Under the pieces are notes generated by a model that saw only the letters and a program-made list of their open reading frames with translations, was not told the DNA's origin and did not search any database. Shown piece by piece: positions 1 to 64,000 of a stretch of 64,000 nt of DNA; the first letter of the stretch is position 1, and the number at the start of each line of letters is the position of its first letter. The translations under genes and the position numbers were made by a program. The DNA comes from Amycolatopsis sp. cg9 (GTDB lineage: Bacteria; Actinomycetota; Actinomycetes; Mycobacteriales; Pseudonocardiaceae): NCBI RefSeq assembly GCF_041346945.1, contig NZ_CP166850.1, positions 6,866,501-6,930,500 on the forward strand. Reading direction: 5' to 3'.

Positions 1-1
1 C

Positions 2-343
2 GTGCGGCAGCCGGGCTTCAAGTGGCTGACGCCGGGTGGTCTGCTGGCGGTGCTGCTGTGGGTGCTGGCGTCGGCCGGGTTCGCGCTGTACGTCGCGAAT
101 TTCGGTTCGTACAACAAGACTTACGGTTCGCTGGCGGGCGTGATCGTGTTCCTTGTATGGTTGTGGATCTCGAACCTGGCCGTGCTGCTGGGCGCCGAGC
201 TCGACGCGGAGCTCGCCCGGGGCCGCAGCATCGAAGCGGGGCGCGAGGAAGACCAGCAGGAGCCCTTCCTGCCGCCGCGGGACACCAAGGCGATGGACGA
301 CGACGAGGCCGCGGACGTGGCGCGCGAGACCGAACGGAGCTGA
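2..343 (+). CDS. YihY/BrkB family membrane protein, 3' part
   Basis: C-terminal part of a polytopic inner-membrane protein of the YihY/virulence factor BrkB family (function in transport or membrane integrity, not settled for the family). The gene begins before the window. Seen: WLTPGGLLAVLLWVLAS, then a membrane segment, NFGSYNKTYGSLAGVIVFL and WLWISNLAVLLGAELDAEL. The YxxxYGSLAG..V.FLxWLxxxNxxxLxGAEL block is the hallmark end of this family. A charged cytoplasmic tail follows. The usual length is about 300 residues, so roughly two thirds is missing upstream. The 4-nt gap to the next gene suggests co-transcription. Confidence 0.88.
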   Translation: MRQPGFKWLTPGGLLAVLLWVLASAGFALYVANFGSYNKTYGSLAGVIVFLVWLWISNLAVLLGAELDAELARGRSIEAGREEDQQEPFLPPRDTKAMDDDEAADVARETERS

Positions 344-347
344 CCGG

Positions 348-737
348 ATGGCCGCCCGGATCACGGGACTGGTGCTGGACTGCCACGACCCCGACCGGCT
401 GGCCGAGTTCTGGTGCGCGGTGCTCGGCTACGAGGTGATCGGCCACGAGCCCGACGGCCTCGAGCTGGGGCTCCCGGGCGTCCCGCTCGGTGCCGGACCG
501 CCGACGCTGGTGCTGGCCCGGACGGATCACCCGCGCCGCGGCAAGCTCCCGCTCCACGTGGACGTGAACCCGGTGGGCGGCGACCAGGAGACGGAGCTGC
601 GGCGCCTGCTGGCCCTGGGCGCGCGGCCGGCGGACGTCGGGCAGGACGGCACGGAGTCGTGGGTGGTGCTGCAGGACCCGGAGGGCAACGAGTTCTGCCT
701 GCTGCGGAAAGAGCTGGACACGGACCGCCCCGGCTGA
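348..737 (+). CDS. VOC (glyoxalase-like) family protein
   Basis: Predicted 129-aa protein of the vicinal oxygen chelate superfamily, the fold of glyoxalase I and bleomycin resistance proteins. It opens with MAARITGLVLDCHDPDRLAEFWCAVLGYEV, where CxDPxxLAxFWxxxLGYE is the typical first beta-alpha unit. It ends with WVVLQDPEGNEFCLL, the usual DPEGNEFC closing strand with a metal-ligand Glu. A middle KLPLHVDVN strand supplies another likely ligand. The ATG at 348, four bases after the previous stop, matches the family start; the open frame extends further 5' only because of GC bias. The substrate cannot be read from the sequence. Confidence 0.88.
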   Translation: MAARITGLVLDCHDPDRLAEFWCAVLGYEVIGHEPDGLELGLPGVPLGAGPPTLVLARTDHPRRGKLPLHVDVNPVGGDQETELRRLLALGARPADVGQDGTESWVVLQDPEGNEFCLLRKELDTDRPG

Positions 738-760
738 GCTTCAGGTCCCCGCGGTTCCGG

Positions 761-787
761 ACGTCATGAACGACTCTTTCATGACGT
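761..787. repeat. Convergent-intergenic palindrome, copy 1
   Basis: Perfect 10-bp arms (ACGTCATGAA and TTCATGACGT) around a 7-nt centre, followed by a run of G. It lies between the stops of two converging genes (737 and 837). The core resembles the longer double palindromes at 3575-3627 and 21114-21166, so it is probably a shorter member of the same family and may act as a terminator. Confidence 0.6.
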
Positions 788-836
788 CGGGGGGGGGCGC
801 CGGTGTGGCTGGTTCGCCGGGGCTCGGGAGGGGTGG

Positions 837-1175
837 TCAGTGGTCTTCGGCCGCGCAGCGGCGCCACTGCACGTGGTCGCCTTCGCGGTCCGCGTGCCAC
901 ACCGCGGTGCCGGAGTCCGACTCCCACGTCGGCACGAGCCGGCCGGTCACGACGTGGCCGCGGGCCACCCGGCCGAACAGTTCCACGCCGTCCGCCCGGC
1001 GGGCCGCCGGGATCCACGCCGGGAAGCGGGTGCGGGGGAGCTTCCGTTCGATCCACTCGCGCGCCGAGCCCTCGCTGCCGTGCTCGGACTCGACGATGCT
1101 CGACACCGGGCCGTCGCCGCCTACGGCGAGACCGATCGAGGCGCGCCAGCGCACGGGGGACGGGTCGGAAGTCAT
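837..1175 (-). CDS. Hypothetical protein, 112 aa
   Basis: Not recognised. The ATG at 1175 gives MTSDPSPVRWRASIG as N terminus; the open frame extends about 45 codons further upstream but those residues look non-coding. The protein is rich in Trp, Arg, Asp and Glu (for example WESDSGTAVWHADREGDH near the C terminus). It has no signal peptide or membrane segment, so it is likely a small soluble beta-rich protein. It converges with the VOC gene across a palindrome. Coding is supported by codon pattern only. Confidence 0.6.
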   Translation of the reverse strand: MTSDPSPVRWRASIGLAVGGDGPVSSIVESEHGSEGSAREWIERKLPRTRFPAWIPAARRADGVELFGRVARGHVVTGRLVPTWESDSGTAVWHADREGDHVQWRRCAAEDH

Positions 1176-1313
1176 CGTCCCCAGGGTCCCGGACGGGCGG
1201 GTCCGCGGACCAGTACACGTTCGGATGGATTGACGTTCACTCACCGTGCCTCCTGGCGCTCGACCGGACGTCCGCACACAGATCAACTTCCCCGTAAGAG
1301 TGACTTCCAATCC

Positions 1314-2327
1314 TCATGACGCCTTCAACAACCGGGCGCACGCCTTCTCCAGCACCGCGCGCGCGTCGTCACCCTCCAGCCGGCCCGCCCGCTTGAGCGC
1401 GGCCGCGATGGTGCGCTCGCCGCGGTACGCCTCGACCAGCCGGGGGTCCACATAGGACGACCGGCACACGGCGGGGGTGTTGCCGAGCGCCCGGGAGACC
1501 TCCCGCATCACCCCGGCCTCCGCGCGCTTGCGGGCGGTCTCGGACGTCGGCGGTTCCGCCGCGGCGAACGCGGCCGCCGCCAGGACCGTCGCCGTCCACG
1601 TGCGCAGGTCCTTCGCCGTGCAGTCCGCGCCGGCCAGCTCTTTGAACCGCTCGTTGACGTCGGCCGCGTGCACCTCGTGCCAGGTGCCGCCCTCGCGGTA
1701 GCCGAGCAGGCGGTCGCTCCCGGACCGGGCGCGCAGCAGCGACCGCACCACCGAAGCCAGCGCCGCGTCCCGGATCGCGACCTCGCGGTCGAGGCCGCCC
1801 TTGGCGACGTAGCGGAACCGGCATTCGTCGCCGCGGACCGAGGCGTGCTCGCGCAGCAGCGTCGCGACGCCGTGGGTGCCGTTCTCCTCCGCGTACTCCT
1901 CGCCGCCGGTGCGGAAGATCCCCCGGTCGAGCATGCGCAGCGCCGCCGCCAGGACCCGGTTCCTGGTCAGGCCGCGCCCGGCCAGGTCGGCCGCCACCGA
2001 CTCCCGCCACCCGGGCAGCCGCCGGGCCATCGCCAGGACGCGGTCGTGCTTCTCTTCGTCGCGGTCGCGCCGCCACTGCTCGTGGTAGAGGTACTGGCGC
2101 CGCCCGGCGTCGTCGGTGCCGACCGCCTGGACGTGCCCGTTGGGGTGCGGGCAGATCCACACGTCCCGCCAGGCCGGCGGGATGACCAGGTCCTTGATCC
2201 GCGCGAGCAGCTCGTCGTCGGCGACCGGTGAGCCGTCGGGGAGGGCGTAGGAGAAACCCCGGCCCCGACGGATCCGCCGGATGCCGGGGCCGCGCAGGTC
2301 ACTGCGCCGGAGCCGGGTGCGTGCCAT
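1314..2327 (-). CDS. DNA topoisomerase IB (poxvirus-like)
   Basis: Type IB topoisomerase, which nicks one strand through a 3'-phosphotyrosine and relaxes supercoils. The length of 337 aa is normal for the bacterial family. Seen: an N-terminal beta domain with DLVIPPAWRDVWICPHPNGH and GRRQYLYHEQWR; then catalytic pieces RMLDRGIFR (Arg131/135), FRYVAKGG (Lys176), AKDLRTW (Arg242), LGNTPAV and RSSYVDPR with nucleophile Tyr292. All expected catalytic positions are present. The ATG at 2327 lies only 8 nt from a GGGTAT box, so the transcript may be almost leaderless. The promoter type suggests stress induction; this is inference. Confidence 0.95.
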   Translation of the reverse strand: MARTRLRRSDLRGPGIRRIRRGRGFSYALPDGSPVADDELLARIKDLVIPPAWRDVWICPHPNGHVQAVGTDDAGRRQYLYHEQWRRDRDEEKHDRVLAMARRLPGWRESVAADLAGRGLTRNRVLAAALRMLDRGIFRTGGEEYAEENGTHGVATLLREHASVRGDECRFRYVAKGGLDREVAIRDAALASVVRSLLRARSGSDRLLGYREGGTWHEVHAADVNERFKELAGADCTAKDLRTWTATVLAAAAFAAAEPPTSETARKRAEAGVMREVSRALGNTPAVCRSSYVDPRLVEAYRGERTIAAALKRAGRLEGDDARAVLEKACARLLKAS

Positions 2328-2335
2328 CGCCGCGG

Positions 2336-2361
2336 ATACCCGCCCGGCGTACCGGGAAAAC
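2336..2361 (-). promoter_or_regulatory. SigB/SigF-type promoter of topoisomerase IB
   Basis: On the minus strand a GTTT box (2361-2358) is followed after 16 nt by GGGTAT (2341-2336). This matches the GTTT-N14..16-GGGTA pattern of SigB/SigF-family promoters. The -10 box ends 8 nt before the ATG. Confidence 0.6.
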
Positions 2362-2463
2362 CCGCGCGCGCCCGCCCGGTATCGACATCTTCGTGATCGG
2401 CCTGGACGAGTTCCACGGCTTGCTGACCCCGGCTGGACACCTTCGACGGCGGCGTGCGCGGGG

Positions 2464-2625
2464 TCAGCCCGACTGGGGATCGGTGTCGTCGTGCTGGTCG
2501 CCGCCGGACGTGCCCTGCTCGCCGCGCAGGGTTTCGCGCTGAGCTTCGGGGGTGTCGCCGTGCGGGTCGTCGCCGGCGCCTTCGGCGGGCTCGGCGGGGC
2601 GGTGCGTGCGGTCCTGGGATGTCAT
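2464..2625 (-). CDS. Small hydrophilic acidic protein, 53 aa
   Basis: A 53-residue protein starting MTSQDRTHRPAEPAEG and ending GGDQHDDTDPQSG. It is almost devoid of hydrophobic residues, so it is probably disordered and soluble. The start is supported by AGGAGGTCC just upstream of the ATG. It also has its own SigF-like promoter (2663-2686), like its stress-type neighbours. No family recognised; small charged proteins like this are often desiccation or stress proteins, which is only a suggestion. Confidence 0.6.
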   Translation of the reverse strand: MTSQDRTHRPAEPAEGAGDDPHGDTPEAQRETLRGEQGTSGGDQHDDTDPQSG

Positions 2626-2662
2626 CGTGGACCTCCTGGCTTCGCGATCCTTTTCGGAGCGG

Positions 2663-2686
2663 ATACCCCGGCGGGCCCGCCCCAAC
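2663..2686 (-). promoter_or_regulatory. SigB/SigF-like promoter
   Basis: Minus-strand GTTG (2686-2683), 14-nt spacer, GGGTAT (2668-2663). The -35 differs from GTTT by one base. It faces the small acidic protein gene and is 38 nt from its ATG. Confidence 0.5.
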
Positions 2687-2702
2687 CACCTGCGGCGGAT
2701 CG

Positions 2703-2727
2703 GTTTGCGGCGATCTTCGCCGGGTAG
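2703..2727 (+). promoter_or_regulatory. SigB/SigF-like promoter
   Basis: Plus-strand GTTT (2703-2706), 15-nt spacer, GGGTAG (2722-2727). It is oriented toward the gene at 2793 and lies back to back with the minus-strand promoter at 2663-2686, giving a divergent pair. Confidence 0.5.
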
Positions 2728-2792
2728 CCGGGGGCGACGCGGTTGTCCGCCGGCGATCGCGCCGGGACCGCGGCGAGGTGAAGGAGACCGGG

Positions 2793-3392
2793 ATGACCAC
2801 GTCGGCGGAACCCGTCCGCCCGGGCCGCTCGGCCGCCCGGCGCGTCGTCCCCGTACCGCTGCTGCCCGGGGTCTGCCGCCCGCGGGAGGACACCGCCGCG
2901 ATCGCCGGCCTGGCCGTCCCGCCCGGTGCGCGGGCGAGCACGCCGGCCCGCCGCGGCGCGAAAACCGTGCTGGCCGTGGACCTTTCGCGCCGGGCGCGGG
3001 CTTCGACGCGGTTCACCGCGCTGGTCCGCCGGGCCGCCGTGCGACCCTGCCGGGGAGACCTGGCGACGGCCGTACGCCGGGGCCCGGACGACCTCGTGGT
3101 CGCGGCGCCGGCCCCGGCGGTCCGCGCCACCCGCGGCCGCGACGCGGGCCCGGACGGCCGCGCGGTCCTGCGTCCCGGCGGGACGCAGCCGATCGTCCGA
3201 TCCGCACCGTCCGATGTGGATGAAACGAGGGCATCGCTGTCCGCGCAAGGCTTGCGTGTCTCGGTGGCCCGGCGGGCCCGCATCCCGTTCGGTCCGGTCC
3301 TTTCCGGACGGACGGCCTTCCTCGAGGCGGCCGGGCCGATCGCGCCGGGCTCGCGGGCGGAAGAACTGGTGGTGCTGCGTGCCGGCCGCTGA
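2793..3392 (+). CDS. Hypothetical protein, 199 aa, coupled to CDGSH gene
   Basis: Not recognised. The ATG at 2793 follows AAGGAGACCGGG, a good ribosome site. The product is rich in Ala, Arg, Val and Pro, with no membrane segment or signal peptide. A recognisable stretch near the C terminus is RVSVARRARIPFGPVLSGR. The gene ends inside the next one, which starts with GTG at 3379, so the two are translationally coupled and the products may work together. A SigF-like promoter lies 65 nt upstream. Composition is compatible with coding but homology is unknown to me. Confidence 0.55.
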   Translation: MTTSAEPVRPGRSAARRVVPVPLLPGVCRPREDTAAIAGLAVPPGARASTPARRGAKTVLAVDLSRRARASTRFTALVRRAAVRPCRGDLATAVRRGPDDLVVAAPAPAVRATRGRDAGPDGRAVLRPGGTQPIVRSAPSDVDETRASLSAQGLRVSVARRARIPFGPVLSGRTAFLEAAGPIAPGSRAEELVVLRAGR

Positions 3393-3585
3393 CCGCCCGC
3401 GGCGGGTGACGGTGGTCCCCGGCGGCCCGGTGCTCGTGGAGGGCCCGGTGGAGCTGCGCACGCCGGAGGGCGAGGTCGTGCGCTCCGACCGGTTCGTGGT
3501 CGCGGTGTGCGCGTGCCGGCGGAGCAAGCGCTTCCCGTTCTGCGACACCAGTCACCGCAAGCGGGTGCGCAAAGGTCTTGAATGA
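3379..3585 (+). CDS. CDGSH iron-sulfur domain protein
   Basis: Small (68-aa) protein with a single CDGSH zinc-finger-type domain that binds a redox-active 2Fe-2S cluster (mitoNEET family). The motif CACRRSKRFPFCDTSH fits C-x-C-x2-(S/T)-x3-P-x-C-D-x-S/T-H, so all three Cys and the His ligand are present. No membrane anchor. The GTG at 3379 overlaps the preceding gene by 14 nt; a second GTG lies at 3406. It converges with the heme-oxygenase-like gene at 3642. Actinomycete CDGSH genes often neighbour such iron enzymes, suggesting a shared redox role; the donor and acceptor are unknown. The stop codon lies inside the hairpin repeat 3575-3627. Confidence 0.85.
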   Translation: MPAADRPRRVTVVPGGPVLVEGPVELRTPEGEVVRSDRFVVAVCACRRSKRFPFCDTSHRKRVRKGLE

Positions 3586-3627
3586 GTCGTTCAGGACCTC
3601 CGAAGACCTGAATGACTCATTCAAGAC
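3575..3627. repeat. Convergent-intergenic double palindrome, copy 2
   Basis: Two 23-bp arms (3575-3597 and 3605-3627) are inverted copies with two mismatches, separated by the 7-nt loop CTCCGAA. Each arm itself contains the palindrome TGAATGA(G/C)TC(A/G)TTCA. The element overlaps the stop of the CDGSH gene and lies before the converging stop at 3642. A bidirectional terminator role is likely. The same arm-loop-arm layout with the same loop occurs at 21114-21166. Confidence 0.8.
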
Positions 3628-3641
3628 GATGGGCGAGCCGG

Positions 3642-4643
3642 TCAGAGCAGGGGGATCCGCAGCGAGGATTCGCCGGCCCGCCAGCGGTCCAGGAGCCGCG
3701 CACCGAAGCGGCCTTCCAGGAACTCCGTCGCCTGGATGCCGAACACGACGTCGGCGGCCAGCTCGGGTTCCTGGTCGAGCAGGTCGCCGAGCACCTCGTG
3801 GCGCATCACCTGTTCGTGCACCGCGTCGGCTTCGATGTGCTCGGTGTAGAAGAACCGGCACGCCTCCGGGGCGCCGAGGCGCCGCAGTGCCTGGTCCATC
3901 CGCTGCGCGGAGGGCCCGGTCGTGATCTCCGCCGCCGCGAGGTGACCGCACAGCGCGCCGCGCAACGACCGGTGCAGGCCGAACAGCGACATCATGTTGA
4001 CCACGGCCAGTATCTCGGCGGGTGCGTGGTCGATGAGCTGCAGGTAGCCGTCCGGCAGGCCGGCCGCGCGCAGGAGGTCCGTGTACAGCCGCGCGTGCGC
4101 CAGCTCCGCGCGGCCGCCGCCGAACTCGTCGAACTCGACCGCCACCAGTGCCGCCTTGGCGCGACCGCGCAGGCGCGGGATCACCCACGCGTGCGGGTCG
4201 GCTTCCTTGTGGTGGTAGACCGAGCGGTGCGCGAACAACTCCCGCACGTGGTCCCAATCGCCGTGGTCGCGGAGGAAGTGCGAGACGCCCTCCGCGTCGA
4301 GCGGCTCGACCAGCAGCGCGTCGAGTTCGGCGGTGACGTCGTCGCCGCCCGGCGTGTTTTCGCGCAGGGCAGTGAGGAAGCGCGCCTCCAGCGCCCCGCG
4401 CAGGCGCAGCAGTTCGGGGTCCCACTCCCAGTCCGCCGACACCCCCGGCAGACCCTGGTAGTGCAGTTCGTAGCACAGGTGCAGGGCCAGCTGGACGTCG
4501 TCGCCGAGGGGGTCGGCGGCCACGAGCCCGTCGAAGCCGAGGTCCGCGCGGGGCTGTTCGCGCAGCAGGGTGCCCAGCACGGACTCCGAAAGCGGGCCGC
4601 GCGCGGTCGGCAGGGTGGCCGCCGCGAGGGTCGAGGTCGTCAT
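3642..4643 (-). CDS. Iron-containing redox enzyme (heme-oxygenase-like)
   Basis: 333-aa all-alpha protein resembling the iron-containing redox enzyme family, which has a heme-oxygenase-like fold and often a di-iron site. Likely ligands sit in YELHYQGLP, in the long conserved run around FAHRSVYHHKEADPHAWVIP and VAVEFDEFGGG, and in FYTEHIEADAVHEQVMRHE (ExH-xx-DxxHE), as expected for a metal cage. The start ATG at 4643 has GGGAG upstream. The gene follows the carboxylate-amine ligase stop by 9 nt on the same strand, so the two form an operon. The substrate is unknown; some family members act on amino acids or heme. Confidence 0.85.
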   Translation of the reverse strand: MTTSTLAAATLPTARGPLSESVLGTLLREQPRADLGFDGLVAADPLGDDVQLALHLCYELHYQGLPGVSADWEWDPELLRLRGALEARFLTALRENTPGGDDVTAELDALLVEPLDAEGVSHFLRDHGDWDHVRELFAHRSVYHHKEADPHAWVIPRLRGRAKAALVAVEFDEFGGGRAELAHARLYTDLLRAAGLPDGYLQLIDHAPAEILAVVNMMSLFGLHRSLRGALCGHLAAAEITTGPSAQRMDQALRRLGAPEACRFFYTEHIEADAVHEQVMRHEVLGDLLDQEPELAADVVFGIQATEFLEGRFGARLLDRWRAGESSLRIPLL

Positions 4644-4652
4644 GGCTCCCGG

Positions 4653-5789
4653 CTACCCCGTGCGCCGGGTTCCATGCGCCGGCGGCACGGTCAGCGCGGT
4701 GAGCCACCCGACCGCGGCTTCCGGGGTGCCGCGCCCGGCCACCGCGCGCTGCTGGACCGAGCCGGTGCCGTCGGCACGCAGGACCGCGGCCAGCGCTCGG
4801 ACTTCGGCCAGGTCACCGCTCGCCTCCAGGGGTTCCCGGACGTGCGCCAGCAACTCCTCGACCAGTGCCCACGCGGGCCGGCGCGCCTCCCCGGCGACGT
4901 CGACGAGCTGCCCGGTGACACCGTGGCGCGCCGCGGTCCACACCGCGGCCGCGGCCACTTGCGGGGACAGCGGTTCCGCCGCGCGCCCGCGGCCGAGGTC
5001 GGCCAGCGCCCGCTGCACCAGCGCGCGGCTCAGCAGCGCCTGCAGGAGGGCGTGGTCGACGGTCAGCGCGGTGTCGGCGACCCGGAACTCCACCGTCGGG
5101 AACCGGCCGGACGGGCGGGCCAGCCAGAACGTCTGGTCCGGGTCGACGAGCGTGCCGCACTCGACCAGCGTCTCGACGGCCCGGCGGTACGCCGCGTGGT
5201 CGCGCAGGTGCGGCGCGACGCCGTAGCCGGGGAAGCGGGACTGCTGGACCATCCGCCAGCTGTGGTAACCGGTGTCCCGCCCGTGGTCGAACGGCGCGTT
5301 CGCCGACAGCGCGAGCAAGGTGGGCAGCCACCGCCCGACGTGGTTGACGACCGCGACCGCGGTGTCGGGGTCGGGCACCCCGACGTGGACGTGGCACCCG
5401 CAGGCCTCGTAGTCGGCGACCACCGCGCCGTAGGTGGCGTCGATTTCGGCGTACCGGCCCTCGCCCGCGGGTGGCGGCGCGGCCGGGCCGGGCCCGATCG
5501 GGGTACCGGTGGCCAGGAGCGCGCAGTCTTCGGCCGCGGCGGCCCCGGCCAGCACGCGCCGGGTCGCCGTCAGCTGGTACCGGAGCCCGTCCGCGGTGGT
5601 GCAGACGCCGCTGGCGGCTTCGATCTGGGTGAGGCGCAGCTCGCGGTGCACCCGGACGCCGTCGGGGAGCGGGCCGTGGTGGCGGTACCGCGCGAGCACC
5701 TGCTCGGCGCTCGCGGACGTGTGCCCGGTGCGCGGGTTGACGAGCAGGAACTCCTCTTCGACGCCCATCGTGGGCGGGCCGTCGGCCAT
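4653..5789 (-). CDS. YbdK-type carboxylate-amine ligase (GCS2), copy 1
   Basis: 378-aa ATP-dependent carboxylate-amine ligase of the glutamate-cysteine ligase 2 family. Seen: the N-terminal MGVEEEFLLVNPRTG nucleotide/metal signature, ELRLTQIEAASGVC, CGCHVHVGVPDPDTAV, SANAPFDHGRDTGYHSWRM and TVEFRVADT. All blocks usual for the family are intact. The ATG at 5789 follows GGAAGGAGG. It is the first gene of an operon with the iron-containing redox enzyme and has a SigF-like promoter at 5822-5844. Family members make gamma-glutamyl amides, but the partner amine is unproven. A paralogue lies at 6270-7367 with the STAS gene between them. Confidence 0.9.
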   Translation of the reverse strand: MADGPPTMGVEEEFLLVNPRTGHTSASAEQVLARYRHHGPLPDGVRVHRELRLTQIEAASGVCTTADGLRYQLTATRRVLAGAAAAEDCALLATGTPIGPGPAAPPPAGEGRYAEIDATYGAVVADYEACGCHVHVGVPDPDTAVAVVNHVGRWLPTLLALSANAPFDHGRDTGYHSWRMVQQSRFPGYGVAPHLRDHAAYRRAVETLVECGTLVDPDQTFWLARPSGRFPTVEFRVADTALTVDHALLQALLSRALVQRALADLGRGRAAEPLSPQVAAAAVWTAARHGVTGQLVDVAGEARRPAWALVEELLAHVREPLEASGDLAEVRALAAVLRADGTGSVQQRAVAGRGTPEAAVGWLTALTVPPAHGTRRTG

Positions 5790-5821
5790 GGCGGCCTCCT
5801 TCCGGGCGGCGCTGGTCCCGG

Positions 5822-5844
5822 ATACCCGCTCCGGCCGCGGAAAC
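5822..5844 (-). promoter_or_regulatory. SigB/SigF-like promoter of ligase 1
   Basis: Minus-strand GTTT (5844-5841), a short 13-nt spacer, GGGTAT (5827-5822), 32 nt before the ligase ATG. It is back to back with the STAS promoter. Confidence 0.5.
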
Positions 5845-5862
5845 GCACCCGGACCGCGGGTT

Positions 5863-5889
5863 GTTTGGCCGCGAACGCGCACCGGGTAA
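5863..5889 (+). promoter_or_regulatory. SigB/SigF-like promoter of STAS gene
   Basis: Plus-strand GTTT (5863-5866), 17-nt spacer, GGGTAA (5884-5889). The box ends 9 nt before the ATG at 5899, so the mRNA would have almost no leader. Confidence 0.5.
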
Positions 5890-5898
5890 CTCAAAGCC

Positions 5899-6273
5899 AT
5901 GACGACCCATGAGCGGCAACGCGCGCCCGACCTGCCGACGCACGGGCTGCCCGAGCCCCGGGTCTCCGCCGACCGCCTGCCCAGCCGCACCCGGTGGCGG
6001 ACCCCCGACGCGATCGTCGTGGAAGTCACGGGCGAGATCGACGGCTGCACCGCGGAAAGCCTGGGAGCGGCCCTCGACGAGCACCTCCGCGCCCGTCCCC
6101 GCGTGCTGCGGATCGACCTCGGCGAAGTGTGCTTCCTCGGCGCCGCCGGCCTCCTGGCCCTGGTGCGCGCGAACGAGCGAGCCGCCGTCGCGGGCGTCCA
6201 CCTCGTGCTCGACCCCGGGCGCTCGCGCGCCGCGGCGCGTGCCCTCGCCCTCCTCGACCGGCTGCCGGTCTAG
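5899..6273 (+). CDS. STAS-domain protein lacking the phosphoserine
   Basis: 124-aa single STAS-domain protein of the anti-anti-sigma (RsbV/SpoIIAA) type. Family members bind anti-sigma kinases and are switched off by phosphorylation of a serine in a DSSG loop. Seen: VEVTGEIDGCTAESL then RIDLGEVCFLGAAGLLALVRA. The loop that normally reads DSSG reads GAAG (residues 81-84), so the phospho-acceptor is missing. About 30 extra N-terminal residues precede the domain. No ribosome site lies before the ATG, fitting a near-leaderless transcript. It overlaps the converging ligase stop by 4 nt. It may be a constitutive antagonist or a non-sigma scaffold; this is inference. Confidence 0.8.
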   Translation: MTTHERQRAPDLPTHGLPEPRVSADRLPSRTRWRTPDAIVVEVTGEIDGCTAESLGAALDEHLRARPRVLRIDLGEVCFLGAAGLLALVRANERAAVAGVHLVLDPGRSRAAARALALLDRLPV

Positions 6274-7367
6274 CCGTCGCCGGTCAGCAAGTCCACCACG
6301 TCTTCGCCGCGTTGCCGGTCCGCGAAGCGGCGTCGCTGCCGGTCGGCGCCGCCGCCGTCGGCGACCAGCCGCGCGATCCCGTCCCGCGCGAAGTCGAGGT
6401 CGCCCGCCGCGTCCAGCGCGGGGGCCGTCCGCTCGACCAGGTCGTCGAGCACCCCCTTCGCCGGCACCAGGTCGCCGGTGTCCGGGTGCGGGCAGCAGCC
6501 GGTGACGCCGTCGCGGGACGCGCGCCAGAGCTGGGCCCGCAGCACCTCGTTCGGCAGCGGCGGCGGGGGCGCACCGCCGGTTTGCGCCATGGCGACCAGG
6601 CCGCGGGCGAGCACCGCCAGCAGCACCGCTTCTTCGGGGGTGGCGGCCACGTCGGCGATGCGGAATTCGAGCGTCGGCTGCTTCTCCGACAGCCGGACGT
6701 CCCAGTAGACCATCCCGCGGTCGAGGATCGAGCCCGCCCGCAGCCACGCGTCGACGATGCTCTCGTACTCGTCGAGCGAGGCGAACCGCGGCGGCGGCCC
6801 GGCCGAGGGCCACCGGCTCCACTGCTGGTAGCGCCAGCTGCAGTAACCGGTGTCGTAGCCGTCGGAAATCGCCGAGTTCGCGGTGACGGTGAGCAGCGCG
6901 GGCAGCCACGGCCGGACCCGGTTCAGCACCCGGACACCGGTTTCCGGGTCGGGGATGGCGACGTGCACGTGGCAGCCGCACGTGAGCGAAGTCCTCGCGG
7001 TGGCGCCGAAGTGCTCGGCCATCCGCTCGTAGCGCGGGCTGGGCGTGATGACCGGCAAGTCCACTTCGGACAGTGGCGGTGCCGCGGCGGCCAGCAGCCG
7101 GTAGCCGCGCCCCCTGGCGGCCGCGGAAAGGTCGTCGCGCAGGCCGCGCAACTGGCGCAGGGCCTCGGCGTGGGTCCGGCAGATGCCGGTGGCGGCTTCG
7201 GCTTGCGACCGCATCAGTTCGTGCTGCAGGTCGCCCTGGTCGTCGCCGGCCGCCTCGGCGGCGTCGACGACGTCGTCACCGGCCGGGGACAGCCGGCCGC
7301 GGCGGTCGACGACGAAGAACTCCTCTTCGACGCCGAACGTCGGCACGTCGCCGCTCGGTTCGTTCAC
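6270..7367 (-). CDS. YbdK-type carboxylate-amine ligase (GCS2), copy 2
   Basis: 365-aa paralogue of the ligase at 4653-5789, about the same length. Signature blocks: PTFGVEEEFFVVDRRG, HELMRSQAEAATGIC, CGCHVHVAIPDPETGV, GYDTGYCSWRYQQWSRWP and TLEFRIADVA. The GTG at 7367 is chosen because CCAGGAGAACACC precedes it; there is no suitable ATG nearby. A SigF-like promoter lies at 7401-7426. The two ligases diverge enough to suggest different amine or acid substrates rather than recent duplication. Confidence 0.9.
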   Translation of the reverse strand: MNEPSGDVPTFGVEEEFFVVDRRGRLSPAGDDVVDAAEAAGDDQGDLQHELMRSQAEAATGICRTHAEALRQLRGLRDDLSAAARGRGYRLLAAAAPPLSEVDLPVITPSPRYERMAEHFGATARTSLTCGCHVHVAIPDPETGVRVLNRVRPWLPALLTVTANSAISDGYDTGYCSWRYQQWSRWPSAGPPPRFASLDEYESIVDAWLRAGSILDRGMVYWDVRLSEKQPTLEFRIADVAATPEEAVLLAVLARGLVAMAQTGGAPPPPLPNEVLRAQLWRASRDGVTGCCPHPDTGDLVPAKGVLDDLVERTAPALDAAGDLDFARDGIARLVADGGGADRQRRRFADRQRGEDVVDLLTGDG

Positions 7368-7400
7368 CGGTGTTCTCCTGGGGGTCGGAAGGACCGGCGA

Positions 7401-7426
7401 ATACCCGCGGTACCGATCGGGCAAAC
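7401..7426 (-). promoter_or_regulatory. SigB/SigF-type promoter of ligase 2
   Basis: Minus-strand GTTT (7426-7423), 16-nt spacer, GGGTAT (7406-7401), 33 nt before the GTG start. It is one of a divergent pair with 7430-7454; only 3 nt separate the two -35 boxes. Confidence 0.62.
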
Positions 7427-7429
7427 GGC

Positions 7430-7454
7430 GTTTTCCCCGCGTCGCGGAGGGTAT
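7430..7454 (+). promoter_or_regulatory. SigB/SigF-type promoter of 117-aa gene and hemerythrin
   Basis: Plus-strand GTTT (7430-7433), 15-nt spacer, GGGTAT (7449-7454), 10 nt before the ATG at 7465. The downstream hemerythrin gene would share this transcript. Confidence 0.62.
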
Positions 7455-7464
7455 CCGGCCGGTC

Positions 7465-7818
7465 ATGAACCCTTCACCGTCGCTGCTGGCCGCCGACGCC
7501 GGTGCCACCGTGCACCGGCTGTCCCGCAGCGTGGGCGACGGCGAGCTCGTCCCGCCGGCCGAGCTGTACCGCGTGCTCGGCGCCCTCCGGCTGCTGGCCG
7601 GCGACCTCACGCAGCTGCTGCCCGCCCTCCAGGGGCGGCTCGAGGACGGCCTGCTGGCCGGTCGGGTGGTCCGCCACGGCGACGGCGACGCCGGGGCGGC
7701 GTGGGACTCGGTGGGCGAGGTCGGCCGGGCACTGGCGCACGCCGGGACCGTCGCCCTGCTGATGACGAAGGAACTGGAGAACTCCCAGGTCGCCCTGCGT
7801 GACCTGGCCACACCGTGA
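7465..7818 (+). CDS. Hypothetical helical protein, 117 aa
   Basis: Not recognised. Starts MNPSPSLLAADAGATVHRLS and is rich in Ala, Leu and Arg with heptad-like spacing, so it is probably a small alpha-helical soluble protein. No metal motif or membrane segment. It lies 8 nt before the hemerythrin gene on the same strand, under one SigF-like promoter, so it probably works in the same stress response. The near-leaderless start at 7465 fits the promoter position. Confidence 0.65.
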   Translation: MNPSPSLLAADAGATVHRLSRSVGDGELVPPAELYRVLGALRLLAGDLTQLLPALQGRLEDGLLAGRVVRHGDGDAGAAWDSVGEVGRALAHAGTVALLMTKELENSQVALRDLATP

Positions 7819-7826
7819 GGACACCG

Positions 7827-8306
7827 ATGTCGACCGACGCGATCGTGCTGCTCAAGAACGACCACAAGACCGTGGAAAAGCTGTTCAAGGAGTTCGAAAA
7901 AGCGGGGGAGGGCGCGCACCGCGAGAAGCGCCGCATCGCCGACTCGATCATCGAAGAGCTCACCGTCCACGCCTACATCGAGGAGGAGATCTTCTACCCG
8001 GCCGCGCGGGAAGCCGTGCCGGAGACGAAGGACCACGTCCTGGAAAGCGTGGAGGAGCACCACGTGGTGGTGTGGATGCTGTCGGAGCTGCTCGGCATGG
8101 ACCCGGCGGACGAGACGTTCGACGCGAAGGTCACGGTGCTCACCGAGAACGTCCGCCACCACGTCGAAGAAGAAGAGGACGAGTGGTTCCCGGAGGTCCG
8201 CTCGGCGATGGGCCGCAAGCGGCTGCAGGAGCTGGGGCAGCGGATGATCGACGCGCGGTCCGGCGCGCCCGAGAACCCGCTGGAGCTCAAGAGCGCGAAG
8301 GCTTAG
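7827..8306 (+). CDS. Hemerythrin HHE domain protein
   Basis: 159-aa four-helix protein of the hemerythrin-like family, which binds a di-iron (sometimes heme or other) centre and senses or handles O2, NO or peroxide. Expected ligands are present in order: NDHKTV (His13), VHAYIEEEIFYP (His48, Glu52-54), EEHHVVVWML (His78/79) and RHHVEEEEDEWFP (His111/112). The ATG at 7827 follows a short GAGGACACC. It is second in a two-gene operon and is followed by a strong hairpin. Cytosolic; no anchor. Confidence 0.92.
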   Translation: MSTDAIVLLKNDHKTVEKLFKEFEKAGEGAHREKRRIADSIIEELTVHAYIEEEIFYPAAREAVPETKDHVLESVEEHHVVVWMLSELLGMDPADETFDAKVTVLTENVRHHVEEEEDEWFPEVRSAMGRKRLQELGQRMIDARSGAPENPLELKSAKA

Positions 8307-8328
8307 AGCCGGGCACGGCGGGATCCCG

Positions 8329-8376
8329 CGCCCGCTCGTGGCCGGGGCGTATCCGGCCCGGTGGTACGAGCGGGCG
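8329..8376 (+). terminator. Long hairpin after hemerythrin
   Basis: Outer arms CGCCCGCTCGT (8329-8339) and ACGAGCGGGCG (8366-8376) pair perfectly, with an inner GGCCGG/CCGGCC stem. It lies 22 nt after the hemerythrin stop. No U-tract, as is usual in actinomycetes. Confidence 0.6.
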
Positions 8377-8398
8377 TGGTAGGGGTACACCGGTGGGC

Positions 8399-9586
8399 AT
8401 GGAGTGGGACGATGAGCTGCACGAGCGGGCGGACGAGCGGGTCGAGCGGCTGGACGAACGGCTGTGGGCGGTGGCCACCGCGCTGCACGAGCACCCGGAA
8501 CTGTCCTATGAGGAGCACGCGGCGGCCGGCCGCCTGACGCGGGAACTGGCCGAGGACGGCTTCGAGGTGGAGACCGGGGTCGCCGGGCTGCCGACGGCGT
8601 TCACCGCGCGGGCCGGCGCCGGGCGGCCGTGCGTCGCGCTGCTGCTCGAATACGACGCGCTGCCCGGCCTGGGGCACGCCTGCGGGCACAACCTCATCGC
8701 CGCGGCCGGGCTCGGTGCCGCGCTGGCGGCTCGCGAAGCACTGGCCGGCAGCCCGGGCTCGCTGCTCGTGGTGGGCTGTCCGGCCGAGGAACGCGGCGGC
8801 GGCAAGGTCGCGCTCGCCGAAGCCGGTGTCTTCGACGAGGCCGACGCGGCCCTGATGGTCCACCCCGGCGTCCACTCGTGGTCGTGGGCCCCGCTGACCG
8901 CGCACGTGGAGCTGGCAGTGACCTTCCACGGCCGCGCCGCGCACCCGACCGGTGACCCGGAAGCGGGCATCGACGCCCTCGCCGCGCTGATCCAGCTGTT
9001 CGGCGCGATGTCCGCGCTGCGCCAGCGCCTGCCCGCGGGCTCGCACGTCCAGGGCATCATCACCCACGGCGGCGAGGCGACCAACATCGTCCCGGACCGC
9101 GCCGAGGGACGCTTCGGGCTCCGCGCGCTGACGACCGGTGCGCTGGAGCGCCTGGTCGAGGACGTGACGGCGGCCGCACAGGGCACGGCGCTGGCGACGG
9201 GCACGAAGGTGGACGTCGAACGCGCCGGCCGCGGCTACGCGCACTTCCGCGACAACCCGGTGCTGTCCGGCCGGTTCACCGAACACCTCGCGGCGTGCGG
9301 GATCCAGGCGACCCCGCCGGCCCCGGGGGTGTACCTGGGCTCCTCGGACGTCGGCGACGTCAGCATCCGCGTCCCGGCGATCCACCCGTTCGTCGCGATC
9401 ACGGCGGCGGAGCACGCCGACCACACCGCGGAGTTCGCGGCCGCGGCGGCGAGCCCCCGGGCCCGCTCGGCGATGCTGGCGTCGGCGGCGGCCCTGGCCC
9501 GCACGGCGATCGACCTGCGCACCCACCCGGCCCTGGTCAGCCGGGCGTGGGACTGCTTCCGCGAGCAGGAGCGGAACGGGCGCTGA
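8399..9586 (+). CDS. M20 family amidohydrolase (AbgB/ACY1L2-like)
   Basis: 395-aa metal-dependent amidohydrolase of peptidase family M20D (aminobenzoyl-glutamate hydrolase/ACY1L2 type). Seen: LHEHPELSYEEH, LLEYDALPGLGHACGHNLI (His and Cys metal site), VGCPAEERGGGK (catalytic Glu pair) and FHGRAAHPTGDPEAGIDAL (dimerisation-domain start). Likely substrate: an N-acyl or amide-linked amino acid; not determinable here. Either the ATG at 8399 or the GTG at 8393 could start it. A GGGTAC box at 8383-8388 lies just upstream but has no clear -35. The stop codon lies within a terminator-like hairpin facing the next, convergent operon. Confidence 0.9.
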   Translation: MEWDDELHERADERVERLDERLWAVATALHEHPELSYEEHAAAGRLTRELAEDGFEVETGVAGLPTAFTARAGAGRPCVALLLEYDALPGLGHACGHNLIAAAGLGAALAAREALAGSPGSLLVVGCPAEERGGGKVALAEAGVFDEADAALMVHPGVHSWSWAPLTAHVELAVTFHGRAAHPTGDPEAGIDALAALIQLFGAMSALRQRLPAGSHVQGIITHGGEATNIVPDRAEGRFGLRALTTGALERLVEDVTAAAQGTALATGTKVDVERAGRGYAHFRDNPVLSGRFTEHLAACGIQATPPAPGVYLGSSDVGDVSIRVPAIHPFVAITAAEHADHTAEFAAAAASPRARSAMLASAAALARTAIDLRTHPALVSRAWDCFREQERNGR

Positions 9587-9603
9587 CCGCACGCCCGTTC
9601 CGC
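9571..9603. terminator. Bidirectional hairpin over M20 stop
   Basis: Perfect 12-bp arms GCGGAACGGGCG (9571-9582) and CGCCCGTTCCGC (9592-9603) around a 9-nt loop that contains the TGA stop. It serves convergent genes ending at 9586 and 9611. Confidence 0.65.
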
Positions 9604-9610
9604 GCCCGGC

Positions 9611-10507
9611 TCACGCCACGGAGGTGTAGTGCGAGGCGTCGCCTTCGAGCGACTCGCTCGGCCGGCCGTCGACGCCCACCGGGACGTCGCCGGCCACCGT
9701 GACGCGGTTCAGGCGCCGGGGGAGGCCGTCGTAGTTGTCGATCGCGTAGTGCTGCGTGGCGCGGTTGTCGAACAGCACCAGCTGGTTCGGCTCCCACGCC
9801 ACGCGCACGACGTTCTCCGGCCGCGTGACGTAGGACTGCAGCAGCCGCAGCAGGTCCCGCGACTCGCTCACCGAAAGCCCTTCGATCCGCTGCGCGAAGC
9901 CGCCGATGAACAGCCCGCGCTCGCCGGTCACCGGGTGCACGCGCACCACCGGGTGCACGGTCCGGTACTTGCGCGAGACGAACCGGGCGCGGCGTGCCTG
10001 CTCCTTGTCGTCCACCGTCTCCGGCGGCTGGACGTAGTCGTAGTCGTTGGTGTGCACCGCCCGCAGCGTGTCGGCGAACGCCCGCAGCGGCTCCGGCAGG
10101 TCGCGGTAGGCCGCCGCGGCGTTCGCGATCAGCGTCTCCCCGCCGTAGGGCGGCACCACGAGGCTGCGCAACGTGCTGGCCTGGGGCGGGTTGAGCACGA
10201 AGGTGACGTCGGTGTGCCAGTGGTTGGCGCGGCCCTGCTCGCTGTCGACGGGCAGGATCGCCGGCGCGCCGTCGACGGCGGGAACCGTCGGGTGGGCCTT
10301 GGTCAGCTCGCCGAAGTGCGCGGCGAAGCGCTGCTGGCCCTCGTCGTCGAGGTCGACGCCCCGGAACACCAGCGCCTTGTGCTCGTGCAGCGCTTCGGTC
10401 AGGAAGGCGACCTGGGACGCGTCGAGGTCGCCGGTGGGGTCGAAGCCGACGATCTCGGCGCCGATCCTCCCGGTGATCTTGCGGACGTCGGTGCTGATCG
10501 CGGTCAT
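9611..10507 (-). CDS. TauD/TfdA-type 2-oxoglutarate dioxygenase
   Basis: 298-aa Fe(II)/2-oxoglutarate-dependent dioxygenase. The metal triad is visible: NHWHTDVTF (His98, Asp100) and the distal His in RATQHYAIDNY, followed by the 2-oxoglutarate Arg in RRLNRVTV. Length fits TauD. It is the last gene of a five-gene operon and overlaps the flavin monooxygenase stop by 4 nt. Family members hydroxylate the carbon next to a sulfonate or ether, releasing sulfite or an aldehyde. With the ABC importer upstream, a sulfonate or alkyl sulfate is the likely substrate. Confidence 0.9.
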   Translation of the reverse strand: MTAISTDVRKITGRIGAEIVGFDPTGDLDASQVAFLTEALHEHKALVFRGVDLDDEGQQRFAAHFGELTKAHPTVPAVDGAPAILPVDSEQGRANHWHTDVTFVLNPPQASTLRSLVVPPYGGETLIANAAAAYRDLPEPLRAFADTLRAVHTNDYDYVQPPETVDDKEQARRARFVSRKYRTVHPVVRVHPVTGERGLFIGGFAQRIEGLSVSESRDLLRLLQSYVTRPENVVRVAWEPNQLVLFDNRATQHYAIDNYDGLPRRLNRVTVAGDVPVGVDGRPSESLEGDASHYTSVA

Positions 10508-11811
10508 GCGGGCTCCTTGACTCGGGTGGCGGGACGCGCGAGGCCGTAGTGCTCGCGCAGGGTGGTGCCGGAGTACTCGGTGCGGAAGAGCCCGCGCCGC
10601 TGCAGCTCCGGGACGACGAGGTCGACGAAGTCGTCGAGCCCGCCGGGCAGGGTGGGCGGCATGACGTTGAAGCCGTCGGCGGCGCCGCCGGTGAACCACG
10701 CCTCCAGCTCGTCGGCGACCTGGACCGGCGTGCCGGCGAAGACGCGGTGCCCGCGCCCGCCCGCCAGCCGTTCCAGCAGCTGCCGGATGGTGAGGTCCTC
10801 GCGCCGGGCCAGGCCGACGACCAGCTCGAACCGGCTCTGGCCGCCCTCGGTGAAGCTGCCGACCTCCGGCAGCGGGCCGTCCAGCGGGTAGCCGGTGACG
10901 TCGTGGTCGAGCATCTTCGACAGCTGCCGCAGCCCGTAGTCCGGCGTGATCAGCGCGTTCAGCTCGGCTTCCCGCTCGCGCGCCTCGGCTTCGGTGCGGC
11001 CGAGGATCGGCGAGATGCCGGGCAGGATCTTGATCTCGTCCGGCGTCCGGCCGTACTTGGCCAGCCTGCTCTTGACGTCGTCGTAGAAGGCCTTGCCCTC
11101 GGCGAACGTCTGCTGCGCGGTGAACACGGCTTCGGCGTGGCGGGCCGCGTACTCCTTGCCGGTCTCCGACGACCCGGCCTGCACGAGCAGCGGGTGCCCC
11201 TGCGGCGGCCGCTCGATGTTGAGCGGCCCGTGCACCTGGAAGTGCGGCCCGTCGTGCTCGATCGCGCGGATCCGGTCGGTGTCGGCGTAGATCCCGCTCG
11301 CGCGGTCGACGAGCGCGGCGTCGTCGTCCCAGCTGTCCCAGAGCTTCTTGACGACCTCGACGAACTCGTCCGCGCGTTCGTAGCGGGAGGCGTGCGACGG
11401 CCGCTTGGCCAGGTTGAAGTTGCGTGCCTCGTCGGTGCCGGCCGAGGTGACGATGTTCCAGCCCGCGCGGCCGCCGGAGAGGTGGTCGAGCGAGGCGAAC
11501 TTGCGGGCCAGGTGGTACGGCTCGTTGTAGGTGGTCGACGCGGTCGCGATGAGTCCGATGTGGACCGTGCGCGCGGCGAGCGCGGAGAGCAGCGTCAGCG
11601 GTTCGAAGTGACTGTGGGAGTTGTGTTTGACGTTGCCCCACAGCGCGACGCCGTCGGCGAGGAAGAGCGAGTCGAGCTTGCCGCGCTCGGCCGTCCGCGC
11701 GATGTCGGCGTAGTGCTGCAGCGTCCGGGCCCGCCGCGGGTCGGTCGAGGGGTGCCGCCACGCGGCTTCGTGGTGGCCGTTCGGCATCACGAACGCGTTG
11801 AGGTGCATCAT
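10504..11811 (-). CDS. FMN-dependent monooxygenase (NtaA/SnaA/DszA family)
   Basis: 435-aa LLM-class flavin-dependent monooxygenase of the NtaA/SnaA/DszA/SoxA subgroup, which uses reduced FMN from a separate reductase. Seen: TYNEPYHLARKFASLDHLSGGRAGWNIVTS and NFNLAKRPSHASRYERADEF, the subgroup hallmark, and PLLVQAGSSETGKEYAARHAE. Start at the first of two Met codons (11811). It overlaps both neighbours by 4 nt. No flavin reductase is in the operon, so it must be supplied elsewhere. Likely role: oxidative C-S or C-N cleavage of the imported compound. Confidence 0.9.
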   Translation of the reverse strand: MMHLNAFVMPNGHHEAAWRHPSTDPRRARTLQHYADIARTAERGKLDSLFLADGVALWGNVKHNSHSHFEPLTLLSALAARTVHIGLIATASTTYNEPYHLARKFASLDHLSGGRAGWNIVTSAGTDEARNFNLAKRPSHASRYERADEFVEVVKKLWDSWDDDAALVDRASGIYADTDRIRAIEHDGPHFQVHGPLNIERPPQGHPLLVQAGSSETGKEYAARHAEAVFTAQQTFAEGKAFYDDVKSRLAKYGRTPDEIKILPGISPILGRTEAEAREREAELNALITPDYGLRQLSKMLDHDVTGYPLDGPLPEVGSFTEGGQSRFELVVGLARREDLTIRQLLERLAGGRGHRVFAGTPVQVADELEAWFTGGAADGFNVMPPTLPGGLDDFVDLVVPELQRRGLFRTEYSGTTLREHYGLARPATRVKEPA

Positions 11812-12650
11812 GGCTTCTCCTTGGGGCGCCAGGTCGAGAACCGCCGTTCGAGCCCGACGAAGCCCTGGTTGACGAGCACGCCGAGCAGCGAGACCGCGAT
11901 GATCCCGGCGTACATCTGGGGGATGAGGAAGTTGACCTGCGTGGTGTTGATCAGGTAGCCGAGCCCGGCCTTCGCGCCGACCATCTCGGCGGCCACCAGC
12001 ACCAGGATCGAGTACGACGCCGCCATCCGGATGCCGGTGAACACCGTCGGCACCGCGGAGGGGAGGATCACCTTCCGGAACAGCCGCGGGCTCGACAGCC
12101 CGAGCGAGCGGGCCGCCTTCACCAGCAGCGGGTCGACGCTGTGCACGCCGGCGATCGTGTTGAGCAGCACCGGCCACACGCAGGCGTAGACCACCAGGCT
12201 GACCTTCGACAGCTCGCCGATGCCCAGCAGCAGCGTGAACACCGGGAGCAGCGCCAGCGCGGCGGTGTTGCGGGCGAGTTCCAGCAGCGGCTGCAGGAAC
12301 CGGGCGACCGGCCGGTACCAGCCGATCAGCAGCCCGAGCGGGACCGCGACGGCGACGGCGATCGCGAACCCGGCGGCCGAGCGGCCGGTGCTGGCCAGCA
12401 GGTGCTCGGCCAGCTGGCCGTCGAGGACGAGCTCCCAGAGCGCCTGCAGGTCTTCGGAAAGCGGCGGCAGGAACGTCCGCGTGCTCTCGTCGAGGACGAA
12501 CCGGGGGACGAGCTCCCAGAGCGCCGCGAACAGCACGACCGCGGCGGACGCGTGCACCGCCCGGGTGAGCTTCTCGGTGAACCGGTGTGGTTTCGGAGGT
12601 GCGGCCACCGGTCCGTTGTGGACTGCCGGGGCATCCAGGGTGGTCGTCAT
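11808..12650 (-). CDS. NitT/TauT-type ABC transporter permease
   Basis: 280-aa inner-membrane permease (BPD_transp_1) with about six hydrophobic segments. The coupling loop appears as ARSLGLSSPRLFRKVILPSAVPTVFTGIRMA, the EAA motif that docks on the ATPase. Preceded by a 40-residue polar N terminus. The ATG at 12650 overlaps the ATPase stop by 4 nt. It forms the channel for the nitrate/sulfonate/bicarbonate-type importer encoded with 12647-14436. Confidence 0.92.
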   Translation of the reverse strand: MTTTLDAPAVHNGPVAAPPKPHRFTEKLTRAVHASAAVVLFAALWELVPRFVLDESTRTFLPPLSEDLQALWELVLDGQLAEHLLASTGRSAAGFAIAVAVAVPLGLLIGWYRPVARFLQPLLELARNTAALALLPVFTLLLGIGELSKVSLVVYACVWPVLLNTIAGVHSVDPLLVKAARSLGLSSPRLFRKVILPSAVPTVFTGIRMAASYSILVLVAAEMVGAKAGLGYLINTTQVNFLIPQMYAGIIAVSLLGVLVNQGFVGLERRFSTWRPKEKP

Positions 12651-13420
12651 CGGACCGCGCTCCGTTCGTGTTCGGCCGCCTTGCGGACCTCGTCGTGCAG
12701 CAGTTCCCAGAGCCGGTGGCGCTGGCGCCCGAACTCCGGCGCGGAACGCACGTCGCCGGTGCGGTCGCCGAGGTCGACGTCGACGACGGCCTTGAGCCGG
12801 CCGGGCCGCGAGGTCAGCACGGCGACCCGCTGTCCCAGGTAGACGGCCTCGTCGATGCCGTGGGTGATGAACACGACGGTCTTGCCGGTGCGGCGCCAGA
12901 TCCGCAGCAGCTCCTCCTGCAGCTGCTCGCGGGTCTGCGCGTCGAGCGCGGCGAACGGCTCGTCCATCAGCAGCACCGCCGGGTCGTAGGCGAGGCTGCG
13001 GGCGATCGCGACGCGCTGTTTCATCCCGCCGGACAGCTCGTGCGGGTAGCGGTCCTCGAACCCGGAAAGCCCGACCAGGTCGAGGTATTCGCGGGCCCGG
13101 TCCGCGCGCTGCCGCTTCCCGAGCGGGCCGCCTTCGAGGCCGAACTCGACGTTCGCGCGGGCGGTGCGCCACGGGAACAGCGCGTACTGCTGGAAGACGA
13201 CCCCGCGGTCGAGGCCGGGCCCGCGCACCGGCTCGCCGTCGATGAGCACCTCGCCCGACGTCGGGGTGGCGAGCCCGCCGAGGAGGTCCAGCAGCGTCGA
13301 CTTGCCCGACCCGCTGGGCCCGACGAGGGAGAGGAACGTGCCGTCGGCGATGTCGAGGGAGACGTCGTCGAGCGCGGTGAGCGCGCCGAAGGTCTTGGTC
13401 ACCGCGCGGATGGCGATCAC
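12647..13420 (-). CDS. NitT/TauT-type ABC transporter ATPase
   Basis: 257-aa ATP-binding subunit. Walker A GPSGSGKST, Q-loop VVFQQYALFPW, signature LSGGMKQRVAIARSL, Walker B VLLMDEPFAALD and switch ITHGIDEA are all present. The SSGGM..R and EPFAALD forms are typical of SsuB/TauB. The GTG at 13420 is chosen because it overlaps the lipoprotein stop by 4 nt and puts IRAVTKTFG at the right place. Confidence 0.95.
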   Translation of the reverse strand: MIAIRAVTKTFGALTALDDVSLDIADGTFLSLVGPSGSGKSTLLDLLGGLATPTSGEVLIDGEPVRGPGLDRGVVFQQYALFPWRTARANVEFGLEGGPLGKRQRADRAREYLDLVGLSGFEDRYPHELSGGMKQRVAIARSLAYDPAVLLMDEPFAALDAQTREQLQEELLRIWRRTGKTVVFITHGIDEAVYLGQRVAVLTSRPGRLKAVVDVDLGDRTGDVRSAPEFGRQRHRLWELLHDEVRKAAEHERSAVR

Positions 13421-14436
13421 CTGGTCACCGCCGGGGCGCCGGCGCGGTAGGGGTTGAACTCGTTGGTGTAGAGCTTGGACGTGTCGATCTTGTCGCCCTT
13501 GAGGTAGCCCTGCCGCTTCAGCCACGGCTCCCAGAGCGTGTAGTCCTGGTCGGAGATGAGCCCGCCGCGGGTGAGGCCGACGCTCTTCCAGTACTTCAGC
13601 GTCGCCGTGCTTTCGTTGCGGCCGCGGGCCTGGATGATCTTCGTGAAGCGGGCGATCACCTCTTCCCGGGGAGTGGTGCGTTCCCATTCGATGGCGCGGG
13701 CCACCGCCGAGACGAAGATCTTCGTGGTCTCCGGGTACTTCTTGATGAAGTCGGTGCGCAGCACGTACGGCCCGCCGTTGTACGGCCCGAACGCCTGGAC
13801 GTCGCTGAAGAGCGGGCGGACACCGCCGGCGGCGAGCGCGTGGTCCTGCAGGATGCCCTGCAACGCGGCGACGTCGAGCTGGCCGTTGCGCAGCGCCTGC
13901 TCGGCGTTGACCGGCGGGATGACGACCAGCTGGACCTGCTTGATCTCGTCGTCCGAGAGGCCCTGCCCGGTCAGCCAGGTGTCCAGCGCGGCTTCCAGGT
14001 TCGCGCCCGCGGTGTTGACGCCGACCTTCTTGCCGATCAGGTCGCGGGCGGTCCGGATCGGACTGTCCTCTTTGGTGTAGAAGCCGATGAACGCCTTGTC
14101 GTCGGAGCCGTAGTAGTTGACGACCGCCTTGACCGGTGCGCCGGCTTCGACGAGCTTGACGACTGCGCCGGTGAAGGCACCGCCGAAGTCGGTCTGGTCG
14201 GTGGCCGCGGACTGGATGTCCTGCGGGCCGCTGATCGTGTTGCCGACCCACTTCAGCTTGACCGGGCCGAAGTAGCCCAGGTCTTCGGCGAGTTCGGGCA
14301 GGCTCACGGAGTTGGCGTTGCCCTGGTAGCGCAGTTCCAGCTTCTCGGGTTGCCCGGGCGCACCGGTGGCCGTCGCCGACGCGCAGCCGGCGAGCAGCGC
14401 GGCGGCGAAGGCGAGCAGGGGCAAGGTTTTCTTCAC
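13417..14436 (-). CDS. NitT/TauT-type substrate-binding lipoprotein
   Basis: 339-aa periplasmic-type binding protein tethered as a lipoprotein. The GTG at 14436 gives KKTLPLLAFAAALLAGC, a signal peptide with lipobox LAGC (Cys18). The mature part shows LRYQGNANSVSLPELAEDLGYF, IGKKVGVNTAGANLEAALD and VVIPPVNAEQALRNGQLDVAAL, the pattern of SsuA/TauA/NrtA-like proteins. It is the first gene of the transport-oxygenase operon and follows the ROK regulator on the same strand. Confidence 0.9.
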   Translation of the reverse strand: MKKTLPLLAFAAALLAGCASATATGAPGQPEKLELRYQGNANSVSLPELAEDLGYFGPVKLKWVGNTISGPQDIQSAATDQTDFGGAFTGAVVKLVEAGAPVKAVVNYYGSDDKAFIGFYTKEDSPIRTARDLIGKKVGVNTAGANLEAALDTWLTGQGLSDDEIKQVQLVVIPPVNAEQALRNGQLDVAALQGILQDHALAAGGVRPLFSDVQAFGPYNGGPYVLRTDFIKKYPETTKIFVSAVARAIEWERTTPREEVIARFTKIIQARGRNESTATLKYWKSVGLTRGGLISDQDYTLWEPWLKRQGYLKGDKIDTSKLYTNEFNPYRAGAPAVTR

Positions 14437-14477
14437 GGTGGTTTCGTCCGTTCCGGGAGTCGGCGGGGTTGGGAGCA

Positions 14478-14507
14478 ATTGTTGGCGGCCGCCGGCCGGA
14501 GGGTCAA
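14478..14507 (-). promoter_or_regulatory. Candidate housekeeping promoter of ABC operon
   Basis: Minus-strand TTGACC (14507-14502), 18-nt spacer, AACAAT (14483-14478), 41 nt before the lipoprotein start, in an unusually AT-rich patch. Sigma-70-like; not proven. Confidence 0.4.
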
Positions 14508-14538
14508 TTTTGCGAGTTCGTGAAATAACTCGGGAGGT

Positions 14539-15750
14539 TCACGAGGCGTGGGAGAGTTCGGTCAGCAGGGGACCGAACGGGTCGTCGTAGAGGAGGTCGA
14601 GCAGCACCGCGCCGCCGGCCGTGGCCAGCTCGGTGCCCGGGAAGCTCGTACCCACAACGGTTTCCGCGCTGTCGAGGCGGCGGGAGCGCGCGCCGACCTC
14701 GTCCCGGATGGCGGGAAGGCAGCCGGGTACGCCCGCTATGCTCCGGTCGACCACCACGAGCACGGCCGGGTTGAGGACGTCGAGCAGCAAGGCCGCCGCC
14801 TGGCCGATCAGCCGTGCGCGGTCGTGGAACAACCGCACCGCCGCGGAATCGCCGCGTCCGGCGAGTGCCAGCAATTCCGGGAAATCCGGGCGGGCGAGCA
14901 AGCCGCTTTCCATCGCGCGGCGCGCGAGAGTCGCTTCCGAGACGGCGGCTTCGAGGCAGCCGGTGCGCCCGCACCGGCACGCTTCGGCGCTGTCGTCGAC
15001 CGGCAGGTGCGCGACCGCGCCGGCGGCAGAGCGCGGCCCGTGGTGCACCGTGCCGCCGGTCGCGAACGCGGCGTCGACGACGTTGCCGGTGAACAACTGC
15101 ACGACGCTTTCGCGTGCCCGCGGGTGCCCGAAGAGCTGTTCGGCGTGCACCAGCGAGCGCGCGTGGCCGTCGACCGCGACGGTGAGCCCGGTCGAGGCGG
15201 CGAGCAGGTCACGCACCGGGACGTCCCGCCAGCCCAGCAGCGGGTGTTCGACCACGGTGCCGGACGCGCGGTCGACCCAGCCCCCGGTGGCGACACCGAG
15301 CCCGAGCGGCTCGCGGTCCGGCGCGTGCCCGAGCAGGAGGTCGTCGAGGATTTCGGCCGCTCGTGCGAGCACGTCTTCGGCGGCGAAGCCCTCGTGTGGT
15401 TCCTCGTGCTGCACCAGCACGTTCCCGCGCACGTCGAGCAGCGCGACGGTGGCGTGGTGCACGGCCAGGTGCAGCGCGCCGGCGACGTGCCGCCCGGTGT
15501 CGAGGTCGACCGGCACGTGCGGCCGCCCGACGCGTTTTTCGGTTTCCGGCAGCTCCCGCAGCAGGCCGCGCTGGAGCAGTTCGGCGGCGTGCCCGCTGAC
15601 GGCGGCGGCGGACAACCCGGTCCGGCGCGCGATGGTGCTGCGCGCGATAGGCCCCTCGTCGAGCACCGCGCGCAGGACGGCACTCGCGCTGGCACTACGG
15701 CGGGCGCCGCGCGCATCCGTCCTCTGTGGAGCGTCGGCCCGGGCCGTCAT
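14539..15750 (-). CDS. ROK family transcriptional regulator
   Basis: 403-aa repressor-type ROK protein. An N-terminal winged helix (SASAVLRAVLDEGPIARSTIARRTGLSAAAVSGH) is followed by an ASKHA sugar-kinase-like domain with GLGVATGGWVDRASG, the ROK zinc motif ACRCGRTGCLEA and a C-terminal TELATAGGAVLL. Such proteins usually bind a sugar or sugar phosphate. It precedes the ABC-oxygenase operon on the same strand and is divergent from arsR. Which of the two it controls cannot be read here. Confidence 0.9.
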   Translation of the reverse strand: MTARADAPQRTDARGARRSASASAVLRAVLDEGPIARSTIARRTGLSAAAVSGHAAELLQRGLLRELPETEKRVGRPHVPVDLDTGRHVAGALHLAVHHATVALLDVRGNVLVQHEEPHEGFAAEDVLARAAEILDDLLLGHAPDREPLGLGVATGGWVDRASGTVVEHPLLGWRDVPVRDLLAASTGLTVAVDGHARSLVHAEQLFGHPRARESVVQLFTGNVVDAAFATGGTVHHGPRSAAGAVAHLPVDDSAEACRCGRTGCLEAAVSEATLARRAMESGLLARPDFPELLALAGRGDSAAVRLFHDRARLIGQAAALLLDVLNPAVLVVVDRSIAGVPGCLPAIRDEVGARSRRLDSAETVVGTSFPGTELATAGGAVLLDLLYDDPFGPLLTELSHAS

Positions 15751-15805
15751 GGCCTGATGGTGGCAGACGGCGGGGCGCGAGCCCAGCGTGCCCAGGATGT
15801 GGGTG

Positions 15806-15833
15806 TTGACACATACCCATATCGGCATATGAT
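15806..15833 (+). promoter_or_regulatory. arsR promoter with embedded operator
   Basis: TTGACA (15806-15811), 16-nt spacer, TATGAT (15828-15833). Inside the spacer and -10 lies the inverted repeat CATAT-CGGC-ATATG (15818-15831). Transcription should begin near 15840, exactly at the GTG taken as start of the ArsR gene. The ArsR product is the obvious candidate to bind the repeat. Confidence 0.65.
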
Positions 15834-15840
15834 GACTCGC

Positions 15841-16176
15841 GTGGCCCGTGCAGCGACGACAACCGACACCTTCAACGCGGTCGCCGAACCCCGGCGGCGG
15901 CAGATCCTCGACGTCCTCCGCGACGGCGAACGGTCGGTCGGCGACCTCGTGGACCTGCTGGGCCTGGCCCAGCCGCAAGTGTCGAAGCACCTGCGGGTGC
16001 TGCGGGAGGTGGGCGCGGTGGACGTGCGCGGTGCCGGCCGCCGGCGGCTTTACCGGCTCAACGGGCCCGCGCTCAAGCCGATCCACGACTGGGTCCGGCA
16101 GTACGAGCGGACGTGGGCCGGGCGGTTCGACCGGATGGACGACGTCCTCGAAGAACTGAAGAAACAGGAGCACTGA
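15841..16176 (+). CDS. ArsR family regulator
   Basis: 111-aa winged-helix repressor of the ArsR/SmtB family, the type paired with SRPBCC proteins. Seen: TFNAVAEPRRRQILDVLRDGERSVGDLVDLLGLAQPQVSKHLRVLREVGAV, with recognition helix QPQVSKHLRVL. No metal-binding Cys motif, so it is probably not a metal sensor. The GTG at 15841 is preferred over the in-frame ATGs at 15829/15832 because those lie inside the -10 box; the mRNA is then leaderless. The next gene starts 2 nt after the stop. Confidence 0.88.
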   Translation: MARAATTTDTFNAVAEPRRRQILDVLRDGERSVGDLVDLLGLAQPQVSKHLRVLREVGAVDVRGAGRRRLYRLNGPALKPIHDWVRQYERTWAGRFDRMDDVLEELKKQEH

Positions 16177-16177
16177 C

Positions 16178-16657
16178 GTGGAGATCACCACCCCCGCCGA
16201 GGACCAGATCCTCATCACGCGCGAGTTCGACGCGCCCAAGCACCTCGTCTACCGCGTGTGGACCACGCCCGAGCTGGTGCGCCGCTGGTGGAGCGGCCAC
16301 CGCGGGACCACCACCGAAGTCGAGCTGGACCTGCGCCCCGGCGGCCGCTGGCGGTACGTGCTGAAGACGGACGACGGGGCCGAGGTCGGTTTCCACGGCG
16401 AGTACCGGGAAATCGTGCCGGCCGAGCGGATCGTCTACACCGAGGTGTTCGAGCTGCCGGGCGTCCCGCTCGACTCGGTGGACGGGCCGCTCATCACCGT
16501 CACCTTCACCGCCCTCGAGGGCGACCGCACGCTGCTGAGCTTGCTGACCGAGACCGGCAGCAAGGAACTACGGGACACGATCTACGAGTCCGGCATGGAG
16601 GTCGGGGTCCGGGAGCAGTTCGTGCTCATCCAGGAGCTGGCCGACTCCCTGCGTTAG
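16178..16657 (+). CDS. SRPBCC (AHSA1-like) domain protein
   Basis: 159-aa START/Bet v1-fold protein of the activator-of-Hsp90-ATPase-like group. Seen: ITREFDAPKHLVYRVWTTPELVRRWW, LRPGGRWRYV, FHGEYREIVPAERIVYTEVFE and GMEVGVREQFVLIQEL. It is the standard partner of the ArsR regulator at 15841, 1 nt away. The family holds a hydrophobic ligand pocket; no ligand can be named. The GTG start has AGGAG nearby. The 3' end overlaps the converging WYL gene by 32 nt. Confidence 0.88.
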   Translation: MEITTPAEDQILITREFDAPKHLVYRVWTTPELVRRWWSGHRGTTTEVELDLRPGGRWRYVLKTDDGAEVGFHGEYREIVPAERIVYTEVFELPGVPLDSVDGPLITVTFTALEGDRTLLSLLTETGSKELRDTIYESGMEVGVREQFVLIQELADSLR

Positions 16658-17594
16658 CGGCCCGCAGGAACCGCTCGCCCGTCTTCGCCAGTTCCGCGGC
16701 CAGCTCCGGCGCGTCGAGCACGTCGAAGTCCACTTCGAGCAGCCCGAGGTGGAGCCCGAGCATCGCCGCGTCGTCCGAGCCGACCTCGGCGACGCAGCGG
16801 TCCGGCCCCTCCGGGACGACCTCGACCGCGATGGGCAGCCGGGCGCGGACGTGGTCCGCCGGCGCGTGCAGCCGGACCCGGGCGTGGAAGCGCCAGGTCG
16901 CCGCGCCGGCGCTGCGCTGGACGAACTGCACGACGTCGCCCTCCGGCGGGTCGCGCGGGGCGAAGCGCGGGCCGTTCGGCACCTTCGGCGTCATGCGGTC
17001 GACGCGGAAGGTGTGCCAGTCGTCGCGCGCGGTGTCCCAGGCGACCAGGTACCAGCGCCGCCCCCAGCTGACCAGCCGGTGCGGCTCGACGTCGCGGCGG
17101 CTCGGCTCGCGCAGGTGACTCGTGTAGCCGAAGCGCAGCCGTTCGCTCGCCCGGATGGCGGCCGAGATCGCGGTCAGCACGTCGGCGCCGACGGCCGGCC
17201 CGTCGCCGGGCACCGAGACGGTCGCGGCCTGCAGCGCCTGGACCCGATGCCGCAGCCGGGACGGCAGGACCTGTTCGAGCTTGGCGAGCGCGCGCACCGA
17301 CGTCTCGGCGATGCCGGCCACACCCGTCGCCGTGCGGAGACCGACCGCGACGGCGACCGCTTCGTCGTCGTCCAGCAGCAGCGGCGGCAGGTGCGCGCCG
17401 GCGCCGAGCCGGTAGCCGCCCTGCACGCCGGGGGCCGCCTCGACCGGGTAGCCGAGCTCGCGCAGCTTGCCGACGTCGGTGCGGACGGTGCGCGTGGTGA
17501 CGCCGAGCCGCTCGGCGAGGTCGGCGCCGGTCCAGTCGCGCCGCGTTTCGAGCAGCGAGAGCAGCCGGAGCAGGCGGGCGGAGGTCTGCAGCAT
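16626..17594 (-). CDS. YafY-type HTH/WYL regulator
   Basis: 322-aa regulator. An N-terminal DeoR-type helix-turn-helix (TSARLLRLLSLLETRRDWTGADLAERLGVTTRTVRTDVGKLRELGYPV) precedes a WYL domain (GRRWYLVAWDTARDDWHTFRVDRM) and a C-terminal WCX-like extension. WYL domains sense nucleic-acid or small-molecule ligands. The ATG at 17594 is preferred over the upstream one at 17636. It is divergent from the epoxide hydrolase gene with 62 nt between, so that gene is its most likely target. Confidence 0.9.
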   Translation of the reverse strand: MLQTSARLLRLLSLLETRRDWTGADLAERLGVTTRTVRTDVGKLRELGYPVEAAPGVQGGYRLGAGAHLPPLLLDDDEAVAVAVGLRTATGVAGIAETSVRALAKLEQVLPSRLRHRVQALQAATVSVPGDGPAVGADVLTAISAAIRASERLRFGYTSHLREPSRRDVEPHRLVSWGRRWYLVAWDTARDDWHTFRVDRMTPKVPNGPRFAPRDPPEGDVVQFVQRSAGAATWRFHARVRLHAPADHVRARLPIAVEVVPEGPDRCVAEVGSDDAAMLGLHLGLLEVDFDVLDAPELAAELAKTGERFLRAANAGSRPAPG

Positions 17595-17656
17595 TTTCCG
17601 AGCATCGCACGAAACGCGGAAGGAAGCCTTCCGCAATGGCTTCTAGCGTCCTCCCC

Positions 17657-18781
17657 ATGACGAACGAAATCCGCCCCTTCCGCATCGACGTCCCGCAGGC
17701 CGAGCTGGCCGACCTGCACGGGCGGCTCACCGGCGCCCGGTTCGCCGATTCCGTGCCCGGTGACGAGCCGGACTGGTCCCGCGGCATGCCCACCGAAGCC
17801 GTCCGCGAACTCGCCGGGTACTGGCGGGACGGCTTCGACTGGCGCGCCCAGGAGGCGGCGCTGAACGCGTACCCGCAGTTCACGACCGAGATCGACGGGC
17901 AGACCATCCACTTCCTGCACGTCCGGTCGGCGCGGGCCGACGCGGTGCCGCTGCTGCTCACCCACGGCTACCCCAGCTCGATCGCCGAATTCCTCGACGT
18001 CGTCGGCCCGCTGACCGAAGCCGGCCCGGACGCCTTCCACGTCGTCGTCCCGTCCCTGCCCGGGTTCGGGTTCTCGACGCCGCTGAGCGGACCCGGCTGG
18101 GAGCTGGCCCGGACGACGGACGCGTTCGCGGAGCTGATGGTCCGGCTCGGCTACGAGCGTTTCGCCGCGCAGGGCGGCGACATCGGCGCGGGCGTCACCG
18201 GGCGGCTCGCCTCCCTGTACCCCGACCGCGTCATCGGGACGCACGTCAACAGCGACCGCGGGACGATCGCGCTCGCGGGGGAGCAGCTGCCGTTGCCGGA
18301 AAACCTGTCGCCCGCCGAACAGTCCGAATTGGACGCCGCGCGCGAGGCGTGGAAAGCCGGCCGCGGGTACCTGGACCTGCAGTCGCACAAGCCGGAGACG
18401 ATCGCGGCCGCGCTCACCGATTCCCCGGTCGGGCAGCTGGCCTGGATCGCGGAGAAGTTCCAGGCGTGGACCGGCGACGGCGTCGACCGCGACCGGCTGC
18501 TGACGAACGTGAGCCTCTACTGGTTCACCCGCAGCGGCGCGACCGCGGCCCGGTTCCTCTACGAGGCCGCGCACTCCGCGCATGGGTGGCTGACGCCGTC
18601 GGCCGTCCCGGCGGGCTGGGCGGTGTTCGACTCCTCACCGGTGGTCCGGCGGATCATGGACCCGGAGGAGAAGATCGCGCACTGGTCGGAGTTCGCGTCG
18701 GGGGGCCACTTCGCCGCGCTGGAGGAACCGGAGCTGCTCGTGGCCGACATCCGCGCGTTCTTCCGCGGGCTGCGCTCGTGA
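17657..18781 (+). CDS. Epoxide hydrolase family protein
   Basis: 374-aa alpha/beta hydrolase with an N-terminal EHN domain, as in microsomal-type epoxide hydrolases. EHN: PFRIDVPQAELADLHGRL and DWRAQEAALNAYPQFTTEIDGQTIHFLHV. Core: LLTHGYPSSIAEF (oxyanion HGYP), AAQGGDIGAGV with nucleophile Asp175, and GGHFAALEEPELL with His351. Complete and normal length. It opens epoxides by an ester intermediate to give diols. The second Met of the open frame (17657) is used because the first seven codons are not conserved-looking. Confidence 0.9.
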   Translation: MTNEIRPFRIDVPQAELADLHGRLTGARFADSVPGDEPDWSRGMPTEAVRELAGYWRDGFDWRAQEAALNAYPQFTTEIDGQTIHFLHVRSARADAVPLLLTHGYPSSIAEFLDVVGPLTEAGPDAFHVVVPSLPGFGFSTPLSGPGWELARTTDAFAELMVRLGYERFAAQGGDIGAGVTGRLASLYPDRVIGTHVNSDRGTIALAGEQLPLPENLSPAEQSELDAAREAWKAGRGYLDLQSHKPETIAAALTDSPVGQLAWIAEKFQAWTGDGVDRDRLLTNVSLYWFTRSGATAARFLYEAAHSAHGWLTPSAVPAGWAVFDSSPVVRRIMDPEEKIAHWSEFASGGHFAALEEPELLVADIRAFFRGLRS

Positions 18782-18841
18782 TCGGGTCGTGTCCCCGGAT
18801 CATCGGGCGTACCCGGCATGATCGGCGGGTACCCCCCGATC

Positions 18842-19051
18842 ATGAGCAAGCACTTCGAGAAGGGTGACCGCGTCCGCTGGGACGCGGGCAACGAGAGTTC
18901 GGTCGGGACGGTCGAGGAGAAGATCACCGAGGACACGCACGCGGGCAAGCGGGACGTCAAGGCGTCGCCGGACCAGCCGCAGTACCTCGTGAAGAGTGAG
19001 AAGTCCGGGAAGACCGCGGTGCACCACCCGGACAAGCTGCACAAGGCCTAA
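18842..19051 (+). CDS. DUF2945 (TUDOR-like) small protein
   Basis: 69-aa protein of the DUF2945/hypervirulence-associated TUDOR domain group. Seen: KHFEKGDRVRWDAGNESSVGTV, EDTHAGKRDVKASPDQPQYLVKSEKSGK and AVHHPDKLHK, covering the whole family pattern. Starting at the ATG at 18842 matches the usual MSKxFxKGDxV start. A GGGTAC box (18827-18832) ends 9 nt upstream, reminiscent of the stress promoters at the left of the window, but no clear GTTT partner is present. It overlaps the converging HIT gene by 4 nt. Confidence 0.85.
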   Translation: MSKHFEKGDRVRWDAGNESSVGTVEEKITEDTHAGKRDVKASPDQPQYLVKSEKSGKTAVHHPDKLHKA

Positions 19052-19497
19052 AGCGCGGCCTTGACCTTCGCCGCGACCTCCGTCAGCTCCTCGCGGGAAC
19101 GCACCCGCCAGTCGGCGTTCATGACGAAGCCGTCGCCGGCGTGGCGGGGGATCACGTGCAGGTGGACGTGGGGGATCTCCTGGCCCGCGGCCTTGCCGTC
19201 GGCGAGGTAGAGGTTCACGCCCTCGCAAGGCAGGTCGGTGCGGCGCAGGGCCGCGGCCAGCGTCTGGGCGACGGTGAACAGGCGGCTGCCCGTTTCGGCC
19301 GGCAGCGCGGCCAGGTCCGCGGAGTGCGCGCGGGGGAGGACGAGCAGGTGGCCGGTGGTGACCGGGCGCAGGTCGGCGATGGCGACGAAGTCGTCGTCCT
19401 CGTGCACGAACGCCGCCGGGGCGCGGCCGGTGGCGATGGCGCAGAAGATGCATTCGCCGCCGTCGGTGGTCGTCGGCATGCGCTTGAGTTCAGCCAT
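19048..19497 (-). CDS. HIT family hydrolase
   Basis: 149-aa histidine-triad protein. Seen: CIFCAIATGRAPAAFVHEDDDFVAIAD (Zn-type C-x-x-C start), TTGHLLVLPRAH and the triad IPHVHLHVIPR (His110, 112, 114). Such proteins hydrolyse nucleoside phosphoramidates or dinucleotides. Complete and cytosolic. It stands alone between converging and co-directional genes. Confidence 0.93.
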   Translation of the reverse strand: MAELKRMPTTTDGGECIFCAIATGRAPAAFVHEDDDFVAIADLRPVTTGHLLVLPRAHSADLAALPAETGSRLFTVAQTLAAALRRTDLPCEGVNLYLADGKAAGQEIPHVHLHVIPRHAGDGFVMNADWRVRSREELTEVAAKVKAAL

Positions 19498-19519
19498 GCG
19501 GGTGACCCTAGCCGGGTGA

Positions 19520-20404
19520 TCATCGGGCTGTCAGGTGCTTCGCGGCCCAGTCGGCGAACGACGTCAGCGGGATGCCGAGGGCGCGGGCGAATTCGGGCCG
19601 GGCGGGGTGGCCGACTTCGTTCTGCCATTCGTGCCGCACGGCGAACGCGGGCGCCCCGGCGGCCACGGCTTCTTCCGCGGTCATGTCCGGCGCGGTCAGT
19701 TCGACGCCCAGCGCCCGCGACAGGACCGCGGCGACGTCGGTCATGGTCATGAGCTCGCTCGCCAGTTCCAGTTCGACGCGGTGGAAGCGCGCCGGTTCGG
19801 CGAACGCCGCGGCGGCCGCGGCGCCGATGTCGGCCACCGCGACCAGCGCGAGTTCCGTGCCGGGCTTGATGGTCGTCACGAGCCGCCCGTTCGGCAGGAG
19901 GAACGACGGCGGCCGGAAGTTCTCCATGAAGAAGCCCGGCTTGAGCAGCGTCCAATGCTCGAACCCGGCGTCGCGGACGCGGTCCTGCAGCGCGGACTTC
20001 GTCGCGAAGTAGTGCTCCATCGACGTCCAGCGGCCCTCGGCCCAGCCGGGCACGGTGCGGTGCTGCCCGGCGCCGGAGACCGACGTGTGCACGAACTGCG
20101 GCACACCCGCCTGGCCGGCGGCGTCGATCAGGTTGCGGCCCTGGATCCACTCGGAGTCACCTTCGAGGTCGGCCAGGTCCGGCATCTGCACGGAAAACAC
20201 GCCCCGCACGCCTTGCACGGCGGGCCGAAGCGAGTCGAGGTCGTAGAGGTCGCCGACGACGAGTTCGGCGCCGAGCGCGCGGATGTCCTCGGCGCGGGCG
20301 GGGTCGCGGACGAGCGCCCGGACGGGGATGCCCGCCTTCAGGAGGGCGCGGGCGGTGGCGCCGCCTTGCTTGCCGGTGGCGCCGGTGACCAGGACTGGGG
20401 ACAC
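19520..20404 (-). CDS. NmrA-like NAD(P)-binding protein
   Basis: 294-aa atypical short-chain dehydrogenase of the NmrA group. The cofactor motif is VLVTGATGKQGGATARALLKAG; next come VRALVRDPARA, GDLYDLDSL and FVHTSVSGAG. The catalytic YxxxK is replaced, as usual for this group, by SMEHYFATKSALQ. It may be a redox sensor or an oxidoreductase. It is divergently transcribed from a TetR gene across two operator copies (20417-20488), so it is very probably that regulator's target. Confidence 0.88.
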   Translation of the reverse strand: MSPVLVTGATGKQGGATARALLKAGIPVRALVRDPARAEDIRALGAELVVGDLYDLDSLRPAVQGVRGVFSVQMPDLADLEGDSEWIQGRNLIDAAGQAGVPQFVHTSVSGAGQHRTVPGWAEGRWTSMEHYFATKSALQDRVRDAGFEHWTLLKPGFFMENFRPPSFLLPNGRLVTTIKPGTELALVAVADIGAAAAAAFAEPARFHRVELELASELMTMTDVAAVLSRALGVELTAPDMTAEEAVAAGAPAFAVRHEWQNEVGHPARPEFARALGIPLTSFADWAAKHLTAR

Positions 20405-20416
20405 GGGGGACTCCTT

Positions 20417-20488
20417 CGGTCACGAAGTGGCGGGGCCCGCCACTTCGTGACCGCTACACTAGCCATTAACTGGCGGACCCCGCCACTT
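20417..20488. promoter_or_regulatory. Two TetR-type operators between nmrA-like and tetR genes
   Basis: A 37-bp element (20417-20453) has perfect 16-bp arms and a 5-bp centre. Its core, AAGTGGCG-N5-CGCCACTT, recurs as AACTGGCG-N5-CGCCACTT at 20468-20488. Both copies lie in the 102-nt divergent gap. TetR dimers usually bind such pairs cooperatively. Confidence 0.75.
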
Positions 20489-20506
20489 ACGTCCGGGAGG
20501 TGGTCC

Positions 20507-21055
20507 GTGCCGCGGTCCGACGCCCGCCGCAACTACGCGCGCATCCTCGAAGTCGCCGAGGCCGAGGTCGCCGCGCACGGTGCGGGCGCGTCCCTGGAAC
20601 AGATCGCCCGTACCGCGGGAGTCGGCTCGGCCACCGTCCGCCGCCACTTCCCGAGCCGGCGGGCACTGCTGGAGGCGGTCTTCCACGGCCAGATCGACGC
20701 GCTGGCCGCCCAGGCCCGCGAACTGGCGGGCGCCCCGGACCCCCGGACGGCCTTGCTCGACTGGCTCACCGCGTTGACGACCTACTCGGCGACGGCCCGC
20801 GGCCTGGCGACCGCGCTGGTCCGCGAGTCTTCGGCGGAGGACGCCCGCACCTGCTCGGTGACGATGACCGCGGCGGGCGATCCGCTGGTGCGGCGCGCGG
20901 CCGAGGCGGGGGCGGTGGGCCCGGAGGTGACGATCGCGGACTTGATCGCGCTGGTGACCGGAATCGTGCTGGCGACGGAGAACCACCGCGATCCGGCGGG
21001 GGAGGCGCAGCGGTTGCTGGCGTTGGCGGTGCGGGGGATCAGCCCGGATCGCTGA
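20507..21055 (+). CDS. TetR family regulator
   Basis: 182-aa TetR repressor. N-terminal helix-turn-helix: ARILEVAEAEVAAHGAGASLEQIARTAGVGSATVRRHFPSRRALLEAVF. The C-terminal ligand domain, beginning near residue 75, is of the common actinobacterial kind. The GTG at 20507 is chosen because GGGAGG precedes it. It is divergent from the NmrA-like gene and probably represses both genes through the operators at 20417-20488. Confidence 0.9.
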   Translation: MPRSDARRNYARILEVAEAEVAAHGAGASLEQIARTAGVGSATVRRHFPSRRALLEAVFHGQIDALAAQARELAGAPDPRTALLDWLTALTTYSATARGLATALVRESSAEDARTCSVTMTAAGDPLVRRAAEAGAVGPEVTIADLIALVTGIVLATENHRDPAGEAQRLLALAVRGISPDR

Positions 21056-21113
21056 GTGCCCGTGAAGGGGCCCTCCGCGGCATTCGCGCCCGCCGCGGAC
21101 CCGCTCACCCGAC

Positions 21114-21166
21114 GTCTTGAATGACTCATTCAGGAGCTCCGAAGACCTGAATGAGTCATTCAGGAC
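21114..21166. repeat. Convergent-intergenic double palindrome, copy 3
   Basis: Same design as 3575-3627: 23-bp arms at 21114-21136 and 21144-21166 around the identical loop CTCCGAA, each arm carrying TGAATGA(C/G)TCATTCA. It lies between converging stops (21055 and 21156) and runs into the PucR stop. A GTGAAGGGGCCCTCC tract at 21062-21076 precedes it. Confidence 0.8.
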
Positions 21167-22322
21167 GCTGGCCGCTCGCGTCTCCCAGCCAGTGGTGCAG
21201 TGCCCACCACGACCGGACCGCGTCCAGGACCCGGCCGCCGCTGTTTTCCGGCAGGGCCAGCGGGGTCAGCTCGGCCAGGCGGTCCAGGCGGTAGCGGACC
21301 GTGTTCGGGTGCAGGTGCAGGGCTTCCGCCGTGGTGCGCAGGCGCTGGCCGTGGTCGAGGTACGCCAGTGCCGTCGCCGCCAGCTCGCGGTGGAACGGGT
21401 TCGCCGGGTCCAGCGACCCGAGCAGCGACGTCGTGAGCAGGTCGGCGAGCAGTGGCTGCGCGGCCAGCGCGAGACCGCCCGCCAGTGCCGTGAGGTCGTG
21501 GCGGCCGGGGCCGGCCGAGCGAGCCGCCGCCGTGCAGAGGCCGTGGACTTCCCGCAGCCCGGGCAGCGCAACCGCGGGCGCGACGACGAGCGCCGCGTCG
21601 GCGCCCGGCTCGACCGAGGGCGCGCGGGCCGCCAAGCCGGTGAGCCGGCCCTCGACCAGGCCGTAGACCCCGCCGAACTCCAGCAGTGCCTGTTCCAAGG
21701 TGCGGGCCCGCGCGGGATCGCTCACGTCGGAAACCACGCAGTGGTACCGGCCTTCGGGACGCAGGCCCGCCTGCCGCAGCTCCTCCGGTGTCGGCGGTGT
21801 CCCGGCGAGCAGCAGCGTGCGCAGCAGCTGGGTCCGCGCGTCGCGGACCGTGCGCGACAGCTGGAGCTCGGCGGCGTGGTAGCCCTTGACGATGTGGCGT
21901 TCCAGCGCGCCGGTGTAGCGCTCGGCGGCCAGGACCGTCTCGAGGATGAGGTCGTCGGGCAGGCCCGCGGCCCGGCAGCGTTCGACGGCGACGCGCGCGG
22001 CGAGCGTGCGGCCCGCCTGGACCCCGCGCAGCAGGTCGGTGAGCGGGACGCCCTGCTCCGCGCGGTCGGCGCCGAGCTTCTCCGCCGTCGTGTAGTCGGC
22101 GGTGCCGGGGTTCGTCGTGGCCCGCAGCGCCGCGGAGAGCAGGAACTGGACGTGGCGGCGGTTTTCGGCCTCCGGCAGCCGCGCGACCCCCGGCGACTCG
22201 CTGCGCGCGGCGCGCACCAGCTCGTCCAGCACGGTCTCGTCCGCGGCCATCGCGTCGAGCACCTGCCGGAGCAGCGGCAACGCCGGCACCGCACCTCCCG
22301 GGGCCCGTTGTGGCACGGCCAC
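21156..22322 (-). CDS. PucR family regulator
   Basis: 388-aa regulator with a C-terminal PucR helix-turn-helix: ATALAYLDHGQRLRTTAEALHLHPNTVRYRLDRLAELT. Upstream is a GGDEF-like/CdaR-type central region (RYHCVVSDVSDPARARTLEQ) and a long helical N terminus. Family members respond to purines, sugars or amino acids. The listed start is a GTG at 22322; a GTG at 22316 is an equal candidate. A 19-bp palindrome (22307-22325) covers both starts and may allow autoregulation. Divergent from a secreted beta-propeller gene. Confidence 0.88.
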   Translation of the reverse strand: MAVPQRAPGGAVPALPLLRQVLDAMAADETVLDELVRAARSESPGVARLPEAENRRHVQFLLSAALRATTNPGTADYTTAEKLGADRAEQGVPLTDLLRGVQAGRTLAARVAVERCRAAGLPDDLILETVLAAERYTGALERHIVKGYHAAELQLSRTVRDARTQLLRTLLLAGTPPTPEELRQAGLRPEGRYHCVVSDVSDPARARTLEQALLEFGGVYGLVEGRLTGLAARAPSVEPGADAALVVAPAVALPGLREVHGLCTAAARSAGPGRHDLTALAGGLALAAQPLLADLLTTSLLGSLDPANPFHRELAATALAYLDHGQRLRTTAEALHLHPNTVRYRLDRLAELTPLALPENSGGRVLDAVRSWWALHHWLGDASGQRPE

Positions 22323-22325
22323 AAC
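22307..22325. promoter_or_regulatory. Palindrome over PucR start
   Basis: GTTGTGGC-ACG-GCCACAAC, perfect 8-bp arms. It overlaps the GTG start codon of the PucR gene, so it may be an operator or an mRNA structure. Confidence 0.5.
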
Positions 22326-22470
22326 GCCGCGCGCGCGATGTTGGCCGAGCGGCCCTACCGGAGCTGCTCCGGGGGCCGGTTATCGTGGCGATACCGGACA
22401 GTAACCGCTCTACCTCGCGAAAGCCATCGAAGTCCTCGCCGCACCTCTTCAGCGTCGAAAGGTGTTCCCA

Positions 22471-23730
22471 GTGCGCACTTCCCCGACCCGACGGCGGTCG
22501 TACCTCTCGCGCGCGGCGTACGCGCTTTCCGCCGCCACCCTGCTGGCGACCGGCGCCGCGGTGCCGGCGACCGGTGCCCCCGCGGCCCTGCGGGAGGTGA
22601 TGTTCGTCGGCAACAACTGGGAAGGGACGGCGGACGTCATCCAGTCGCGGGGCACCTTCGCCCGCATCGGGCGCGTGAACATCATCCCGGACAAGGACGA
22701 CCGGCTGCGGGAGATCTACCTCAACCCGATCAAGCTGGCGTTCTTCCTCGGCATCCGCAACGGCCCCGGCGAAGGCCACGACCAGTTCGTCGACGACATG
22801 TACACCACCCCGGACGGCGGTGCGGTGGTGGCGTCACGGCCCAGCTTCGCCGACGTCGTGTCGATCAGCCTCACCACCGGCCGGGTCAACTGGCGCTTCC
22901 CGGTGTCGGGCTTCCGCGCCGACCACATGGCCGTCTCGCCGGACGGCCGCCGCGTCGCGGTGTCCGCCTCGACGTCCAACACCGTGCACGTGCTGGACAT
23001 CGGCACCGGGCAGCAGGTCGGCTCCTTCGCCACCGGTGACAAGCCGCACGAGAACGTGTTCACCGGCGGCGGCCGGTACCTCTGGAACATGTCGATCGGC
23101 GAGGTCAACACCGACCTCGACGACCCGGGCTGGGACTTCACCAAGGGGGACCGGCGCATCACCGTCGTCGACGCCGCGACCTTCGCCCAGGTCAAGGTGA
23201 TCGACATGCGCCAGCGCCTCGACGCCTTCGGCCGGCGCGACCTGTCCGACGCGGTGCGGCCGGTGGCGTTCACGCCGGACGAGTCGAAGCTGTACTTCCA
23301 GGTCTCGTTCTTCAACGGTTTCCTGGAGTACGACGTCGCGACGGACAAGATCACGCGGCTCAAGGAGCTCCCGAAGAACCCGGCCACCAGCGACGACCGC
23401 ACCACCTTCGTCAACGACTCGCGCCACCACGGCCTGTCGATGAGCCCGGCGGGGGACAAGCTGTGCGTCGCGGGGACCATGGACGACTACGCGACGGTCG
23501 TCGACCGCGCGACCCTGCAGCAGGGCACGCTGGTCCCGGCGGTGAAGCCGTACTGGGCCACGGTCAGCGGCGACGGCACCGCCTGCGTGATCTCCGAGGC
23601 CGGCGCCGACCAGGTCACCGCGATCGACTTCGCCACCGGCCAGAAGCGCGTCTCGGTCCCGGTGGGCGACCACCCGCAGCGGGTCCGGCTCGGGCACGTG
23701 CCCGAGGGCTGGACGGGCCCGGCCGCCTGA
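22471..23730 (+). CDS. Secreted YVTN/beta-propeller repeat protein
   Basis: 419-aa predicted exported protein. The N terminus RTSPTRRRSYLSRAAYALSAATLL looks like a signal peptide with an arginine-rich, Tat-like region. The body has repeated beta-propeller blades: VSISLTTGRVNWRFPVSGF, MAVSPDGRRVAVSASTSNTVHVLDIGTGQQVGSF, FTPDESKLYFQV, MSPAGDKLCVAG and VTAIDFATGQKRVSVPVG. No catalytic residues recognised; such propellers act as binding scaffolds or lactonase-like enzymes. The GTG at 22471 follows GAAAGGTG. The divergent PucR gene may regulate it. Confidence 0.8.
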   Translation: MRTSPTRRRSYLSRAAYALSAATLLATGAAVPATGAPAALREVMFVGNNWEGTADVIQSRGTFARIGRVNIIPDKDDRLREIYLNPIKLAFFLGIRNGPGEGHDQFVDDMYTTPDGGAVVASRPSFADVVSISLTTGRVNWRFPVSGFRADHMAVSPDGRRVAVSASTSNTVHVLDIGTGQQVGSFATGDKPHENVFTGGGRYLWNMSIGEVNTDLDDPGWDFTKGDRRITVVDAATFAQVKVIDMRQRLDAFGRRDLSDAVRPVAFTPDESKLYFQVSFFNGFLEYDVATDKITRLKELPKNPATSDDRTTFVNDSRHHGLSMSPAGDKLCVAGTMDDYATVVDRATLQQGTLVPAVKPYWATVSGDGTACVISEAGADQVTAIDFATGQKRVSVPVGDHPQRVRLGHVPEGWTGPAA

Positions 23731-23854
23731 GCACGGCCGGCGCGGTTCGTCCGCCCGGACGGACCGCGCCGCCCGGCTTCGTCGTCCCGCACCAACGGCG
23801 CGGCCCGGAATCCTCCTAACGTCACCGTGATCGGCGACGACGAGGAGGCAGCGG

Positions 23855-25327
23855 GTGCGGACACTCTTGCGGGGCGGCCGGGTCGTCGACCCGGGCAGCG
23901 GGTTCGACGGCGTCGCGGACGTGCTCCTCGGCGACGGCGAGATCGAGGCCGTCGGTGCGGCGCTCGAAGCGCCGGACGCCACCGAGATCGACGTGACCGG
24001 GCTCGTCGTCGGGCCCGGGTTCGTGGATCTGCACAGCCACGTGCACTCGATCGCCGGGCAGCGGCTGCAGGCCATGGACGGCGTGACCACCGCGCTCGAC
24101 CTCGAAGCCGGGCTGATGCCCGTCGAGCGGGCCTACGCCGAGGCCGCCGCGGCCGGGCGGCCGCTGCACTACGGCTTTTCCGCCTCCTGGGGCGCCGCCC
24201 GCGCGCAGGTGCTCGCCGGCATCGAGCCCGACGCGGACATCGGCAGCAGCCTGGCCATCCTCGGGAACCCGCGGTGGCAGCGAACCTCTTCCCGGGAGGA
24301 ACTCGCCGCCTGGTTGTCCCTTTTGGACACCGAGATCGCGAAGGGCGCGCTGGGCATCGGGGTCCTCATGGGGTACGCGCCCGCCACCGACCCCGGCGAG
24401 TTCCTCGCCGTCGCGCACCTCGCCGCGAAGGCCGGGGTGCCGACCTACACCCACGTCCGCGAGCTGGTCGAGGTCGACCCGGCGATCCCGGTCGACGGCT
24501 CGGTCGAAATCGCCGTCGCGGCCGGGGAAACCGGGGCCGCCATGCACCACTGCCACGTCAACAGCACCTCCGGCCACCACGTCGACCGCGTCCTCGCCAC
24601 CTTGGACAACGCCCGCCGCGAAGGCTCGCGCGTCACCGTCGAGGCCTACCCGTACGGCGCCGGCAGCACCGCCGTCGGCGCTGCGTTCATCGAGCCGGAC
24701 CGCTTGCGGTTGAAGGGACTCCGCCCGTCGAGCGTCGTGATCCTCGAGACGGGGGAGCGGGTCCGCGACGAAGCCCGCCTCCGCGAAATCCGGAAGGCGG
24801 ACCCGGGCGCGCCCTGTCTCCTGGAGTTCCTCGACGAGAACGATCCCCGCGATCGCGGCCTGCTGCACCAGGCGCTCGCCTTCCCCGACGCGATCGTCGC
24901 CAGCGACGCCATGCCGGTGTACTGGACGGACGGCCGCGCCGAGAGCACCGAATGGCCGCTGCCGCCGGGCGGCACGACACACCCGCGCACCGCCGGCACC
25001 TTCGCGAAGACCCTGCGGCTGATGGTCCGCGAAACCGGTACCTGGAGCTGGCTCGAAGCCTTCCGCCGCTGCTCCTACCTGCCTTCGCGGCTCCTCGACG
25101 ACGTCGCGCCCGCCGCGCGCGGCAAGGGCCACCTCGCCGCCGGAGCGGACGCCGACGTCGTCGTGCTCGATCCGGACCGGATCACCGACACCGCGACCTA
25201 CACCGACCCCACCCGGCCGTCGCAGGGTGTCCGGCACCTCTTCGTGGCCGGCGTGCGAGTGATCGGCGAAGGAGAGCTCGACCCGGAAGCGCTTCCCGGC
25301 CGGCCGCTGCGGGGTGAGCCGAAGTGA
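23855..25327 (+). CDS. Amidohydrolase, D-aminoacylase-like
   Basis: 490-aa amidohydrolase-superfamily enzyme of the D-aminoacylase/dihydroorotase type. Seen: LLRGGRVVDPGSGFDGVADVLL, GPGFVDLHSHVHSI (HxH metal pair), THVRELVEVD, HHCHVNSTSGHHVDRVL, ASDAMPVYW (catalytic Asp) and GHLAAGADADVVVLDP. Probable reaction: hydrolysis of an N-acyl amino acid, possibly of D configuration. It is the first gene of a 13-gene cluster and overlaps the M20 gene by 4 nt. Substrate inferred from the neighbouring racemase. Confidence 0.85.
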   Translation: MRTLLRGGRVVDPGSGFDGVADVLLGDGEIEAVGAALEAPDATEIDVTGLVVGPGFVDLHSHVHSIAGQRLQAMDGVTTALDLEAGLMPVERAYAEAAAAGRPLHYGFSASWGAARAQVLAGIEPDADIGSSLAILGNPRWQRTSSREELAAWLSLLDTEIAKGALGIGVLMGYAPATDPGEFLAVAHLAAKAGVPTYTHVRELVEVDPAIPVDGSVEIAVAAGETGAAMHHCHVNSTSGHHVDRVLATLDNARREGSRVTVEAYPYGAGSTAVGAAFIEPDRLRLKGLRPSSVVILETGERVRDEARLREIRKADPGAPCLLEFLDENDPRDRGLLHQALAFPDAIVASDAMPVYWTDGRAESTEWPLPPGGTTHPRTAGTFAKTLRLMVRETGTWSWLEAFRRCSYLPSRLLDDVAPAARGKGHLAAGADADVVVLDPDRITDTATYTDPTRPSQGVRHLFVAGVRVIGEGELDPEALPGRPLRGEPK

Positions 25328-26451
25328 TCGAGGACATCGAGGCGCTCGTCCGCTGCGAATCCCCGTCGGAGGACCACGAAGCCGTCGCGCGCAGCGCCGA
25401 GGTCGTCGCCGCGATCGGACGGCGGCTCCTCGGGACCGAGCCCGAACGGATCGTCACCGACGGCTGCACGCACCTGCGGTGGCGGTTCGGCGAGCCGCGG
25501 GTCCTGCTGCTCGGCCACCACGACACCGTGTGGCCACTGGGTTCTCTGCGCACCCACCCGTTCGAGGTCCGCGACGGCGTCCTGCGCGGACCGGGCTGCT
25601 TCGACATGAAGGCCGGCGTCGTGATGGCCCTGCACGCCGCCGCGGCGCTGCCCGACCGGGACGGCCTCTCGATCCTCGTCACCGGCGACGAGGAGATCGG
25701 CTCGCCGCTGTCCCGGCCGCTGATCGAGGCCGAGGCCAAGACCTGCGACGCGGTGTTCGTGCTCGAAGCCTCGGCCGACGGCGGGGCGCTGAAGACCCGC
25801 CGCAAGGGCGTTTCCCGGTACTGGGTCGAAGTCGGAGGCCGCGCCGCGCACGCCGGGCTGGAACCGGAGAAGGGCGTCAACGCCGGGATCGAGGTCGCGC
25901 ACCAGATCCTCGCCGTGGCCGTGCTCGCGGACGCGGAGAAGGGCACCACCGTCGTCCCGACCGCGCTCAGCGCCGGGACGACGACCAACACCGTGCCCGC
26001 CGCGGCGAGCGTGGCGGTCGACGCCCGTGTCTGGGACACCGGCGAGCAGGACCGCGTGGACCGGGCCATCAGGAGCCTGGCCCCGGTCGTCGACGGCTCG
26101 TGGATCCGGATCGGCGGCGGCATCAACCGGGCACCGCTGGACGCGAAGGCGTCGGCGGAACTGTTCGTGCTGGCGAACGAACTCGCCGCCGGGCTGGGGC
26201 TCGGGCCGCTCGCCGAGGCGGCCGTCGGCGGGGCGTCGGACGGCAATTTCACCGCGGGACTGGGCATCCCGACCCTCGACGGCCTCGGCGCCGTCGGCGG
26301 CGGTGCCCACGCCGACGACGAACACGTCCTCGTCGCGGAGCTGCCGCGGCGCACCAGGTTGCTCACCGCACTCGCCGAAACCGTGCTGGCGCGGGGAAGT
26401 TCGTCCGCGCCGACGAACACGCGGGGCGAATCCGGTGCGGCGCAACGGTGA
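25324..26451 (+). CDS. M20 carboxypeptidase (CPG2/ArgE-like)
   Basis: 375-aa zinc peptidase of family M20A. Metal site pieces: LLLGHHDTVWPLG (His-x-Asp), GPGCFDMKAGVVMAL (bridging Asp), VTGDEEIGS (catalytic Glu pair) and GGGAHADDEHV (final His). The lid domain begins near GGRAAHAGLEPEKGVNAG. The family removes an acyl group or a C-terminal residue. In known NSAR pathways an M20 enzyme hydrolyses N-succinyl-L-amino acids; I infer the same role here. Starts with GTG in a 4-nt overlap. Confidence 0.88.
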   Translation: MIEDIEALVRCESPSEDHEAVARSAEVVAAIGRRLLGTEPERIVTDGCTHLRWRFGEPRVLLLGHHDTVWPLGSLRTHPFEVRDGVLRGPGCFDMKAGVVMALHAAAALPDRDGLSILVTGDEEIGSPLSRPLIEAEAKTCDAVFVLEASADGGALKTRRKGVSRYWVEVGGRAAHAGLEPEKGVNAGIEVAHQILAVAVLADAEKGTTVVPTALSAGTTTNTVPAAASVAVDARVWDTGEQDRVDRAIRSLAPVVDGSWIRIGGGINRAPLDAKASAELFVLANELAAGLGLGPLAEAAVGGASDGNFTAGLGIPTLDGLGAVGGGAHADDEHVLVAELPRRTRLLTALAETVLARGSSSAPTNTRGESGAAQR

Positions 26452-26483
26452 CCGGCGGGCCGGGTCCGGAGAGGATCGTCAGC

Positions 26484-27368
26484 GTGACTGAAGTCGTGAC
26501 GAACACAGCCCCGCCGCTGCGGGACGAGGCGGCCGCCGCCGCGGCCACCGCCGCCACGGCCTCGGGGGTCGCCGTCCGGACCCTGGCCGAGGTCGCCGAC
26601 CTGGCCGCCGTGACCCGGCTCTTCGAGTCGATCTGGCGCCCCGAACCGGGAAACCCGCCCGTGACCGCCGAACTGCTGCGCGCCATGGTCTCGGCGGGCA
26701 ACTACGTGGCCGGTGCCTTCGACGGGACCGAGCTGCTCGGTGCCTGCTTCGGGTTCTTCGGCGGACCGGCGAAGGGAGGACTGCACAGCCACATCGCCGG
26801 CGTCGCCACGAGCGGGCACGGCCGCGGCATCGGCTTCGCGCTGAAGCTGCACCAGCGCGCGTGGGCGCTGCGGCAGGACGTCGAGGAGATCTCCTGGACG
26901 TTCGACCCGCTGGTGCGCCGCAACGCCCACTTCAACCTGACCAAGCTCGCCGCCCGCCCGGCGCACTACCTGCCCGACTTCTACGGCCCGATGCACGACG
27001 GCATCAACGGCGCCGGCGACACCGACCGGCTGCTGGCCGTCTGGAACCTGACGAGCCCGCCGGTGCGGGCGGCCGCCGGCGGGGCCCCGGCCCGGGCGGA
27101 CGCCGCCACGCTGCGGAAGCGAGGAGCCGCGGTCGCGCTGGCCGCGGACGCCGGTGGGGCGCCGGTCGGCGGGCCCGCAGACGCCCCTGTCCTGCTCGTC
27201 GCCGTGCCGCCGGACATCGAGGCGCTCCGGCGCACCGACCCGGAGCTGGGCCGGGCGTGGCGGGTCGCGCTGCGGGAGGTCCTGGGCGGGTTGATGGCCG
27301 GCGGGGCGTCGGTCACCGGATTCGATCGTGCCGGCTGGTACGTGGTCGCGAAGGAGCGCAGGTCGTGA
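26484..27368 (+). CDS. GNAT family N-acyltransferase
   Basis: 294-aa acyl-CoA-dependent transferase. Seen: VRTLAEVADLAAVTRLFESIWR at the start of the domain, AGNYVAGAFDGTELLGACFGFFG, HSHIAGVATSGHGRGIGFALKLHQRAWAL (the acyl-CoA loop GxGRGxG) and SWTFDPLVRRNAHFNLTKLAA. Genes of this kind sit beside N-succinylamino-acid racemase genes and succinylate D-amino acids. The GTG at 26484 follows GGAGAGG; a GTG at 26448 is possible. It overlaps the racemase gene by 4 nt. Acyl donor not proven. Confidence 0.83.
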   Translation: MTEVVTNTAPPLRDEAAAAAATAATASGVAVRTLAEVADLAAVTRLFESIWRPEPGNPPVTAELLRAMVSAGNYVAGAFDGTELLGACFGFFGGPAKGGLHSHIAGVATSGHGRGIGFALKLHQRAWALRQDVEEISWTFDPLVRRNAHFNLTKLAARPAHYLPDFYGPMHDGINGAGDTDRLLAVWNLTSPPVRAAAGGAPARADAATLRKRGAAVALAADAGGAPVGGPADAPVLLVAVPPDIEALRRTDPELGRAWRVALREVLGGLMAGGASVTGFDRAGWYVVAKERRS

Positions 27369-28468
27369 AACTCGACGGGGTGGAACTGCTCCGCGTCCGG
27401 ATGCCGCTGGTGGCACCGTTCCGGACGTCGTTCGGCACGCAGGCCGAGCGCGAACTCCTGCTCTTGCGGGCGGTGACGTCCGAAGGCGAGGGCTGGGGCG
27501 AGTGCGGCGCGATGGTCGACCCGCTCTACTCCTCGGAGTACGTCGACGGCGTCGAGCACGTGCTGCGCACCTTCCTCGTGCCCGCCCTCCTCGCCGCCGG
27601 GGACCTGACGGCGAACAAGGTCGCACCGCTGCTGGCGAAGTTCAAGGGGCACCGGATGGCCAAGGCCGCCCTGGAAATGGCGGTGCTCGACGCCGAGCTG
27701 CGCGCCCGCGGCGTGTCCTTCGGCGCCGCACTGGGGTCCACAAAGGACTCCGTGCCGTGCGGGGTTTCCGTCGGCATCATGGACACCGTCCCGAAGCTCC
27801 TGGACGCCGTGGCCGGCTACCTCGACGCCGGGTACGTCCGGATCAAGCTGAAGATCGAGCCCGGCTGGGACGTCGAACCGGTCCGCGCGGTCCGCGAACG
27901 CTTCGGGGACATCCTGCTGCAGGTCGACGCGAACACCGCGTACACGCTCTCGGACGTGCCGCAGCTGCAACGGCTGGACCCGTTCGAGCTGCTGCTCATC
28001 GAGCAGCCCCTGGAAGAGGAAGACGTCCTCGGCCACGCCGAACTGGCGAAGCACATCCGGACGCCGATCTGCCTGGACGAGTCGGTCGTCTCCGCGCGGT
28101 CGGCCGCCGACGCGATCAAGCTCGGCGCCTGCCGGATCGTCAACATCAAGCCGAGCCGGGTCGGCGGCTACCTCGAAGCGCGGCGTGTGCACGACGTCTG
28201 CGCCGCGCACGGCGTCCCGGTCTGGTGCGGCGGGATGATCGAGACCGGGCTCGGCCGGGCCGCCAACGTCGCGCTCGCGTCGCTGCCCGGCTTCACCCTG
28301 CCGGGCGACACCTCGGCGTCGGACCGGTTCTACCGCACCGACATCACCGAGCCGTTCGTCCTGGCGGCCGGCCGGCTGCCGGTGCCGACCGGTCCCGGTC
28401 TCGGCGTCACGCCGATCCCGGAGCGGCTGACCGAGGTGACGACCGCGAAGGCGTGGCTCGCGTCATGA
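27365..28468 (+). CDS. N-acylamino-acid racemase / o-succinylbenzoate synthase-like
   Basis: 367-aa enolase-superfamily enzyme, nearly the length of and, from memory, very close to the N-acylamino-acid racemase of Amycolatopsis. It interconverts N-acyl-D- and L-amino acids by abstracting the alpha proton. Catalytic residues visible: VRIKLKIEP (Lys161, Lys163), QVDANTAY (Asp188), LIEQPLEEED (Glu213), CLDESVVSA (Asp238) and VNIKPSRVGG (Lys262). The family also catalyses the menaquinone step, but there are no other men genes near. Its place between GNAT and MFS genes argues for amino-acid racemisation. Confidence 0.95.
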   Translation: MKLDGVELLRVRMPLVAPFRTSFGTQAERELLLLRAVTSEGEGWGECGAMVDPLYSSEYVDGVEHVLRTFLVPALLAAGDLTANKVAPLLAKFKGHRMAKAALEMAVLDAELRARGVSFGAALGSTKDSVPCGVSVGIMDTVPKLLDAVAGYLDAGYVRIKLKIEPGWDVEPVRAVRERFGDILLQVDANTAYTLSDVPQLQRLDPFELLLIEQPLEEEDVLGHAELAKHIRTPICLDESVVSARSAADAIKLGACRIVNIKPSRVGGYLEARRVHDVCAAHGVPVWCGGMIETGLGRAANVALASLPGFTLPGDTSASDRFYRTDITEPFVLAAGRLPVPTGPGLGVTPIPERLTEVTTAKAWLAS

Positions 28469-29712
28469 CCGCGGTGGACGCGCGCACCGAGCTCTGGACG
28501 GCCCGCCGGGTCAACCGGACGGCGCTGGTGACGATGGCCGTCATGCTGTGCGCCTGGTCGGTCGACTACATCGACCGCTTCGCGATCAGCATGGCCCTGC
28601 CGTCGATCGGCGCCGAGTTCGCGCTGTCCAAGTCCCAGCAGGGCTGGCTGGTCACCGTCTTCGCCCTGGTGTACCTGGTGTGCCAGATCCCGGCGGGGTA
28701 CCTCGCGGACCGCTTCGGCGCCCGGCGCCCGATGCTCGTGACGCTGGTGCTCTGGTCGCTGTTCACCGCGCTCACCGGCGTGGCGGGCACGTTCGGCCTG
28801 CTGCTGCTCGTGCGGGCCCTGTTCGGGGTCTGCCAGGGCTGCTTCCCGGCGGCGTCGTTCAAGGCGGTCGCCGAGCGGACCACCCCGGCCAACCGGGCGA
28901 CCGCGAGCGGCGTGATGCTCTCGGCCAGCGGCGTCGGCGCGGGCCTGGCCCCGCTGATCGTCGGGCCGCTGCTGATGGCCGTCGGCTGGCGGCACACGTT
29001 CTTCTGGATGGCCGGCTGCGGCGTCGTGATCGGGGTGGCGGTGTGGGCGATCCTCCCGAAGGCGCTGCCCGGCCGGCTGAGCAGCCTGCCGAAGGAGAAG
29101 GCCGCGCCGGAGGTGCCGCGCTCGCGGGTGCTGCGCTCGCCCGTCGTGTGGAAGTTCGCGCTGCTGTTCTGCCTGGTGAACATGCTGGCCTACGGCCTGA
29201 TCACCTGGGTGCCGAGCTACCTGGTGGAGGCGCGGCACCTGTCGCTCGCCCAGACCGGCGTGCTGGCCGCGATCCCGATGCTGGTCAGCATCGGCACCAC
29301 GATCCTCGGCGGCTGGCTGTTCGACCGGTTCTTCCACGACCGGGCCCGGTGGTTCCTCGGCGGCATCCTGCTGGTCACCGTCGTCCTGCTGGGGCTGATG
29401 GTCACCGCGGGCAGCACGGCGGAGTTCACCGCGTACGAGACGCTCGCGCTCGGCGTGGCCGGTCTCGCCACGATGGGCGTGTTCGGGCTGCCGCTGCGGG
29501 TGCTGCCGCCGGCGGTGATCGGGGTCGGCATGGGGATCCTGAACTTCGGCGGCCAGGTCGCCGGCGCGGTCGCCCCCGTGGTGATGGGCCGGCTCGCCGA
29601 CGCGTTCTCCTACCCCGCGGCCTTCGGCTTCCTCATCGGCACCACGCTGCTGGCCGCGGTGGTGGCGTTCTGGGTGCCGCAGCGGGCCGAGCAGTTCACG
29701 TTCGCCGGATAG
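28465..29712 (+). CDS. MFS transporter (ACS/anion-cation type)
   Basis: 415-aa, twelve-helix major facilitator protein. The loop 2-3 signature GYLADRFGARRPMLV and the loop 8-9 copy GWLFDRFFHDRAR are visible, and the first segment contains WSVDYIDRFAISMALP, which is typical of the anion:cation symporter group for organic acids. It probably imports or exports an N-acyl amino acid or organic acid linked to the racemase pathway. Starts with ATG in a 4-nt overlap with the racemase stop. Confidence 0.9.
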   Translation: MTAVDARTELWTARRVNRTALVTMAVMLCAWSVDYIDRFAISMALPSIGAEFALSKSQQGWLVTVFALVYLVCQIPAGYLADRFGARRPMLVTLVLWSLFTALTGVAGTFGLLLLVRALFGVCQGCFPAASFKAVAERTTPANRATASGVMLSASGVGAGLAPLIVGPLLMAVGWRHTFFWMAGCGVVIGVAVWAILPKALPGRLSSLPKEKAAPEVPRSRVLRSPVVWKFALLFCLVNMLAYGLITWVPSYLVEARHLSLAQTGVLAAIPMLVSIGTTILGGWLFDRFFHDRARWFLGGILLVTVVLLGLMVTAGSTAEFTAYETLALGVAGLATMGVFGLPLRVLPPAVIGVGMGILNFGGQVAGAVAPVVMGRLADAFSYPAAFGFLIGTTLLAAVVAFWVPQRAEQFTFAG

Positions 29713-29734
29713 TCCACAACGGACGGAGGTCCCC

Positions 29735-29914
29735 ATGGAGTCAGCCGAAGAGGTGGTCACCCGCTGGGCGGCGGAGGCCGGCGCGCGGGCCCGCTCGTAC
29801 GCGGCCGGCGCCGCGGTCACCGCGTCGCGGGTCAAGGTCCTGCTCGCGGTGCGGTACGCGGCGCTGCGGGCCGGCGCGGGCCACCGGCTGCGGGCGGTTC
29901 GTCGCCCGCGATGA
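29735..29914 (+). CDS. Small Ala/Arg-rich protein, 59 aa
   Basis: Short gene not recognised, beginning MESAEEVVTRWAAEAGARA and ending with a basic LRAVRRPR tail. GGACGGAGG stands 6 nt before the ATG, an excellent ribosome site. Predicted amphipathic helical with a net positive C terminus; no signal peptide. It lies 22 nt after the MFS stop and in line with the cluster. It could be a small partner of the transporter or regulator-like peptide; unknown. Confidence 0.5.
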   Translation: MESAEEVVTRWAAEAGARARSYAAGAAVTASRVKVLLAVRYAALRAGAGHRLRAVRRPR

Positions 29915-30018
29915 AAGTTCCGCCGGGTCTTGTCGGTTTCGACGAACCGGCCGCCCCGGCACCCGTCCTAGCATCCCCGCATCGCCGGTACCCCCCACCG
30001 TCGCCACGAGAGGCAACC

Positions 30019-31404
30019 ATGTCGAAGCTCACCGAACTCTCCGCCTGGCTGGCCGGCCGGCTCCCCGCGCTGCTGGCCGAGCACCAGGTGCCGGGCGCGT
30101 CCGTCGCCGTGTACGCCGGCGGCGAAACCATCGACCACGCGGCGGGGGTGCTCAACAAGGCCACCGGCGTCGAGGCGGACACCGATTCGCTGTTCCAGAT
30201 CGGCTCCATCACGAAGATCTGGACGACCACCCTGGCCCTGCAGCTGGCCGACGAGGGCCTCCTCGACCTCGACCAGCCGGTCCGGAAGTACCTGCCGGAG
30301 TTCAAGATCGCCGACGAGGACTCCGCCGCGCGGATCACCGTCCGGCAGCTGATGTGCCACACCTCCGGCTTCGAGGGCGACATCTTCACCGACACCGGCC
30401 GCGGTGACGACTGCGTCGAGAAGTACGTCGCCACCCTCGGCGACGTCCCGCAGCTGTTCGCCCCTGGCGAGATGTTCTCCTACAACAACGCCGCCTTCTG
30501 CGTGCTCGGCCGGGTCGTGGAAGTGCTGCGCGGCAAGGCCTACAACGTCTGCCTGGCCGAGCACCTGTTCGTCCCCTTGGGACTGACGCACGCCGCGGCG
30601 AGCCCGTACGAGGCCATCCGGTTCCGGGCCGCGCTCGGGCACCTGACGCCGGAGCCGGGTGCCGACCCCGAGCCCGCCGGGGTCTGGGCGCTGGCGGCGT
30701 CCAACGCCCCGGCCGGCGCGATGCTCGCCATGCGGCCGCGGGACCTGGTCACGTTCGCCGCGATGCACCTGCGCGACGGCGAAGGCCCGGACGGTACCCG
30801 CGTGCTCGGCGCGGACAGCGCCCGCGCCATGCGGGAGCGCGTGGTGGAGCTGCCCGACCTCGGCCTGATGGGCGACGCGTGGGGCCTCGGCTGGTCGCTC
30901 TTCGACTGGGCGGGCGGCGAGGTCGTCGGCCACGACGGTGGCACGATCGGCCAGTCGTCCTTCCTGCGCCTCGCACCCGGGCACGACGTCGCGGTGGCGC
31001 TGCTGACCAACGGCGGCAACCCGATCGCGCTCTACACCGAAGTCGTCGGCCACGTGCTGAAGGAGCTGACCGGCATCGAGCTCGCCGTGCCGCCGGTGCC
31101 GGACCCGGCCGCGCCGCGGATCGACGCGACGCGGTACGTCGGCGAGTACTCGTCGTCCGTCGCGGACATCACGGTCAGCCAGGACGGCGACGGCCGCGTC
31201 TGGGTGGAGCGCGTCCCGAAGGGGATCTTCGCGGAGCTGGCCAAGCCGGAGAAGACCGAGCTGGTCGCGATGAACGGCGACACGCTGATCCTGGCCGAGC
31301 CGATGCAGGGGATGTACCTGCCGCACGCGTTCGTCGGCGACGACGGCACCGGGCGCGCGCTGTACCTGCACACCGGCCGCGCCGATCGGCGGGTGCGCGC
31401 GTGA
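30019..31404 (+). CDS. Serine hydrolase, class C beta-lactamase/S12 type
   Basis: 461-aa member of the S12 family (class C beta-lactamases, D-aminopeptidases, D-alanyl carboxypeptidases). Active-site motifs: IGSITKIW (Ser63-x-x-Lys66), SYNNAAF (Tyr155-x-Asn157) and HDGGTIGQSS (the HxG/KTG equivalent). A C-terminal beta-barrel extension follows. The start at 30019 is supported by CGAGAGG. It shares the run TDTGRGDDCVEKYV with the C-terminal half of the fusion at 37680, so the two are related by duplication. No signal peptide, so likely cytosolic, acting on imported peptides. Confidence 0.88.
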   Translation: MSKLTELSAWLAGRLPALLAEHQVPGASVAVYAGGETIDHAAGVLNKATGVEADTDSLFQIGSITKIWTTTLALQLADEGLLDLDQPVRKYLPEFKIADEDSAARITVRQLMCHTSGFEGDIFTDTGRGDDCVEKYVATLGDVPQLFAPGEMFSYNNAAFCVLGRVVEVLRGKAYNVCLAEHLFVPLGLTHAAASPYEAIRFRAALGHLTPEPGADPEPAGVWALAASNAPAGAMLAMRPRDLVTFAAMHLRDGEGPDGTRVLGADSARAMRERVVELPDLGLMGDAWGLGWSLFDWAGGEVVGHDGGTIGQSSFLRLAPGHDVAVALLTNGGNPIALYTEVVGHVLKELTGIELAVPPVPDPAAPRIDATRYVGEYSSSVADITVSQDGDGRVWVERVPKGIFAELAKPEKTELVAMNGDTLILAEPMQGMYLPHAFVGDDGTGRALYLHTGRADRRVRA

Positions 31405-32291
31405 GCCCGGTCGAGGAGCGGATCGCGGACGTCTTCACCGCGGCCGGCGCGCGGGGGTTCGTGCACGCGCGGGAGCTCGGCGGGGAGGCCGAGGTGGCCG
31501 TCGGCGCGGACGACCCGGTGGTGCTGGCGTCGGTGTTCAAGATCCCGGTCGCCGTCGCCTACGCGCGCGAAGTCGTGGCCGGCCGGCTCGACGAAACCGC
31601 GCGGACCCGCGTCGGGAAGCGCTACCGCATCGGCGGGATCGGCACCGCCGGCTGCGCCGACGACGTGGAGATGAGCTGGCGCGACCTGGCGCTGTTCATG
31701 CTGACCATGAGCGACAACGCGGCCACCGATGTCATCTACCACCGCGTCGGCCAGGCCGCCGTCGACCGCGTCCTGGCCGACCTCGGCCTGGAGCGCACGC
31801 GGCTGATCGGCTGCTGCGAGGACCTCTTCGCCTCCGTGCTCGCCGACCTGGGGGCGGCCGGGACAGACGACCTCGACGCGGTGTTCGCCGGGGCGACGCC
31901 CGAACAGACCTGGAAGCTCGCGGTGCTCGACCCGGAGCGGACGACGTCGTCCACGCCCCGCGAGATCACCACGCTGCTCGAAGCGATCTGGACCGACCGC
32001 GCCGCCGAACCGGCCGCGTGCGAGCGGGTGCGCACGATCATGGCGCAGCAGATCTGGCCGCACCGGATCTCCGCCGGCTTCGGCTCCGACGTGACGATCG
32101 CGGCCAAGACCGGCACCCTGCCCGCCGTCCGCAACGAAGCCGGCGTGGTGTCCTTCCCGGACGGCCGCCGCTTCGCCGTCGCGGTCTTCACCCGCGCGGA
32201 CTCCCTCGCCGGGCGGCAGCCCGCCGTCGACGCCGCCATCGGCAAGGCCGCCCGCCTCGCCGTGGACCACCTCCGGAAGGAAACGCCATGA
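31401..32291 (+). CDS. Serine hydrolase, class A beta-lactamase-like
   Basis: 296-aa protein of the class A beta-lactamase fold. Motifs: VLASVFKIPVA (Ser44-x-x-Lys47), MSDNAATD (Ser104-Asp-Asn106) and AAKTGTLPA (Lys236-Thr-Gly). I cannot find the omega-loop E-x-x-L-N that supplies the deacylating Glu of true class A enzymes, so it may be a peptidase or slow hydrolase rather than a resistance enzyme. No signal peptide. The GTG overlaps the preceding stop, and the gene overlaps the lipoprotein gene, so it is embedded in the cluster. Confidence 0.85.
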   Translation: MSPVEERIADVFTAAGARGFVHARELGGEAEVAVGADDPVVLASVFKIPVAVAYAREVVAGRLDETARTRVGKRYRIGGIGTAGCADDVEMSWRDLALFMLTMSDNAATDVIYHRVGQAAVDRVLADLGLERTRLIGCCEDLFASVLADLGAAGTDDLDAVFAGATPEQTWKLAVLDPERTTSSTPREITTLLEAIWTDRAAEPAACERVRTIMAQQIWPHRISAGFGSDVTIAAKTGTLPAVRNEAGVVSFPDGRRFAVAVFTRADSLAGRQPAVDAAIGKAARLAVDHLRKETP

Positions 32292-33874
32292 CCAGGACTC
32301 GGACGGCGGGGGTCGTGCTCGGGGTGCTCGCGCTCACCGCGACCGCCTGCGGGGGATCGGGAAGCGCCGGGAGCGGGGACGGGACGCCGGTCGACGGCAG
32401 GACGTTCAGCCTCGGCATCGGCTCCGACCCCGGCAGCCTCGACCCGCACATGACCGTGCTGTCGGTGGCCCTCCAGGTCGACCGGTTCCTCTACGACACG
32501 CTGCTCGGCCTCGACGACGCCGGGAAGCCGGTCGCCGGGCTGGCCGCGAAGTGGGAGGCGTCGACGACGACCGCGTCCTTCACCCTCCGCCAGGGCCTCA
32601 CGTGCGCGGACGGCAGCCCGCTGACCGCCGCCGACGTCGCGGCCAACATCAACTTCATCGGCGACCCGGCGAACAAGTCGCCCATCGCCGGGCTGTACAT
32701 CGCCCCGGGCACCAAGGCGGCCGCGGACGCGGCCGGCACGATCACCGTCACCAGCGGGAAGCCGGACGCGTTCCTGGCCCGCAACGTCGGCGGGGTGCCG
32801 ATCGCCTGCGCCAAGGGGCTCGCGGACCGGAAGCTGCTCGCCAAGGGCGAGGCCGGCACCGGGATGTTCACCGTCGCCGAGTCCGTGCCCAACGACCACT
32901 ACACGTTCACCCGCCGCAAGGACTACGCGTGGGGCCCCGGCGACTGGAAGGTGGAGCCGGGCCTGCCGGACAAGGTCGTCGTGCGGGTCATCCCGAACAC
33001 CACGACCGCCACCAACCTGCTGCTGTCCGGCGAGCTGAACGCGGCCCAGATCAACGGGCCGGACCGGCAGCGGCTGGAGGGGCGCAAGCTGTTCCACACC
33101 GACTTCACGGCCCCGATGGGCGAGGTGTTCTACAACCAGGCGGCCGGGCGGCCCGGGCAGGACGAAGCCGTCCGCCGGGCGCTGACCCAGGCGCTCGACC
33201 TGCCCCAGCTCGGCAAGGTGCTGACCAGCGGCGCCGGCCGGCCGTCGCAGGGCATGATCACGAACGAGCCGGAGGTGTGCCCGGGCGACACCGTCACCGG
33301 CAACCTGCCGGCCCACGACCCGGCCGCGGCGGCGGCCGCGCTGGACGCCGCGGGCTGGAAGAAGGGCGCGGACGGCGTGCGCGCGAAGGACGGCAAGAAG
33401 CTTTCCCTCACCGTCCTCTACGGCACCCAGCTCGGCCCGACCATGGCGCCGACCGCGGAGCTGGTCCAGCAGACGTGGAAGTCGCTCGGCGCCGACGTGA
33501 CGCTCAAGGGGGTCGACAGCCCCGGCCTCAGCCAGGTCCTGTTCGGCACCGGCGAGTGGGAGGTCTCCCTCGGCCCGGTCGGGTTCTCGCTGCCGAGCCA
33601 GCTGGTGCCGTTCGTCTCCGGCCCGGCCGCGCCCGACGGGACGAACTTCGCCCACATCGCCAACCCCGGGTACGACCAGGGTGCGCAGCAAGCGGCCACC
33701 AAGCCCGGGGACGCGAGCTGCGCGGACTGGAACGCGGCGGAGACCGCGCTGATCAAGCGGGTCGACGCGGTGCCCTACTTCGACTCCGTCGTGCCGACCT
33801 ACGCCAGCGGCGCGAAGTTCGCCCTCAGCCAGGGCAGCCTGACCCCGTCGTCGATCCGGATGCTGGCGAAGTGA
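32288..33874 (+). CDS. Oligopeptide-type ABC substrate-binding lipoprotein
   Basis: 528-aa family 5 solute-binding protein. Signal peptide and lipobox at TAGVVLGVLALTATAC (Cys near residue 21). Mature: FSLGIGSDPGSLDPHMTVLS, LAAKWEASTTTASFTLRQGLTCADGSPLTAADV (family signature) and AVRRALTQALDLPQL. It captures peptides outside the membrane for the permease pair that follows. Complete, with a 4-nt overlap on both sides. Confidence 0.93.
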   Translation: MTRTRTAGVVLGVLALTATACGGSGSAGSGDGTPVDGRTFSLGIGSDPGSLDPHMTVLSVALQVDRFLYDTLLGLDDAGKPVAGLAAKWEASTTTASFTLRQGLTCADGSPLTAADVAANINFIGDPANKSPIAGLYIAPGTKAAADAAGTITVTSGKPDAFLARNVGGVPIACAKGLADRKLLAKGEAGTGMFTVAESVPNDHYTFTRRKDYAWGPGDWKVEPGLPDKVVVRVIPNTTTATNLLLSGELNAAQINGPDRQRLEGRKLFHTDFTAPMGEVFYNQAAGRPGQDEAVRRALTQALDLPQLGKVLTSGAGRPSQGMITNEPEVCPGDTVTGNLPAHDPAAAAAALDAAGWKKGADGVRAKDGKKLSLTVLYGTQLGPTMAPTAELVQQTWKSLGADVTLKGVDSPGLSQVLFGTGEWEVSLGPVGFSLPSQLVPFVSGPAAPDGTNFAHIANPGYDQGAQQAATKPGDASCADWNAAETALIKRVDAVPYFDSVVPTYASGAKFALSQGSLTPSSIRMLAK

Positions 33875-34851
33875 CCACGGCGGCGGCAGCACCCCGGCTG
33901 CGCGGCGGCCCGTGGCCGGCGTTCGCCGCGCGGCGGCTGGCCCGGTTCGCCGTCTCGCTGTGGGCGCTGCTCACCGCGGCGTTCCTGATGATCCACCTGG
34001 TCCCCGGCGACCCGGTGCGGGCCGCGCTCGGCATGACCGCGCCCGCCGAGCTGGTCGCGGCCCGGCGGCAGGCGCTCGGCCTGGACGACCCGCTGTGGGT
34101 GCAGTACGGGCACTACCTGCGCGGCCTGGTCACCGGGGACTTCGGGACGTCGATGGTGAGCGGCCAGCCGGTGGCGCAGGTGATCGGCGACCGGCTGCCC
34201 TCGACGCTGCAGCTGGCGGTGCTCGCGTTCGCGGTCGTGGTGGCCGTCGCGGTCCCGGTTGGCGTCGGCTTCGCGGTGCTGACCCGCGGTGGCCGCCGCC
34301 GGGGCGGGGAGCTGGCGTTCACCTCGGTGAGCGTCTTCCTCGCCGCCATCCCCGAATTCCTCGTCGGCGTCGGGCTGGTGGCGCTGCTCGCCGTCGGCCT
34401 CGGCTGGTTCCCGGTCGCGGGCGCCGACGACGTCAGCGGGTACGTGCTGCCGGTGGCGGCGCTGGCGATCGGGCCGGCGGCGGTGCTGGCCCGGATCATC
34501 CGGGTCGAGCTGCTTTCCGTGCTGGGCGCCGACTTCGTCCGCACCGCGCGGGCGAAGCGGCTGCCCGCGCGGCTGGTCTACGTCCGCCACGCGCTGCCGA
34601 ACGCGCTCACCGCGACGCTCACCCTGGGCGGGCTGATGCTGACCTCGATGGTGGCGGGCACGGTCCTGGTGGAGAACGTGTTCGCCTGGCCCGGCCTCGG
34701 CTCGACGATCGTGCAGTCGATCGTGACCAAGGACTACCCGCTGGTGCAGGGGATCGTGCTGGTCTACGGCGTCGGCGTGCTGCTGGTCAACCTGCTGGTC
34801 GACGTCGTGCTCGGGCTGCTCGACCCCCGCTCGGCGATCCGGGAGGCCTGA
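33871..34851 (+). CDS. Oligopeptide ABC permease (DppB-like)
   Basis: 326-aa permease. Signature start FAVSLWALLTAAFLMIHLVPGDPVRAALG and GLDDPLWVQYGHYLRGLVTGDFGTS, typical of DppB/OppB, and the EAA loop DFVRTARAKRLPARLVYVRHALPNAL. Six membrane segments by eye. GTG start overlaps the binding protein stop; 1 nt separates it from the next gene. Confidence 0.93.
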   Translation: MTTAAAAPRLRGGPWPAFAARRLARFAVSLWALLTAAFLMIHLVPGDPVRAALGMTAPAELVAARRQALGLDDPLWVQYGHYLRGLVTGDFGTSMVSGQPVAQVIGDRLPSTLQLAVLAFAVVVAVAVPVGVGFAVLTRGGRRRGGELAFTSVSVFLAAIPEFLVGVGLVALLAVGLGWFPVAGADDVSGYVLPVAALAIGPAAVLARIIRVELLSVLGADFVRTARAKRLPARLVYVRHALPNALTATLTLGGLMLTSMVAGTVLVENVFAWPGLGSTIVQSIVTKDYPLVQGIVLVYGVGVLLVNLLVDVVLGLLDPRSAIREA

Positions 34852-34852
34852 A

Positions 34853-36739
34853 ATGGCGCGACGACGTGGTTCGGTGTGGCCGGCGGCCGTGCGCACCCCG
34901 GTGGGCGCGTGCTCGGCGGTGCTGCTGGCCGTGGTGGTCGTGCTCGCGGTGGTGGCCCCGCTCGTGTGGGGCGAGGGCGCCGCGGCAATCGACACCGACG
35001 CGATCGGCCAGGGACCGTCGGGCGCGCACCCGTTCGGCACCGACTCCCTCGGCCGTGACCTCCTACTCCGCACGCTGGTGGCGACCCGGCTCTCGATCGG
35101 GCTCGCGGTCCTCGCGACCGCGATCGGCGTCGGCACCGGGGTCGTGCTCGGGACGCTGCCGTCGGTGCTGCCGCGGTGGGCGGGCCGGCTGCTCGTCGCG
35201 GCCGTCGACATCGCGGTGGCGTTCCCCGGGCTGCTGCTGGCCCTGTTCTTCGCGGTGATCTTCGGCGTCGGCACCGAGGGCGCGGTGCTGGCGATCGCGT
35301 TCGCGATGGCGCCGGCGTTCGCCCGGCTCGTGCAGACGCTGTCGGCGTCGGTGAGCGGGCGCGACTTCATCGCCGCGGCGCGGATCGCCGGCGTCGGCCG
35401 CATCCGGCTGCTGGCCCGGCACGTGCTGCCCAACATCGGCGAACCCCTCGTCGTCAACGCGACCATCGGGGCCGGCTCGTCGCTGCTCGCCTTCGCCGGA
35501 TTGTCGTTCCTCGGGATCGGCGTGCAGGCGCCGGACTACGACTGGGGCCGGCTGCTGCGCGAAGGGCTGGACGGCATCTACGTCAGCCCGGTGGCCGCGC
35601 TCGCGCCCGCCGCCGCGGTGGTGCTCGCCGGGCTGGCGTTCAACCTGGTCGGGGAGACGGTCGCCGCGGTCGTCGGGGTCCGGACGCGCCCGGCCCGGCG
35701 GGCGGCGGGCCCGCTCCCGGCACCGCGGCCCGCGCCGGCCGGCGAACCCGCCGGTGACGCGGTGCTCGTGGTCGAAAACCTCCAGGTGGCGTTCCCGGGA
35801 CCGGGCGGCTGGACCGTCCCGGTGCGCGGGGTCAGCTTCACCGTCCGCGCGGGCGAAGCGATCGGCGTCGTCGGCGAGTCCGGGTCCGGCAAGAGCCTGA
35901 CCGCGCTGGCCGTGTCGCGGCTGATCGAAGCGCCCGGCGTGGTCACCGCCGACCGGCTGGAGTTCGCCGGCCAGCCGGTGGCGTCGGCCTCGGACCGCGA
36001 ACTCGGCACGTCGCTGGCCATGGTGTTCCAGGACCCCATGACGTCGTTCAACCCGGCCCGCCGGGTCGGCGGCCAGCTCGCGGAGGTGTCCGAGCGGCAC
36101 CACGGCCTGTCCCGGCGCCAGGCGTTCGCCCGCGCGGTCGGGAAGCTGACCGCGGTGCGCGTCCCGGCCGCGGCGCGGCGGGCGCGCCAGTACCCGCACG
36201 AGTTCTCCGGCGGCATGCGGCAGCGGGCGATGATCGGCATGGGCCTGATGGGCGAGCCCAAGCTGATCATCGCCGACGAGCCGACGACCGCGCTCGACGT
36301 CACCGTGCAGCGGCAGGTGCTGCGCCTGCTGGCCCGCACGCGCGAAGCCGAGGGCGCGGCGATCCTGCTCATCAGCCACGACATCGCGGTCGTTTCCCAG
36401 ACGTGCGAACGGATGCTGGTGATGTACGCCGGGCGCGTGGTGGAGGACCTGCCGACCGGCAGCGAACCGCGGCACCCGTACACGCGGGCGCTGCTGGCCA
36501 CGACGGTCGACCTCGACACCGACCGCGACGAGCCCCTGGAAGTGATCCCCGGCCGGCCACCGGCCCCGGACCAGGTGCCGGCGGGCTGCGCGTTCGCCGA
36601 CCGGTGCCCGCTGGCCGCGGAGCGCTGCCGGGCCGAGGACCCCGTGCTCGAACCGGCCGCGGCCGGGCACCGGGTCGCGTGCTGGCACCCGCCGGCCGGT
36701 GTCCTTTCCGGACAGTCCCATGAGGAGGGTGCGGCGTGA
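34853..36739 (+). CDS. Fused permease (DppC)-ATPase (DppD)
   Basis: 628-aa fusion of an oligopeptide permease and an ATPase. Residues 1-280: DppC-like, with HPFGTDSLGRDLLLR and the coupling loop GRDFIAAARIAGVGRIRLLARHVLPN. After a Pro/Ala-rich linker (about 281-300), residues 300-628: Walker A GESGSGKSL, Q-loop MVFQDPMTSFNPARR, signature FSGGMRQRAMIGMGL, Walker B LIIADEPTTALDV and the C-terminal RHPYTRALLATTVD and Cys-rich CAFADRCPLAAERCRAE oligopeptide tail. Fusion of these two subunits is known in actinobacteria. Cys positions in the tail are compatible with an Fe-S or metal site seen in related ATPases. Confidence 0.93.
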   Translation: MARRRGSVWPAAVRTPVGACSAVLLAVVVVLAVVAPLVWGEGAAAIDTDAIGQGPSGAHPFGTDSLGRDLLLRTLVATRLSIGLAVLATAIGVGTGVVLGTLPSVLPRWAGRLLVAAVDIAVAFPGLLLALFFAVIFGVGTEGAVLAIAFAMAPAFARLVQTLSASVSGRDFIAAARIAGVGRIRLLARHVLPNIGEPLVVNATIGAGSSLLAFAGLSFLGIGVQAPDYDWGRLLREGLDGIYVSPVAALAPAAAVVLAGLAFNLVGETVAAVVGVRTRPARRAAGPLPAPRPAPAGEPAGDAVLVVENLQVAFPGPGGWTVPVRGVSFTVRAGEAIGVVGESGSGKSLTALAVSRLIEAPGVVTADRLEFAGQPVASASDRELGTSLAMVFQDPMTSFNPARRVGGQLAEVSERHHGLSRRQAFARAVGKLTAVRVPAAARRARQYPHEFSGGMRQRAMIGMGLMGEPKLIIADEPTTALDVTVQRQVLRLLARTREAEGAAILLISHDIAVVSQTCERMLVMYAGRVVEDLPTGSEPRHPYTRALLATTVDLDTDRDEPLEVIPGRPPAPDQVPAGCAFADRCPLAAERCRAEDPVLEPAAAGHRVACWHPPAGVLSGQSHEEGAA

Positions 36740-37653
36740 GTGCCTTGGAGTTCGACTGCGTGAGCGTCCGTTACGGCAAGCTGACCGCGGTCGACGGGGT
36801 CACCCTGACCGTCCCGTCCGGACAGGTCGTCGGCCTGGTCGGCGAGTCCGGCTCGGGCAAGTCGACGCTGGCCAGGGCGGCGGCCGGGCTCGCGCCGGTC
36901 AGCGCCGGCCGGGTCCGGCTCGACGGCACCGACGTGCGGCGGCTGCCCCGGCGCCGCCCGCTGCAGATGGTGTTCCAGGACCCGTATTCGTCGCTGGACC
37001 CGCGGATGGCGATCGGCGAGTCGATCGCCGAGGCGATGCCCCGCGGGGCCGGGCGGAAGGCCGAGGTGGCCCGGCTGCTCGAACTGGTGCACCTGGACCC
37101 CGATCGGGCGGGGATGCTGCCCGGTCAGCTGTCCGGCGGGCAGCGGCAGCGCGTCGCGCTCGCCCGGGCGCTGGCCGGGCAGCCGAAAGTCCTGATCGCC
37201 GACGAGATCACCTCCGCGCTCGACGTCTCGGTGCAGGGCGCGGTGCTGAACCTCGTCCGGGACGTGCAGCGGCGGCTGGCCCTGTCGATGCTGTTCATCT
37301 CCCACAACCTCGCCGTGGTGCGGTACGTCAGCGATGTGGTCGCCGTGATGTACCTCGGCCGGATCGTCGAAGCCGGGCCCGCCGAGCAGGTGCTCACCGA
37401 CCCGCGGCACCCGTACACCAAGGAGCTCCTGGCCGCCGCGCCGTCCGCGCACCGCAACCTGCTCGACGGCGACGACGTCCTCGCCGACACCGAACCCGCC
37501 GACCCGCACCACCCGCCGTCCGGCTGCCGCTACCACCCGCGGTGCCCGGTCGGCCCGCTCGTGCACGCCGACCGCGCCGTCTGCGTCCGCACCGACCCGG
37601 CCGCGGGCACCGACCACCGCCCGCACCGGGCGGCCTGCCACTTCGCCGCGTGA
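36736..37653 (+). CDS. Oligopeptide ABC ATPase (DppF-like)
   Basis: 305-aa second ATPase. Walker A GESGSGKST, Q-loop MVFQDPYSSLDPRM, signature LSGGQRQRVALARAL, Walker B VLIADEITSALDV and switch LFISHNLAVV. The tail HPYTKELLAAAP and CRYHPRCPVG is the family's usual ending. Walker B has Glu as DEITSALD, so ATP hydrolysis should be normal. GTG start overlaps the fusion gene by 4 nt. Confidence 0.93.
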   Translation: MSALEFDCVSVRYGKLTAVDGVTLTVPSGQVVGLVGESGSGKSTLARAAAGLAPVSAGRVRLDGTDVRRLPRRRPLQMVFQDPYSSLDPRMAIGESIAEAMPRGAGRKAEVARLLELVHLDPDRAGMLPGQLSGGQRQRVALARALAGQPKVLIADEITSALDVSVQGAVLNLVRDVQRRLALSMLFISHNLAVVRYVSDVVAVMYLGRIVEAGPAEQVLTDPRHPYTKELLAAAPSAHRNLLDGDDVLADTEPADPHHPPSGCRYHPRCPVGPLVHADRAVCVRTDPAAGTDHRPHRAACHFAA

Positions 37654-37679
37654 ACCCGTTCCCCCCAAGGAGATCCCGC

Positions 37680-40600
37680 ATGACCCGACGTCTGGGCACC
37701 GACGACCTGTACGCCCTCGAATTCCCCGAGCAGCCGGCGATTTCGCCCGACGGCGGCCGGATCGCCTACGTGGTGCGCACCGCCGACCGCGACGCCGACG
37801 AGGTCACCCGCTCGCTGTGGCAGGTCGCCACCGACGGCGGCCCGGCCCGGCGGCTCACCCGCGGCAAGGCCGACCTCGCCCCGGCGTTCTCCCCGGACGG
37901 CACGAGGATCGCGTTCCTGCGCGCCCAGGACGGCCCGGCGCAGCTGTGGCTGCTGCCCGCCGACGGCGGCGAACCCGAGCAGGTCACCACGCTCCCGCTC
38001 GGCGCGGGCACGCCGGTGTGGCGGCCCGACGGCGCCGAGATCGCCTTCAGCGCCCCGGTCGACCGTCACGCGGAAGAGGGCGAGGACGCCGGCGCCCACG
38101 GCCGCCGCGCGCACGCCCCGGTGGTCGCCGACCGGCTCGACTTCAAGGCCGACGGCGCCGGCTTCCTGCGCACCTTGCGCAAGCACGTCCACGTCCTCGA
38201 CGTCGCCACCGGCGAGGTCCGCCGGGTGACGTCGGGGGACTGGCACGCGGGCGACCCGGCCTGGTCGCCGGACGGCACGCGGCTCGCGTTCCCCGCGGCC
38301 CGGGACGCCGACGGCGACCTGACCTTCCGGTCGGGCGCCTACGTCCTCGACGCCGCCGGCCGCTCGGCCGAACCGGTCCTGGCCGGCTCGGCCGATGGCG
38401 AATGCGGCACGGTCACCTGGACCGCCGACGGCGGCGCGCTGCTCGTCGTCGGCCGCCGGGACACGGCCGCGGGCCACCTCGGGCTGCTGCGGGTTCCCCT
38501 GGACGGCGGCGAAACCGCCGACCTGGCGGCGTCGCTCGACCGCAACGTGATGCCGGGCGGCCCGGGCTACCCGGGCGCGCTGCCGCAGCCGGCCGGCTCC
38601 GAAGTCCTGTTCTGCGTCCGCGACCGCGGCTACACGCACCTCTACGCCGTCGACGTCGCCGGCGGCGAGCCGCGCCTGGTCCTGGGCGGGGCCGGGAACA
38701 CCGTGGCGGGCGTGAGCGTCGCCGGGGACACCGCGGCGGTCGTGCTGACCACGACGACGTCGTACGGCGAGATCGCCACGGTCGGCGTCGGCGGGGGAGC
38801 GGTGGCCGTCCGCACTTCGCACGGCGACGGCGACCTCGAGCTGTTCCGCCACGAGGAGCGCGAGTTCACGATCTCCGACGGCACGGTCGTGCACGGCTGG
38901 CTGCTGCGCGACCCGGCCCGCACCGGCCCGCTGCCGCTGCTGCTGGACATCCACGGCGGCCCGCACAACGCGTGGAACGGCACCGCCGACGCCGTGCACG
39001 TTTACCACCAGGAGCTCGCCACCCGCGGCTGGGCGGTGCTGCTGCTGAACCCGCGCGGCAGCGACGGCTACGGCGAAGCGTTCTTCACCGCTGCGGTCGG
39101 CGCGTGGGGCCTGGCCGACGCCAAGGACTTCCTCGAGCCGCTGGACGACCTGGTCGCCGAGGGCGTGGCGGACGGGCGCCGGCTCGCCGTGTCCGGCTAC
39201 AGCTACGGCGGCTACATGACGTGCTACCTGACCAGCCGCGACGACCGGTTCGCCGCGGCGGTCGCGGGCGGCGTGGTCAGCGACCCGGTGAGCATGGCGG
39301 GCACCTCCGACAGCGGGCACTTCCTCGGCGTCGCCGAACTCGGGGCCCTCCCGGCGGAGAACCGGGCGCACTACGCGGCGCTTTCCCCGCTGGCGCAGGT
39401 GGAGAAGGTGCGCACGCCGACGCTGGTCGTGCACGGCGCGGACGACGACCGGTGCCCGGCCGGGCAGGCCGAGCAGTGGTTCACCGCGCTGCGCGAGCAG
39501 GGCGTGCCCACCCGGCTGGTGCTCTACCCCGGCGCGTCCCACCTGTTCATCCTCGACGGCCGGCCGTCGCACCGCGTCGACTTCAACCGCCGGATCGTGG
39601 ACTGGGTGGAGCAGCACGCGGGCGAGCCGGGCAAGCCGGCGCGCGTCCCGCTCGACAGCGCGCACTGGCGGCGACGCCTGGCCGAGCTCGCGCGCAAGCA
39701 CCGCGTTCCCGGGGCGACGCTGGGCATCCTGCGCGGGGACGACGAGGTCGTCGCGGGCTTCGGGGTGCTCAACAAGGCCACCGGGGTCGAGGTCACCGGC
39801 GACTCGGTGTTCCAGATCGGCTCGATCAGCAAGGTGTGGACGGCCACCGTGGCCATGCAGCTGGTCGACGAAGGCCTGCTGAGCCTGGACGCCCCGATCG
39901 CCGACGTGCTGCCGGAGCTGCGGCTGGCCGACCCCGACGTCACGAAGAAGGTGACGCTGCGGCACCTGCTGACGCATACCAGCGGCATCGACGGCGACGT
40001 CTTCACCGACACCGGCCGCGGCGACGACTGCGTCGAGAAGTACGTCGAGGTGCTGGACCAGGCCGCGCAGACCCACCCGCTCGGGGCGACCCTGTCCTAC
40101 TGCAACTCGGGGTTCATCCTCATCGGGCGCGTGATCGAGAAGCTCACCGGCAAGACGTGGGACGCGGCCCTGCGCGAGCGGCTGTTCACCCCGCTCGGCC
40201 TGACCCGCACGGGCACCCTGCCGGAGGAGGCGCTGCTGCACCGCGCGGCGATGGGCCACGTGGCCAGCGGCGACGGGGACCCGCAGCCCGCTCCGGCGTG
40301 GGGCCTGCCGCGCTCGGCGGGCCCGGCCGGCCTGATCACGGCGTCGGCGTCGGACGTCCTGGCCTTCGCCCGCATGCACCTGGCCGGCGGCCTCGCCCCG
40401 GACGGCTCGCGGGTGCTGTCGGCGGAGTCGGCCGCGGCGATGACCGAGGAACAGGCCGAGATGCCGGACAAGCACACCCTCGGCGACTCGTGGGGCCTCG
40501 GCTGGATCCGCTTCGGCTGGGACGGCCACCGCCTGATCGGCCACGATGGCAACACGATCGGCCAGTCGGCGTTCCTGCGGATCCTGCCGGAGCACGGGCT

Positions 40601-41015
40601 GGCGGTCACGCTGCTCACCAACGGCGGCAGCGCCCACGACCTGTACGAGGAGCTCTACGCGGAGATCTTCGCGGAACTGGCCGGCGTCGCCATGCCGCGC
40701 CCGTTCGAGCCGCCCGCGGCACCGCCGGAACTGGACGTCTCGGAGTACCTGGGCGTGTACGAGCGGGAGTCGATGCGCATCGAAATCCTGACCAGGGAAG
40801 GGCAGCTGCGCATCCGGCAGACCGTGACGGGCTCGCTCGCGGCGCTGGTGCCGGACCCGACGACGGAGGACGACCTGGTGGCGGTCGGCCCCGGCCACTT
40901 CGCCCACAGCCCGGCGGGCATGCGGGGCTGGGTCTCGGTGACGTTCTACACGCTGCCGACGGGGGAGCGGTACCTGCACACTGGCGTCCGGGCCACGCCG
41001 AAGGCCGCGGGATGA
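37680..41015 (+). CDS. S9 peptidase-S12 serine hydrolase fusion
   Basis: 1111-aa fusion of two serine hydrolases. Residues 1-400: a beta-propeller with WD40/PD40-like blades (PAFSPDGTRIAF, PAWSPDGTRLAF). Residues about 400-645: prolyl oligopeptidase domain with GYSYGGYM (nucleophile Ser508), HGADDDRCP (Asp near 588-590) and PGASHLF (His621), as in acylaminoacyl-peptidases. Residues about 655-1111: S12 domain with IGSISKVW (Ser715, Lys718), SYCNSGF (Tyr807, Asn809) and HDGNTIGQS. Both active sites are intact. The second half resembles the protein at 30019. The ATG at 37680 follows CAAGGAGA. No signal peptide, so it probably degrades imported peptides. Confidence 0.92.
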   Translation: MTRRLGTDDLYALEFPEQPAISPDGGRIAYVVRTADRDADEVTRSLWQVATDGGPARRLTRGKADLAPAFSPDGTRIAFLRAQDGPAQLWLLPADGGEPEQVTTLPLGAGTPVWRPDGAEIAFSAPVDRHAEEGEDAGAHGRRAHAPVVADRLDFKADGAGFLRTLRKHVHVLDVATGEVRRVTSGDWHAGDPAWSPDGTRLAFPAARDADGDLTFRSGAYVLDAAGRSAEPVLAGSADGECGTVTWTADGGALLVVGRRDTAAGHLGLLRVPLDGGETADLAASLDRNVMPGGPGYPGALPQPAGSEVLFCVRDRGYTHLYAVDVAGGEPRLVLGGAGNTVAGVSVAGDTAAVVLTTTTSYGEIATVGVGGGAVAVRTSHGDGDLELFRHEEREFTISDGTVVHGWLLRDPARTGPLPLLLDIHGGPHNAWNGTADAVHVYHQELATRGWAVLLLNPRGSDGYGEAFFTAAVGAWGLADAKDFLEPLDDLVAEGVADGRRLAVSGYSYGGYMTCYLTSRDDRFAAAVAGGVVSDPVSMAGTSDSGHFLGVAELGALPAENRAHYAALSPLAQVEKVRTPTLVVHGADDDRCPAGQAEQWFTALREQGVPTRLVLYPGASHLFILDGRPSHRVDFNRRIVDWVEQHAGEPGKPARVPLDSAHWRRRLAELARKHRVPGATLGILRGDDEVVAGFGVLNKATGVEVTGDSVFQIGSISKVWTATVAMQLVDEGLLSLDAPIADVLPELRLADPDVTKKVTLRHLLTHTSGIDGDVFTDTGRGDDCVEKYVEVLDQAAQTHPLGATLSYCNSGFILIGRVIEKLTGKTWDAALRERLFTPLGLTRTGTLPEEALLHRAAMGHVASGDGDPQPAPAWGLPRSAGPAGLITASASDVLAFARMHLAGGLAPDGSRVLSAESAAAMTEEQAEMPDKHTLGDSWGLGWIRFGWDGHRLIGHDGNTIGQSAFLRILPEHGLAVTLLTNGGSAHDLYEELYAEIFAELAGVAMPRPFEPPAAPPELDVSEYLGVYERESMRIEILTREGQLRIRQTVTGSLAALVPDPTTEDDLVAVGPGHFAHSPAGMRGWVSVTFYTLPTGERYLHTGVRATPKAAG

Positions 41016-41176
41016 GCCCCGTCACGTCGGGGAACACCCCGGCGCGCGTGGCGTTGTAACGGGTGTCGGTACGGAGGGGTCCCCGGGCCTCACCCCTTGC
41101 CTTCACGGAAAACCAGTCCGGCTGGAGCCGTGTTGAGCCCTTCGCCGCGAGGCGACCCCCGTACCGGCCTCGAACT

Positions 41177-41226
41177 CCCGCTTCCGCTCGCAGGTCTCCC
41201 CCCAGCCTTCGCTGAGCGGAAGCGGG
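41177..41226. terminator. Large-loop hairpin after S9-S12 gene
   Basis: Perfect 13-bp arms CCCGCTTCCGCTC (41177-41189) and GAGCGGAAGCGGG (41214-41226), 24-nt loop, followed by ACTTTCTCTTG on the plus strand. Terminator-like for the long cluster. Confidence 0.5.
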
Positions 41227-41265
41227 ACTTTCTCTTGTCCGGCCTAGCGGCGCCCGTCCGAGCGC

Positions 41266-41343
41266 CCCAATGTGGCGTTGGTTGCGTCCAACGCACCGAA
41301 CGCCACATTGGGTGCGTCTGACGCACCGAACGCCACATTGGGG
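41266..41343. repeat. CCCAATGTGGCGTT inverted repeat set
   Basis: CCCAATGTGGCGTT (41266-41279) is followed by two inverted copies, AACGCCACATTGGG (41299-41312) and AACGCCACATTGGG(G) (41329-41343), with short palindromes TGCGTCCAACGCA-like and TGCGTCTGACGCA between them. Two alternative hairpins can form. It sits between converging genes, like the other repeat family. Confidence 0.75.
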
Positions 41344-41359
41344 CGCTTTGGGGCTGTCC

Positions 41360-42814
41360 TCAGTGGTGCGCGGCCGCCGCCGGCGCCGTTCCCGGCTTCT
41401 TGCCGCGGATCAGCCACGTGCCCGCGAAGGCCGCCAGCCCGATGCACCCGGCCACCACGAACGCCGCGTGCAGGCCCGAAGCGTCCGGGCTGCCCGCCGT
41501 CTGGTCGTCGCTGCCGAGCGTCGCCACGCTGACGAACACCGCGGTGCCGAGCGCGCCGGCCACCTGCTGCAGCGTCGAGAGGATCGCACTGCCGTGGGAA
41601 TACAGGTGTTCGGGCAGCACGCCGAGCGATTCGGTGAACAGCGGCGTCATCATCAGGCCGAGCCCGGCCATCAGCAGCACGTGGATGCCGATCACCGCGA
41701 TCAGCGGCGAGTCCGGGCCCAGGATCGTGAACAGCCACAGCGACACGGCCATCGCCCCGGCGCCCGGGATGACCAGCGGGCGGGCGCCGACCTTGTCGAA
41801 CAGCGCGCCGACCGGACGGCCGAGCAGGCCCAGCACCAGCCCGCCGGGCAGCACGGCCAGGCCGCTGACGAACGTGGTCGTGTGCAGGACCGTCTGCAGG
41901 TAGAGCGGCAGCATGATCGCCGCCGCGCCGATCAGGCAGACGAACAGCAGCGCGGTGAGCACCAGCGAAATGACGAAGCTGCGGTGCGTGAACGGCCGCA
42001 GGTCCAGCAGCGCCCGGTCGCGGCGCTGCAGCCGCAGCTGGCGCCAGGTGAACACGACCAGCGAAACGACGCCGACGACGATCGGCACCCACGCCGGCAC
42101 CGGCGGCTCGACCCCGGCCTGTTCGCCGCTGGCGGACAGGCCGTACAGCACGCCGCCGAACCCGATCGCCGACAGCAGCACCGACGGCACGTCCAGCGGC
42201 ACGCGGCGGCGTTCGCTGTCCAGCTTCAGCTGCAGCGCCCCGGCCACCAGCGCGGCGATCGACAGCGGCAGCACGATCCAGAACATCCAGCGCCAGCCCA
42301 GCGACGACAGCACGGCGCCGCCGATGGTCGGGCCGATCGCGGGCGCGACCGCGATGACGATCGTGATCGTGCCCATCGTCGCGCCGCGGCGCTCCGGCGG
42401 CACGAGCCGCATCACCGACGTCATCAGCAGCGGCAGCATCACCGCCGTGCCGCACGCCTGCACCACGCGCCCGGCCATCAGCATCGCGAAGCCGGGCGCG
42501 AGCGCGCACAGCAGCGTGCCGAGGCTGAACGCCGACAGCGAGAAGAGGAAGACCTGCCGCGGCGAGAAGCGCTCCAGCAGGAACCCGGTGGTGGGGATGA
42601 CGACGGCCATGGTCAGCAGGAACCCGCTGGTCAGCCACTGCACCGTCGTCGTGGGAACACGGAGGTCGACGGTCAGGTCGCGCAGCGCGACGCTGAGGAT
42701 CGTCTCGTTGAGGATCATCACGAACGCGGACAGCACGAGGACCCCGATGAGGAGCCCCGCCCGCGCGGGAGCGCGGTTCAAGTCGGCGGGCGGACGGGAA
42801 TCGGTGTCGGTCAT
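41360..42814 (-). CDS. MFS drug exporter (DHA2/EmrB-QacA type)
   Basis: 484-aa, fourteen-helix MFS protein of the DHA2 group. Seen: GVLVLSAFVMILNETILSVALRDL, TVQWLTSGFLLTMAVVIPTTGFLLERF (motif A/D1), GRVVQACGTAVMLPLLMTS and IAVAPAIGPTIGGAVLSSLGWRWMFWI (motif C, the antiporter motif). Likely a proton-driven efflux pump; substrate unknown. The ATG at 42814 begins MTDTDSRPP. No linked regulator on this side; tRNA genes follow divergently. Confidence 0.9.
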   Translation of the reverse strand: MTDTDSRPPADLNRAPARAGLLIGVLVLSAFVMILNETILSVALRDLTVDLRVPTTTVQWLTSGFLLTMAVVIPTTGFLLERFSPRQVFLFSLSAFSLGTLLCALAPGFAMLMAGRVVQACGTAVMLPLLMTSVMRLVPPERRGATMGTITIVIAVAPAIGPTIGGAVLSSLGWRWMFWIVLPLSIAALVAGALQLKLDSERRRVPLDVPSVLLSAIGFGGVLYGLSASGEQAGVEPPVPAWVPIVVGVVSLVVFTWRQLRLQRRDRALLDLRPFTHRSFVISLVLTALLFVCLIGAAAIMLPLYLQTVLHTTTFVSGLAVLPGGLVLGLLGRPVGALFDKVGARPLVIPGAGAMAVSLWLFTILGPDSPLIAVIGIHVLLMAGLGLMMTPLFTESLGVLPEHLYSHGSAILSTLQQVAGALGTAVFVSVATLGSDDQTAGSPDASGLHAAFVVAGCIGLAAFAGTWLIRGKKPGTAPAAAAHH

Positions 42815-43005
42815 CGGGGCGGGAGCTCTCCTGGGTCGGCCGGCCCGGCGAAACCGCGGGCTGTCTTGTGCAGTCTGCCCGTTTCCGCACCCCCGTGTCA
42901 CGGCGATTTCCGCAGTGCAGCGGGTCACACCGCACGATGGAGGAGGCCCCCGTGAAAGCCCTTGGCGGCATCCGATATGCTTCCGCCAGTACGAAGTTCC
43001 GCAGC

Positions 43006-43080
43006 GCGCGATTAGCTCAGCGGGAGAGCGCTTCCCTGACACGGAAGAGGTCACTGGTTCAATCCCAGTATCGCGCACCA
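43006..43080 (+). tRNA. tRNA-Val (GAC anticodon)
   Basis: Acceptor stem GCGCGAT (43006-43012) pairs with ATCGCGC before the discriminator A. D-loop AGCTCAGCGGGAGAGC; anticodon arm CTTCC-CTGACAC-GGAAG with anticodon GAC; T arm CTGG-TTCAATC-CCAG. The 3' CCA is encoded (43078-43080). Reads GUC and GUU. Confidence 0.96.
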
Positions 43081-43118
43081 CGAGTCCGTCCCCCGGACAT
43101 CGTGGAAGTTCGTACGAC

Positions 43119-43190
43119 GGGCGATTAGCTCAGGGGGAGAGCGCTTCGTTCACACCGAAGAGGTCACTGGTTCGATCCCAGTATCGCCCA
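43119..43190 (+). tRNA. tRNA-Val (CAC anticodon)
   Basis: Acceptor GGGCGAT (43119-43125) pairs with ATCGCCC (43183-43189), discriminator A. Anticodon arm CTTCG-TTCACAC-CGAAG with anticodon CAC (reads GUG). The T arm matches the first tRNA. CCA is not encoded. It lies 38 nt after the first tRNA, so the two are probably one transcript. Confidence 0.96.
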
Positions 43191-43200
43191 CAGGATCGTT

Positions 43201-43241
43201 GAGAGGGTTGGGTTCGCGCAAAGCGTGGACACAACCCTCTC
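43201..43241 (+). terminator. Hairpin after tRNA-Val pair
   Basis: Perfect 10-bp arms GAGAGGGTTG (43201-43210) and CAACCCTCTC (43232-43241), 21-nt loop, 10 nt after the second tRNA. Confidence 0.6.
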
Positions 43242-43278
43242 GTCGTGTCCGGGGGTGGTGCCGGTCCACTTCGGACGG

Positions 43279-43875
43279 TCAGAGCAGCCGGCGCTGCAGT
43301 ACGTCCGCGAGGACCGTCTCGACCACCTTCGTCAGTTCGCGCTCGTCGAGCAGCGTCCCGCGGTGGCCCGCGAACAGCAGGTGGCCGCCGCCGATCAGGG
43401 ACAGCGCCAGGGAATCGGCGTCCGCGTCCGCCGCGATGCGGCCCAGTTCGCGCTCGGCGGACAGGTAGTTCGCGAGCATCGCGCGAGCCTCCACCAGGAT
43501 CGGCAGGCCGTCACCCGGACGGCGTAACCGGGCGCGCAGTTCGTCGCGGAAGAAGACCAGGCTGACGAGCGCCACCGAGACCGGGTCGAACAGCTCCGTC
43601 AGAGTGGCGGCGACGTTGTCCGGGACCGTGCGCGTCCCGGCGCCGGCCCGGAGGAGTGCGGCCTGGTCGCCGAGGCGGGCGATGCGTTCGCGCACGAGCT
43701 CCGCCAGGAAGTCGTCGAAGTCGGCGAAGTGCCGGTGCAGCACGCCCTTGGCGACGTCGGCCTCGGTGGTGACCGCGCGGCTGGTCAGCGCGTTCGCACC
43801 GGCGCGCAGCAGGACCCGCTCGGCAGCGGCGAACAGCTGCTGGCGCACGTCGCGCAGGTGGACCCCGGTCGGCAT
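43279..43875 (-). CDS. TetR family regulator of methyltransferase
   Basis: 198-aa TetR protein: VRQQLFAAAERVLLRAGANALTSRAVTTEADVAKGVLHRHFADFDDFLAELV is the DNA-binding region. The ATG at 43875 is preferred over the in-frame one at 43899. It is divergent from the methyltransferase gene across tandem TGCCCACT-type palindromes (43920-43957), its likely operators. Confidence 0.88.
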   Translation of the reverse strand: MPTGVHLRDVRQQLFAAAERVLLRAGANALTSRAVTTEADVAKGVLHRHFADFDDFLAELVRERIARLGDQAALLRAGAGTRTVPDNVAATLTELFDPVSVALVSLVFFRDELRARLRRPGDGLPILVEARAMLANYLSAERELGRIAADADADSLALSLIGGGHLLFAGHRGTLLDERELTKVVETVLADVLQRRLL

Positions 43876-43919
43876 GGCTCCCATTCTCCGGTACGCCACG
43901 GGCGAACGCGCATTGCCCG

Positions 43920-43957
43920 AGTGGGCAACTGCCCACTAAAGTGGGCGCATGCCCACT
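43920..43957. promoter_or_regulatory. Tandem TetR-type operators
   Basis: AGTGGGCA-AC-TGCCCACT (43920-43937) is followed after 2 nt by AGTGGGC-GCAT-GCCCACT (43940-43957). A further TTGCCC-GAGT-GGGCAA lies just before, at 43914-43929. The second copy overlaps the methyltransferase ATG (43949). Confidence 0.75.
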
Positions 43958-44710
43958 CAACCCCACGAAGCACGGCGGATGGCCGAATCCTTCGGGATCG
44001 ACGCCGGCCGCTACGACCGCGCGCGTCCGCCCTACCCGGAAGAGCTCGTGACCGAGGTCCGGGCCGCGAGCCCGGGACCGGACGTCCTCGACGTCGGCTG
44101 CGGCACCGGGATCGAGGCGCGGCAGTTCGCCGCCGCCGGGTGCCGGGTCCTCGGCGTCGACCCCGACCCGCGGATGGCCGCGTTCGCGCGGGAGCGGGGG
44201 ACCGACGTCGAAGTCGCGACGTTCGAGGCGTGGGATCCGGCCGGGCGCACGTTCGACGCCGTCGTCGCAGGACAGGCCTGGCACTGGGTCGACCCGCTGG
44301 CCGGCCCGGCGAAGGCGGCGCAGGTGCTGCGGCCCGGCGGGCTGCTCGCGGTGTTCGCCCACGTGTTCCAGCCGCCCGCCGCGGTCGCGGACGCGCTCAA
44401 GGCCGCGATGCCCGGCTCGCCGTTCGCCGGGGAATCGAGGAGCGCCGCCGAGCTGTACGAGGTGATGTTCACCCGGTTCAGCGACGGGATCCGGGAGTCG
44501 GGTGCCTTCGGTGCGTCGGAGCTGCGGCGGTTCGCCTGGGAAAAGCGGTACACGCGCGAGGAATGGCTGGACTTCCTGCCGACGACCGGCGGCCTGACGC
44601 GACTGGCGCCGGAGCAGCTGGCGGAGGTGCTGGCGAGGGTCGGCGCGGCGATCGAAGAGCCCTTCGTGCTGCCGTACACGACGCTGGCGGTCTTCGCGGC
44701 GAAGCCTTGA
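43949..44710 (+). CDS. Class I SAM-dependent methyltransferase
   Basis: 253-aa methyltransferase with Rossmann SAM-binding motif DVLDVGCGTGIEARQFAAAGCRVLGVDPDPRM, FDAVVAGQAWHWVDP (motif II) and LRPGGLLAVFAHVF (motif III). The HWVDP form is typical of UbiE/Methyltransf_11-type proteins. Substrate not known. The ATG is embedded in the operator of the divergent TetR gene, so it is very likely repressed by it. Confidence 0.9.
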   Translation: MPTQPHEARRMAESFGIDAGRYDRARPPYPEELVTEVRAASPGPDVLDVGCGTGIEARQFAAAGCRVLGVDPDPRMAAFARERGTDVEVATFEAWDPAGRTFDAVVAGQAWHWVDPLAGPAKAAQVLRPGGLLAVFAHVFQPPAAVADALKAAMPGSPFAGESRSAAELYEVMFTRFSDGIRESGAFGASELRRFAWEKRYTREEWLDFLPTTGGLTRLAPEQLAEVLARVGAAIEEPFVLPYTTLAVFAAKP

Positions 44711-44777
44711 CAAAAAAAGTTGTCGGTGAGAACTTGGTCGCGAGCACGACGAACCCGCACCGACCCACGGAGTCCCG

Positions 44778-45029
44778 ATGTCTTTCCAGGCCTACCTCGA
44801 CAACGCCGAGAAGCAGACCGGCATCACCCCGCGCGCCTTCCTCGACCTGGCGGCGAGCAAGAACCTCACGAAGCACGCCGAGATCATCACGTGGCTGAAA
44901 ACGGACCACGGCCTGGGCCACGGCCACGCGACGGCGATCGCCCGCCTGGTGACGAAGGGCCCGGAGTTCGTGGCGGCGCACCACACCGACGGCGTCCTCC
45001 ACCTCGACGGCCTGGCCGCCCGGACCTGA
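44778..45029 (+). CDS. DUF4287 domain protein
   Basis: 83-aa small protein of the DUF4287 family. Seen: MSFQAYLDNAEKQTGITPRAFLDLAA, AEIITWLKTDHGLGHGHATAIARLVTKG, the family's W-L-x3-x-GLGHGHAxA core. Function not known. A TTGACA with a GACAA-TTGTC hairpin lies in the gap before it (44707-44724), but no good -10 is seen. Confidence 0.85.
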   Translation: MSFQAYLDNAEKQTGITPRAFLDLAASKNLTKHAEIITWLKTDHGLGHGHATAIARLVTKGPEFVAAHHTDGVLHLDGLAART

Positions 45030-45200
45030 CCCCGGGCGGCCAGGCCGGGTTGTCGGCGGCCGGTGTGGGTGCCGGAGGTCCGGGAATCCGGGCTTGCTCG
45101 GCCGATGTGCGCCGCCGGGGATGGCCGGTGGCGCGGCCGCCCGACCGGGACCGGTGCGGCAGATGGGGGCCGGTGATTCGGTGGCCGTCCGGGTGGCCGG

Positions 45201-45226
45201 CCTCGCGCGGCCGATTCCGCGCGAGG
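45201..45226 (-). terminator. Hairpin between converging DUF4287 and MFS genes
   Basis: Perfect 10-bp stem CCTCGCGCGG (45201-45210) and CCGCGCGAGG (45217-45226) with a 6-nt loop, 14 nt beyond the MFS stop. It may also serve the plus-strand gene. The rest of the 210-nt gap shows no gene. Confidence 0.6.
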
Positions 45227-45239
45227 CTCGACCTTCCGC

Positions 45240-46694
45240 TCAGCGGCCCACCGCGGCGGCCGGTTCGGGGCTCGCGGCCGCCGGCGTCGCAGGGGCACGC
45301 CGGGGCAGGAACGCGGCGACGGCCAATGCGATCAGCGCCGCCGCCGAGCCCATTGCCAGCACCAGCCGGAAGCCGTTCTGGGAGGGCAGGGTCGCCGGTC
45401 CGAAGTGGATGGTCAGGCGGGCGAGGACCAAGCCGGCCGTCGCGCTCGACACCGATGTGCCGATCGAGCGCATCAGCGTGTTGAGGCTGTTGGCCGCCGC
45501 GGTCTCCGACACCGGGACCGCGCCCATCACCAGCGCCGGCATGGCGCCGTACGCCAGCCCGATGCCCGCGCCGATGATGCTCGACACCACCACCAGCTGC
45601 CAGGTCGCGCTCATCAGCCCGATGCCCAGCGCGTACCCGGCCGCGACGACGACCGCGCCGAGCATCAGCGTCGTCTTCGGGCCGCGGGTGCGTGAAATGC
45701 GCGCCGACACCGGGGCGAGCGCCATCATCACCAGGCCCGACGGCGCCATCACCAGGCCCACCACGAGCATCGACTTGCCGAGGCCGTAGCCGGTCGCCGC
45801 CGGCAGCTGCAGCAGCTGGGGCAGGACCAGGGACATCGCGAACATCGCGAAGCCGAACACCGCCGACGCGATGTTGGTCAGCAGCACCTGGCGCCGCGCG
45901 GTCGTGCGCAGGTCGACCAGCGGCTGCGCCGTCCGCAGCTCCCAGCGGCCCCACAGCAGCAGGACGACGACCGCGACCGCGAGCAGGCCCAGCGTCGCCG
46001 GGCTGCCCCAGCCCCAGTCGGCGCCCTTCGAAATCGCCAGCAGCAGGCACACCAGTGCGATCGAAAGCCCGGCCGCGCCCGGCACGTCGAACCGGCCGCC
46101 TGTGCGGACGGGGGACTCCGGCACCAGCGCGACGACCAGGCCGACCACCACCAGCCCGAGCCCGGCCGCGGTCCAGAACAGCACGTGCCAGTCGGCGTTT
46201 TCGGCCAGCAGCGCCGCGGCGGGCAGGCCGAGCGCGCCGCCGACGCCGAGGGACGCGCTCATCAGCGCCGTGGCCGATCCCAGCCGCTCGGCGGGCAGTT
46301 CGTCGCGCATGATGCTGATCCCGAGCGGGATGACGCCGGCCGCGAGGCCCTGCAGTGCCCGGCCGGCGACCATCGGTGCCAGGCTGTCGGACAGCCCGCC
46401 GATGGCCGACCCCGCCACCAGGAAGCCGAGGCTGAGCAGCAGCATCCGCCGCTTGCCGTACATGTCGCCGAGCCGGCCGACGGTCGGCGTCGCCACCGCG
46501 CCCGCGAGCAGGGTGGCGGTGATCGCCCAGGTGGCGTCGGCGGCGGAGGCGTGCAGCAGCCCGGGCAGGGCCGGGATCAGCGGGATGACCAGCGTCTGCA
46601 TCAGCGAGACGACGATGCCCGCGAAGGCGAGGACCCCGACGACGAGGTTCGCGCGGGTCGGCGCCTCGCCGGCTGGGGTGGATGGGTCGGGCAC
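45240..46694 (-). CDS. MFS transporter (DHA2 type)
   Basis: 484-aa MFS protein with about fourteen membrane segments. Seen: WAITATLLAGAVATPTVGRLGDMYGKRRMLLLSLGFLVAGS (motif A), GRALQGLAAGVIPLGISIMRDE and SASLGVGGALGLPAAALLAENADWHVLFW. Divergent from the P450 gene with 100 nt between them, so the P450 product or substrate may be what it exports. Substrate unknown. Confidence 0.9.
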   Translation of the reverse strand: MPDPSTPAGEAPTRANLVVGVLAFAGIVVSLMQTLVIPLIPALPGLLHASAADATWAITATLLAGAVATPTVGRLGDMYGKRRMLLLSLGFLVAGSAIGGLSDSLAPMVAGRALQGLAAGVIPLGISIMRDELPAERLGSATALMSASLGVGGALGLPAAALLAENADWHVLFWTAAGLGLVVVGLVVALVPESPVRTGGRFDVPGAAGLSIALVCLLLAISKGADWGWGSPATLGLLAVAVVVLLLWGRWELRTAQPLVDLRTTARRQVLLTNIASAVFGFAMFAMSLVLPQLLQLPAATGYGLGKSMLVVGLVMAPSGLVMMALAPVSARISRTRGPKTTLMLGAVVVAAGYALGIGLMSATWQLVVVSSIIGAGIGLAYGAMPALVMGAVPVSETAAANSLNTLMRSIGTSVSSATAGLVLARLTIHFGPATLPSQNGFRLVLAMGSAAALIALAVAAFLPRRAPATPAAASPEPAAAVGR

Positions 46695-46727
46695 GGGGTC
46701 CTCCGTCGGGATGTCCGAATTAAATCA

Positions 46728-46766
46728 GTCGCTTGACTTAGCGTAGCAGTCTTCGGTTGACTGATC
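46728..46766. promoter_or_regulatory. AT-rich region with repeated TTGACT between MFS and P450
   Basis: TTGACT occurs at 46733-46738 and 46757-46762, within AGTC-GCTT-GACT and TTGACTGATC. The first lies in an inverted repeat AGTCGCTTGACT. It is distinctly AT-rich for this genome, so promoters or an operator are likely, but I cannot assign them. Confidence 0.4.
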
Positions 46767-46794
46767 ACGAACTGACGGCGAGCGCGGAGGAACG

Positions 46795-48000
46795 ATGACG
46801 AGCACCACCGAAATCCCGGGGTTCCCGATGACGCGCGCCGCGGGCTGCCCGTTCGACCCGCCGCCCGCGGCCCGCGAGCTGCAGGCGGAGGCGCCGCTGG
46901 TTCGCGTCCGGCTGTGGGACGGCAGCACCCCGTGGCTGGTGACCCGCTACGCCGACCAGCGCGCGCTGCTGGCCGATCCGCGCGTCAGCGCCGACGTCAC
47001 GCGCCCCGGTTACCCGAGCCCGGCGCCGCTGCCGAAGGGGGGCACCGGCATCAGCTTCATCCTGATGGACAACCCCGAGCACGCGCGGCTGCGCAAGATG
47101 GTGACCGCGCCGTTCACGATCCGCCGCGTCGCCGCCATGCGCCCGGCGGTGCAGCGGATCGTCGACGACCTGATCGACGAGCTGCTGGCCGGCCCGAAGC
47201 CGGTCGACCTCGTCGAGGCGTTCGCGCTGCCGGTGCCGTCACTGGTGATCTGCGAGCTGCTCGGCGTGCCCTACGCCGACCACGATTTCTTCCAGGACAA
47301 CAGCAAGGTCATCATCCGGCGGGACGCGAAGCCGGAGGAGCGCGCGGCCGGGCACCAAGCGCTCGTCGGCTACCTCGACCGGTTGATGGGGGAGAAGCTC
47401 GAGAACCCCGCCGACGACCTGCTCTCCGGGCTCGCGGCCCGCGTGCGCGCCGGGGAGCTGTCGCGGGTCGAAGCGGCGCAGATGGGCGTCCTGCTGCTCA
47501 TCGCCGGCCACGAAACGACGGCGAACATGATCGCGCTCGGCACGCTGGCCCTGCTGGAGCACCCGGACCAGCTGGCGCTGCTGCGCGAGTCCGACGACCC
47601 GGCGCTGGTGGCGTCGGCGGTCGAAGAACTGTTGCGGTACCTGAACATCACGCACAACGGCCGCCGCCGGGTGGCGCTCGAGGACATCGAGATCGCGGGC
47701 GAGACCGTCCGCGCGGGCGAGGGCCTGATCATGGCCAACGACATCGCCAACCGCGACCCCGCGGTGTTCCCCGACGGCGACCGCCTCGACCTGAACCGCG
47801 ACGCGCACCGGCACGTCGCCTTCGGCTTCGGCGTGCACCAGTGCCTCGGCCAGCCGCTGGCCCGGCTCGAGCTCCAGGTCGTCTACAGCACGCTCTACCG
47901 GCGGATCCCGACGCTCGCGCTGGCGACCGGGGTCGAGCGGATCCCGTTCAAGCACGACGGATCCGTGTACGGCGTGTACGAGCTGCCGGTCACCTGGTGA
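46795..48000 (+). CDS. Cytochrome P450 (CYP105-like)
   Basis: 401-aa soluble bacterial P450. Seen: DNPEHARLRKMVTAPFTIRRV, the I-helix oxygen motif AGHETT (about residue 239), EELLRYLNITHNGRRRVA, ExxR in VEELLR and the heme loop FGFGVHQCLG with Cys350. Length and motifs fit the CYP105/CYP107 type of actinomycetes. It needs a ferredoxin and reductase from elsewhere; none is next to it. Six nt separate it from the converging lexA gene. Confidence 0.94.
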   Translation: MTSTTEIPGFPMTRAAGCPFDPPPAARELQAEAPLVRVRLWDGSTPWLVTRYADQRALLADPRVSADVTRPGYPSPAPLPKGGTGISFILMDNPEHARLRKMVTAPFTIRRVAAMRPAVQRIVDDLIDELLAGPKPVDLVEAFALPVPSLVICELLGVPYADHDFFQDNSKVIIRRDAKPEERAAGHQALVGYLDRLMGEKLENPADDLLSGLAARVRAGELSRVEAAQMGVLLLIAGHETTANMIALGTLALLEHPDQLALLRESDDPALVASAVEELLRYLNITHNGRRRVALEDIEIAGETVRAGEGLIMANDIANRDPAVFPDGDRLDLNRDAHRHVAFGFGVHQCLGQPLARLELQVVYSTLYRRIPTLALATGVERIPFKHDGSVYGVYELPVTW

Positions 48001-48006
48001 GGCGCG

Positions 48007-48660
48007 TCAGACGCTCCGCAGCACCGACACGACCACGCCCAGGATCGCCGCCCGATCGCCGTCGATGACGTCGTAGGCCGGGTTGCGGGGCTCGAGGAAG
48101 ACGTGACCGTTGCGGCGGCGGTACACCTTGACCGTCGCCTCCTCGTCGATCATCGCCGCGACGATCTGGCCGGAGTGGGCCTCGCTCTGCTGCTTGACCA
48201 CGACGATGTCGCCGTCGCAGATGGCGGCGTCGATCATCGAGTCACCGCGGACGCGCAGCCCGAAGACCGTGCCCCGCCCGGTGAGGTCGCGCGGCAGCTT
48301 CAGGACGTCGTCGACGTGCTCGACGGCCGAGATCGGCGTACCGGCGGCGATGTCGCCGACGACGGGCACCGGGACCGAGTCGCGGTCTTCCCGCGCTTCG
48401 CCGCCCTGCAGGAACGCGCGCACGTCCATCGGGCGCGACACGCCGGCCCCGCGGCGCAGGAAACCCTTGTCCTCCAGGCTCGCCAGGTGCTTCGACACCG
48501 ACGACGTCGACTGCAGGCCGACCGCTTCGCCGATCTCGCGGGTGCTGGGGGAGTAGCCGTACCGGACCACCCAGTCCCGGATCGCCACGAGGATCTTCTG
48601 CTGCCGTTCCGGCAGGGCCGCGGCGTCGAGGTGCTCGAAGGTGTCGTCGTAGGTGGTCAC
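48007..48660 (-). CDS. lexA: LexA SOS repressor
   Basis: 217-aa LexA. N-terminal wHTH: QQKILVAIRDWVVRYGYSPSTREIGEAVGLQSTSSVSKHL, then the self-cleavage site AAG (Ala106-Gly107), catalytic RGDSMIDA (Ser141) and ATVKVY (Lys178). It represses DNA-repair genes until RecA filaments trigger cleavage. The GTG at 48660 is the best start. I looked for a GAAC-N4-GTTC box upstream and did not find a clear one, which is unusual for lexA. Confidence 0.95.
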   Translation of the reverse strand: MTTYDDTFEHLDAAALPERQQKILVAIRDWVVRYGYSPSTREIGEAVGLQSTSSVSKHLASLEDKGFLRRGAGVSRPMDVRAFLQGGEAREDRDSVPVPVVGDIAAGTPISAVEHVDDVLKLPRDLTGRGTVFGLRVRGDSMIDAAICDGDIVVVKQQSEAHSGQIVAAMIDEEATVKVYRRRNGHVFLEPRNPAYDVIDGDRAAILGVVVSVLRSV

Positions 48661-48783
48661 GGGCGTGATCCTAGAGGCTCGCCTCCCTCCGTTGCCGACC
48701 GGTCCGCCCCGGCGGGTCCCGCTGACCGGAACAACGAGTGACAGTTGGCGCCTTACCAACATGAACCGGGACTTTGCCAGCCG

Positions 48784-48820
48784 TTGACCTGGATAACGAA
48801 TCGACGTATGGTCTAGACCA
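48784..48820 (+). promoter_or_regulatory. LPMO promoter with DasR-like operator
   Basis: TTGACC (48784-48789), 17-nt spacer, TATGGT (48807-48812). The palindrome TGGTCTAGACCA (48809-48820) overlaps the -10. It matches the core of the DasR-responsive element known from Streptomyces chitin genes (ACTGGTCTAGACCACT-like). Confidence 0.7.
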
Positions 48821-48930
48821 CAATTTTCCTTCGCTCGTAACCCTTCCCGTCGCGGCGGGCCTCCCCGGGGGCCCGGACCGCGGCTTCGCCGTGCCCGGCG
48901 GGAGGCGAGCCTGTCCCCGGAGGAGCTGGT

Positions 48931-49443
48931 ATGAACCGGAAACTGGTCGCGGCCGCGGCGGGTGCTCTCCTGGCCCCGCTGCTGGTGGTCCTCAACCCCG
49001 CCGGCATCGCGAGCGCGCACGGGTACGTCAACGCACCGGCCAGCCGGCAGGCGCAGTGCGCGCAGCACACCGTGTCGTGCGGGCAGATCCAGTACGAACC
49101 CCAGAGCGTCGAGGGCCCGAAGGGCCTGAAGTCCTGCAACGCCGGCCTGGCCCAGTTCGCCGAGCTGAACGACGACAGCAAGGGCTGGCGCGCCTCCCCG
49201 GTCGGCCGCACGGTGACGTTCACGTGGACCTTCACCGCCCGCCACCGCACGTCGAACTACCAGTACTTCATCGGGAACGAGAAGATCGCCGAGGTGAGCG
49301 GCAACAACCAGCAACCCCCGGCGACCGTCTCGCACCAGGTGAACCTGGGCAGCCACACGGGCCGCCAGAAGGTGCTGGCGGTGTGGAACATCGCGGACAC
49401 GTCGAACGCGTTCTACGCCTGCATCGACCTGCAGGTCAGCTGA
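48931..49443 (+). CDS. Chitin-type AA10 lytic polysaccharide monooxygenase
   Basis: 170-aa secreted copper enzyme. Signal peptide of 29 residues, then mature His30 as first residue (SAHGYVNAP). The second copper His is in WTFTARHRTSNYQYF (His105), and the axial Phe region is NAFYACIDLQV. Cysteines 43, 50 and 69 are in the usual places. Single catalytic domain with no binding module. It cuts chitin oxidatively. Regulated, I infer, by the dre-like operator over its promoter. Confidence 0.92.
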   Translation: MNRKLVAAAAGALLAPLLVVLNPAGIASAHGYVNAPASRQAQCAQHTVSCGQIQYEPQSVEGPKGLKSCNAGLAQFAELNDDSKGWRASPVGRTVTFTWTFTARHRTSNYQYFIGNEKIAEVSGNNQQPPATVSHQVNLGSHTGRQKVLAVWNIADTSNAFYACIDLQVS

Positions 49444-49450
49444 GCCACCC

Positions 49451-49481
49451 CCGGCCCGGGAGCGCGCGGCTCCCGGGCCGG
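49451..49481. terminator. Bidirectional hairpin
   Basis: Thirteen-bp stem with a 5-nt loop: CCGGCCCGGGAGC (49451-49463) and GCTCCCGGGCCGG (49469-49481). It separates the LPMO gene and the end of the CHAT operon, which converge. Confidence 0.72.
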
Positions 49482-49486
49482 CGGGT

Positions 49487-50764
49487 TCACCGGCCCGGGC
49501 TCGGATCCGCGGCCCCCGCGCGCTCGCTTTCGCGGGCGGCCCCGGCTCGCGAGGCGCCGGCCGGCTGCGGCGCCGGACGGACGGATTCGTCGAGGATCGT
49601 CTGGGCGATCGCGGCGAGGTCCCGGACGCTCGTCCCGGCCGAGACCATCGCCCGGCGCCGGCGCGTCAAGGCGACGAGGTGGGGGCGGATCGCCTCGGTG
49701 AGCCGGGGCGCCAGGTACTGCAGCAGATCCACTTGAGAACGGGTACTGCTCAGGGTGATCGTGCTCGGCAGGCGATCCGCGATGGCGTACCGGAACGCCC
49801 GCGCCATGAGTCCCACCGGGGTGATCGCGCCGGTGGCCTCGCTCGTCGCCTGTGCCGCGGGGATGACCGCGGCACCGATCCCGGTGAGCGGCTCGACGAC
49901 GCGGGGGTCGTCGCCCGTGGTGGAAATGGCCAGCACCGCGTCGGGCGGAAGCCCGATGAACGGCGGCGGGTCCGCCCCGCCGAGGTCGAAGGCGAAACCG
50001 AACTCGGGCAGTGCCGGGTCCTCGACCACCGTCAGATCGGGCAGGGCCACGCCCAGTTCGGTGTAGAGGCCTTTCCGGGCGGCGGCGAAGCCGTCGGGCG
50101 CCGCGACATCGGCTGATTCCAGCAAGGCTTCGAGGTAACCGGGGTGGATCTTGATCCGCCACGTGCCCGAAGCCAAGCTGTCGACGACCTGTTCGGCGAT
50201 ACCGGCGGCGGGCAACCCGGGATCGACGGCCTGGTGGTACCGATCGTGGGCGTCCCGGAGGGAAAGGCCGAGCCGGAGGGCGAGTTCGAGTCCCGCCACC
50301 GCACCCGGCGGCGGTGCGCCTTCGGAAAGGATCGAAGCCAGGTGGTCGCGGTCCACGAGCGCGATCGCGTTCCGTCCGACGGCTTCGGTCACCACGGCGG
50401 ACAGCACGGTCGAAAACCCGGCGACGTCGCCGGACCGCGCTCGCCCGGCCAGCACGGCCTCCGCTTCGCCGGCTTGCCGGTACCAGGGGATACCCGCGAC
50501 CCCCCGGAACAGCGACGAAGAAGCGGAGTCGTCGGTGTCGCACCGGGCACCGCCGGCCGTGACGGTGAAGAGCTCGAGGGCGTCGGGGGCGCACCCGATG
50601 TTCACGGTGATCCCGACGCCGACGCCGAGCCGGTCCACCAGGTCTTCGAGGGCCTTCTGAACCGCGGTACGGCACCCGAGCAGGCCGGGATCGGACCGGG
50701 CGGCCGGTTGGTGCAGGGCCGGCGCGAGCTCGACGTCGACCGTCGTCTCGGCGGGACTGGTCAT
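49487..50764 (-). CDS. FlhA C-domain-like protein of the CHAT operon
   Basis: 425-aa protein without a membrane segment. Residues about 230-280 (LYTELGVALPDLTVVEDPALPEFGFAF...IGLPPDAVLAI) and about 380-395 (TSVRDLAAIAQTILDE) resemble the cytosolic domain of flagellar/type III export protein FlhA, including the ELGxxxPxLxxxED and S-x-R-D-L-x-x-I runs. It is the last of four overlapping genes (4-nt ATGA with the TPR gene). The N-terminal 200 residues are unassigned. A hydrophilic Ala/Arg/Glu tail ends it. No flagellar genes are nearby. Function unknown; homology by eye only. Confidence 0.65.
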   Translation of the reverse strand: MTSPAETTVDVELAPALHQPAARSDPGLLGCRTAVQKALEDLVDRLGVGVGITVNIGCAPDALELFTVTAGGARCDTDDSASSSLFRGVAGIPWYRQAGEAEAVLAGRARSGDVAGFSTVLSAVVTEAVGRNAIALVDRDHLASILSEGAPPPGAVAGLELALRLGLSLRDAHDRYHQAVDPGLPAAGIAEQVVDSLASGTWRIKIHPGYLEALLESADVAAPDGFAAARKGLYTELGVALPDLTVVEDPALPEFGFAFDLGGADPPPFIGLPPDAVLAISTTGDDPRVVEPLTGIGAAVIPAAQATSEATGAITPVGLMARAFRYAIADRLPSTITLSSTRSQVDLLQYLAPRLTEAIRPHLVALTRRRRAMVSAGTSVRDLAAIAQTILDESVRPAPQPAGASRAGAARESERAGAADPSPGR

Positions 50765-53700
50765 GCCGCTCCACCTCCGGCGCGCTGGATCGGTGGCAGC
50801 TGGGTCCGGGCTTCCCGGGCGGCTGCCGCGTACGACCACTCTTCGTCGGCGACGATCCGGATCAGGCCGTCGAGGTCGCTGTCGGGGCGGAGGCTGACCC
50901 CGGCGTGGAGCAGGTCCCGGAAGACCGTCGTCAGCCGGACGACGCCGCGCTCGTCGAGGTCGGGAGCGTCGACGAGGTGCCCGGCCGTCCGCCACTCCGA
51001 GATCAGCTCGGCGGCGTCGTCGATTCTCACCAGGTCGGCCGCGCCGGCGAGCAAGCGCGCCTCCAGGACACGCATCGGGTAGGTCAGCCGGTCGTGGTCG
51101 CCTCCGGTTTCGATCAGCAGCGCGGACCAGACGACCTGGTCGAAGAAGTGGTGGACCTTGTCCCTGACCCAGCCGACCGCCCGCTCCAGCGCGGTGGCTC
51201 CCGGGTGGCCGGTGCCCTCGGCGCCGGCGGGCGGCGCCACCACCCAGCACCCCTCCGCCCCGGTCAGGGGGTCCGGGACCACCGAGACTTCGACTTCCTG
51301 GCCGAGTTTCGACCGCACGTGCTCGCCCGAGCTCGGAACGTACGCGTGGCCGGGGGGAACATGCCCGGGCACCGCGCGTTGGTCGCCGATCCGGATGCGA
51401 TAGCTGCCGGGGGGCAGCTCGCCGTCTTCCCGGATGCGGATGCCCGGAACGGTGACGCCGGTCGCGGCCCGGACCCGGTCGCGGATCCGGGGGATCGTGG
51501 TGGCGAACAACGGACCTTCCTCGCTCGTGTCCGCCGGCACCAGGTCGGTGGCGATCGAGACGACGATCGGGTCCGTCATCGGCCACGCCCAATCGCCGAG
51601 CGCCGGTGACAGCTGGAACAACTCGTCGCGCACCAGGTCCAGTGCTTCGACCAGCGGGAGCTCGCCGAGGCCGCTCGCCGCCCGGCGGAACCGCACCAGC
51701 CGCGCCGCACCACCGCCGGTCTTCCGGAGGACGTCCGCCAGCTCGTGGGCCGGCACCGCGCCGGCGGCGACGGCGGCGCGTCGCGCTTCGGACTCCTCGC
51801 CCCGCAGCAGCGAGGTGAGGAGGCGACGGCATTCGAGCGCGGTCAGGCAGTCGTCCGGGGGGAGGGGCAGCGGTGTGCTCAGCGCTCGCCCCACGAGGTC
51901 GTGGGCCCGGTCCACCTCGTCGTTCTCGAGCAGCGCGTCGATCGCCACGAGCACCCGCCCCACCAAGCCGGGCTTGTCGATGTCCGGGAGCCCGGCGGAC
52001 TCGAGGACGTCGATCGAGATGAGCGCCGCCTCTTCCCAGCGGGCCGCGGCGATCAGGAGCCGGCTCCGGGTGAGCGCGAACGGCCACCGGCTGTCCTCGA
52101 CGCTCGCTTCGGCGAGCCGGCGGAGAACGTCTTCGGGGTCGAGGTGGGCGGTCTGGAGCCGCCCGGCCAGCCGGTCCACCTCGTCCGCGTGGCGGAGGGC
52201 CGTCGCCGCACCGGCGTCACTCGGGGCCGCGCGGGCGAAGTCGCGCAATTCCCTGGCCAGCTGGCTCGCTTCGAAGACATCGCGAAGGGACGCGCGCAAC
52301 GTCGCCATCTGCTTTTCGGTGACCTCCGGGCGGTCGAGAGCGAGGTGGCACAACATCAGCGTTCCCGCGATGTCACCGGCGGTGTAGGTCGTGCGGTCGA
52401 AATGGGAATCGATGGGCTCGAGCAAGGCGATGGCCTCGTCGTAGCGCCCGCCCCGGTACAGGAGCTCGGCGACGACCGGGATCCCGGCGTACTCGACCCG
52501 TGGATCTTCCCGGTCGATCAGTTCGACGGCACCCGCGGCCGTCGTAGCGGCCGCTTCGGGCTCGGCCCGCAGCAACGCGCGAATCGCGATCAAGCGGGCC
52601 TTGAGCCCTTCGGGCCCGTCGTAGGCGCCGTGCAGCATTTCTTCGGCTTCCCGGTATCGGCCGAGCAGGTACCGGGCGAGCCCGTGCATGAGCACGTTGT
52701 CGGGAGGCAGATCGAGGAATCGCCGGCAGGTCGCCTCCGCCTCCGGATGCCCGCTCTGCAATTGGGCGTAGAGGAGCGTCCACAGCGCGAACTGGTCCCC
52801 TGGGGCCAGAGTCACCGCCTGCTGGGCGCAGCCGAGGGCGACCCCGGCCAGTTCGAGCTCGATGAACGTCTCGGCCAGCCGCGACCACATGTCGCCGTCC
52901 TGGTCGTCGTCCAGGAGGTGTCGTTCGTAAGCTTCGAGCACCGCCAGCATGAGCGGCTTGCTCCGCTCGGGATCCACGTCGGCGAGCTCTCGGTGGATCG
53001 CCGCGGAGGTGTCCAGCGCCCAGGACCAGGCCCAGCTCGTCGGCCCGGCTTCGGTTCCGGCCCGCCACTGCTCCAGTGCCCGCTCCAGCCGGCCGCGTCG
53101 TTCGGCGCGGTCGAGCAGGCCGACCGAGCTCAAGCGGAGCGTCTCGGCGAGGTACCAGCGGGTGAGCGGGCGGTCCGCGGCGCCGAGCGACAACCGGAGG
53201 AGCCGTTCGGCGTCGATGAGCTGTTCTGCCTGGTACGCCTTTTCCCCGGCGTCGAAGTAGGCGTCGGCCACTGCTTCGACATCACGCGGGGGGAGCAGTT
53301 CGGCCTTGAGCTCGCGGAGACTCACCGCGGCCGCCGGATCGTGGTCGACCTTCCCTTCGTCGATGACCCGGGAAACATCGGTGAGTGCCTGCTGCTGCCT
53401 GCCGAGCCGCTTTTCGACGCGGATGAGGGCGTGGAAGACCGCGGGATCGTCGGAATCGCACGCGCGGACCGCGCTGAGCACGCCGTCGACGGAGCCGACG
53501 TCGGCTGAGCGGTCGGCGGCCTGGAGCGCGCCTTCGCAGTTTCCTTCCAGGATGGCGGCTTCGAGTTCGAGGGCGCACAGAATGTTTTCGGCGACCGGTT
53601 CGACCCGGTGGCGCAGGGCGGGGACGATCCGGTCGAGCAGAGCTTTGCGGGCCGGGCCCGCTCCTTCGGCGAGCAGCAATGCGTGCAGCCAGCTCGCGAC

Positions 53701-54000
53701 GGCTTCGAGTGCTTCGGGGGTGTCCTCCACCGCCTCCAGCACCTGGGTGGCGGCGGCAGCGGGTTTCCCCAGGTGCTCGGCGCACTCGGCGTTCATCAGG
53801 AGGAGAACCGCACGGGGCGGGTGCGCACCCCGCTCGGCCAGTGCGGTGGTGATGGCGTCGTGTGCCGCTTCGTACCGCCTCTCCGCGAGGAGTGCCATCG
53901 CGTAATCCGCTGCTGCACGGCGGATCGCCGGCGGAGTGGTCAGCGTGTCCCGGAAGACGTCGGCACCTCGCCAAGCCTGCCATTCCACTCGGGTGGTCAT
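50761..54000 (-). CDS. TPR-like helical protein with C-terminal FlhA-like domain
   Basis: 1079-aa protein. Residues about 1-780 are helical with TPR-like repeats (ALGCAQQAVTLAPGDQFALWTLLYA, FEAY-type runs, GRYREAEEMLHGAY, GGRYDEAIALLEP). Residues about 805-1079 resemble the FlhA cytosolic domain: PIVVSIATDLVPAD, IPRIRDRVRAATGVTVPGIRIRED, LPPGSYRIRIGDQRAVPGHVPPG, ERAVGWVRDKVHHFF, and VFRDLLHAGVSLRPDSDLDGLIRIVADE. FlhA's membrane half is absent. The ATG at 54000 gives MTTRVEWQAW and overlaps the CHAT gene by 4 nt. Repeat count and fold need a model to confirm. Confidence 0.7.
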   Translation of the reverse strand: MTTRVEWQAWRGADVFRDTLTTPPAIRRAAADYAMALLAERRYEAAHDAITTALAERGAHPPRAVLLLMNAECAEHLGKPAAAATQVLEAVEDTPEALEAVASWLHALLLAEGAGPARKALLDRIVPALRHRVEPVAENILCALELEAAILEGNCEGALQAADRSADVGSVDGVLSAVRACDSDDPAVFHALIRVEKRLGRQQQALTDVSRVIDEGKVDHDPAAAVSLRELKAELLPPRDVEAVADAYFDAGEKAYQAEQLIDAERLLRLSLGAADRPLTRWYLAETLRLSSVGLLDRAERRGRLERALEQWRAGTEAGPTSWAWSWALDTSAAIHRELADVDPERSKPLMLAVLEAYERHLLDDDQDGDMWSRLAETFIELELAGVALGCAQQAVTLAPGDQFALWTLLYAQLQSGHPEAEATCRRFLDLPPDNVLMHGLARYLLGRYREAEEMLHGAYDGPEGLKARLIAIRALLRAEPEAAATTAAGAVELIDREDPRVEYAGIPVVAELLYRGGRYDEAIALLEPIDSHFDRTTYTAGDIAGTLMLCHLALDRPEVTEKQMATLRASLRDVFEASQLARELRDFARAAPSDAGAATALRHADEVDRLAGRLQTAHLDPEDVLRRLAEASVEDSRWPFALTRSRLLIAAARWEEAALISIDVLESAGLPDIDKPGLVGRVLVAIDALLENDEVDRAHDLVGRALSTPLPLPPDDCLTALECRRLLTSLLRGEESEARRAAVAAGAVPAHELADVLRKTGGGAARLVRFRRAASGLGELPLVEALDLVRDELFQLSPALGDWAWPMTDPIVVSIATDLVPADTSEEGPLFATTIPRIRDRVRAATGVTVPGIRIREDGELPPGSYRIRIGDQRAVPGHVPPGHAYVPSSGEHVRSKLGQEVEVSVVPDPLTGAEGCWVVAPPAGAEGTGHPGATALERAVGWVRDKVHHFFDQVVWSALLIETGGDHDRLTYPMRVLEARLLAGAADLVRIDDAAELISEWRTAGHLVDAPDLDERGVVRLTTVFRDLLHAGVSLRPDSDLDGLIRIVADEEWSYAAAAREARTQLPPIQRAGGGAA

Positions 54001-55451
54001 GACGCCCTCTCGAATCCGTCGCCGGGCGGTTGCGGAGTCCGTGGAAGCGCACGGGGCTGGCCGGCTGGTTCGTCCGGCTGGTAGCGGGGAACCTCGAACG
54101 CATGGGTGCACACCGGGCATCTCCCGGACTGCGGCTTCTGGAGGTCTTCCCGGCAGCTGCAGCCGGCCGCCGCGTCCTGCCACGAACACGGGCACACGAG
54201 GGGAATCGAGCACTCGGCGCAGAGCTTGTAGATGGCCCGGGTCTCCGCCGAGCAGCGGGGACACGTTCCCTGCGGTGGCCGCGTTTCGCGCTCGGGACGT
54301 GGGCTCCGGTGCCGTGCCTTGACGATCTCGATGTCGCGCTGCAGGTAGATGACCGGTGTGCCGAAGTCTCGGTGGTCCCAGGCGTACTGCTCGCGCACCG
54401 CGAGTTGCTTGCGTCCCTCGAACACCGCCTGGCCGATGGTCTGGTTGTCGATGAGGGCCTTGTAGAAGGCCGCGGCGAAGATGTCCGCCTCGGTCGCGCC
54501 GATGTCGTACTGCATCGCGATGACGGCGGGGACACCGGACCGGACGATCTCGACCGCGGTGCAGTAGAGCGTCTCGGTGTCGGTTCCGCCGCCGTGGCAG
54601 GAGTGCAGGAAAATCAGGCTCGGTGGGGTGGAACCGAACAGTTCACGCAGTTTGCTCGTGTCGACGAGCTCGGTCCGGTCGATGGGCTCGGTCGGCAGGC
54701 GCCGGGAGCGGTCGATCTCCACCCGGGCTTCGTCGGCCGCGATCCGGTCCGATTCGCGGGGCAGCACGATCTTGCCCGGTTCGCCGTGCGCGACGAGGTG
54801 CACGATGTCGGGATTCAGATCGCTGATCTCCTTCTTCAGCTGGCTGAACGTCGGCTGGTGCAGGGGACGGGCGGTGAGCGCGGTCTCGTCGTGGAACAGA
54901 GCCTGGAGCTCTTTGGTGGTGCCTTCGTTGGTTCCGTCCGGAGTGCACAGCGCGAAGAGTATGGACAGGTTGTCGCGCGGGTTGTCGGGGAATTCGCGCT
55001 GGTCCGACAGAACCCGGGTGAGCACCAGCGAATGCGATTCGCCGGTGAGGAAGGTGCCGCTGCCGTCTTGGTGCGTGAGGTAGAGGAATTCCCAGGGAAG
55101 GTTGGTCAGGTCCTCCGCGAGGGGGTGGAAGGTGATGACCAGCCGGAGCGCGTTCGCCCGGCCTTCCTTGACTCGACTCCGGAACTTTTCGAACGTCTGG
55201 CGGAAGGCCAGGTCGACCTCGCCGCGGAAGACGCGGTCGTAGAGATGCCGCCCCAGGATCTTGAGCCCCTCGCCCGAAACCGCGTCGGCGCGATCTCGCA
55301 GGAGCTGACTGAGCCACGTGGTGGTCGCGGTGTGAAGCCCATCCCCGTCGGTCTGGCAGGTGTAGGTCCGCTCGTGGGTTTCGCTGGTGAACCGGACGTT
55401 CGTGTCGTCCACCAGATCCAGGGTGCACTCGATGAACCCGGTTCTGCTCAT
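53997..55451 (-). CDS. CHAT caspase-like protease with zinc-ribbon tail
   Basis: 484-aa CHAT-domain (caspase-HetF-associated) cysteine protease. Seen: LTNLPWEFLYL, DIVHLVAHGEPG with catalytic His222, LIFLHSCHGGGTDT with Cys285, and GVPAVIAMQYDIGATEADIFAAAFYKAL. Residues 395-450 hold ten cysteines in CxxC or CxC pairs (for example CPRC, CAEC, CPVC), a zinc-ribbon-like tail for nucleic-acid or protein binding. CHAT proteases cut partner proteins when activated, as in bacterial defence. The start at 55451 overlaps the preceding gene by 4 nt. Confidence 0.9.
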   Translation of the reverse strand: MSRTGFIECTLDLVDDTNVRFTSETHERTYTCQTDGDGLHTATTTWLSQLLRDRADAVSGEGLKILGRHLYDRVFRGEVDLAFRQTFEKFRSRVKEGRANALRLVITFHPLAEDLTNLPWEFLYLTHQDGSGTFLTGESHSLVLTRVLSDQREFPDNPRDNLSILFALCTPDGTNEGTTKELQALFHDETALTARPLHQPTFSQLKKEISDLNPDIVHLVAHGEPGKIVLPRESDRIAADEARVEIDRSRRLPTEPIDRTELVDTSKLRELFGSTPPSLIFLHSCHGGGTDTETLYCTAVEIVRSGVPAVIAMQYDIGATEADIFAAAFYKALIDNQTIGQAVFEGRKQLAVREQYAWDHRDFGTPVIYLQRDIEIVKARHRSPRPERETRPPQGTCPRCSAETRAIYKLCAECSIPLVCPCSWQDAAAGCSCREDLQKPQSGRCPVCTHAFEVPRYQPDEPAGQPRALPRTPQPPGDGFERAS

Positions 55452-56488
55452 GACGCGCTCCGGATGTGCAGGGCGCGGGCCAGTAGAGGATCGGCTTCTC
55501 GCCGCGTGCTGTCCCACCGTTCGATGCCCTGGGCACGCTCGCGGATCGTGGTGGCCCGCTGTGCCCACCTGGCGTAGACGTCGTCCACGGCGTCGGGCGG
55601 AACGTCCGGACTGGTCGCGATTTCTTCGTAGAGCGCCGCGAGGTAGTTTCGCGTGACCGAGCGGGCGTCTTCGTTGGGGATTCCCGCCCACCGCACGATC
55701 CGGTTCCACAGCGGCGTGAACCACGGCAGCGACTTCAAGTCGACCAAGGGTTCCGCGTCGACGCTGAAGACGATGTAGTCGGTCTTCGCGGGCGGCTTCG
55801 CCGATGCCGCGGTGTCACCTTTCTTCAGCATCCCGCCGTCGAGCCACAGCCGGTCGGCGAGTTCGGAGTCCGGCAGCACCGCGAACGACGCGGAAGGCAG
55901 CTGGTCGCCGTGGAGCTCGATTCGTTCGCCGAGCACGGGCTGCACCTGCTTGTGGCCCAGAGCGGCTTCGACGGCGTCGAGGACACCGTTCGCGATGCCG
56001 AGCCCGGTGGACATCGGACCGCCGACGCCGACCGCGGAGCAGATCTTCTGCACGGCATCGAGCGCGGCACGCACGTAGTCGTCGCGCAAGAGCCGGTACA
56101 GGATCACCGTGACGGCGATCCGCCCGGTGTAGGGGAAGGGGCCGGCGACGAGCGTGTCCGTGTACCGCATGGTGCGCGGGGTGCCGTGTTCGGCGTTCAC
56201 CATCGAAGAGCCGACGACGAACGGGACTCGGCAGGCGGCCCCGTCGAAAACGAACTCGGTGACGGCGAGAACGATCGGATCGTAGGTCTTGCCGAGTACC
56301 TGATCGGAAGCCAGCCGCATGTCGTTCACCGTGACGCGAACGCGGTGGCGATCTTTCACCGCCGGCCCGCCATCCCCGTTTTCCGGCCCGGCGCCCAGTA
56401 CGTGGCCGTCCGGGATCCGGAGCCGGTGGCAGACCGGGAGCTGTGAACGGCCGAAGTTCTGGATGGCGTCGTGAATTCCTCCCGGCAT
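55448..56488 (-). CDS. Unknown protein, first gene of CHAT operon
   Basis: 346-aa protein not recognised. The first 180 residues look beta-rich (RHRVRVTVNDMRLASDQVLGKTYDPIVLAVTEFVFDG, DTLVAGPFPYTGRIAVTVILYRLLRDDYVRAALDAVQKICSAVG). The C terminus looks helical, with DVPPDAVDDVYARWAQRATTIRERAQG. No membrane segment. The ATG at 56488 follows GGGAGACAGG. As leader of the operon it may be the sensor or substrate of the CHAT protease. This is inference from position only. Confidence 0.8.
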   Translation of the reverse strand: MPGGIHDAIQNFGRSQLPVCHRLRIPDGHVLGAGPENGDGGPAVKDRHRVRVTVNDMRLASDQVLGKTYDPIVLAVTEFVFDGAACRVPFVVGSSMVNAEHGTPRTMRYTDTLVAGPFPYTGRIAVTVILYRLLRDDYVRAALDAVQKICSAVGVGGPMSTGLGIANGVLDAVEAALGHKQVQPVLGERIELHGDQLPSASFAVLPDSELADRLWLDGGMLKKGDTAASAKPPAKTDYIVFSVDAEPLVDLKSLPWFTPLWNRIVRWAGIPNEDARSVTRNYLAALYEEIATSPDVPPDAVDDVYARWAQRATTIRERAQGIERWDSTRREADPLLARALHIRSAS

Positions 56489-56677
56489 CCTGTCTCCCTG
56501 AACTCGGCTTGCTGCGATGAGCGTGAGTCGTCGCCGGCAGCCACCGGGTTACACATTGATGTGGCAAAAGTGGGAAATCACTCGGGTGGCGTACGTTGTT
56601 TCGAGGAAGAACGGTGGCCGATGATCGCCTCGTCTTCGAGACGTTTCTTCGCGGGTTTCCGGGACGATCGGCTCGGG

Positions 56678-57253
56678 TCAGTTCTTCGCCGTGCCGGGTG
56701 CGTTCCGGTACGTCAGGATTCCGTCGACGCCGCGCAGGAAGGTTTCGCAGATCGGGGCCGGGTCGGTCAGGCAGCCCGCGGCCATGGCGCCGTCGCGGAG
56801 GAGGACGAAGTGGCGGGCCGCCGGTTCGGGGGCGGATTCGCCGGTGGCCGCCAGCAGTTCGGTGATGGTCTCCAGGAACCAGTGGCGGTGCGTGAGGACC
56901 GCCTGGTGCACCGGGTGGGCCGGGTCGGGGTACTCGGCGGCGGCGTTGAGGAACGCGCAGCCCCGGAAGCCGGGGGAGCGGATGCCGTCCGCGATCGAGG
57001 CGGCGACCGCGCGGACGGTGTCGGCCGGTGGGCCGCCGGCGGTGCGGGCGGCCGCCACCTGGGCGCGGATGGCGTGGTCGGCTTCGGTCAGGTAGGCGAC
57101 CAGCAGGTCGTCCTTGCTGGGGAAGTGCCGGTACAGCGTGGCGCGGGTGACGCCCGCGTCGGCGATGACCCGGTCGATGCCGACCGAGTGGAGTCCCTCG
57201 GTGTAGAACAGCCGGCTCGCCGAGGCGAGCAGCCGGGCTCGGGCTTCGGACAC
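56678..57253 (-). CDS. TetR family regulator
   Basis: 191-aa TetR repressor: RARLLASASRLFYTEGLHSVGIDRVIADAGVTRATLYRHFPSKDDLLVAYL. The C-terminal part CAFLNAAAEYPDPAHPVHQAVLTHRHWFLETI is common in actinomycete TetRs. GTG at 57253 chosen as start. It is divergent from the small membrane protein and two operator copies (57291-57308 and 57347-57364) stand between them. Confidence 0.88.
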   Translation of the reverse strand: MSEARARLLASASRLFYTEGLHSVGIDRVIADAGVTRATLYRHFPSKDDLLVAYLTEADHAIRAQVAAARTAGGPPADTVRAVAASIADGIRSPGFRGCAFLNAAAEYPDPAHPVHQAVLTHRHWFLETITELLAATGESAPEPAARHFVLLRDGAMAAGCLTDPAPICETFLRGVDGILTYRNAPGTAKN

Positions 57254-57290
57254 GTGAACTCCTGCCTCGCGGTGCTGCGCCCAGGCTAGC

Positions 57291-57364
57291 AGATAGAACG
57301 GTCGGTCTTGACGGACGCACCGTGCGCTGCCATAGTCCCCATCACGAGATAGAACGATCTGTCT
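57291..57364. promoter_or_regulatory. Two TetR-type operators
   Basis: AGATAGAACGGTCGGTCT (57291-57308) and AGATAGAACGATCTGTCT (57347-57364) are near-identical 18-bp dyads (pattern AGANAGA-N4-TCTNTCT), 56 nt apart. One is near the tetR start, the other near the DUF308 ATG. Confidence 0.7.
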
Positions 57365-57383
57365 ACCTGATTCGGGAGCACCC

Positions 57384-57941
57384 ATGACCACCCGCACCGT
57401 TCCCGCCGCCGGCACCGCGCAGTCCCTGCGGCGGCTCTACTTCGCCCGGTTCGCGTTCGCCGTCGTCTGGGCCGGCCTGCTGTTCACGACGGCGTCGAGC
57501 CTCGGCCCGGTCAGCGTCGCGCTGCTGGTGCTGTACCCGCTGTTCGACGTGGCCGCCGCCGTGGTCGACGCCCGGTCGTCCGGGGCCGGTCAGCCGGTCC
57601 TGGCGCTGTACGTGAACGTCGCGATCAGCCTGCTGGCGGGCGCCGGACTGGCCTTCGCGGTCTCGTCCGGCATCCCGGACGTCCTGCGCGTGTGGGGGAG
57701 CTGGGCCGTCGTGGCCGGCGCCGTCCAGCTCGCGGTCGGCGTCGCCCGCCGCGCACTGGGCGGGCAGTGGCCGATGATCCTCAGCGGCGGGATCTCCGTC
57801 CTGGCCGGCACTTCCTTCATCCTGCAGGCCACAAAGGACGGTGCGTCGCTGACGACGCTGGCCGGCTACGCGACGCTGGGCGGCGTCTTCTTCCTCGTCT
57901 CCGCGCTGCGGCTGGGTCGCGCGAACAAGGCCGCAGGCTAG
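57384..57941 (+). CDS. DUF308-type membrane protein
   Basis: 185-aa integral membrane protein with six hydrophobic segments, in paired pattern as in DUF308/HdeD-like proteins. Seen: RLYFARFAFAVVWAGLLFTTASS, SVALLVLYPLFDVAAAVVD, ALYVNVAISLLAGAGLAFAV, VWGSWAVVAGAVQLAVGV and WPMILSGGISVLAG. Role unknown, possibly acid or envelope stress. It is divergent from its likely repressor and ends 4 nt inside the converging TetR gene. Confidence 0.83.
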   Translation: MTTRTVPAAGTAQSLRRLYFARFAFAVVWAGLLFTTASSLGPVSVALLVLYPLFDVAAAVVDARSSGAGQPVLALYVNVAISLLAGAGLAFAVSSGIPDVLRVWGSWAVVAGAVQLAVGVARRALGGQWPMILSGGISVLAGTSFILQATKDGASLTTLAGYATLGGVFFLVSALRLGRANKAAG

Positions 57942-58564
57942 GCCTCGGCGAGCAGTGCCGGGTCGGTCGCGACCGCCCGGAGCCGCGCCAGCATGATGCG
58001 GGCGACCCGGTCGTAGCGGCTGTCGTCGTCGAAGAGGACGGCGTCCTCGGCGGCGACGCGCGCCAGGGCGTCGAGCTCGAAGGCCAGGTCGGTCGGATCG
58101 AGGTCCGCGTCGATCTCGCCCAGTGTCTGCGCCTCGGAAGTCGTTGCCGCGTAAAGGGTTTGCCAGTCCTGGCGGGCGGCGGCGATGGTGTCCCGGACGC
58201 GGCCGGGGCGGGCGTCGAACTCGGCGGCCGCCCCGGTGAAGAAGCAGCCGCCGTCGAACACCGGCTGCCGCGTGTACCGCAGCCACGACTCGCCCAGTGC
58301 CCGGACGCGCCGGATTCCCGCGGGGGCCCGCCTGGCCGGCCGGACGACCTTCGCCGCGAAGACCTCGATCGCCGCCCGCACGGTCGCGAGCTGCAGCTCC
58401 TCCTTCGACCCGAAGAGCGCGAACACCCCGCTCTTGCTGACGTCGAGCTCGACGGCCAGCCGCCGCACGGACAGGCTTTCCAGTCCCTCCGCCGAGGCGA
58501 TGTTCATCGCCCGGTCCAGGATGAGCTGCCGTGACTGCATGCCGCGCAAGACCCGCTTGTCCAC
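57938..58564 (-). CDS. TetR family regulator
   Basis: 208-aa TetR protein. HTH: SRQLILDRAMNIASAEGLESLSVRRLAVELDVSKSGVFALFGSKEELQLATVRAA. The C-terminal domain with WLRYTRQPVFDGGCFFTGAAAEFDARPG is typical of TetR_C family members that control oxidoreductases. GTG at 58564. It is divergent from a truncated oxidoreductase gene and a perfect 18-bp palindrome (58578-58595) stands just upstream of its start. Confidence 0.9.
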   Translation of the reverse strand: MDKRVLRGMQSRQLILDRAMNIASAEGLESLSVRRLAVELDVSKSGVFALFGSKEELQLATVRAAIEVFAAKVVRPARRAPAGIRRVRALGESWLRYTRQPVFDGGCFFTGAAAEFDARPGRVRDTIAAARQDWQTLYAATTSEAQTLGEIDADLDPTDLAFELDALARVAAEDAVLFDDDSRYDRVARIMLARLRAVATDPALLAEA

Positions 58565-58577
58565 GACGTGAGCATAC

Positions 58578-58595
58578 CGGACGGACGTCCGTCCG
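58578..58595. promoter_or_regulatory. TetR-type palindrome
   Basis: CGGACGGACGTCCGTCCG, a perfect 18-bp palindrome 13 nt upstream of the TetR start. Probable autoregulatory operator. Confidence 0.7.
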
Positions 58596-58707
58596 CTCTC
58601 TTGCCTGGCTGAGCGTCGATGTCAGCAGGGTTTGTCGGACATGGGTCTGGTTCACCACGTGAAGTTCCAGTACGGTCGTCCACATTGTTTGACCGAAGGA
58701 GCTGGGC

Positions 58708-59112
58708 ATGCGAGCGGTGCGTCAGGACGAGTGGGGTTCTCCGGACGGCATGAGACCGGTCGAGATCGCGGCGCCGGTGGGGGTGTTCGCGGAGGTCGTC
58801 GACTGCACCACGGCGGACGTCGCCGCCACGGTCCGGTGCCTCCGCCCGGGCGGGATCCTCGTCGACGCCCAGAGCGCGTGGACCCGCGGGATGCGGGAAC
58901 GGGCGGCGGAACCGGGTGTCCGCGCGTCCGGGTTCCTGGTCGAGCCGGGCCACGTCGGTCTCGCCGCGCTGGCGGACCTGGTGCGCGAAGGCGCGCTGAG
59001 CGTGCACGTCGGCAGCGGACTGCCGCTCTCGCAAGCGGTCGAGGCGCCCAGGTTCGTCGAAAGCGGACGGACGGTCGGCAAGATCGTGCTGACCGCGGGC
59101 GGGGCGGCATGA
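58708..59112 (+). pseudogene. Internally deleted quinone/zinc oxidoreductase
   Basis: 134-aa remnant of a medium-chain dehydrogenase. It starts like a full gene (MRAVRQDEWGSPD) but after about 25 residues jumps to the C-terminal part: ATVRCLRPGGILVDAQS, VEPGHVGLAALADLVREGALSVHVGS and SQAVEAPRFVESGRTVGKIVL. Full proteins have about 310 residues with a GroES-like domain and a GxGxxG NADPH site; both are missing. The frame is kept, so it may still be translated, but catalysis is not expected. It overlaps the hydrolase gene by 4 nt and faces its TetR. Confidence 0.75.
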
Positions 59113-59816
59113 GCCCGATGACCACGTTCGTCCTCGTCCACGGCGCCTGGCACGGGCCGTGGGCCTGGCACGGCGTCGCAGCCCACCTGCGGGCGGCGGG
59201 GATGCGCACGATCACCCCGGAACTCGGCGCGGGCGGCCTCCACGACGACGCCGGTGCGGTCGCCCGCGCCCTGCCCGCCGGCGAAGAAGTCGTGCTGGTC
59301 GGGCACAGCTACGCCGGCCTGGTCGTGCGGGAGGCGGCCGACGCGCGCCCGGACGCGGTCGGGCACGTCGTCCTGCTGGACGGCTGGGCCGGGCCGGACG
59401 GCGCGAGCCTGGTCGGCTTGGCGCCGGCCGCGTTCGGCCAGGCGATGCGGGCGGCCGCCGCGGCGAACGGCGACGGCCGGCTGATCCCGGCGCCGCCGCC
59501 GGCCGCGTTCGGCGTCACCGAACCGGATCTCGCCGCGTGGCTGGCCGCGCGCCTGCGGCCGCAGGCGCTGCGCACGTTCACCGAACCCACGCGGTTGACC
59601 GGCGCGGTCGACAGCATTCCCGGGACAGCTGTCCACTGCCGGCCGTCGACCTACCCGTTCGACCGGTTCGGGGAGGCGGTCGGGTACGCCACGCGCGCAC
59701 TGGACGGGCCGCATGACGTGCCGCTCACCGACCCCGGGCTGGTCGCCCGTGCGCTCTTGGCGATCCCGGAGCCGCCGCGCACGGCCGTGCCGGGCCCGGC
59801 TAGGTTGCTCGGGTGA
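59109..59816 (+). CDS. Alpha/beta hydrolase
   Basis: 235-aa alpha/beta hydrolase of the esterase/methyl-ketone-hydrolase-like kind. Oxyanion motif VLVHGAWHGPWAW, nucleophile elbow VVLVGHSYAGLVV (Ser in GHSYAG), and the late His in GPHDVPLTDP. Short lid. The start at 59109 overlaps the remnant oxidoreductase and the end overlaps the HNH-like gene (GTGA). Substrate unknown. Confidence 0.88.
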   Translation: MSPMTTFVLVHGAWHGPWAWHGVAAHLRAAGMRTITPELGAGGLHDDAGAVARALPAGEEVVLVGHSYAGLVVREAADARPDAVGHVVLLDGWAGPDGASLVGLAPAAFGQAMRAAAAANGDGRLIPAPPPAAFGVTEPDLAAWLAARLRPQALRTFTEPTRLTGAVDSIPGTAVHCRPSTYPFDRFGEAVGYATRALDGPHDVPLTDPGLVARALLAIPEPPRTAVPGPARLLG

Positions 59817-60253
59817 GTCTCCTCGATGACGTGGCCGAACGCGACGGCTGGCGCTGCTGGGTGTGCGACGAACCGGTCGACCCCGGCATGTCGGTGAACG
59901 ACCCGCGGGGGCCCAGCGTCGACAGCCGGACCGCCGATCGCAAGGCGAAGGTCCCCGAACGGCTCGCGCACCGCGGGTGCAACACGCGCAAGGGCGCGGT
60001 CAAGGTGGTCATCGCCTGGCCGGACCGCCTGCACGTGGCCGAACCCGCGCCGCTGATCACCGTGGCCGGCCGGCTGGAACGCAAGGGCGGCCGCGAACTG
60101 GTGGCCCGCTGCCCGACCGAGCCGGACGCCCGGGAAGCGGCGGACTGGCTGGTGGACCGGTTCTCCCGCCTGGTGCCGGGACTGCCGGTGACCGCCGACG
60201 TCCAGCCGGGCGGCGGCCAGTTCCTCGTCATCCTGGCCGCCGGCCGGCGCTGA
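59813..60253 (+). CDS. HNH-like zinc-binding protein
   Basis: 146-aa protein. The N-terminal half holds RDGWRCWVCDEPVDPGMSVND and PERLAHRGCNTRKGAVK, the C-x-x-C ... H-x-x-C-N-x-x-K pattern of HNH endonucleases, although the spacing is short and the catalytic His is uncertain (SVDSRTADRKAK region). The C-terminal half, VTADVQPGGGQFLVIL, is unassigned. It could be a small nuclease-like or DNA-binding protein. Starts with GTG in a 4-nt overlap, so it is translationally coupled to the hydrolase. Confidence 0.7.
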   Translation: MSLLDDVAERDGWRCWVCDEPVDPGMSVNDPRGPSVDSRTADRKAKVPERLAHRGCNTRKGAVKVVIAWPDRLHVAEPAPLITVAGRLERKGGRELVARCPTEPDAREAADWLVDRFSRLVPGLPVTADVQPGGGQFLVILAAGRR

Positions 60254-60272
60254 CGCGTGGGTCAGCCGGCCC

Positions 60273-60947
60273 TCACGCGGCGCCGCCGGGCTGCCACGGG
60301 CCGCCCGCGTACCCGGACGGCGGGTACGCCGCCGCGCGCTTGGCGGCGCTGAGCCGGACGACGCCGAGGACCGCGTTGAGGACGAGGGCGATGAGCAGGA
60401 ACGGAACCGCGATCAGCTGGATCACCCGGAACCCCATCGCTTCGGAAACCAGCTGGCCGATCACCGGTCCGAGCACGAGGGCGAGCACGGCGAGCCCGGC
60501 GGTCACCCCGGCGACGGCACCGCGCCGTTCGCGGAGCTTCAGGATCAGCGCGACCGCCGTGCCGGCGGCCGCGCCGGTGCCGAGCCCCGACAGGGCGCGG
60601 CCGGCCATCAGCAGGCCGCCGGCGTCGGCGAAGGCGGCCAGCAGGACGCCGAAGAGCAGGAAGCACGTCGCGGGCACGGCCACGGCCGTGGGGAAGCGGG
60701 CGCCGAGCAGCAGCCCCGCGACGGCGCTGAGCGCCGCCCCGGCCAGGTAGGCGACCAACCCGATCAGGAGCAGGCTCCGGCTCGACAGGCCCAGCGCCAG
60801 CTGGATCTCCGACAGGCCGTCGAACCGGTAGATCACCGTCAGCATGAACAGCCCGATCAGCGCGGTGAACCCGGGCCCGGACACCTGCCACCAGACCGGT
60901 GCGGTGACCGGGCGGGTGACATTCGGCGATGGTGGCGTCACGTACAT
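60273..60947 (-). CDS. Half-size MFS-like membrane protein
   Basis: 224-aa membrane protein with about six segments, similar to half of an MFS carrier. Seen: FTALIGLFMLTVIYRFDGLSEIQLALGLSSRSLLLIGLVAYLAG, GRALSGLGTGAAAGTAVALILKLRERRGAVAGVTAGLAVLALVLGPVIG and a Pro/Gly-rich C terminus PPSGYAGGPWQPGG. The mid-loop RxxxGxGxGAxxGTA motif fits MFS motif B. A full carrier has twice as many helices, so it is a natural half-carrier or a truncated one. Transcribed from near its ATG toward the HNH gene. Confidence 0.8.
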   Translation of the reverse strand: MYVTPPSPNVTRPVTAPVWWQVSGPGFTALIGLFMLTVIYRFDGLSEIQLALGLSSRSLLLIGLVAYLAGAALSAVAGLLLGARFPTAVAVPATCFLLFGVLLAAFADAGGLLMAGRALSGLGTGAAAGTAVALILKLRERRGAVAGVTAGLAVLALVLGPVIGQLVSEAMGFRVIQLIAVPFLLIALVLNAVLGVVRLSAAKRAAAYPPSGYAGGPWQPGGAA

Positions 60948-61045
60948 GCGGTGACCGTATAACTTCGACGGCCCCCGCGTGCGGCGTTGTCGGAAGTCGG
61001 ACAGGGCCCCGTTTTCGGTAAGGTGGAGCCCGCTGGTGGCAGGGG

Positions 61046-62527
61046 GTGGTCGACGTCGGACCAGGTCGGGTGACCGAGCCGGGCGGCTCCGCCGAGCGGG
61101 CCGAGGACATCGTCGCGCTGACCCGGCTGGCCACCGGGCCCGGCGCGGTCGGCGCGGTGCTCGACTGGCTCGCGACGCGCACCGGCGGCACGGCGGCCCT
61201 GCTCGGCGTCGATGGCGAAACCCTTGCGGTGCCCGCGAAGCGGCCCGCTCCCGGCCCGCCGGTCCTGGCCGCGGCCGCCGCCGCGGTGGCCGGCATGCAC
61301 CGCAGCGGGACGCCGTCGGCGGTCCTCGGCGGCGAGCCGGGCCCGATCGACGTCGTCCGCCTCGATGCCGGTGACGAAGCCGCGCGGGCGGCGTACCTGG
61401 TCCTCACGAACCGGTCGGCGCATCGGCACAGCGTCCTGCTCGCCGACGCCGCCCGCCTCCTCGGCCTGTGCTGGCGGCTGGCGGAAGCCGACCGGGCCCG
61501 CCACCGGGTCGCGTCGGCGATGACGCTCAGCCGCGAGGCCGTGCTGCACCTGCTCATGATCGGCAGCCTCGCCGCCGCCCGGCGGATCGCCGCCACCCTG
61601 GGGCCCCGGCTGCCGAACGCGGCCCGCGTGTTCGTCGTGGAGTGCCCGGCCGGCCGGCGCCGCCAGGTCGGCGAGCAGATCGACCGCTTCGCACGGGGGC
61701 GGGCGTGGATCGTGCCCTGTCCCGTCCGGCCCCACCACCTGATCGCGCTCGTCCCGCCGCGGCGGGAGCAGCGCCTGGACCTGCTGCTCGCCGACCGCGT
61801 CCCGGAAGCTCGGATCGGCGCGAGCCAGGAGGTACCGCTGCGCGAGACCGCGCTCGGCTACGAACAGGCGTTCCACGCGCTGGCGGTGGCCCGCGGCGTG
61901 CCCGGCCGGTACGCGCGGTTCGACCGGCACACCGACCTGACGCCGTTCCTCGGGGGCCGCGGCCCGGCCTGGGCGGCGGGGTTCCTGACGCCGTGCCTGA
62001 CCCACGTCCCGGCGCGGCGGGCCGATCCCGGCGCCGAGGAGCTCTTGGCCACGTTGAACTCCTGGCTCACCTTCGACAGCGGCGCCGTCCGCCACCTCAA
62101 GATCCACCGCAACACGCTGTCCGCGCGGCTGCGCGTGCTCGGCACCCTGCTCGGCCTGGACCTGACCCGGCTCGCCGACCAGTCGGCGGCCTGGCTGGCC
62201 CTGCGCCTGCACGCCGCCCGCGGGACCGCGGCCGCCCTGGAGGGCACGCTCGACGATCTGCTGGCGACCCCGGCCGCCGTCGTCTGGGCCCGCTCCCAGC
62301 TGCTTCCCCTCGACCGGGCCGGCCTCCCGGCCGGCACCGAAACGCTCCGGGCCTGGCTGCACGCCGACACCCGGCTGCCCGCCACCGCGGCGGCGCTCGG
62401 CATCTCCGCACCGGCGGTGCGCAAGCGGCTGGCCCGGATCGAGCGCGCACTCGGCCGTTCACTGCTGCACGCGCCCAGCGCCAGGCACGAGCTGTGGCTC
62501 GCGATGCGAGCACTCGGCACGCTCTGA
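61046..62527 (+). CDS. PucR-like regulator with two C-terminal HTHs
   Basis: 493-aa cytosolic regulator of the CdaR/PucR type seen in Streptomyces. A GAF-like N-terminal third (GAVGAVLDWLATRTGGTAALLGVDGE) is followed by a middle helical region and two HTH units: VRHLKIHRNTLSARLRVLGTLLGLDL (PucR_HTH) and LPATAAALGISAPAVRKRLARIERALGRSLL at the end. The second HTH is unusual. GTG at 61046 taken; GTG at 61070 (VTEPGGSAER) is an alternative. No clear target; the neighbouring MFS genes are candidates. Confidence 0.85.
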   Translation: MVDVGPGRVTEPGGSAERAEDIVALTRLATGPGAVGAVLDWLATRTGGTAALLGVDGETLAVPAKRPAPGPPVLAAAAAAVAGMHRSGTPSAVLGGEPGPIDVVRLDAGDEAARAAYLVLTNRSAHRHSVLLADAARLLGLCWRLAEADRARHRVASAMTLSREAVLHLLMIGSLAAARRIAATLGPRLPNAARVFVVECPAGRRRQVGEQIDRFARGRAWIVPCPVRPHHLIALVPPRREQRLDLLLADRVPEARIGASQEVPLRETALGYEQAFHALAVARGVPGRYARFDRHTDLTPFLGGRGPAWAAGFLTPCLTHVPARRADPGAEELLATLNSWLTFDSGAVRHLKIHRNTLSARLRVLGTLLGLDLTRLADQSAAWLALRLHAARGTAAALEGTLDDLLATPAAVVWARSQLLPLDRAGLPAGTETLRAWLHADTRLPATAAALGISAPAVRKRLARIERALGRSLLHAPSARHELWLAMRALGTL

Positions 62528-62652
62528 CCGGCCGTCACTGGTCACCGCGAAACCGCGTGGGCCGCTCACTGTGCAGTCCGTGCCTCGCCGTGGCGGGCGG
62601 TGGCTGGCTAGGTTCGGGGCAGGCTTGCCGGACGATGCGAGGGGGAGCGGAG

Positions 62653-62685
62653 ATGAGTGCGTCGATCGGAACAGCGCTGCGGTAG
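62653..62685 (+). CDS. Ten-codon ORF with strong ribosome site
   Basis: MSASIGTALR then TAG. GAGGGGGAGCGGAG stands directly before the ATG, an unusually strong ribosome site for so short a frame. It may be a leader peptide, or the stump of a lost gene, ahead of the MFS gene at 62768. It lies in a 240-nt gap that otherwise shows no gene. Confidence 0.35.
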   Translation: MSASIGTALR

Positions 62686-62767
62686 GTCTACTGTGGACTG
62701 AAGTGGAGACGCGACGGTGATCACTTCCGGCTCCGCAGCCCGCGCCGGTCCAGCATGATGCTCGGAC

Positions 62768-63945
62768 ATGGTCGAGAACTTCCGCCTGCGTTCGGTCGCC
62801 GCGGCCGCGTACGGGCCGGCGGCGCTGTTCGGGCTGTCCGAGGGGGCGGTGCTGCCGGTCATCGCGCCGAGCGCGATCGAGCGCGGGGCCGGCACGGCCA
62901 CGGCGGCGCTGATCGCGGCGATGCTCGGGGTCGGCTCGCTGGTCGCGAACATCCCCGCCGGGGTGCTGACGACCCGGATCGGCGAGCGCCGGTCGATGCT
63001 CGTGGCGGCGGCCGTCCTGGCCGGCGGCGTGCTGATCTGCCGGGTCGACCTGGGCCGCGGGCCGTGGTCGCTGTTGCTCTACGGCTCCGGGGTCGTGCTG
63101 ATCGGGGCGGCCGCCGCGGTCTACGGCCTGGCCCGCCAGTCGTACCTGACCGAAGTCGCCCCGCCGCACATGCGGGCCAGGGCGTTGTCGACGCTGGGCG
63201 GGAGCACGCGGATCGGCGTGTTCCTCGGACCCTTCGCCGGTGCCGCGGCGATGCGGTTCGCCGGTCTCCCGGGCGCGTACTACGTGAGCCTGGCCGCGAT
63301 CGCCGCGGCGGCCGCACTGGTGCTGCGGGTGCCCGACCTCGAGGGTGCCGGCAGCGCCCACGCGCCCGTGGTCACCACGCGGGCGATGCTCAAGCGGCAG
63401 TGGCGGGTGTACGCGACACTGGGCCTCGGGGTCCTGCTGCTGTCGGCGATCCGCCAGACGCGTCAGACGGTGGTGCCGTTGTGGGCGGCGCACATCGGGC
63501 TGTCGCCGACGACCGGTTCGATCATCTACGGCGTTGCCGGCGCCGTCGACGCGCTGACGTTCTACCCGGCGGGCAAGGTGATGGACCGCTACGGCCGCCA
63601 CTGGGTGGCTGTGCCGGCGACCCTCGTGCTCGGCACGTCCTTCCTCCTGATGCCGCTCGCCGGCGGCGCGACCCTGCTGACCGTGGCGGCGATGGTGATG
63701 GCTTCGGCAACGGGATCGGCTCGGGCATCGTGATGACGCTCGGCGCCGACGTGTCCCCGCCGGAGGGCCGCCCGACGCACCTGAGCATCTGGAACGAACT
63801 GGCCGACATCGGCACCGGCGTGGGCCCCTTGATCCTCTCGGCGGCGACCGCGCCGGCCGGACTCGGCGCGAGAATCGCGGTCAGCGGCCTGGTCGGCTTC
63901 GCCGCGGCCGGAGCGTTGTGGCGCTGGATTCCGAGATGCTCCTGA
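62768..63945 (+). pseudogene. MFS transporter with a frameshift
   Basis: MFS carrier of about 390 residues. The first frame (62768-63733) has GVGSLVANIPAGVLTTRIGERRSMLV (motif A), YGLARQSYLTEVAPPHMRARALSTLGGSTRIG and six or more helices, and runs to TVAAMVMA. Then the frame is lost: the true continuation GNGIGSGIVMTLGADVSPPEGRPTHLSIWNEL lies one base away and ends at 63945. One base appears to be missing near 63701-63703. It is either a pseudogene or a sequence error. A full product would have about 12 helices. Confidence 0.75.
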
Positions 63946-64000
63946 CGGCCGTTCACCGCTGAGTCCGAAAAGGACAGTCCGGCCGGCCGACGCCGGTCGC

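Follow-up and report, generated by a model that had tools for sequence, protein, structure and literature searches.

A minus-strand Amycolatopsis operon that pairs a CHAT protease with FlhA cytoplasmic-type domains

We describe a four-gene operon of Amycolatopsis sp. cg9, found in the window (the whole stretch of 64,000 nucleotides that was analyzed), which codes for a CHAT caspase-like protease together with two proteins whose domains resemble the cytoplasmic part of FlhA. The operon is real, conserved, and unusual, and we infer its function. In the reading that we favor, with a probability of about 0.4, a TPR/FlhA-type scaffold would control the CHAT protease, which would act on a variable, perhaps membrane-acting partner, the whole forming a protease-centered response unit. 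This suggests that bacteria have reused a part of a secretion machine in a protease-driven response. To our knowledge, the cytoplasmic domains of FlhA and SctV are known only as parts of the flagellum and the injectisome, and finding them paired with CHAT in nonsecretion operons in three families would mean that the FlhA_C fold has been put to a new use. The four-gene unit would also provide a readily tested model for the control of a caspase-like protease in bacteria.

Operon layout and the CHAT protease

All four genes lie on the minus strand. Gene 1 (P0001; 55448 to 56488) codes for a protein of 346 amino acids (aa) without a Pfam family, and gene 2 (P0002; 53997 to 55451) codes for a CHAT caspase-like protease of 484 aa. 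They are followed by gene 3 (P0003; 50761 to 54000), whose product of 1,079 aa has weak TPR-like repeats and then an FlhA cytoplasmic-type domain, and by gene 4 (P0004; 49487 to 50764), with 425 aa, an unassigned N-terminal part, and an FlhA cytoplasmic-type domain containing an SVRDL stretch. Each open reading frame (ORF) has an ATG start, a stop codon, and an uninterrupted frame at these coordinates. The overlap sequence ATGA was read at the gene 1/2 and gene 3/4 junctions, and the 4-nucleotide (nt) overlap between genes 2 and 3 follows from the coordinates, which confirms the layout of four genes with successive 4-nt overlaps proposed in a preliminary description of this DNA. A purine-rich GGGAGA is located shortly 5' of the gene 1 ATG. 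No promoter-like sites were detected, and terminator-like sites numbered 3, versus 2.5 in shuffled sequences.

The identification of gene 2 as a CHAT protease with an intact His222 and Cys285 also held. Its product matches Pfam CHAT (PF12770) with an E value of 1.3e-17 and 64.7 bits, over a curated cutoff of 24, and both residues were read in place: His222 within HGEPG (codon at 54786 to 54788, minus strand), aligned to H235 of the counterpart P0027, and Cys285 within SCHGG (54597 to 54599, minus strand), aligned to C304. By sequence, gene 2 is thus a CHAT protease with an intact predicted catalytic pair. Three CxxC motifs (397, 411, and 445) are found close to the C terminus of P0002, and P0027 likewise has three. 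When the four operon proteins were compared with the PADLOC defense library, a single CHAT-type profile was matched.

FlhA cytoplasmic-type domains in genes 3 and 4

Both genes downstream of the protease match the Pfam family FHIPEP (PF00771), in line with the FlhA-like partners first proposed for the protease. In gene 3, the match covers residues 809 to 921 (51238 to 51576, minus strand; profile positions 330 to 436) and scores 37.3 bits (E value, 1.6e-9) against a curated cutoff of 29.1, while that of gene 4 covers residues 187 to 394 (49583 to 50206, minus strand; profile positions 321 to 534) and, at 30.9 bits (1.4e-7), exceeds the cutoff by just 1.8 bits. The gene 3 counterpart P0028 and the protein P0029 are above the cutoff as well. 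We take the matched spans to belong to the FlhA subdomains D1 to D4. Among NCBIfam models, FlhA matches gene 3 far under its cutoff (29 versus 772 bits), and none matches gene 4. The top two rows of a PDB sequence search with gene 3 were FlhA (3mix; E value, 0.012) and LcrD (6wa6; 0.043), the latter an SctV homologue, a result that is weak alone; the same search with gene 4 gave no FlhA row.

Against a profile of 30 full-length actinomycete FlhA-type proteins, the scores were 34.6 bits for P0028, 28.7 for P0003, and 11.6 for P0004. Residue shuffling of P0003, P0004, P0028, and P0029 gave 800 control sequences, the best of which reached 4.6. The gene 3 and gene 4 counterparts of A. eburnea scored 26.8 and 12.2 bits, and P0029 failed this test. 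In profile-profile alignments against 12 FlhA proteins, the gene 3 C termini (three rows) gave a probability of 95.9 (E value, 6.4e-9) and the gene 4 group (three rows) one of 94.5 (7.8e-8), the latter alignment reaching the RDL stretch. The control, the gene 1 group against FlhA, gave 0.2% (0.33), and the gene 3 and gene 4 groups aligned to each other at 61.8 (7.7e-5). On these sequence comparisons, we regard the FlhA likeness of genes 3 and 4 as real and above chance.

The likeness is to the cytoplasmic part only. The FHIPEP matches begin at profile positions 330 and 321, so the N-terminal multipass membrane half of the export gate is absent, and hydropathy revealed no membrane-like segment in any of the four operon proteins, whereas a full-length FlhA control has one (top 19-residue mean, 1.33 and 1.38 for genes 3 and 4 versus 3.38 for the control). 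An FHIPEP search of the window genome found nothing beyond the two operon matches and hence no flagellar export gate. The description of the 1,079-aa protein as TPR-like stands in part: TPR content is strong by Pfam in the counterpart P0028, but in gene 3 itself it is weak, the best repeat-type match having an E value of 0.00028 and every one being under its cutoff. Of seven proteins compared with the PHROGs families, P0003 and P0028 each matched one family of unknown function, at the FlhA-type region (1.1e-4) and the TPR region (1.3e-11), respectively, and the remaining five had none. A plasmid search with P0004 gave no match.

Gene order, the upstream position, and spread

The complete operon and its flanks were found in A. 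eburnea (L001), where the proteins are 74 to 82% identical to those of the window and the dN/dS ratios for genes 1 to 4 are 0.25, 0.28, 0.31, and 0.49. In a genome from another family of the order (G093), the arrangement of all four genes and their 4-nt overlaps recur, with strongly diverged products: its gene 1-type protein is 27% identical over 292 columns, its CHAT protein 32% over 369, and its TPR-FHIPEP protein (FHIPEP E value, 2.9e-8) 47% to P0003 over 76 columns, while the fourth gene matches FHIPEP (9.3e-10) without BLASTP similarity to P0004. This genome has a second FHIPEP match in a separate open frame of 746 codons, which is likely its flagellar FlhA.

Two genomes of one genus in a third family (G992 and G1111) were reached because each gave a second hit with the gene 3 profile. 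Their loci (L065, 8755 to 17265, and L066, 1732 to 11961, the latter with an additional FlhA-type gene) code, in order, for a patatin, a metallo-beta-lactamase-fold protein, a CHAT protein with the catalytic pair, a second CHAT protein, devoid of the catalytic His and Cys in both genomes, and a TPR-FHIPEP protein. The patatin and metallo-beta-lactamase-fold genes occupy the upstream position held by gene 1 in the window, and a search of the stretches retrieved from the two genomes gave no relative of gene 1. The TPR protein of G1111 matches FHIPEP (7.4e-14) to profile position 653, and that of G992 falls under the cutoff at 27.6 bits. The additional FHIPEP-type gene of G1111 scores 28.0 against the cutoff of 29.1 and is matched by P0004 at an E value of 1.7e-4; no such gene was found in G992. 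The synteny expected from the window is thus conserved, with all four genes in A. eburnea and G093 and the core in the third family: the order of CHAT followed by TPR-FlhA is kept in three families, and the gene or genes upstream of CHAT vary. CHAT is present in all five opened loci with a nonflagellar FlhA-type protein, two of which (G992 and G1111) were found via the FlhA profile and the others via CHAT, gene 1, or the given window.

In wider searches, the gene 3 profile had a match in 112 of 397 genomes of the order. Most of the nonoperon matches listed lie in single open frames of roughly 680 to 780 codons, which look like flagellar FlhA. Among the others are a short, stop-containing match (G273) and frames of at least 1,000 codons with one match each (for example, G932, G1068, G856, G942, G068, and G903), possibly flagellar FlhA whose frames are kept open by high GC. 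FHIPEP was matched in 51 of 394 genomes of the class, and as the nonwindow rows were full length or nearly so (two begin at profile positions 74 and 185), none of them looked operon type.

Gene 1 has no Pfam family, including no gasdermin match. Its structure model contains a C2-like beta-sandwich (approximately residues 44 to 250) with an inserted helical hairpin (137 to 177) and a C-terminal helical part (257 to 345), which is suggestive of a C2-like, possibly membrane-binding protein. A strongly hydrophobic pore hairpin in this protein was considered and is unsupported. In the A. eburnea locus (L001, 8958 to 10004), the public gene 1 protein (P0006; 295 aa) begins at an internal ATG, and the longer frame of 348 aa aligns over its full length with gene 1 of the window. 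A cysteine protease adjoins a gene 1 relative or is one gene away in seven of the nine loci read, and the relatives adjoin CHAT, C14, and C1 peptidase genes alike. In Pseudanabaena plasmid ABRG53a (L036, 3706 to 16142), which was typed as mobilizable, the relative lies between two C14 caspase-domain genes in a conflict locus with VMAP-C and a MoxR-family ATPase. In Sporomusa plasmid pSPTER (L040, 7796 to 9996), a gene for a papain-family C1 peptidase immediately precedes it, and in a plasmid of Rhizobium TH2 (L041, 4847 to 12864), a GAF protein, CHAT, the relative, and an S8 peptidase are encoded consecutively, the GAF and CHAT genes overlapping by 4 nt. In another genome (G986; L049), the relative is fragment-like, and no protease was recognized among the ORFs scanned. 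A phage origin was considered and rejected: there was no match for gene 1 in 50,697 phage records, and none of 39 pattern stretches on viral contigs codes for a relative. Gene 1 thus represents a protease-neighbor family unmatched by Pfam and common to protease loci of actinomycetes, cyanobacteria, rhizobia, and Sporomusa.

The operon is an accessory cassette of approximately 7.2 kb (49488 to 56662) that is present or absent as one unit. It is missing from a close relative (G036), in which the alignment blocks matching 45865 to 49487 and 56663 to 57923 lie approximately 10 bp apart; the site is thus empty. The operon is absent from G004 too, where the alignment on the left stops at 49514 and continues, 160 bases on, with a block that starts at 59771; G059 matches the left flank alone. 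Together with the kept order of the four genes, this bears out the earlier view of a self-contained unit. Gene 4 was matched in 1 of 100 relatives, namely, the window genome. Matches of the gene 1 profile occur in 1 of 396 genomes of the phylum, 4 of 397 of the order, and 1 of 5 of family f13, three overlapping sets of which the first two counts include the window genome. The cassette ends share no direct repeats, the longest exact common word being 8 bases, and the right-flank gene was found in 0 of 10 relatives, a count that tells nothing without a positive control. This flank varies as well, since the adjoining stretch with a TetR gene (56663 to 57923) is mostly missing in A. eburnea but not in G036. 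A gene for a lytic polysaccharide mono-oxygenase (LPMO_10; 48931 to 49443) converges on the operon end. Half of the ten neighboring ORFs scanned, some of which may be wrong frames, are ordinary genes (two TetR regulators, a methyltransferase, a P450, and the LPMO); the other five matched no family.

Possible function and comparison with known systems

In the scaffold-controlled response unit, by analogy with FlhA_C and SctV_C in secretion gates, genes 3 and 4 would contribute FlhA-type domains that build a soluble oligomeric platform, and the two proteins could make a ring-like scaffold. The TPR part of gene 3 would receive a trigger, and the platform would gather the CHAT protease and switch it on. 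The protease would then cut and release a membrane-acting partner, which would be the C2-like gene 1 product in the window genome and the patatin phospholipase, with the metallo-beta-lactamase-fold protein, in G992 and G1111. The cell would then suffer membrane damage or stop growing, plausibly in defense against phage, in the manner of gasdermin-protease operons. The exchange of gene 1 for a patatin argues for an effector role of the upstream position; both proteins could act on membranes. A more speculative version, which we hold to be rather doubtful, sees in the TPR-FlhA and FlhA proteins a mixed ring acting as an inflammasome-like platform, a type III export-gate ring freed from secretion, which would sense a trigger, activate CHAT (with a pseudoprotease partner in some species), and unleash exchangeable membrane killers, C2-like or patatin.

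The same proteins could instead form a complex for regulated proteolysis or developmental signaling, in which CHAT receives cellular proteins from the TPR-FlhA scaffold and the C2-like protein is a membrane tether. This possibility, to which we give only tentative credence, agrees with the description of FlhA_C as a platform at which chaperones and substrates dock, with the C2-like model of gene 1, with the ordinary character of the recognized neighbors, and with a defense library that recognizes CHAT alone; the patchy spread of genes 4 and 1, the clean presence or absence of the cassette, and the patatin swap fit conflict systems better. We find it unlikely that gene 1, rather than being the substrate of the protease, is a sensor or regulator that activates CHAT upon binding to the membrane or to an invader molecule, with the toxicity in CHAT itself. 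Its relatives do adjoin three types of peptidase gene and, in Pseudanabaena, lie within a MoxR/VMAP-C locus, but in G992 and G1111 the slot holds enzymes of effector-like activities. We reject, as very improbable and largely contradicted, the idea, which FlhA homology by itself invites, that the FlhA-type genes are what is left of a degenerate flagellar or type III export apparatus, next to a protease unrelated to them: there is no membrane part, the likeness survives the shuffle test, dN/dS is below 0.5, the four-gene order is kept in another family, the window genome has no other FHIPEP match, and in G093 the likely flagellar FlhA is separate.

The scaffold-controlled protease unit resembles several known systems in part. 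No system combining FHIPEP or FlhA with CHAT is described in the literature searched, which agrees with the first impression of a novel composition, although this is weak, as most subscription journals and preprints are outside its coverage. The Pseudanabaena gene 1 relative lies within a locus of the vWA-MoxR-VMAP ternary type, for which the main text of Kaur et al. 2020 (PMC7159879) mentions no CHAT, FlhA, or FHIPEP, and a term search of PMC8195603, likewise from the Aravind group, gave no FlhA or FHIPEP. A VMAP-type system in the window was rejected, as no MoxR, vWA, or VMAP is found in the four operon proteins and the ten neighbors. Craspase (Cas7-11 with TPR-CHAT) has a CHAT protease and TPR repeats in common with the operon, in which, unlike Craspase, TPR and CHAT are on separate proteins and FlhA-type domains are present; the same fourteen proteins include no Cas protein.

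With the FlhA/SctV export gate, the operon shares the cytoplasmic part, to which genes 3 and 4 align (PF00771), gene 4 down to the RDL stretch and the TPR protein of G1111 almost to the profile end. Unlike that gate, its proteins have no membrane half, no other FHIPEP is found in the genome, TPR-like repeats stand in front in gene 3 (YscY is TPR-like), and the FlhA-type genes are paired with CHAT. FlhA_C and SctV_C are described as nonameric rings that bind chaperone-substrate complexes (PMC8213127, PMC10965912, PMC9431611, PMC9163089).

Gene 1 differs from the effectors of gasdermin-protease operons in having no gasdermin family match and a C2-like model. In those operons, we know of no counterpart of the FlhA-type partners. 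What is common is a protease gene that adjoins the gene of a putative membrane-acting partner, and phospholipase or lysozyme genes lie near some of them, according to PMC9612521. Bacterial gasdermins are often encoded, by the same account, beside caspase-like proteases that cleave them, and the idea of effector release therefore has a precedent.
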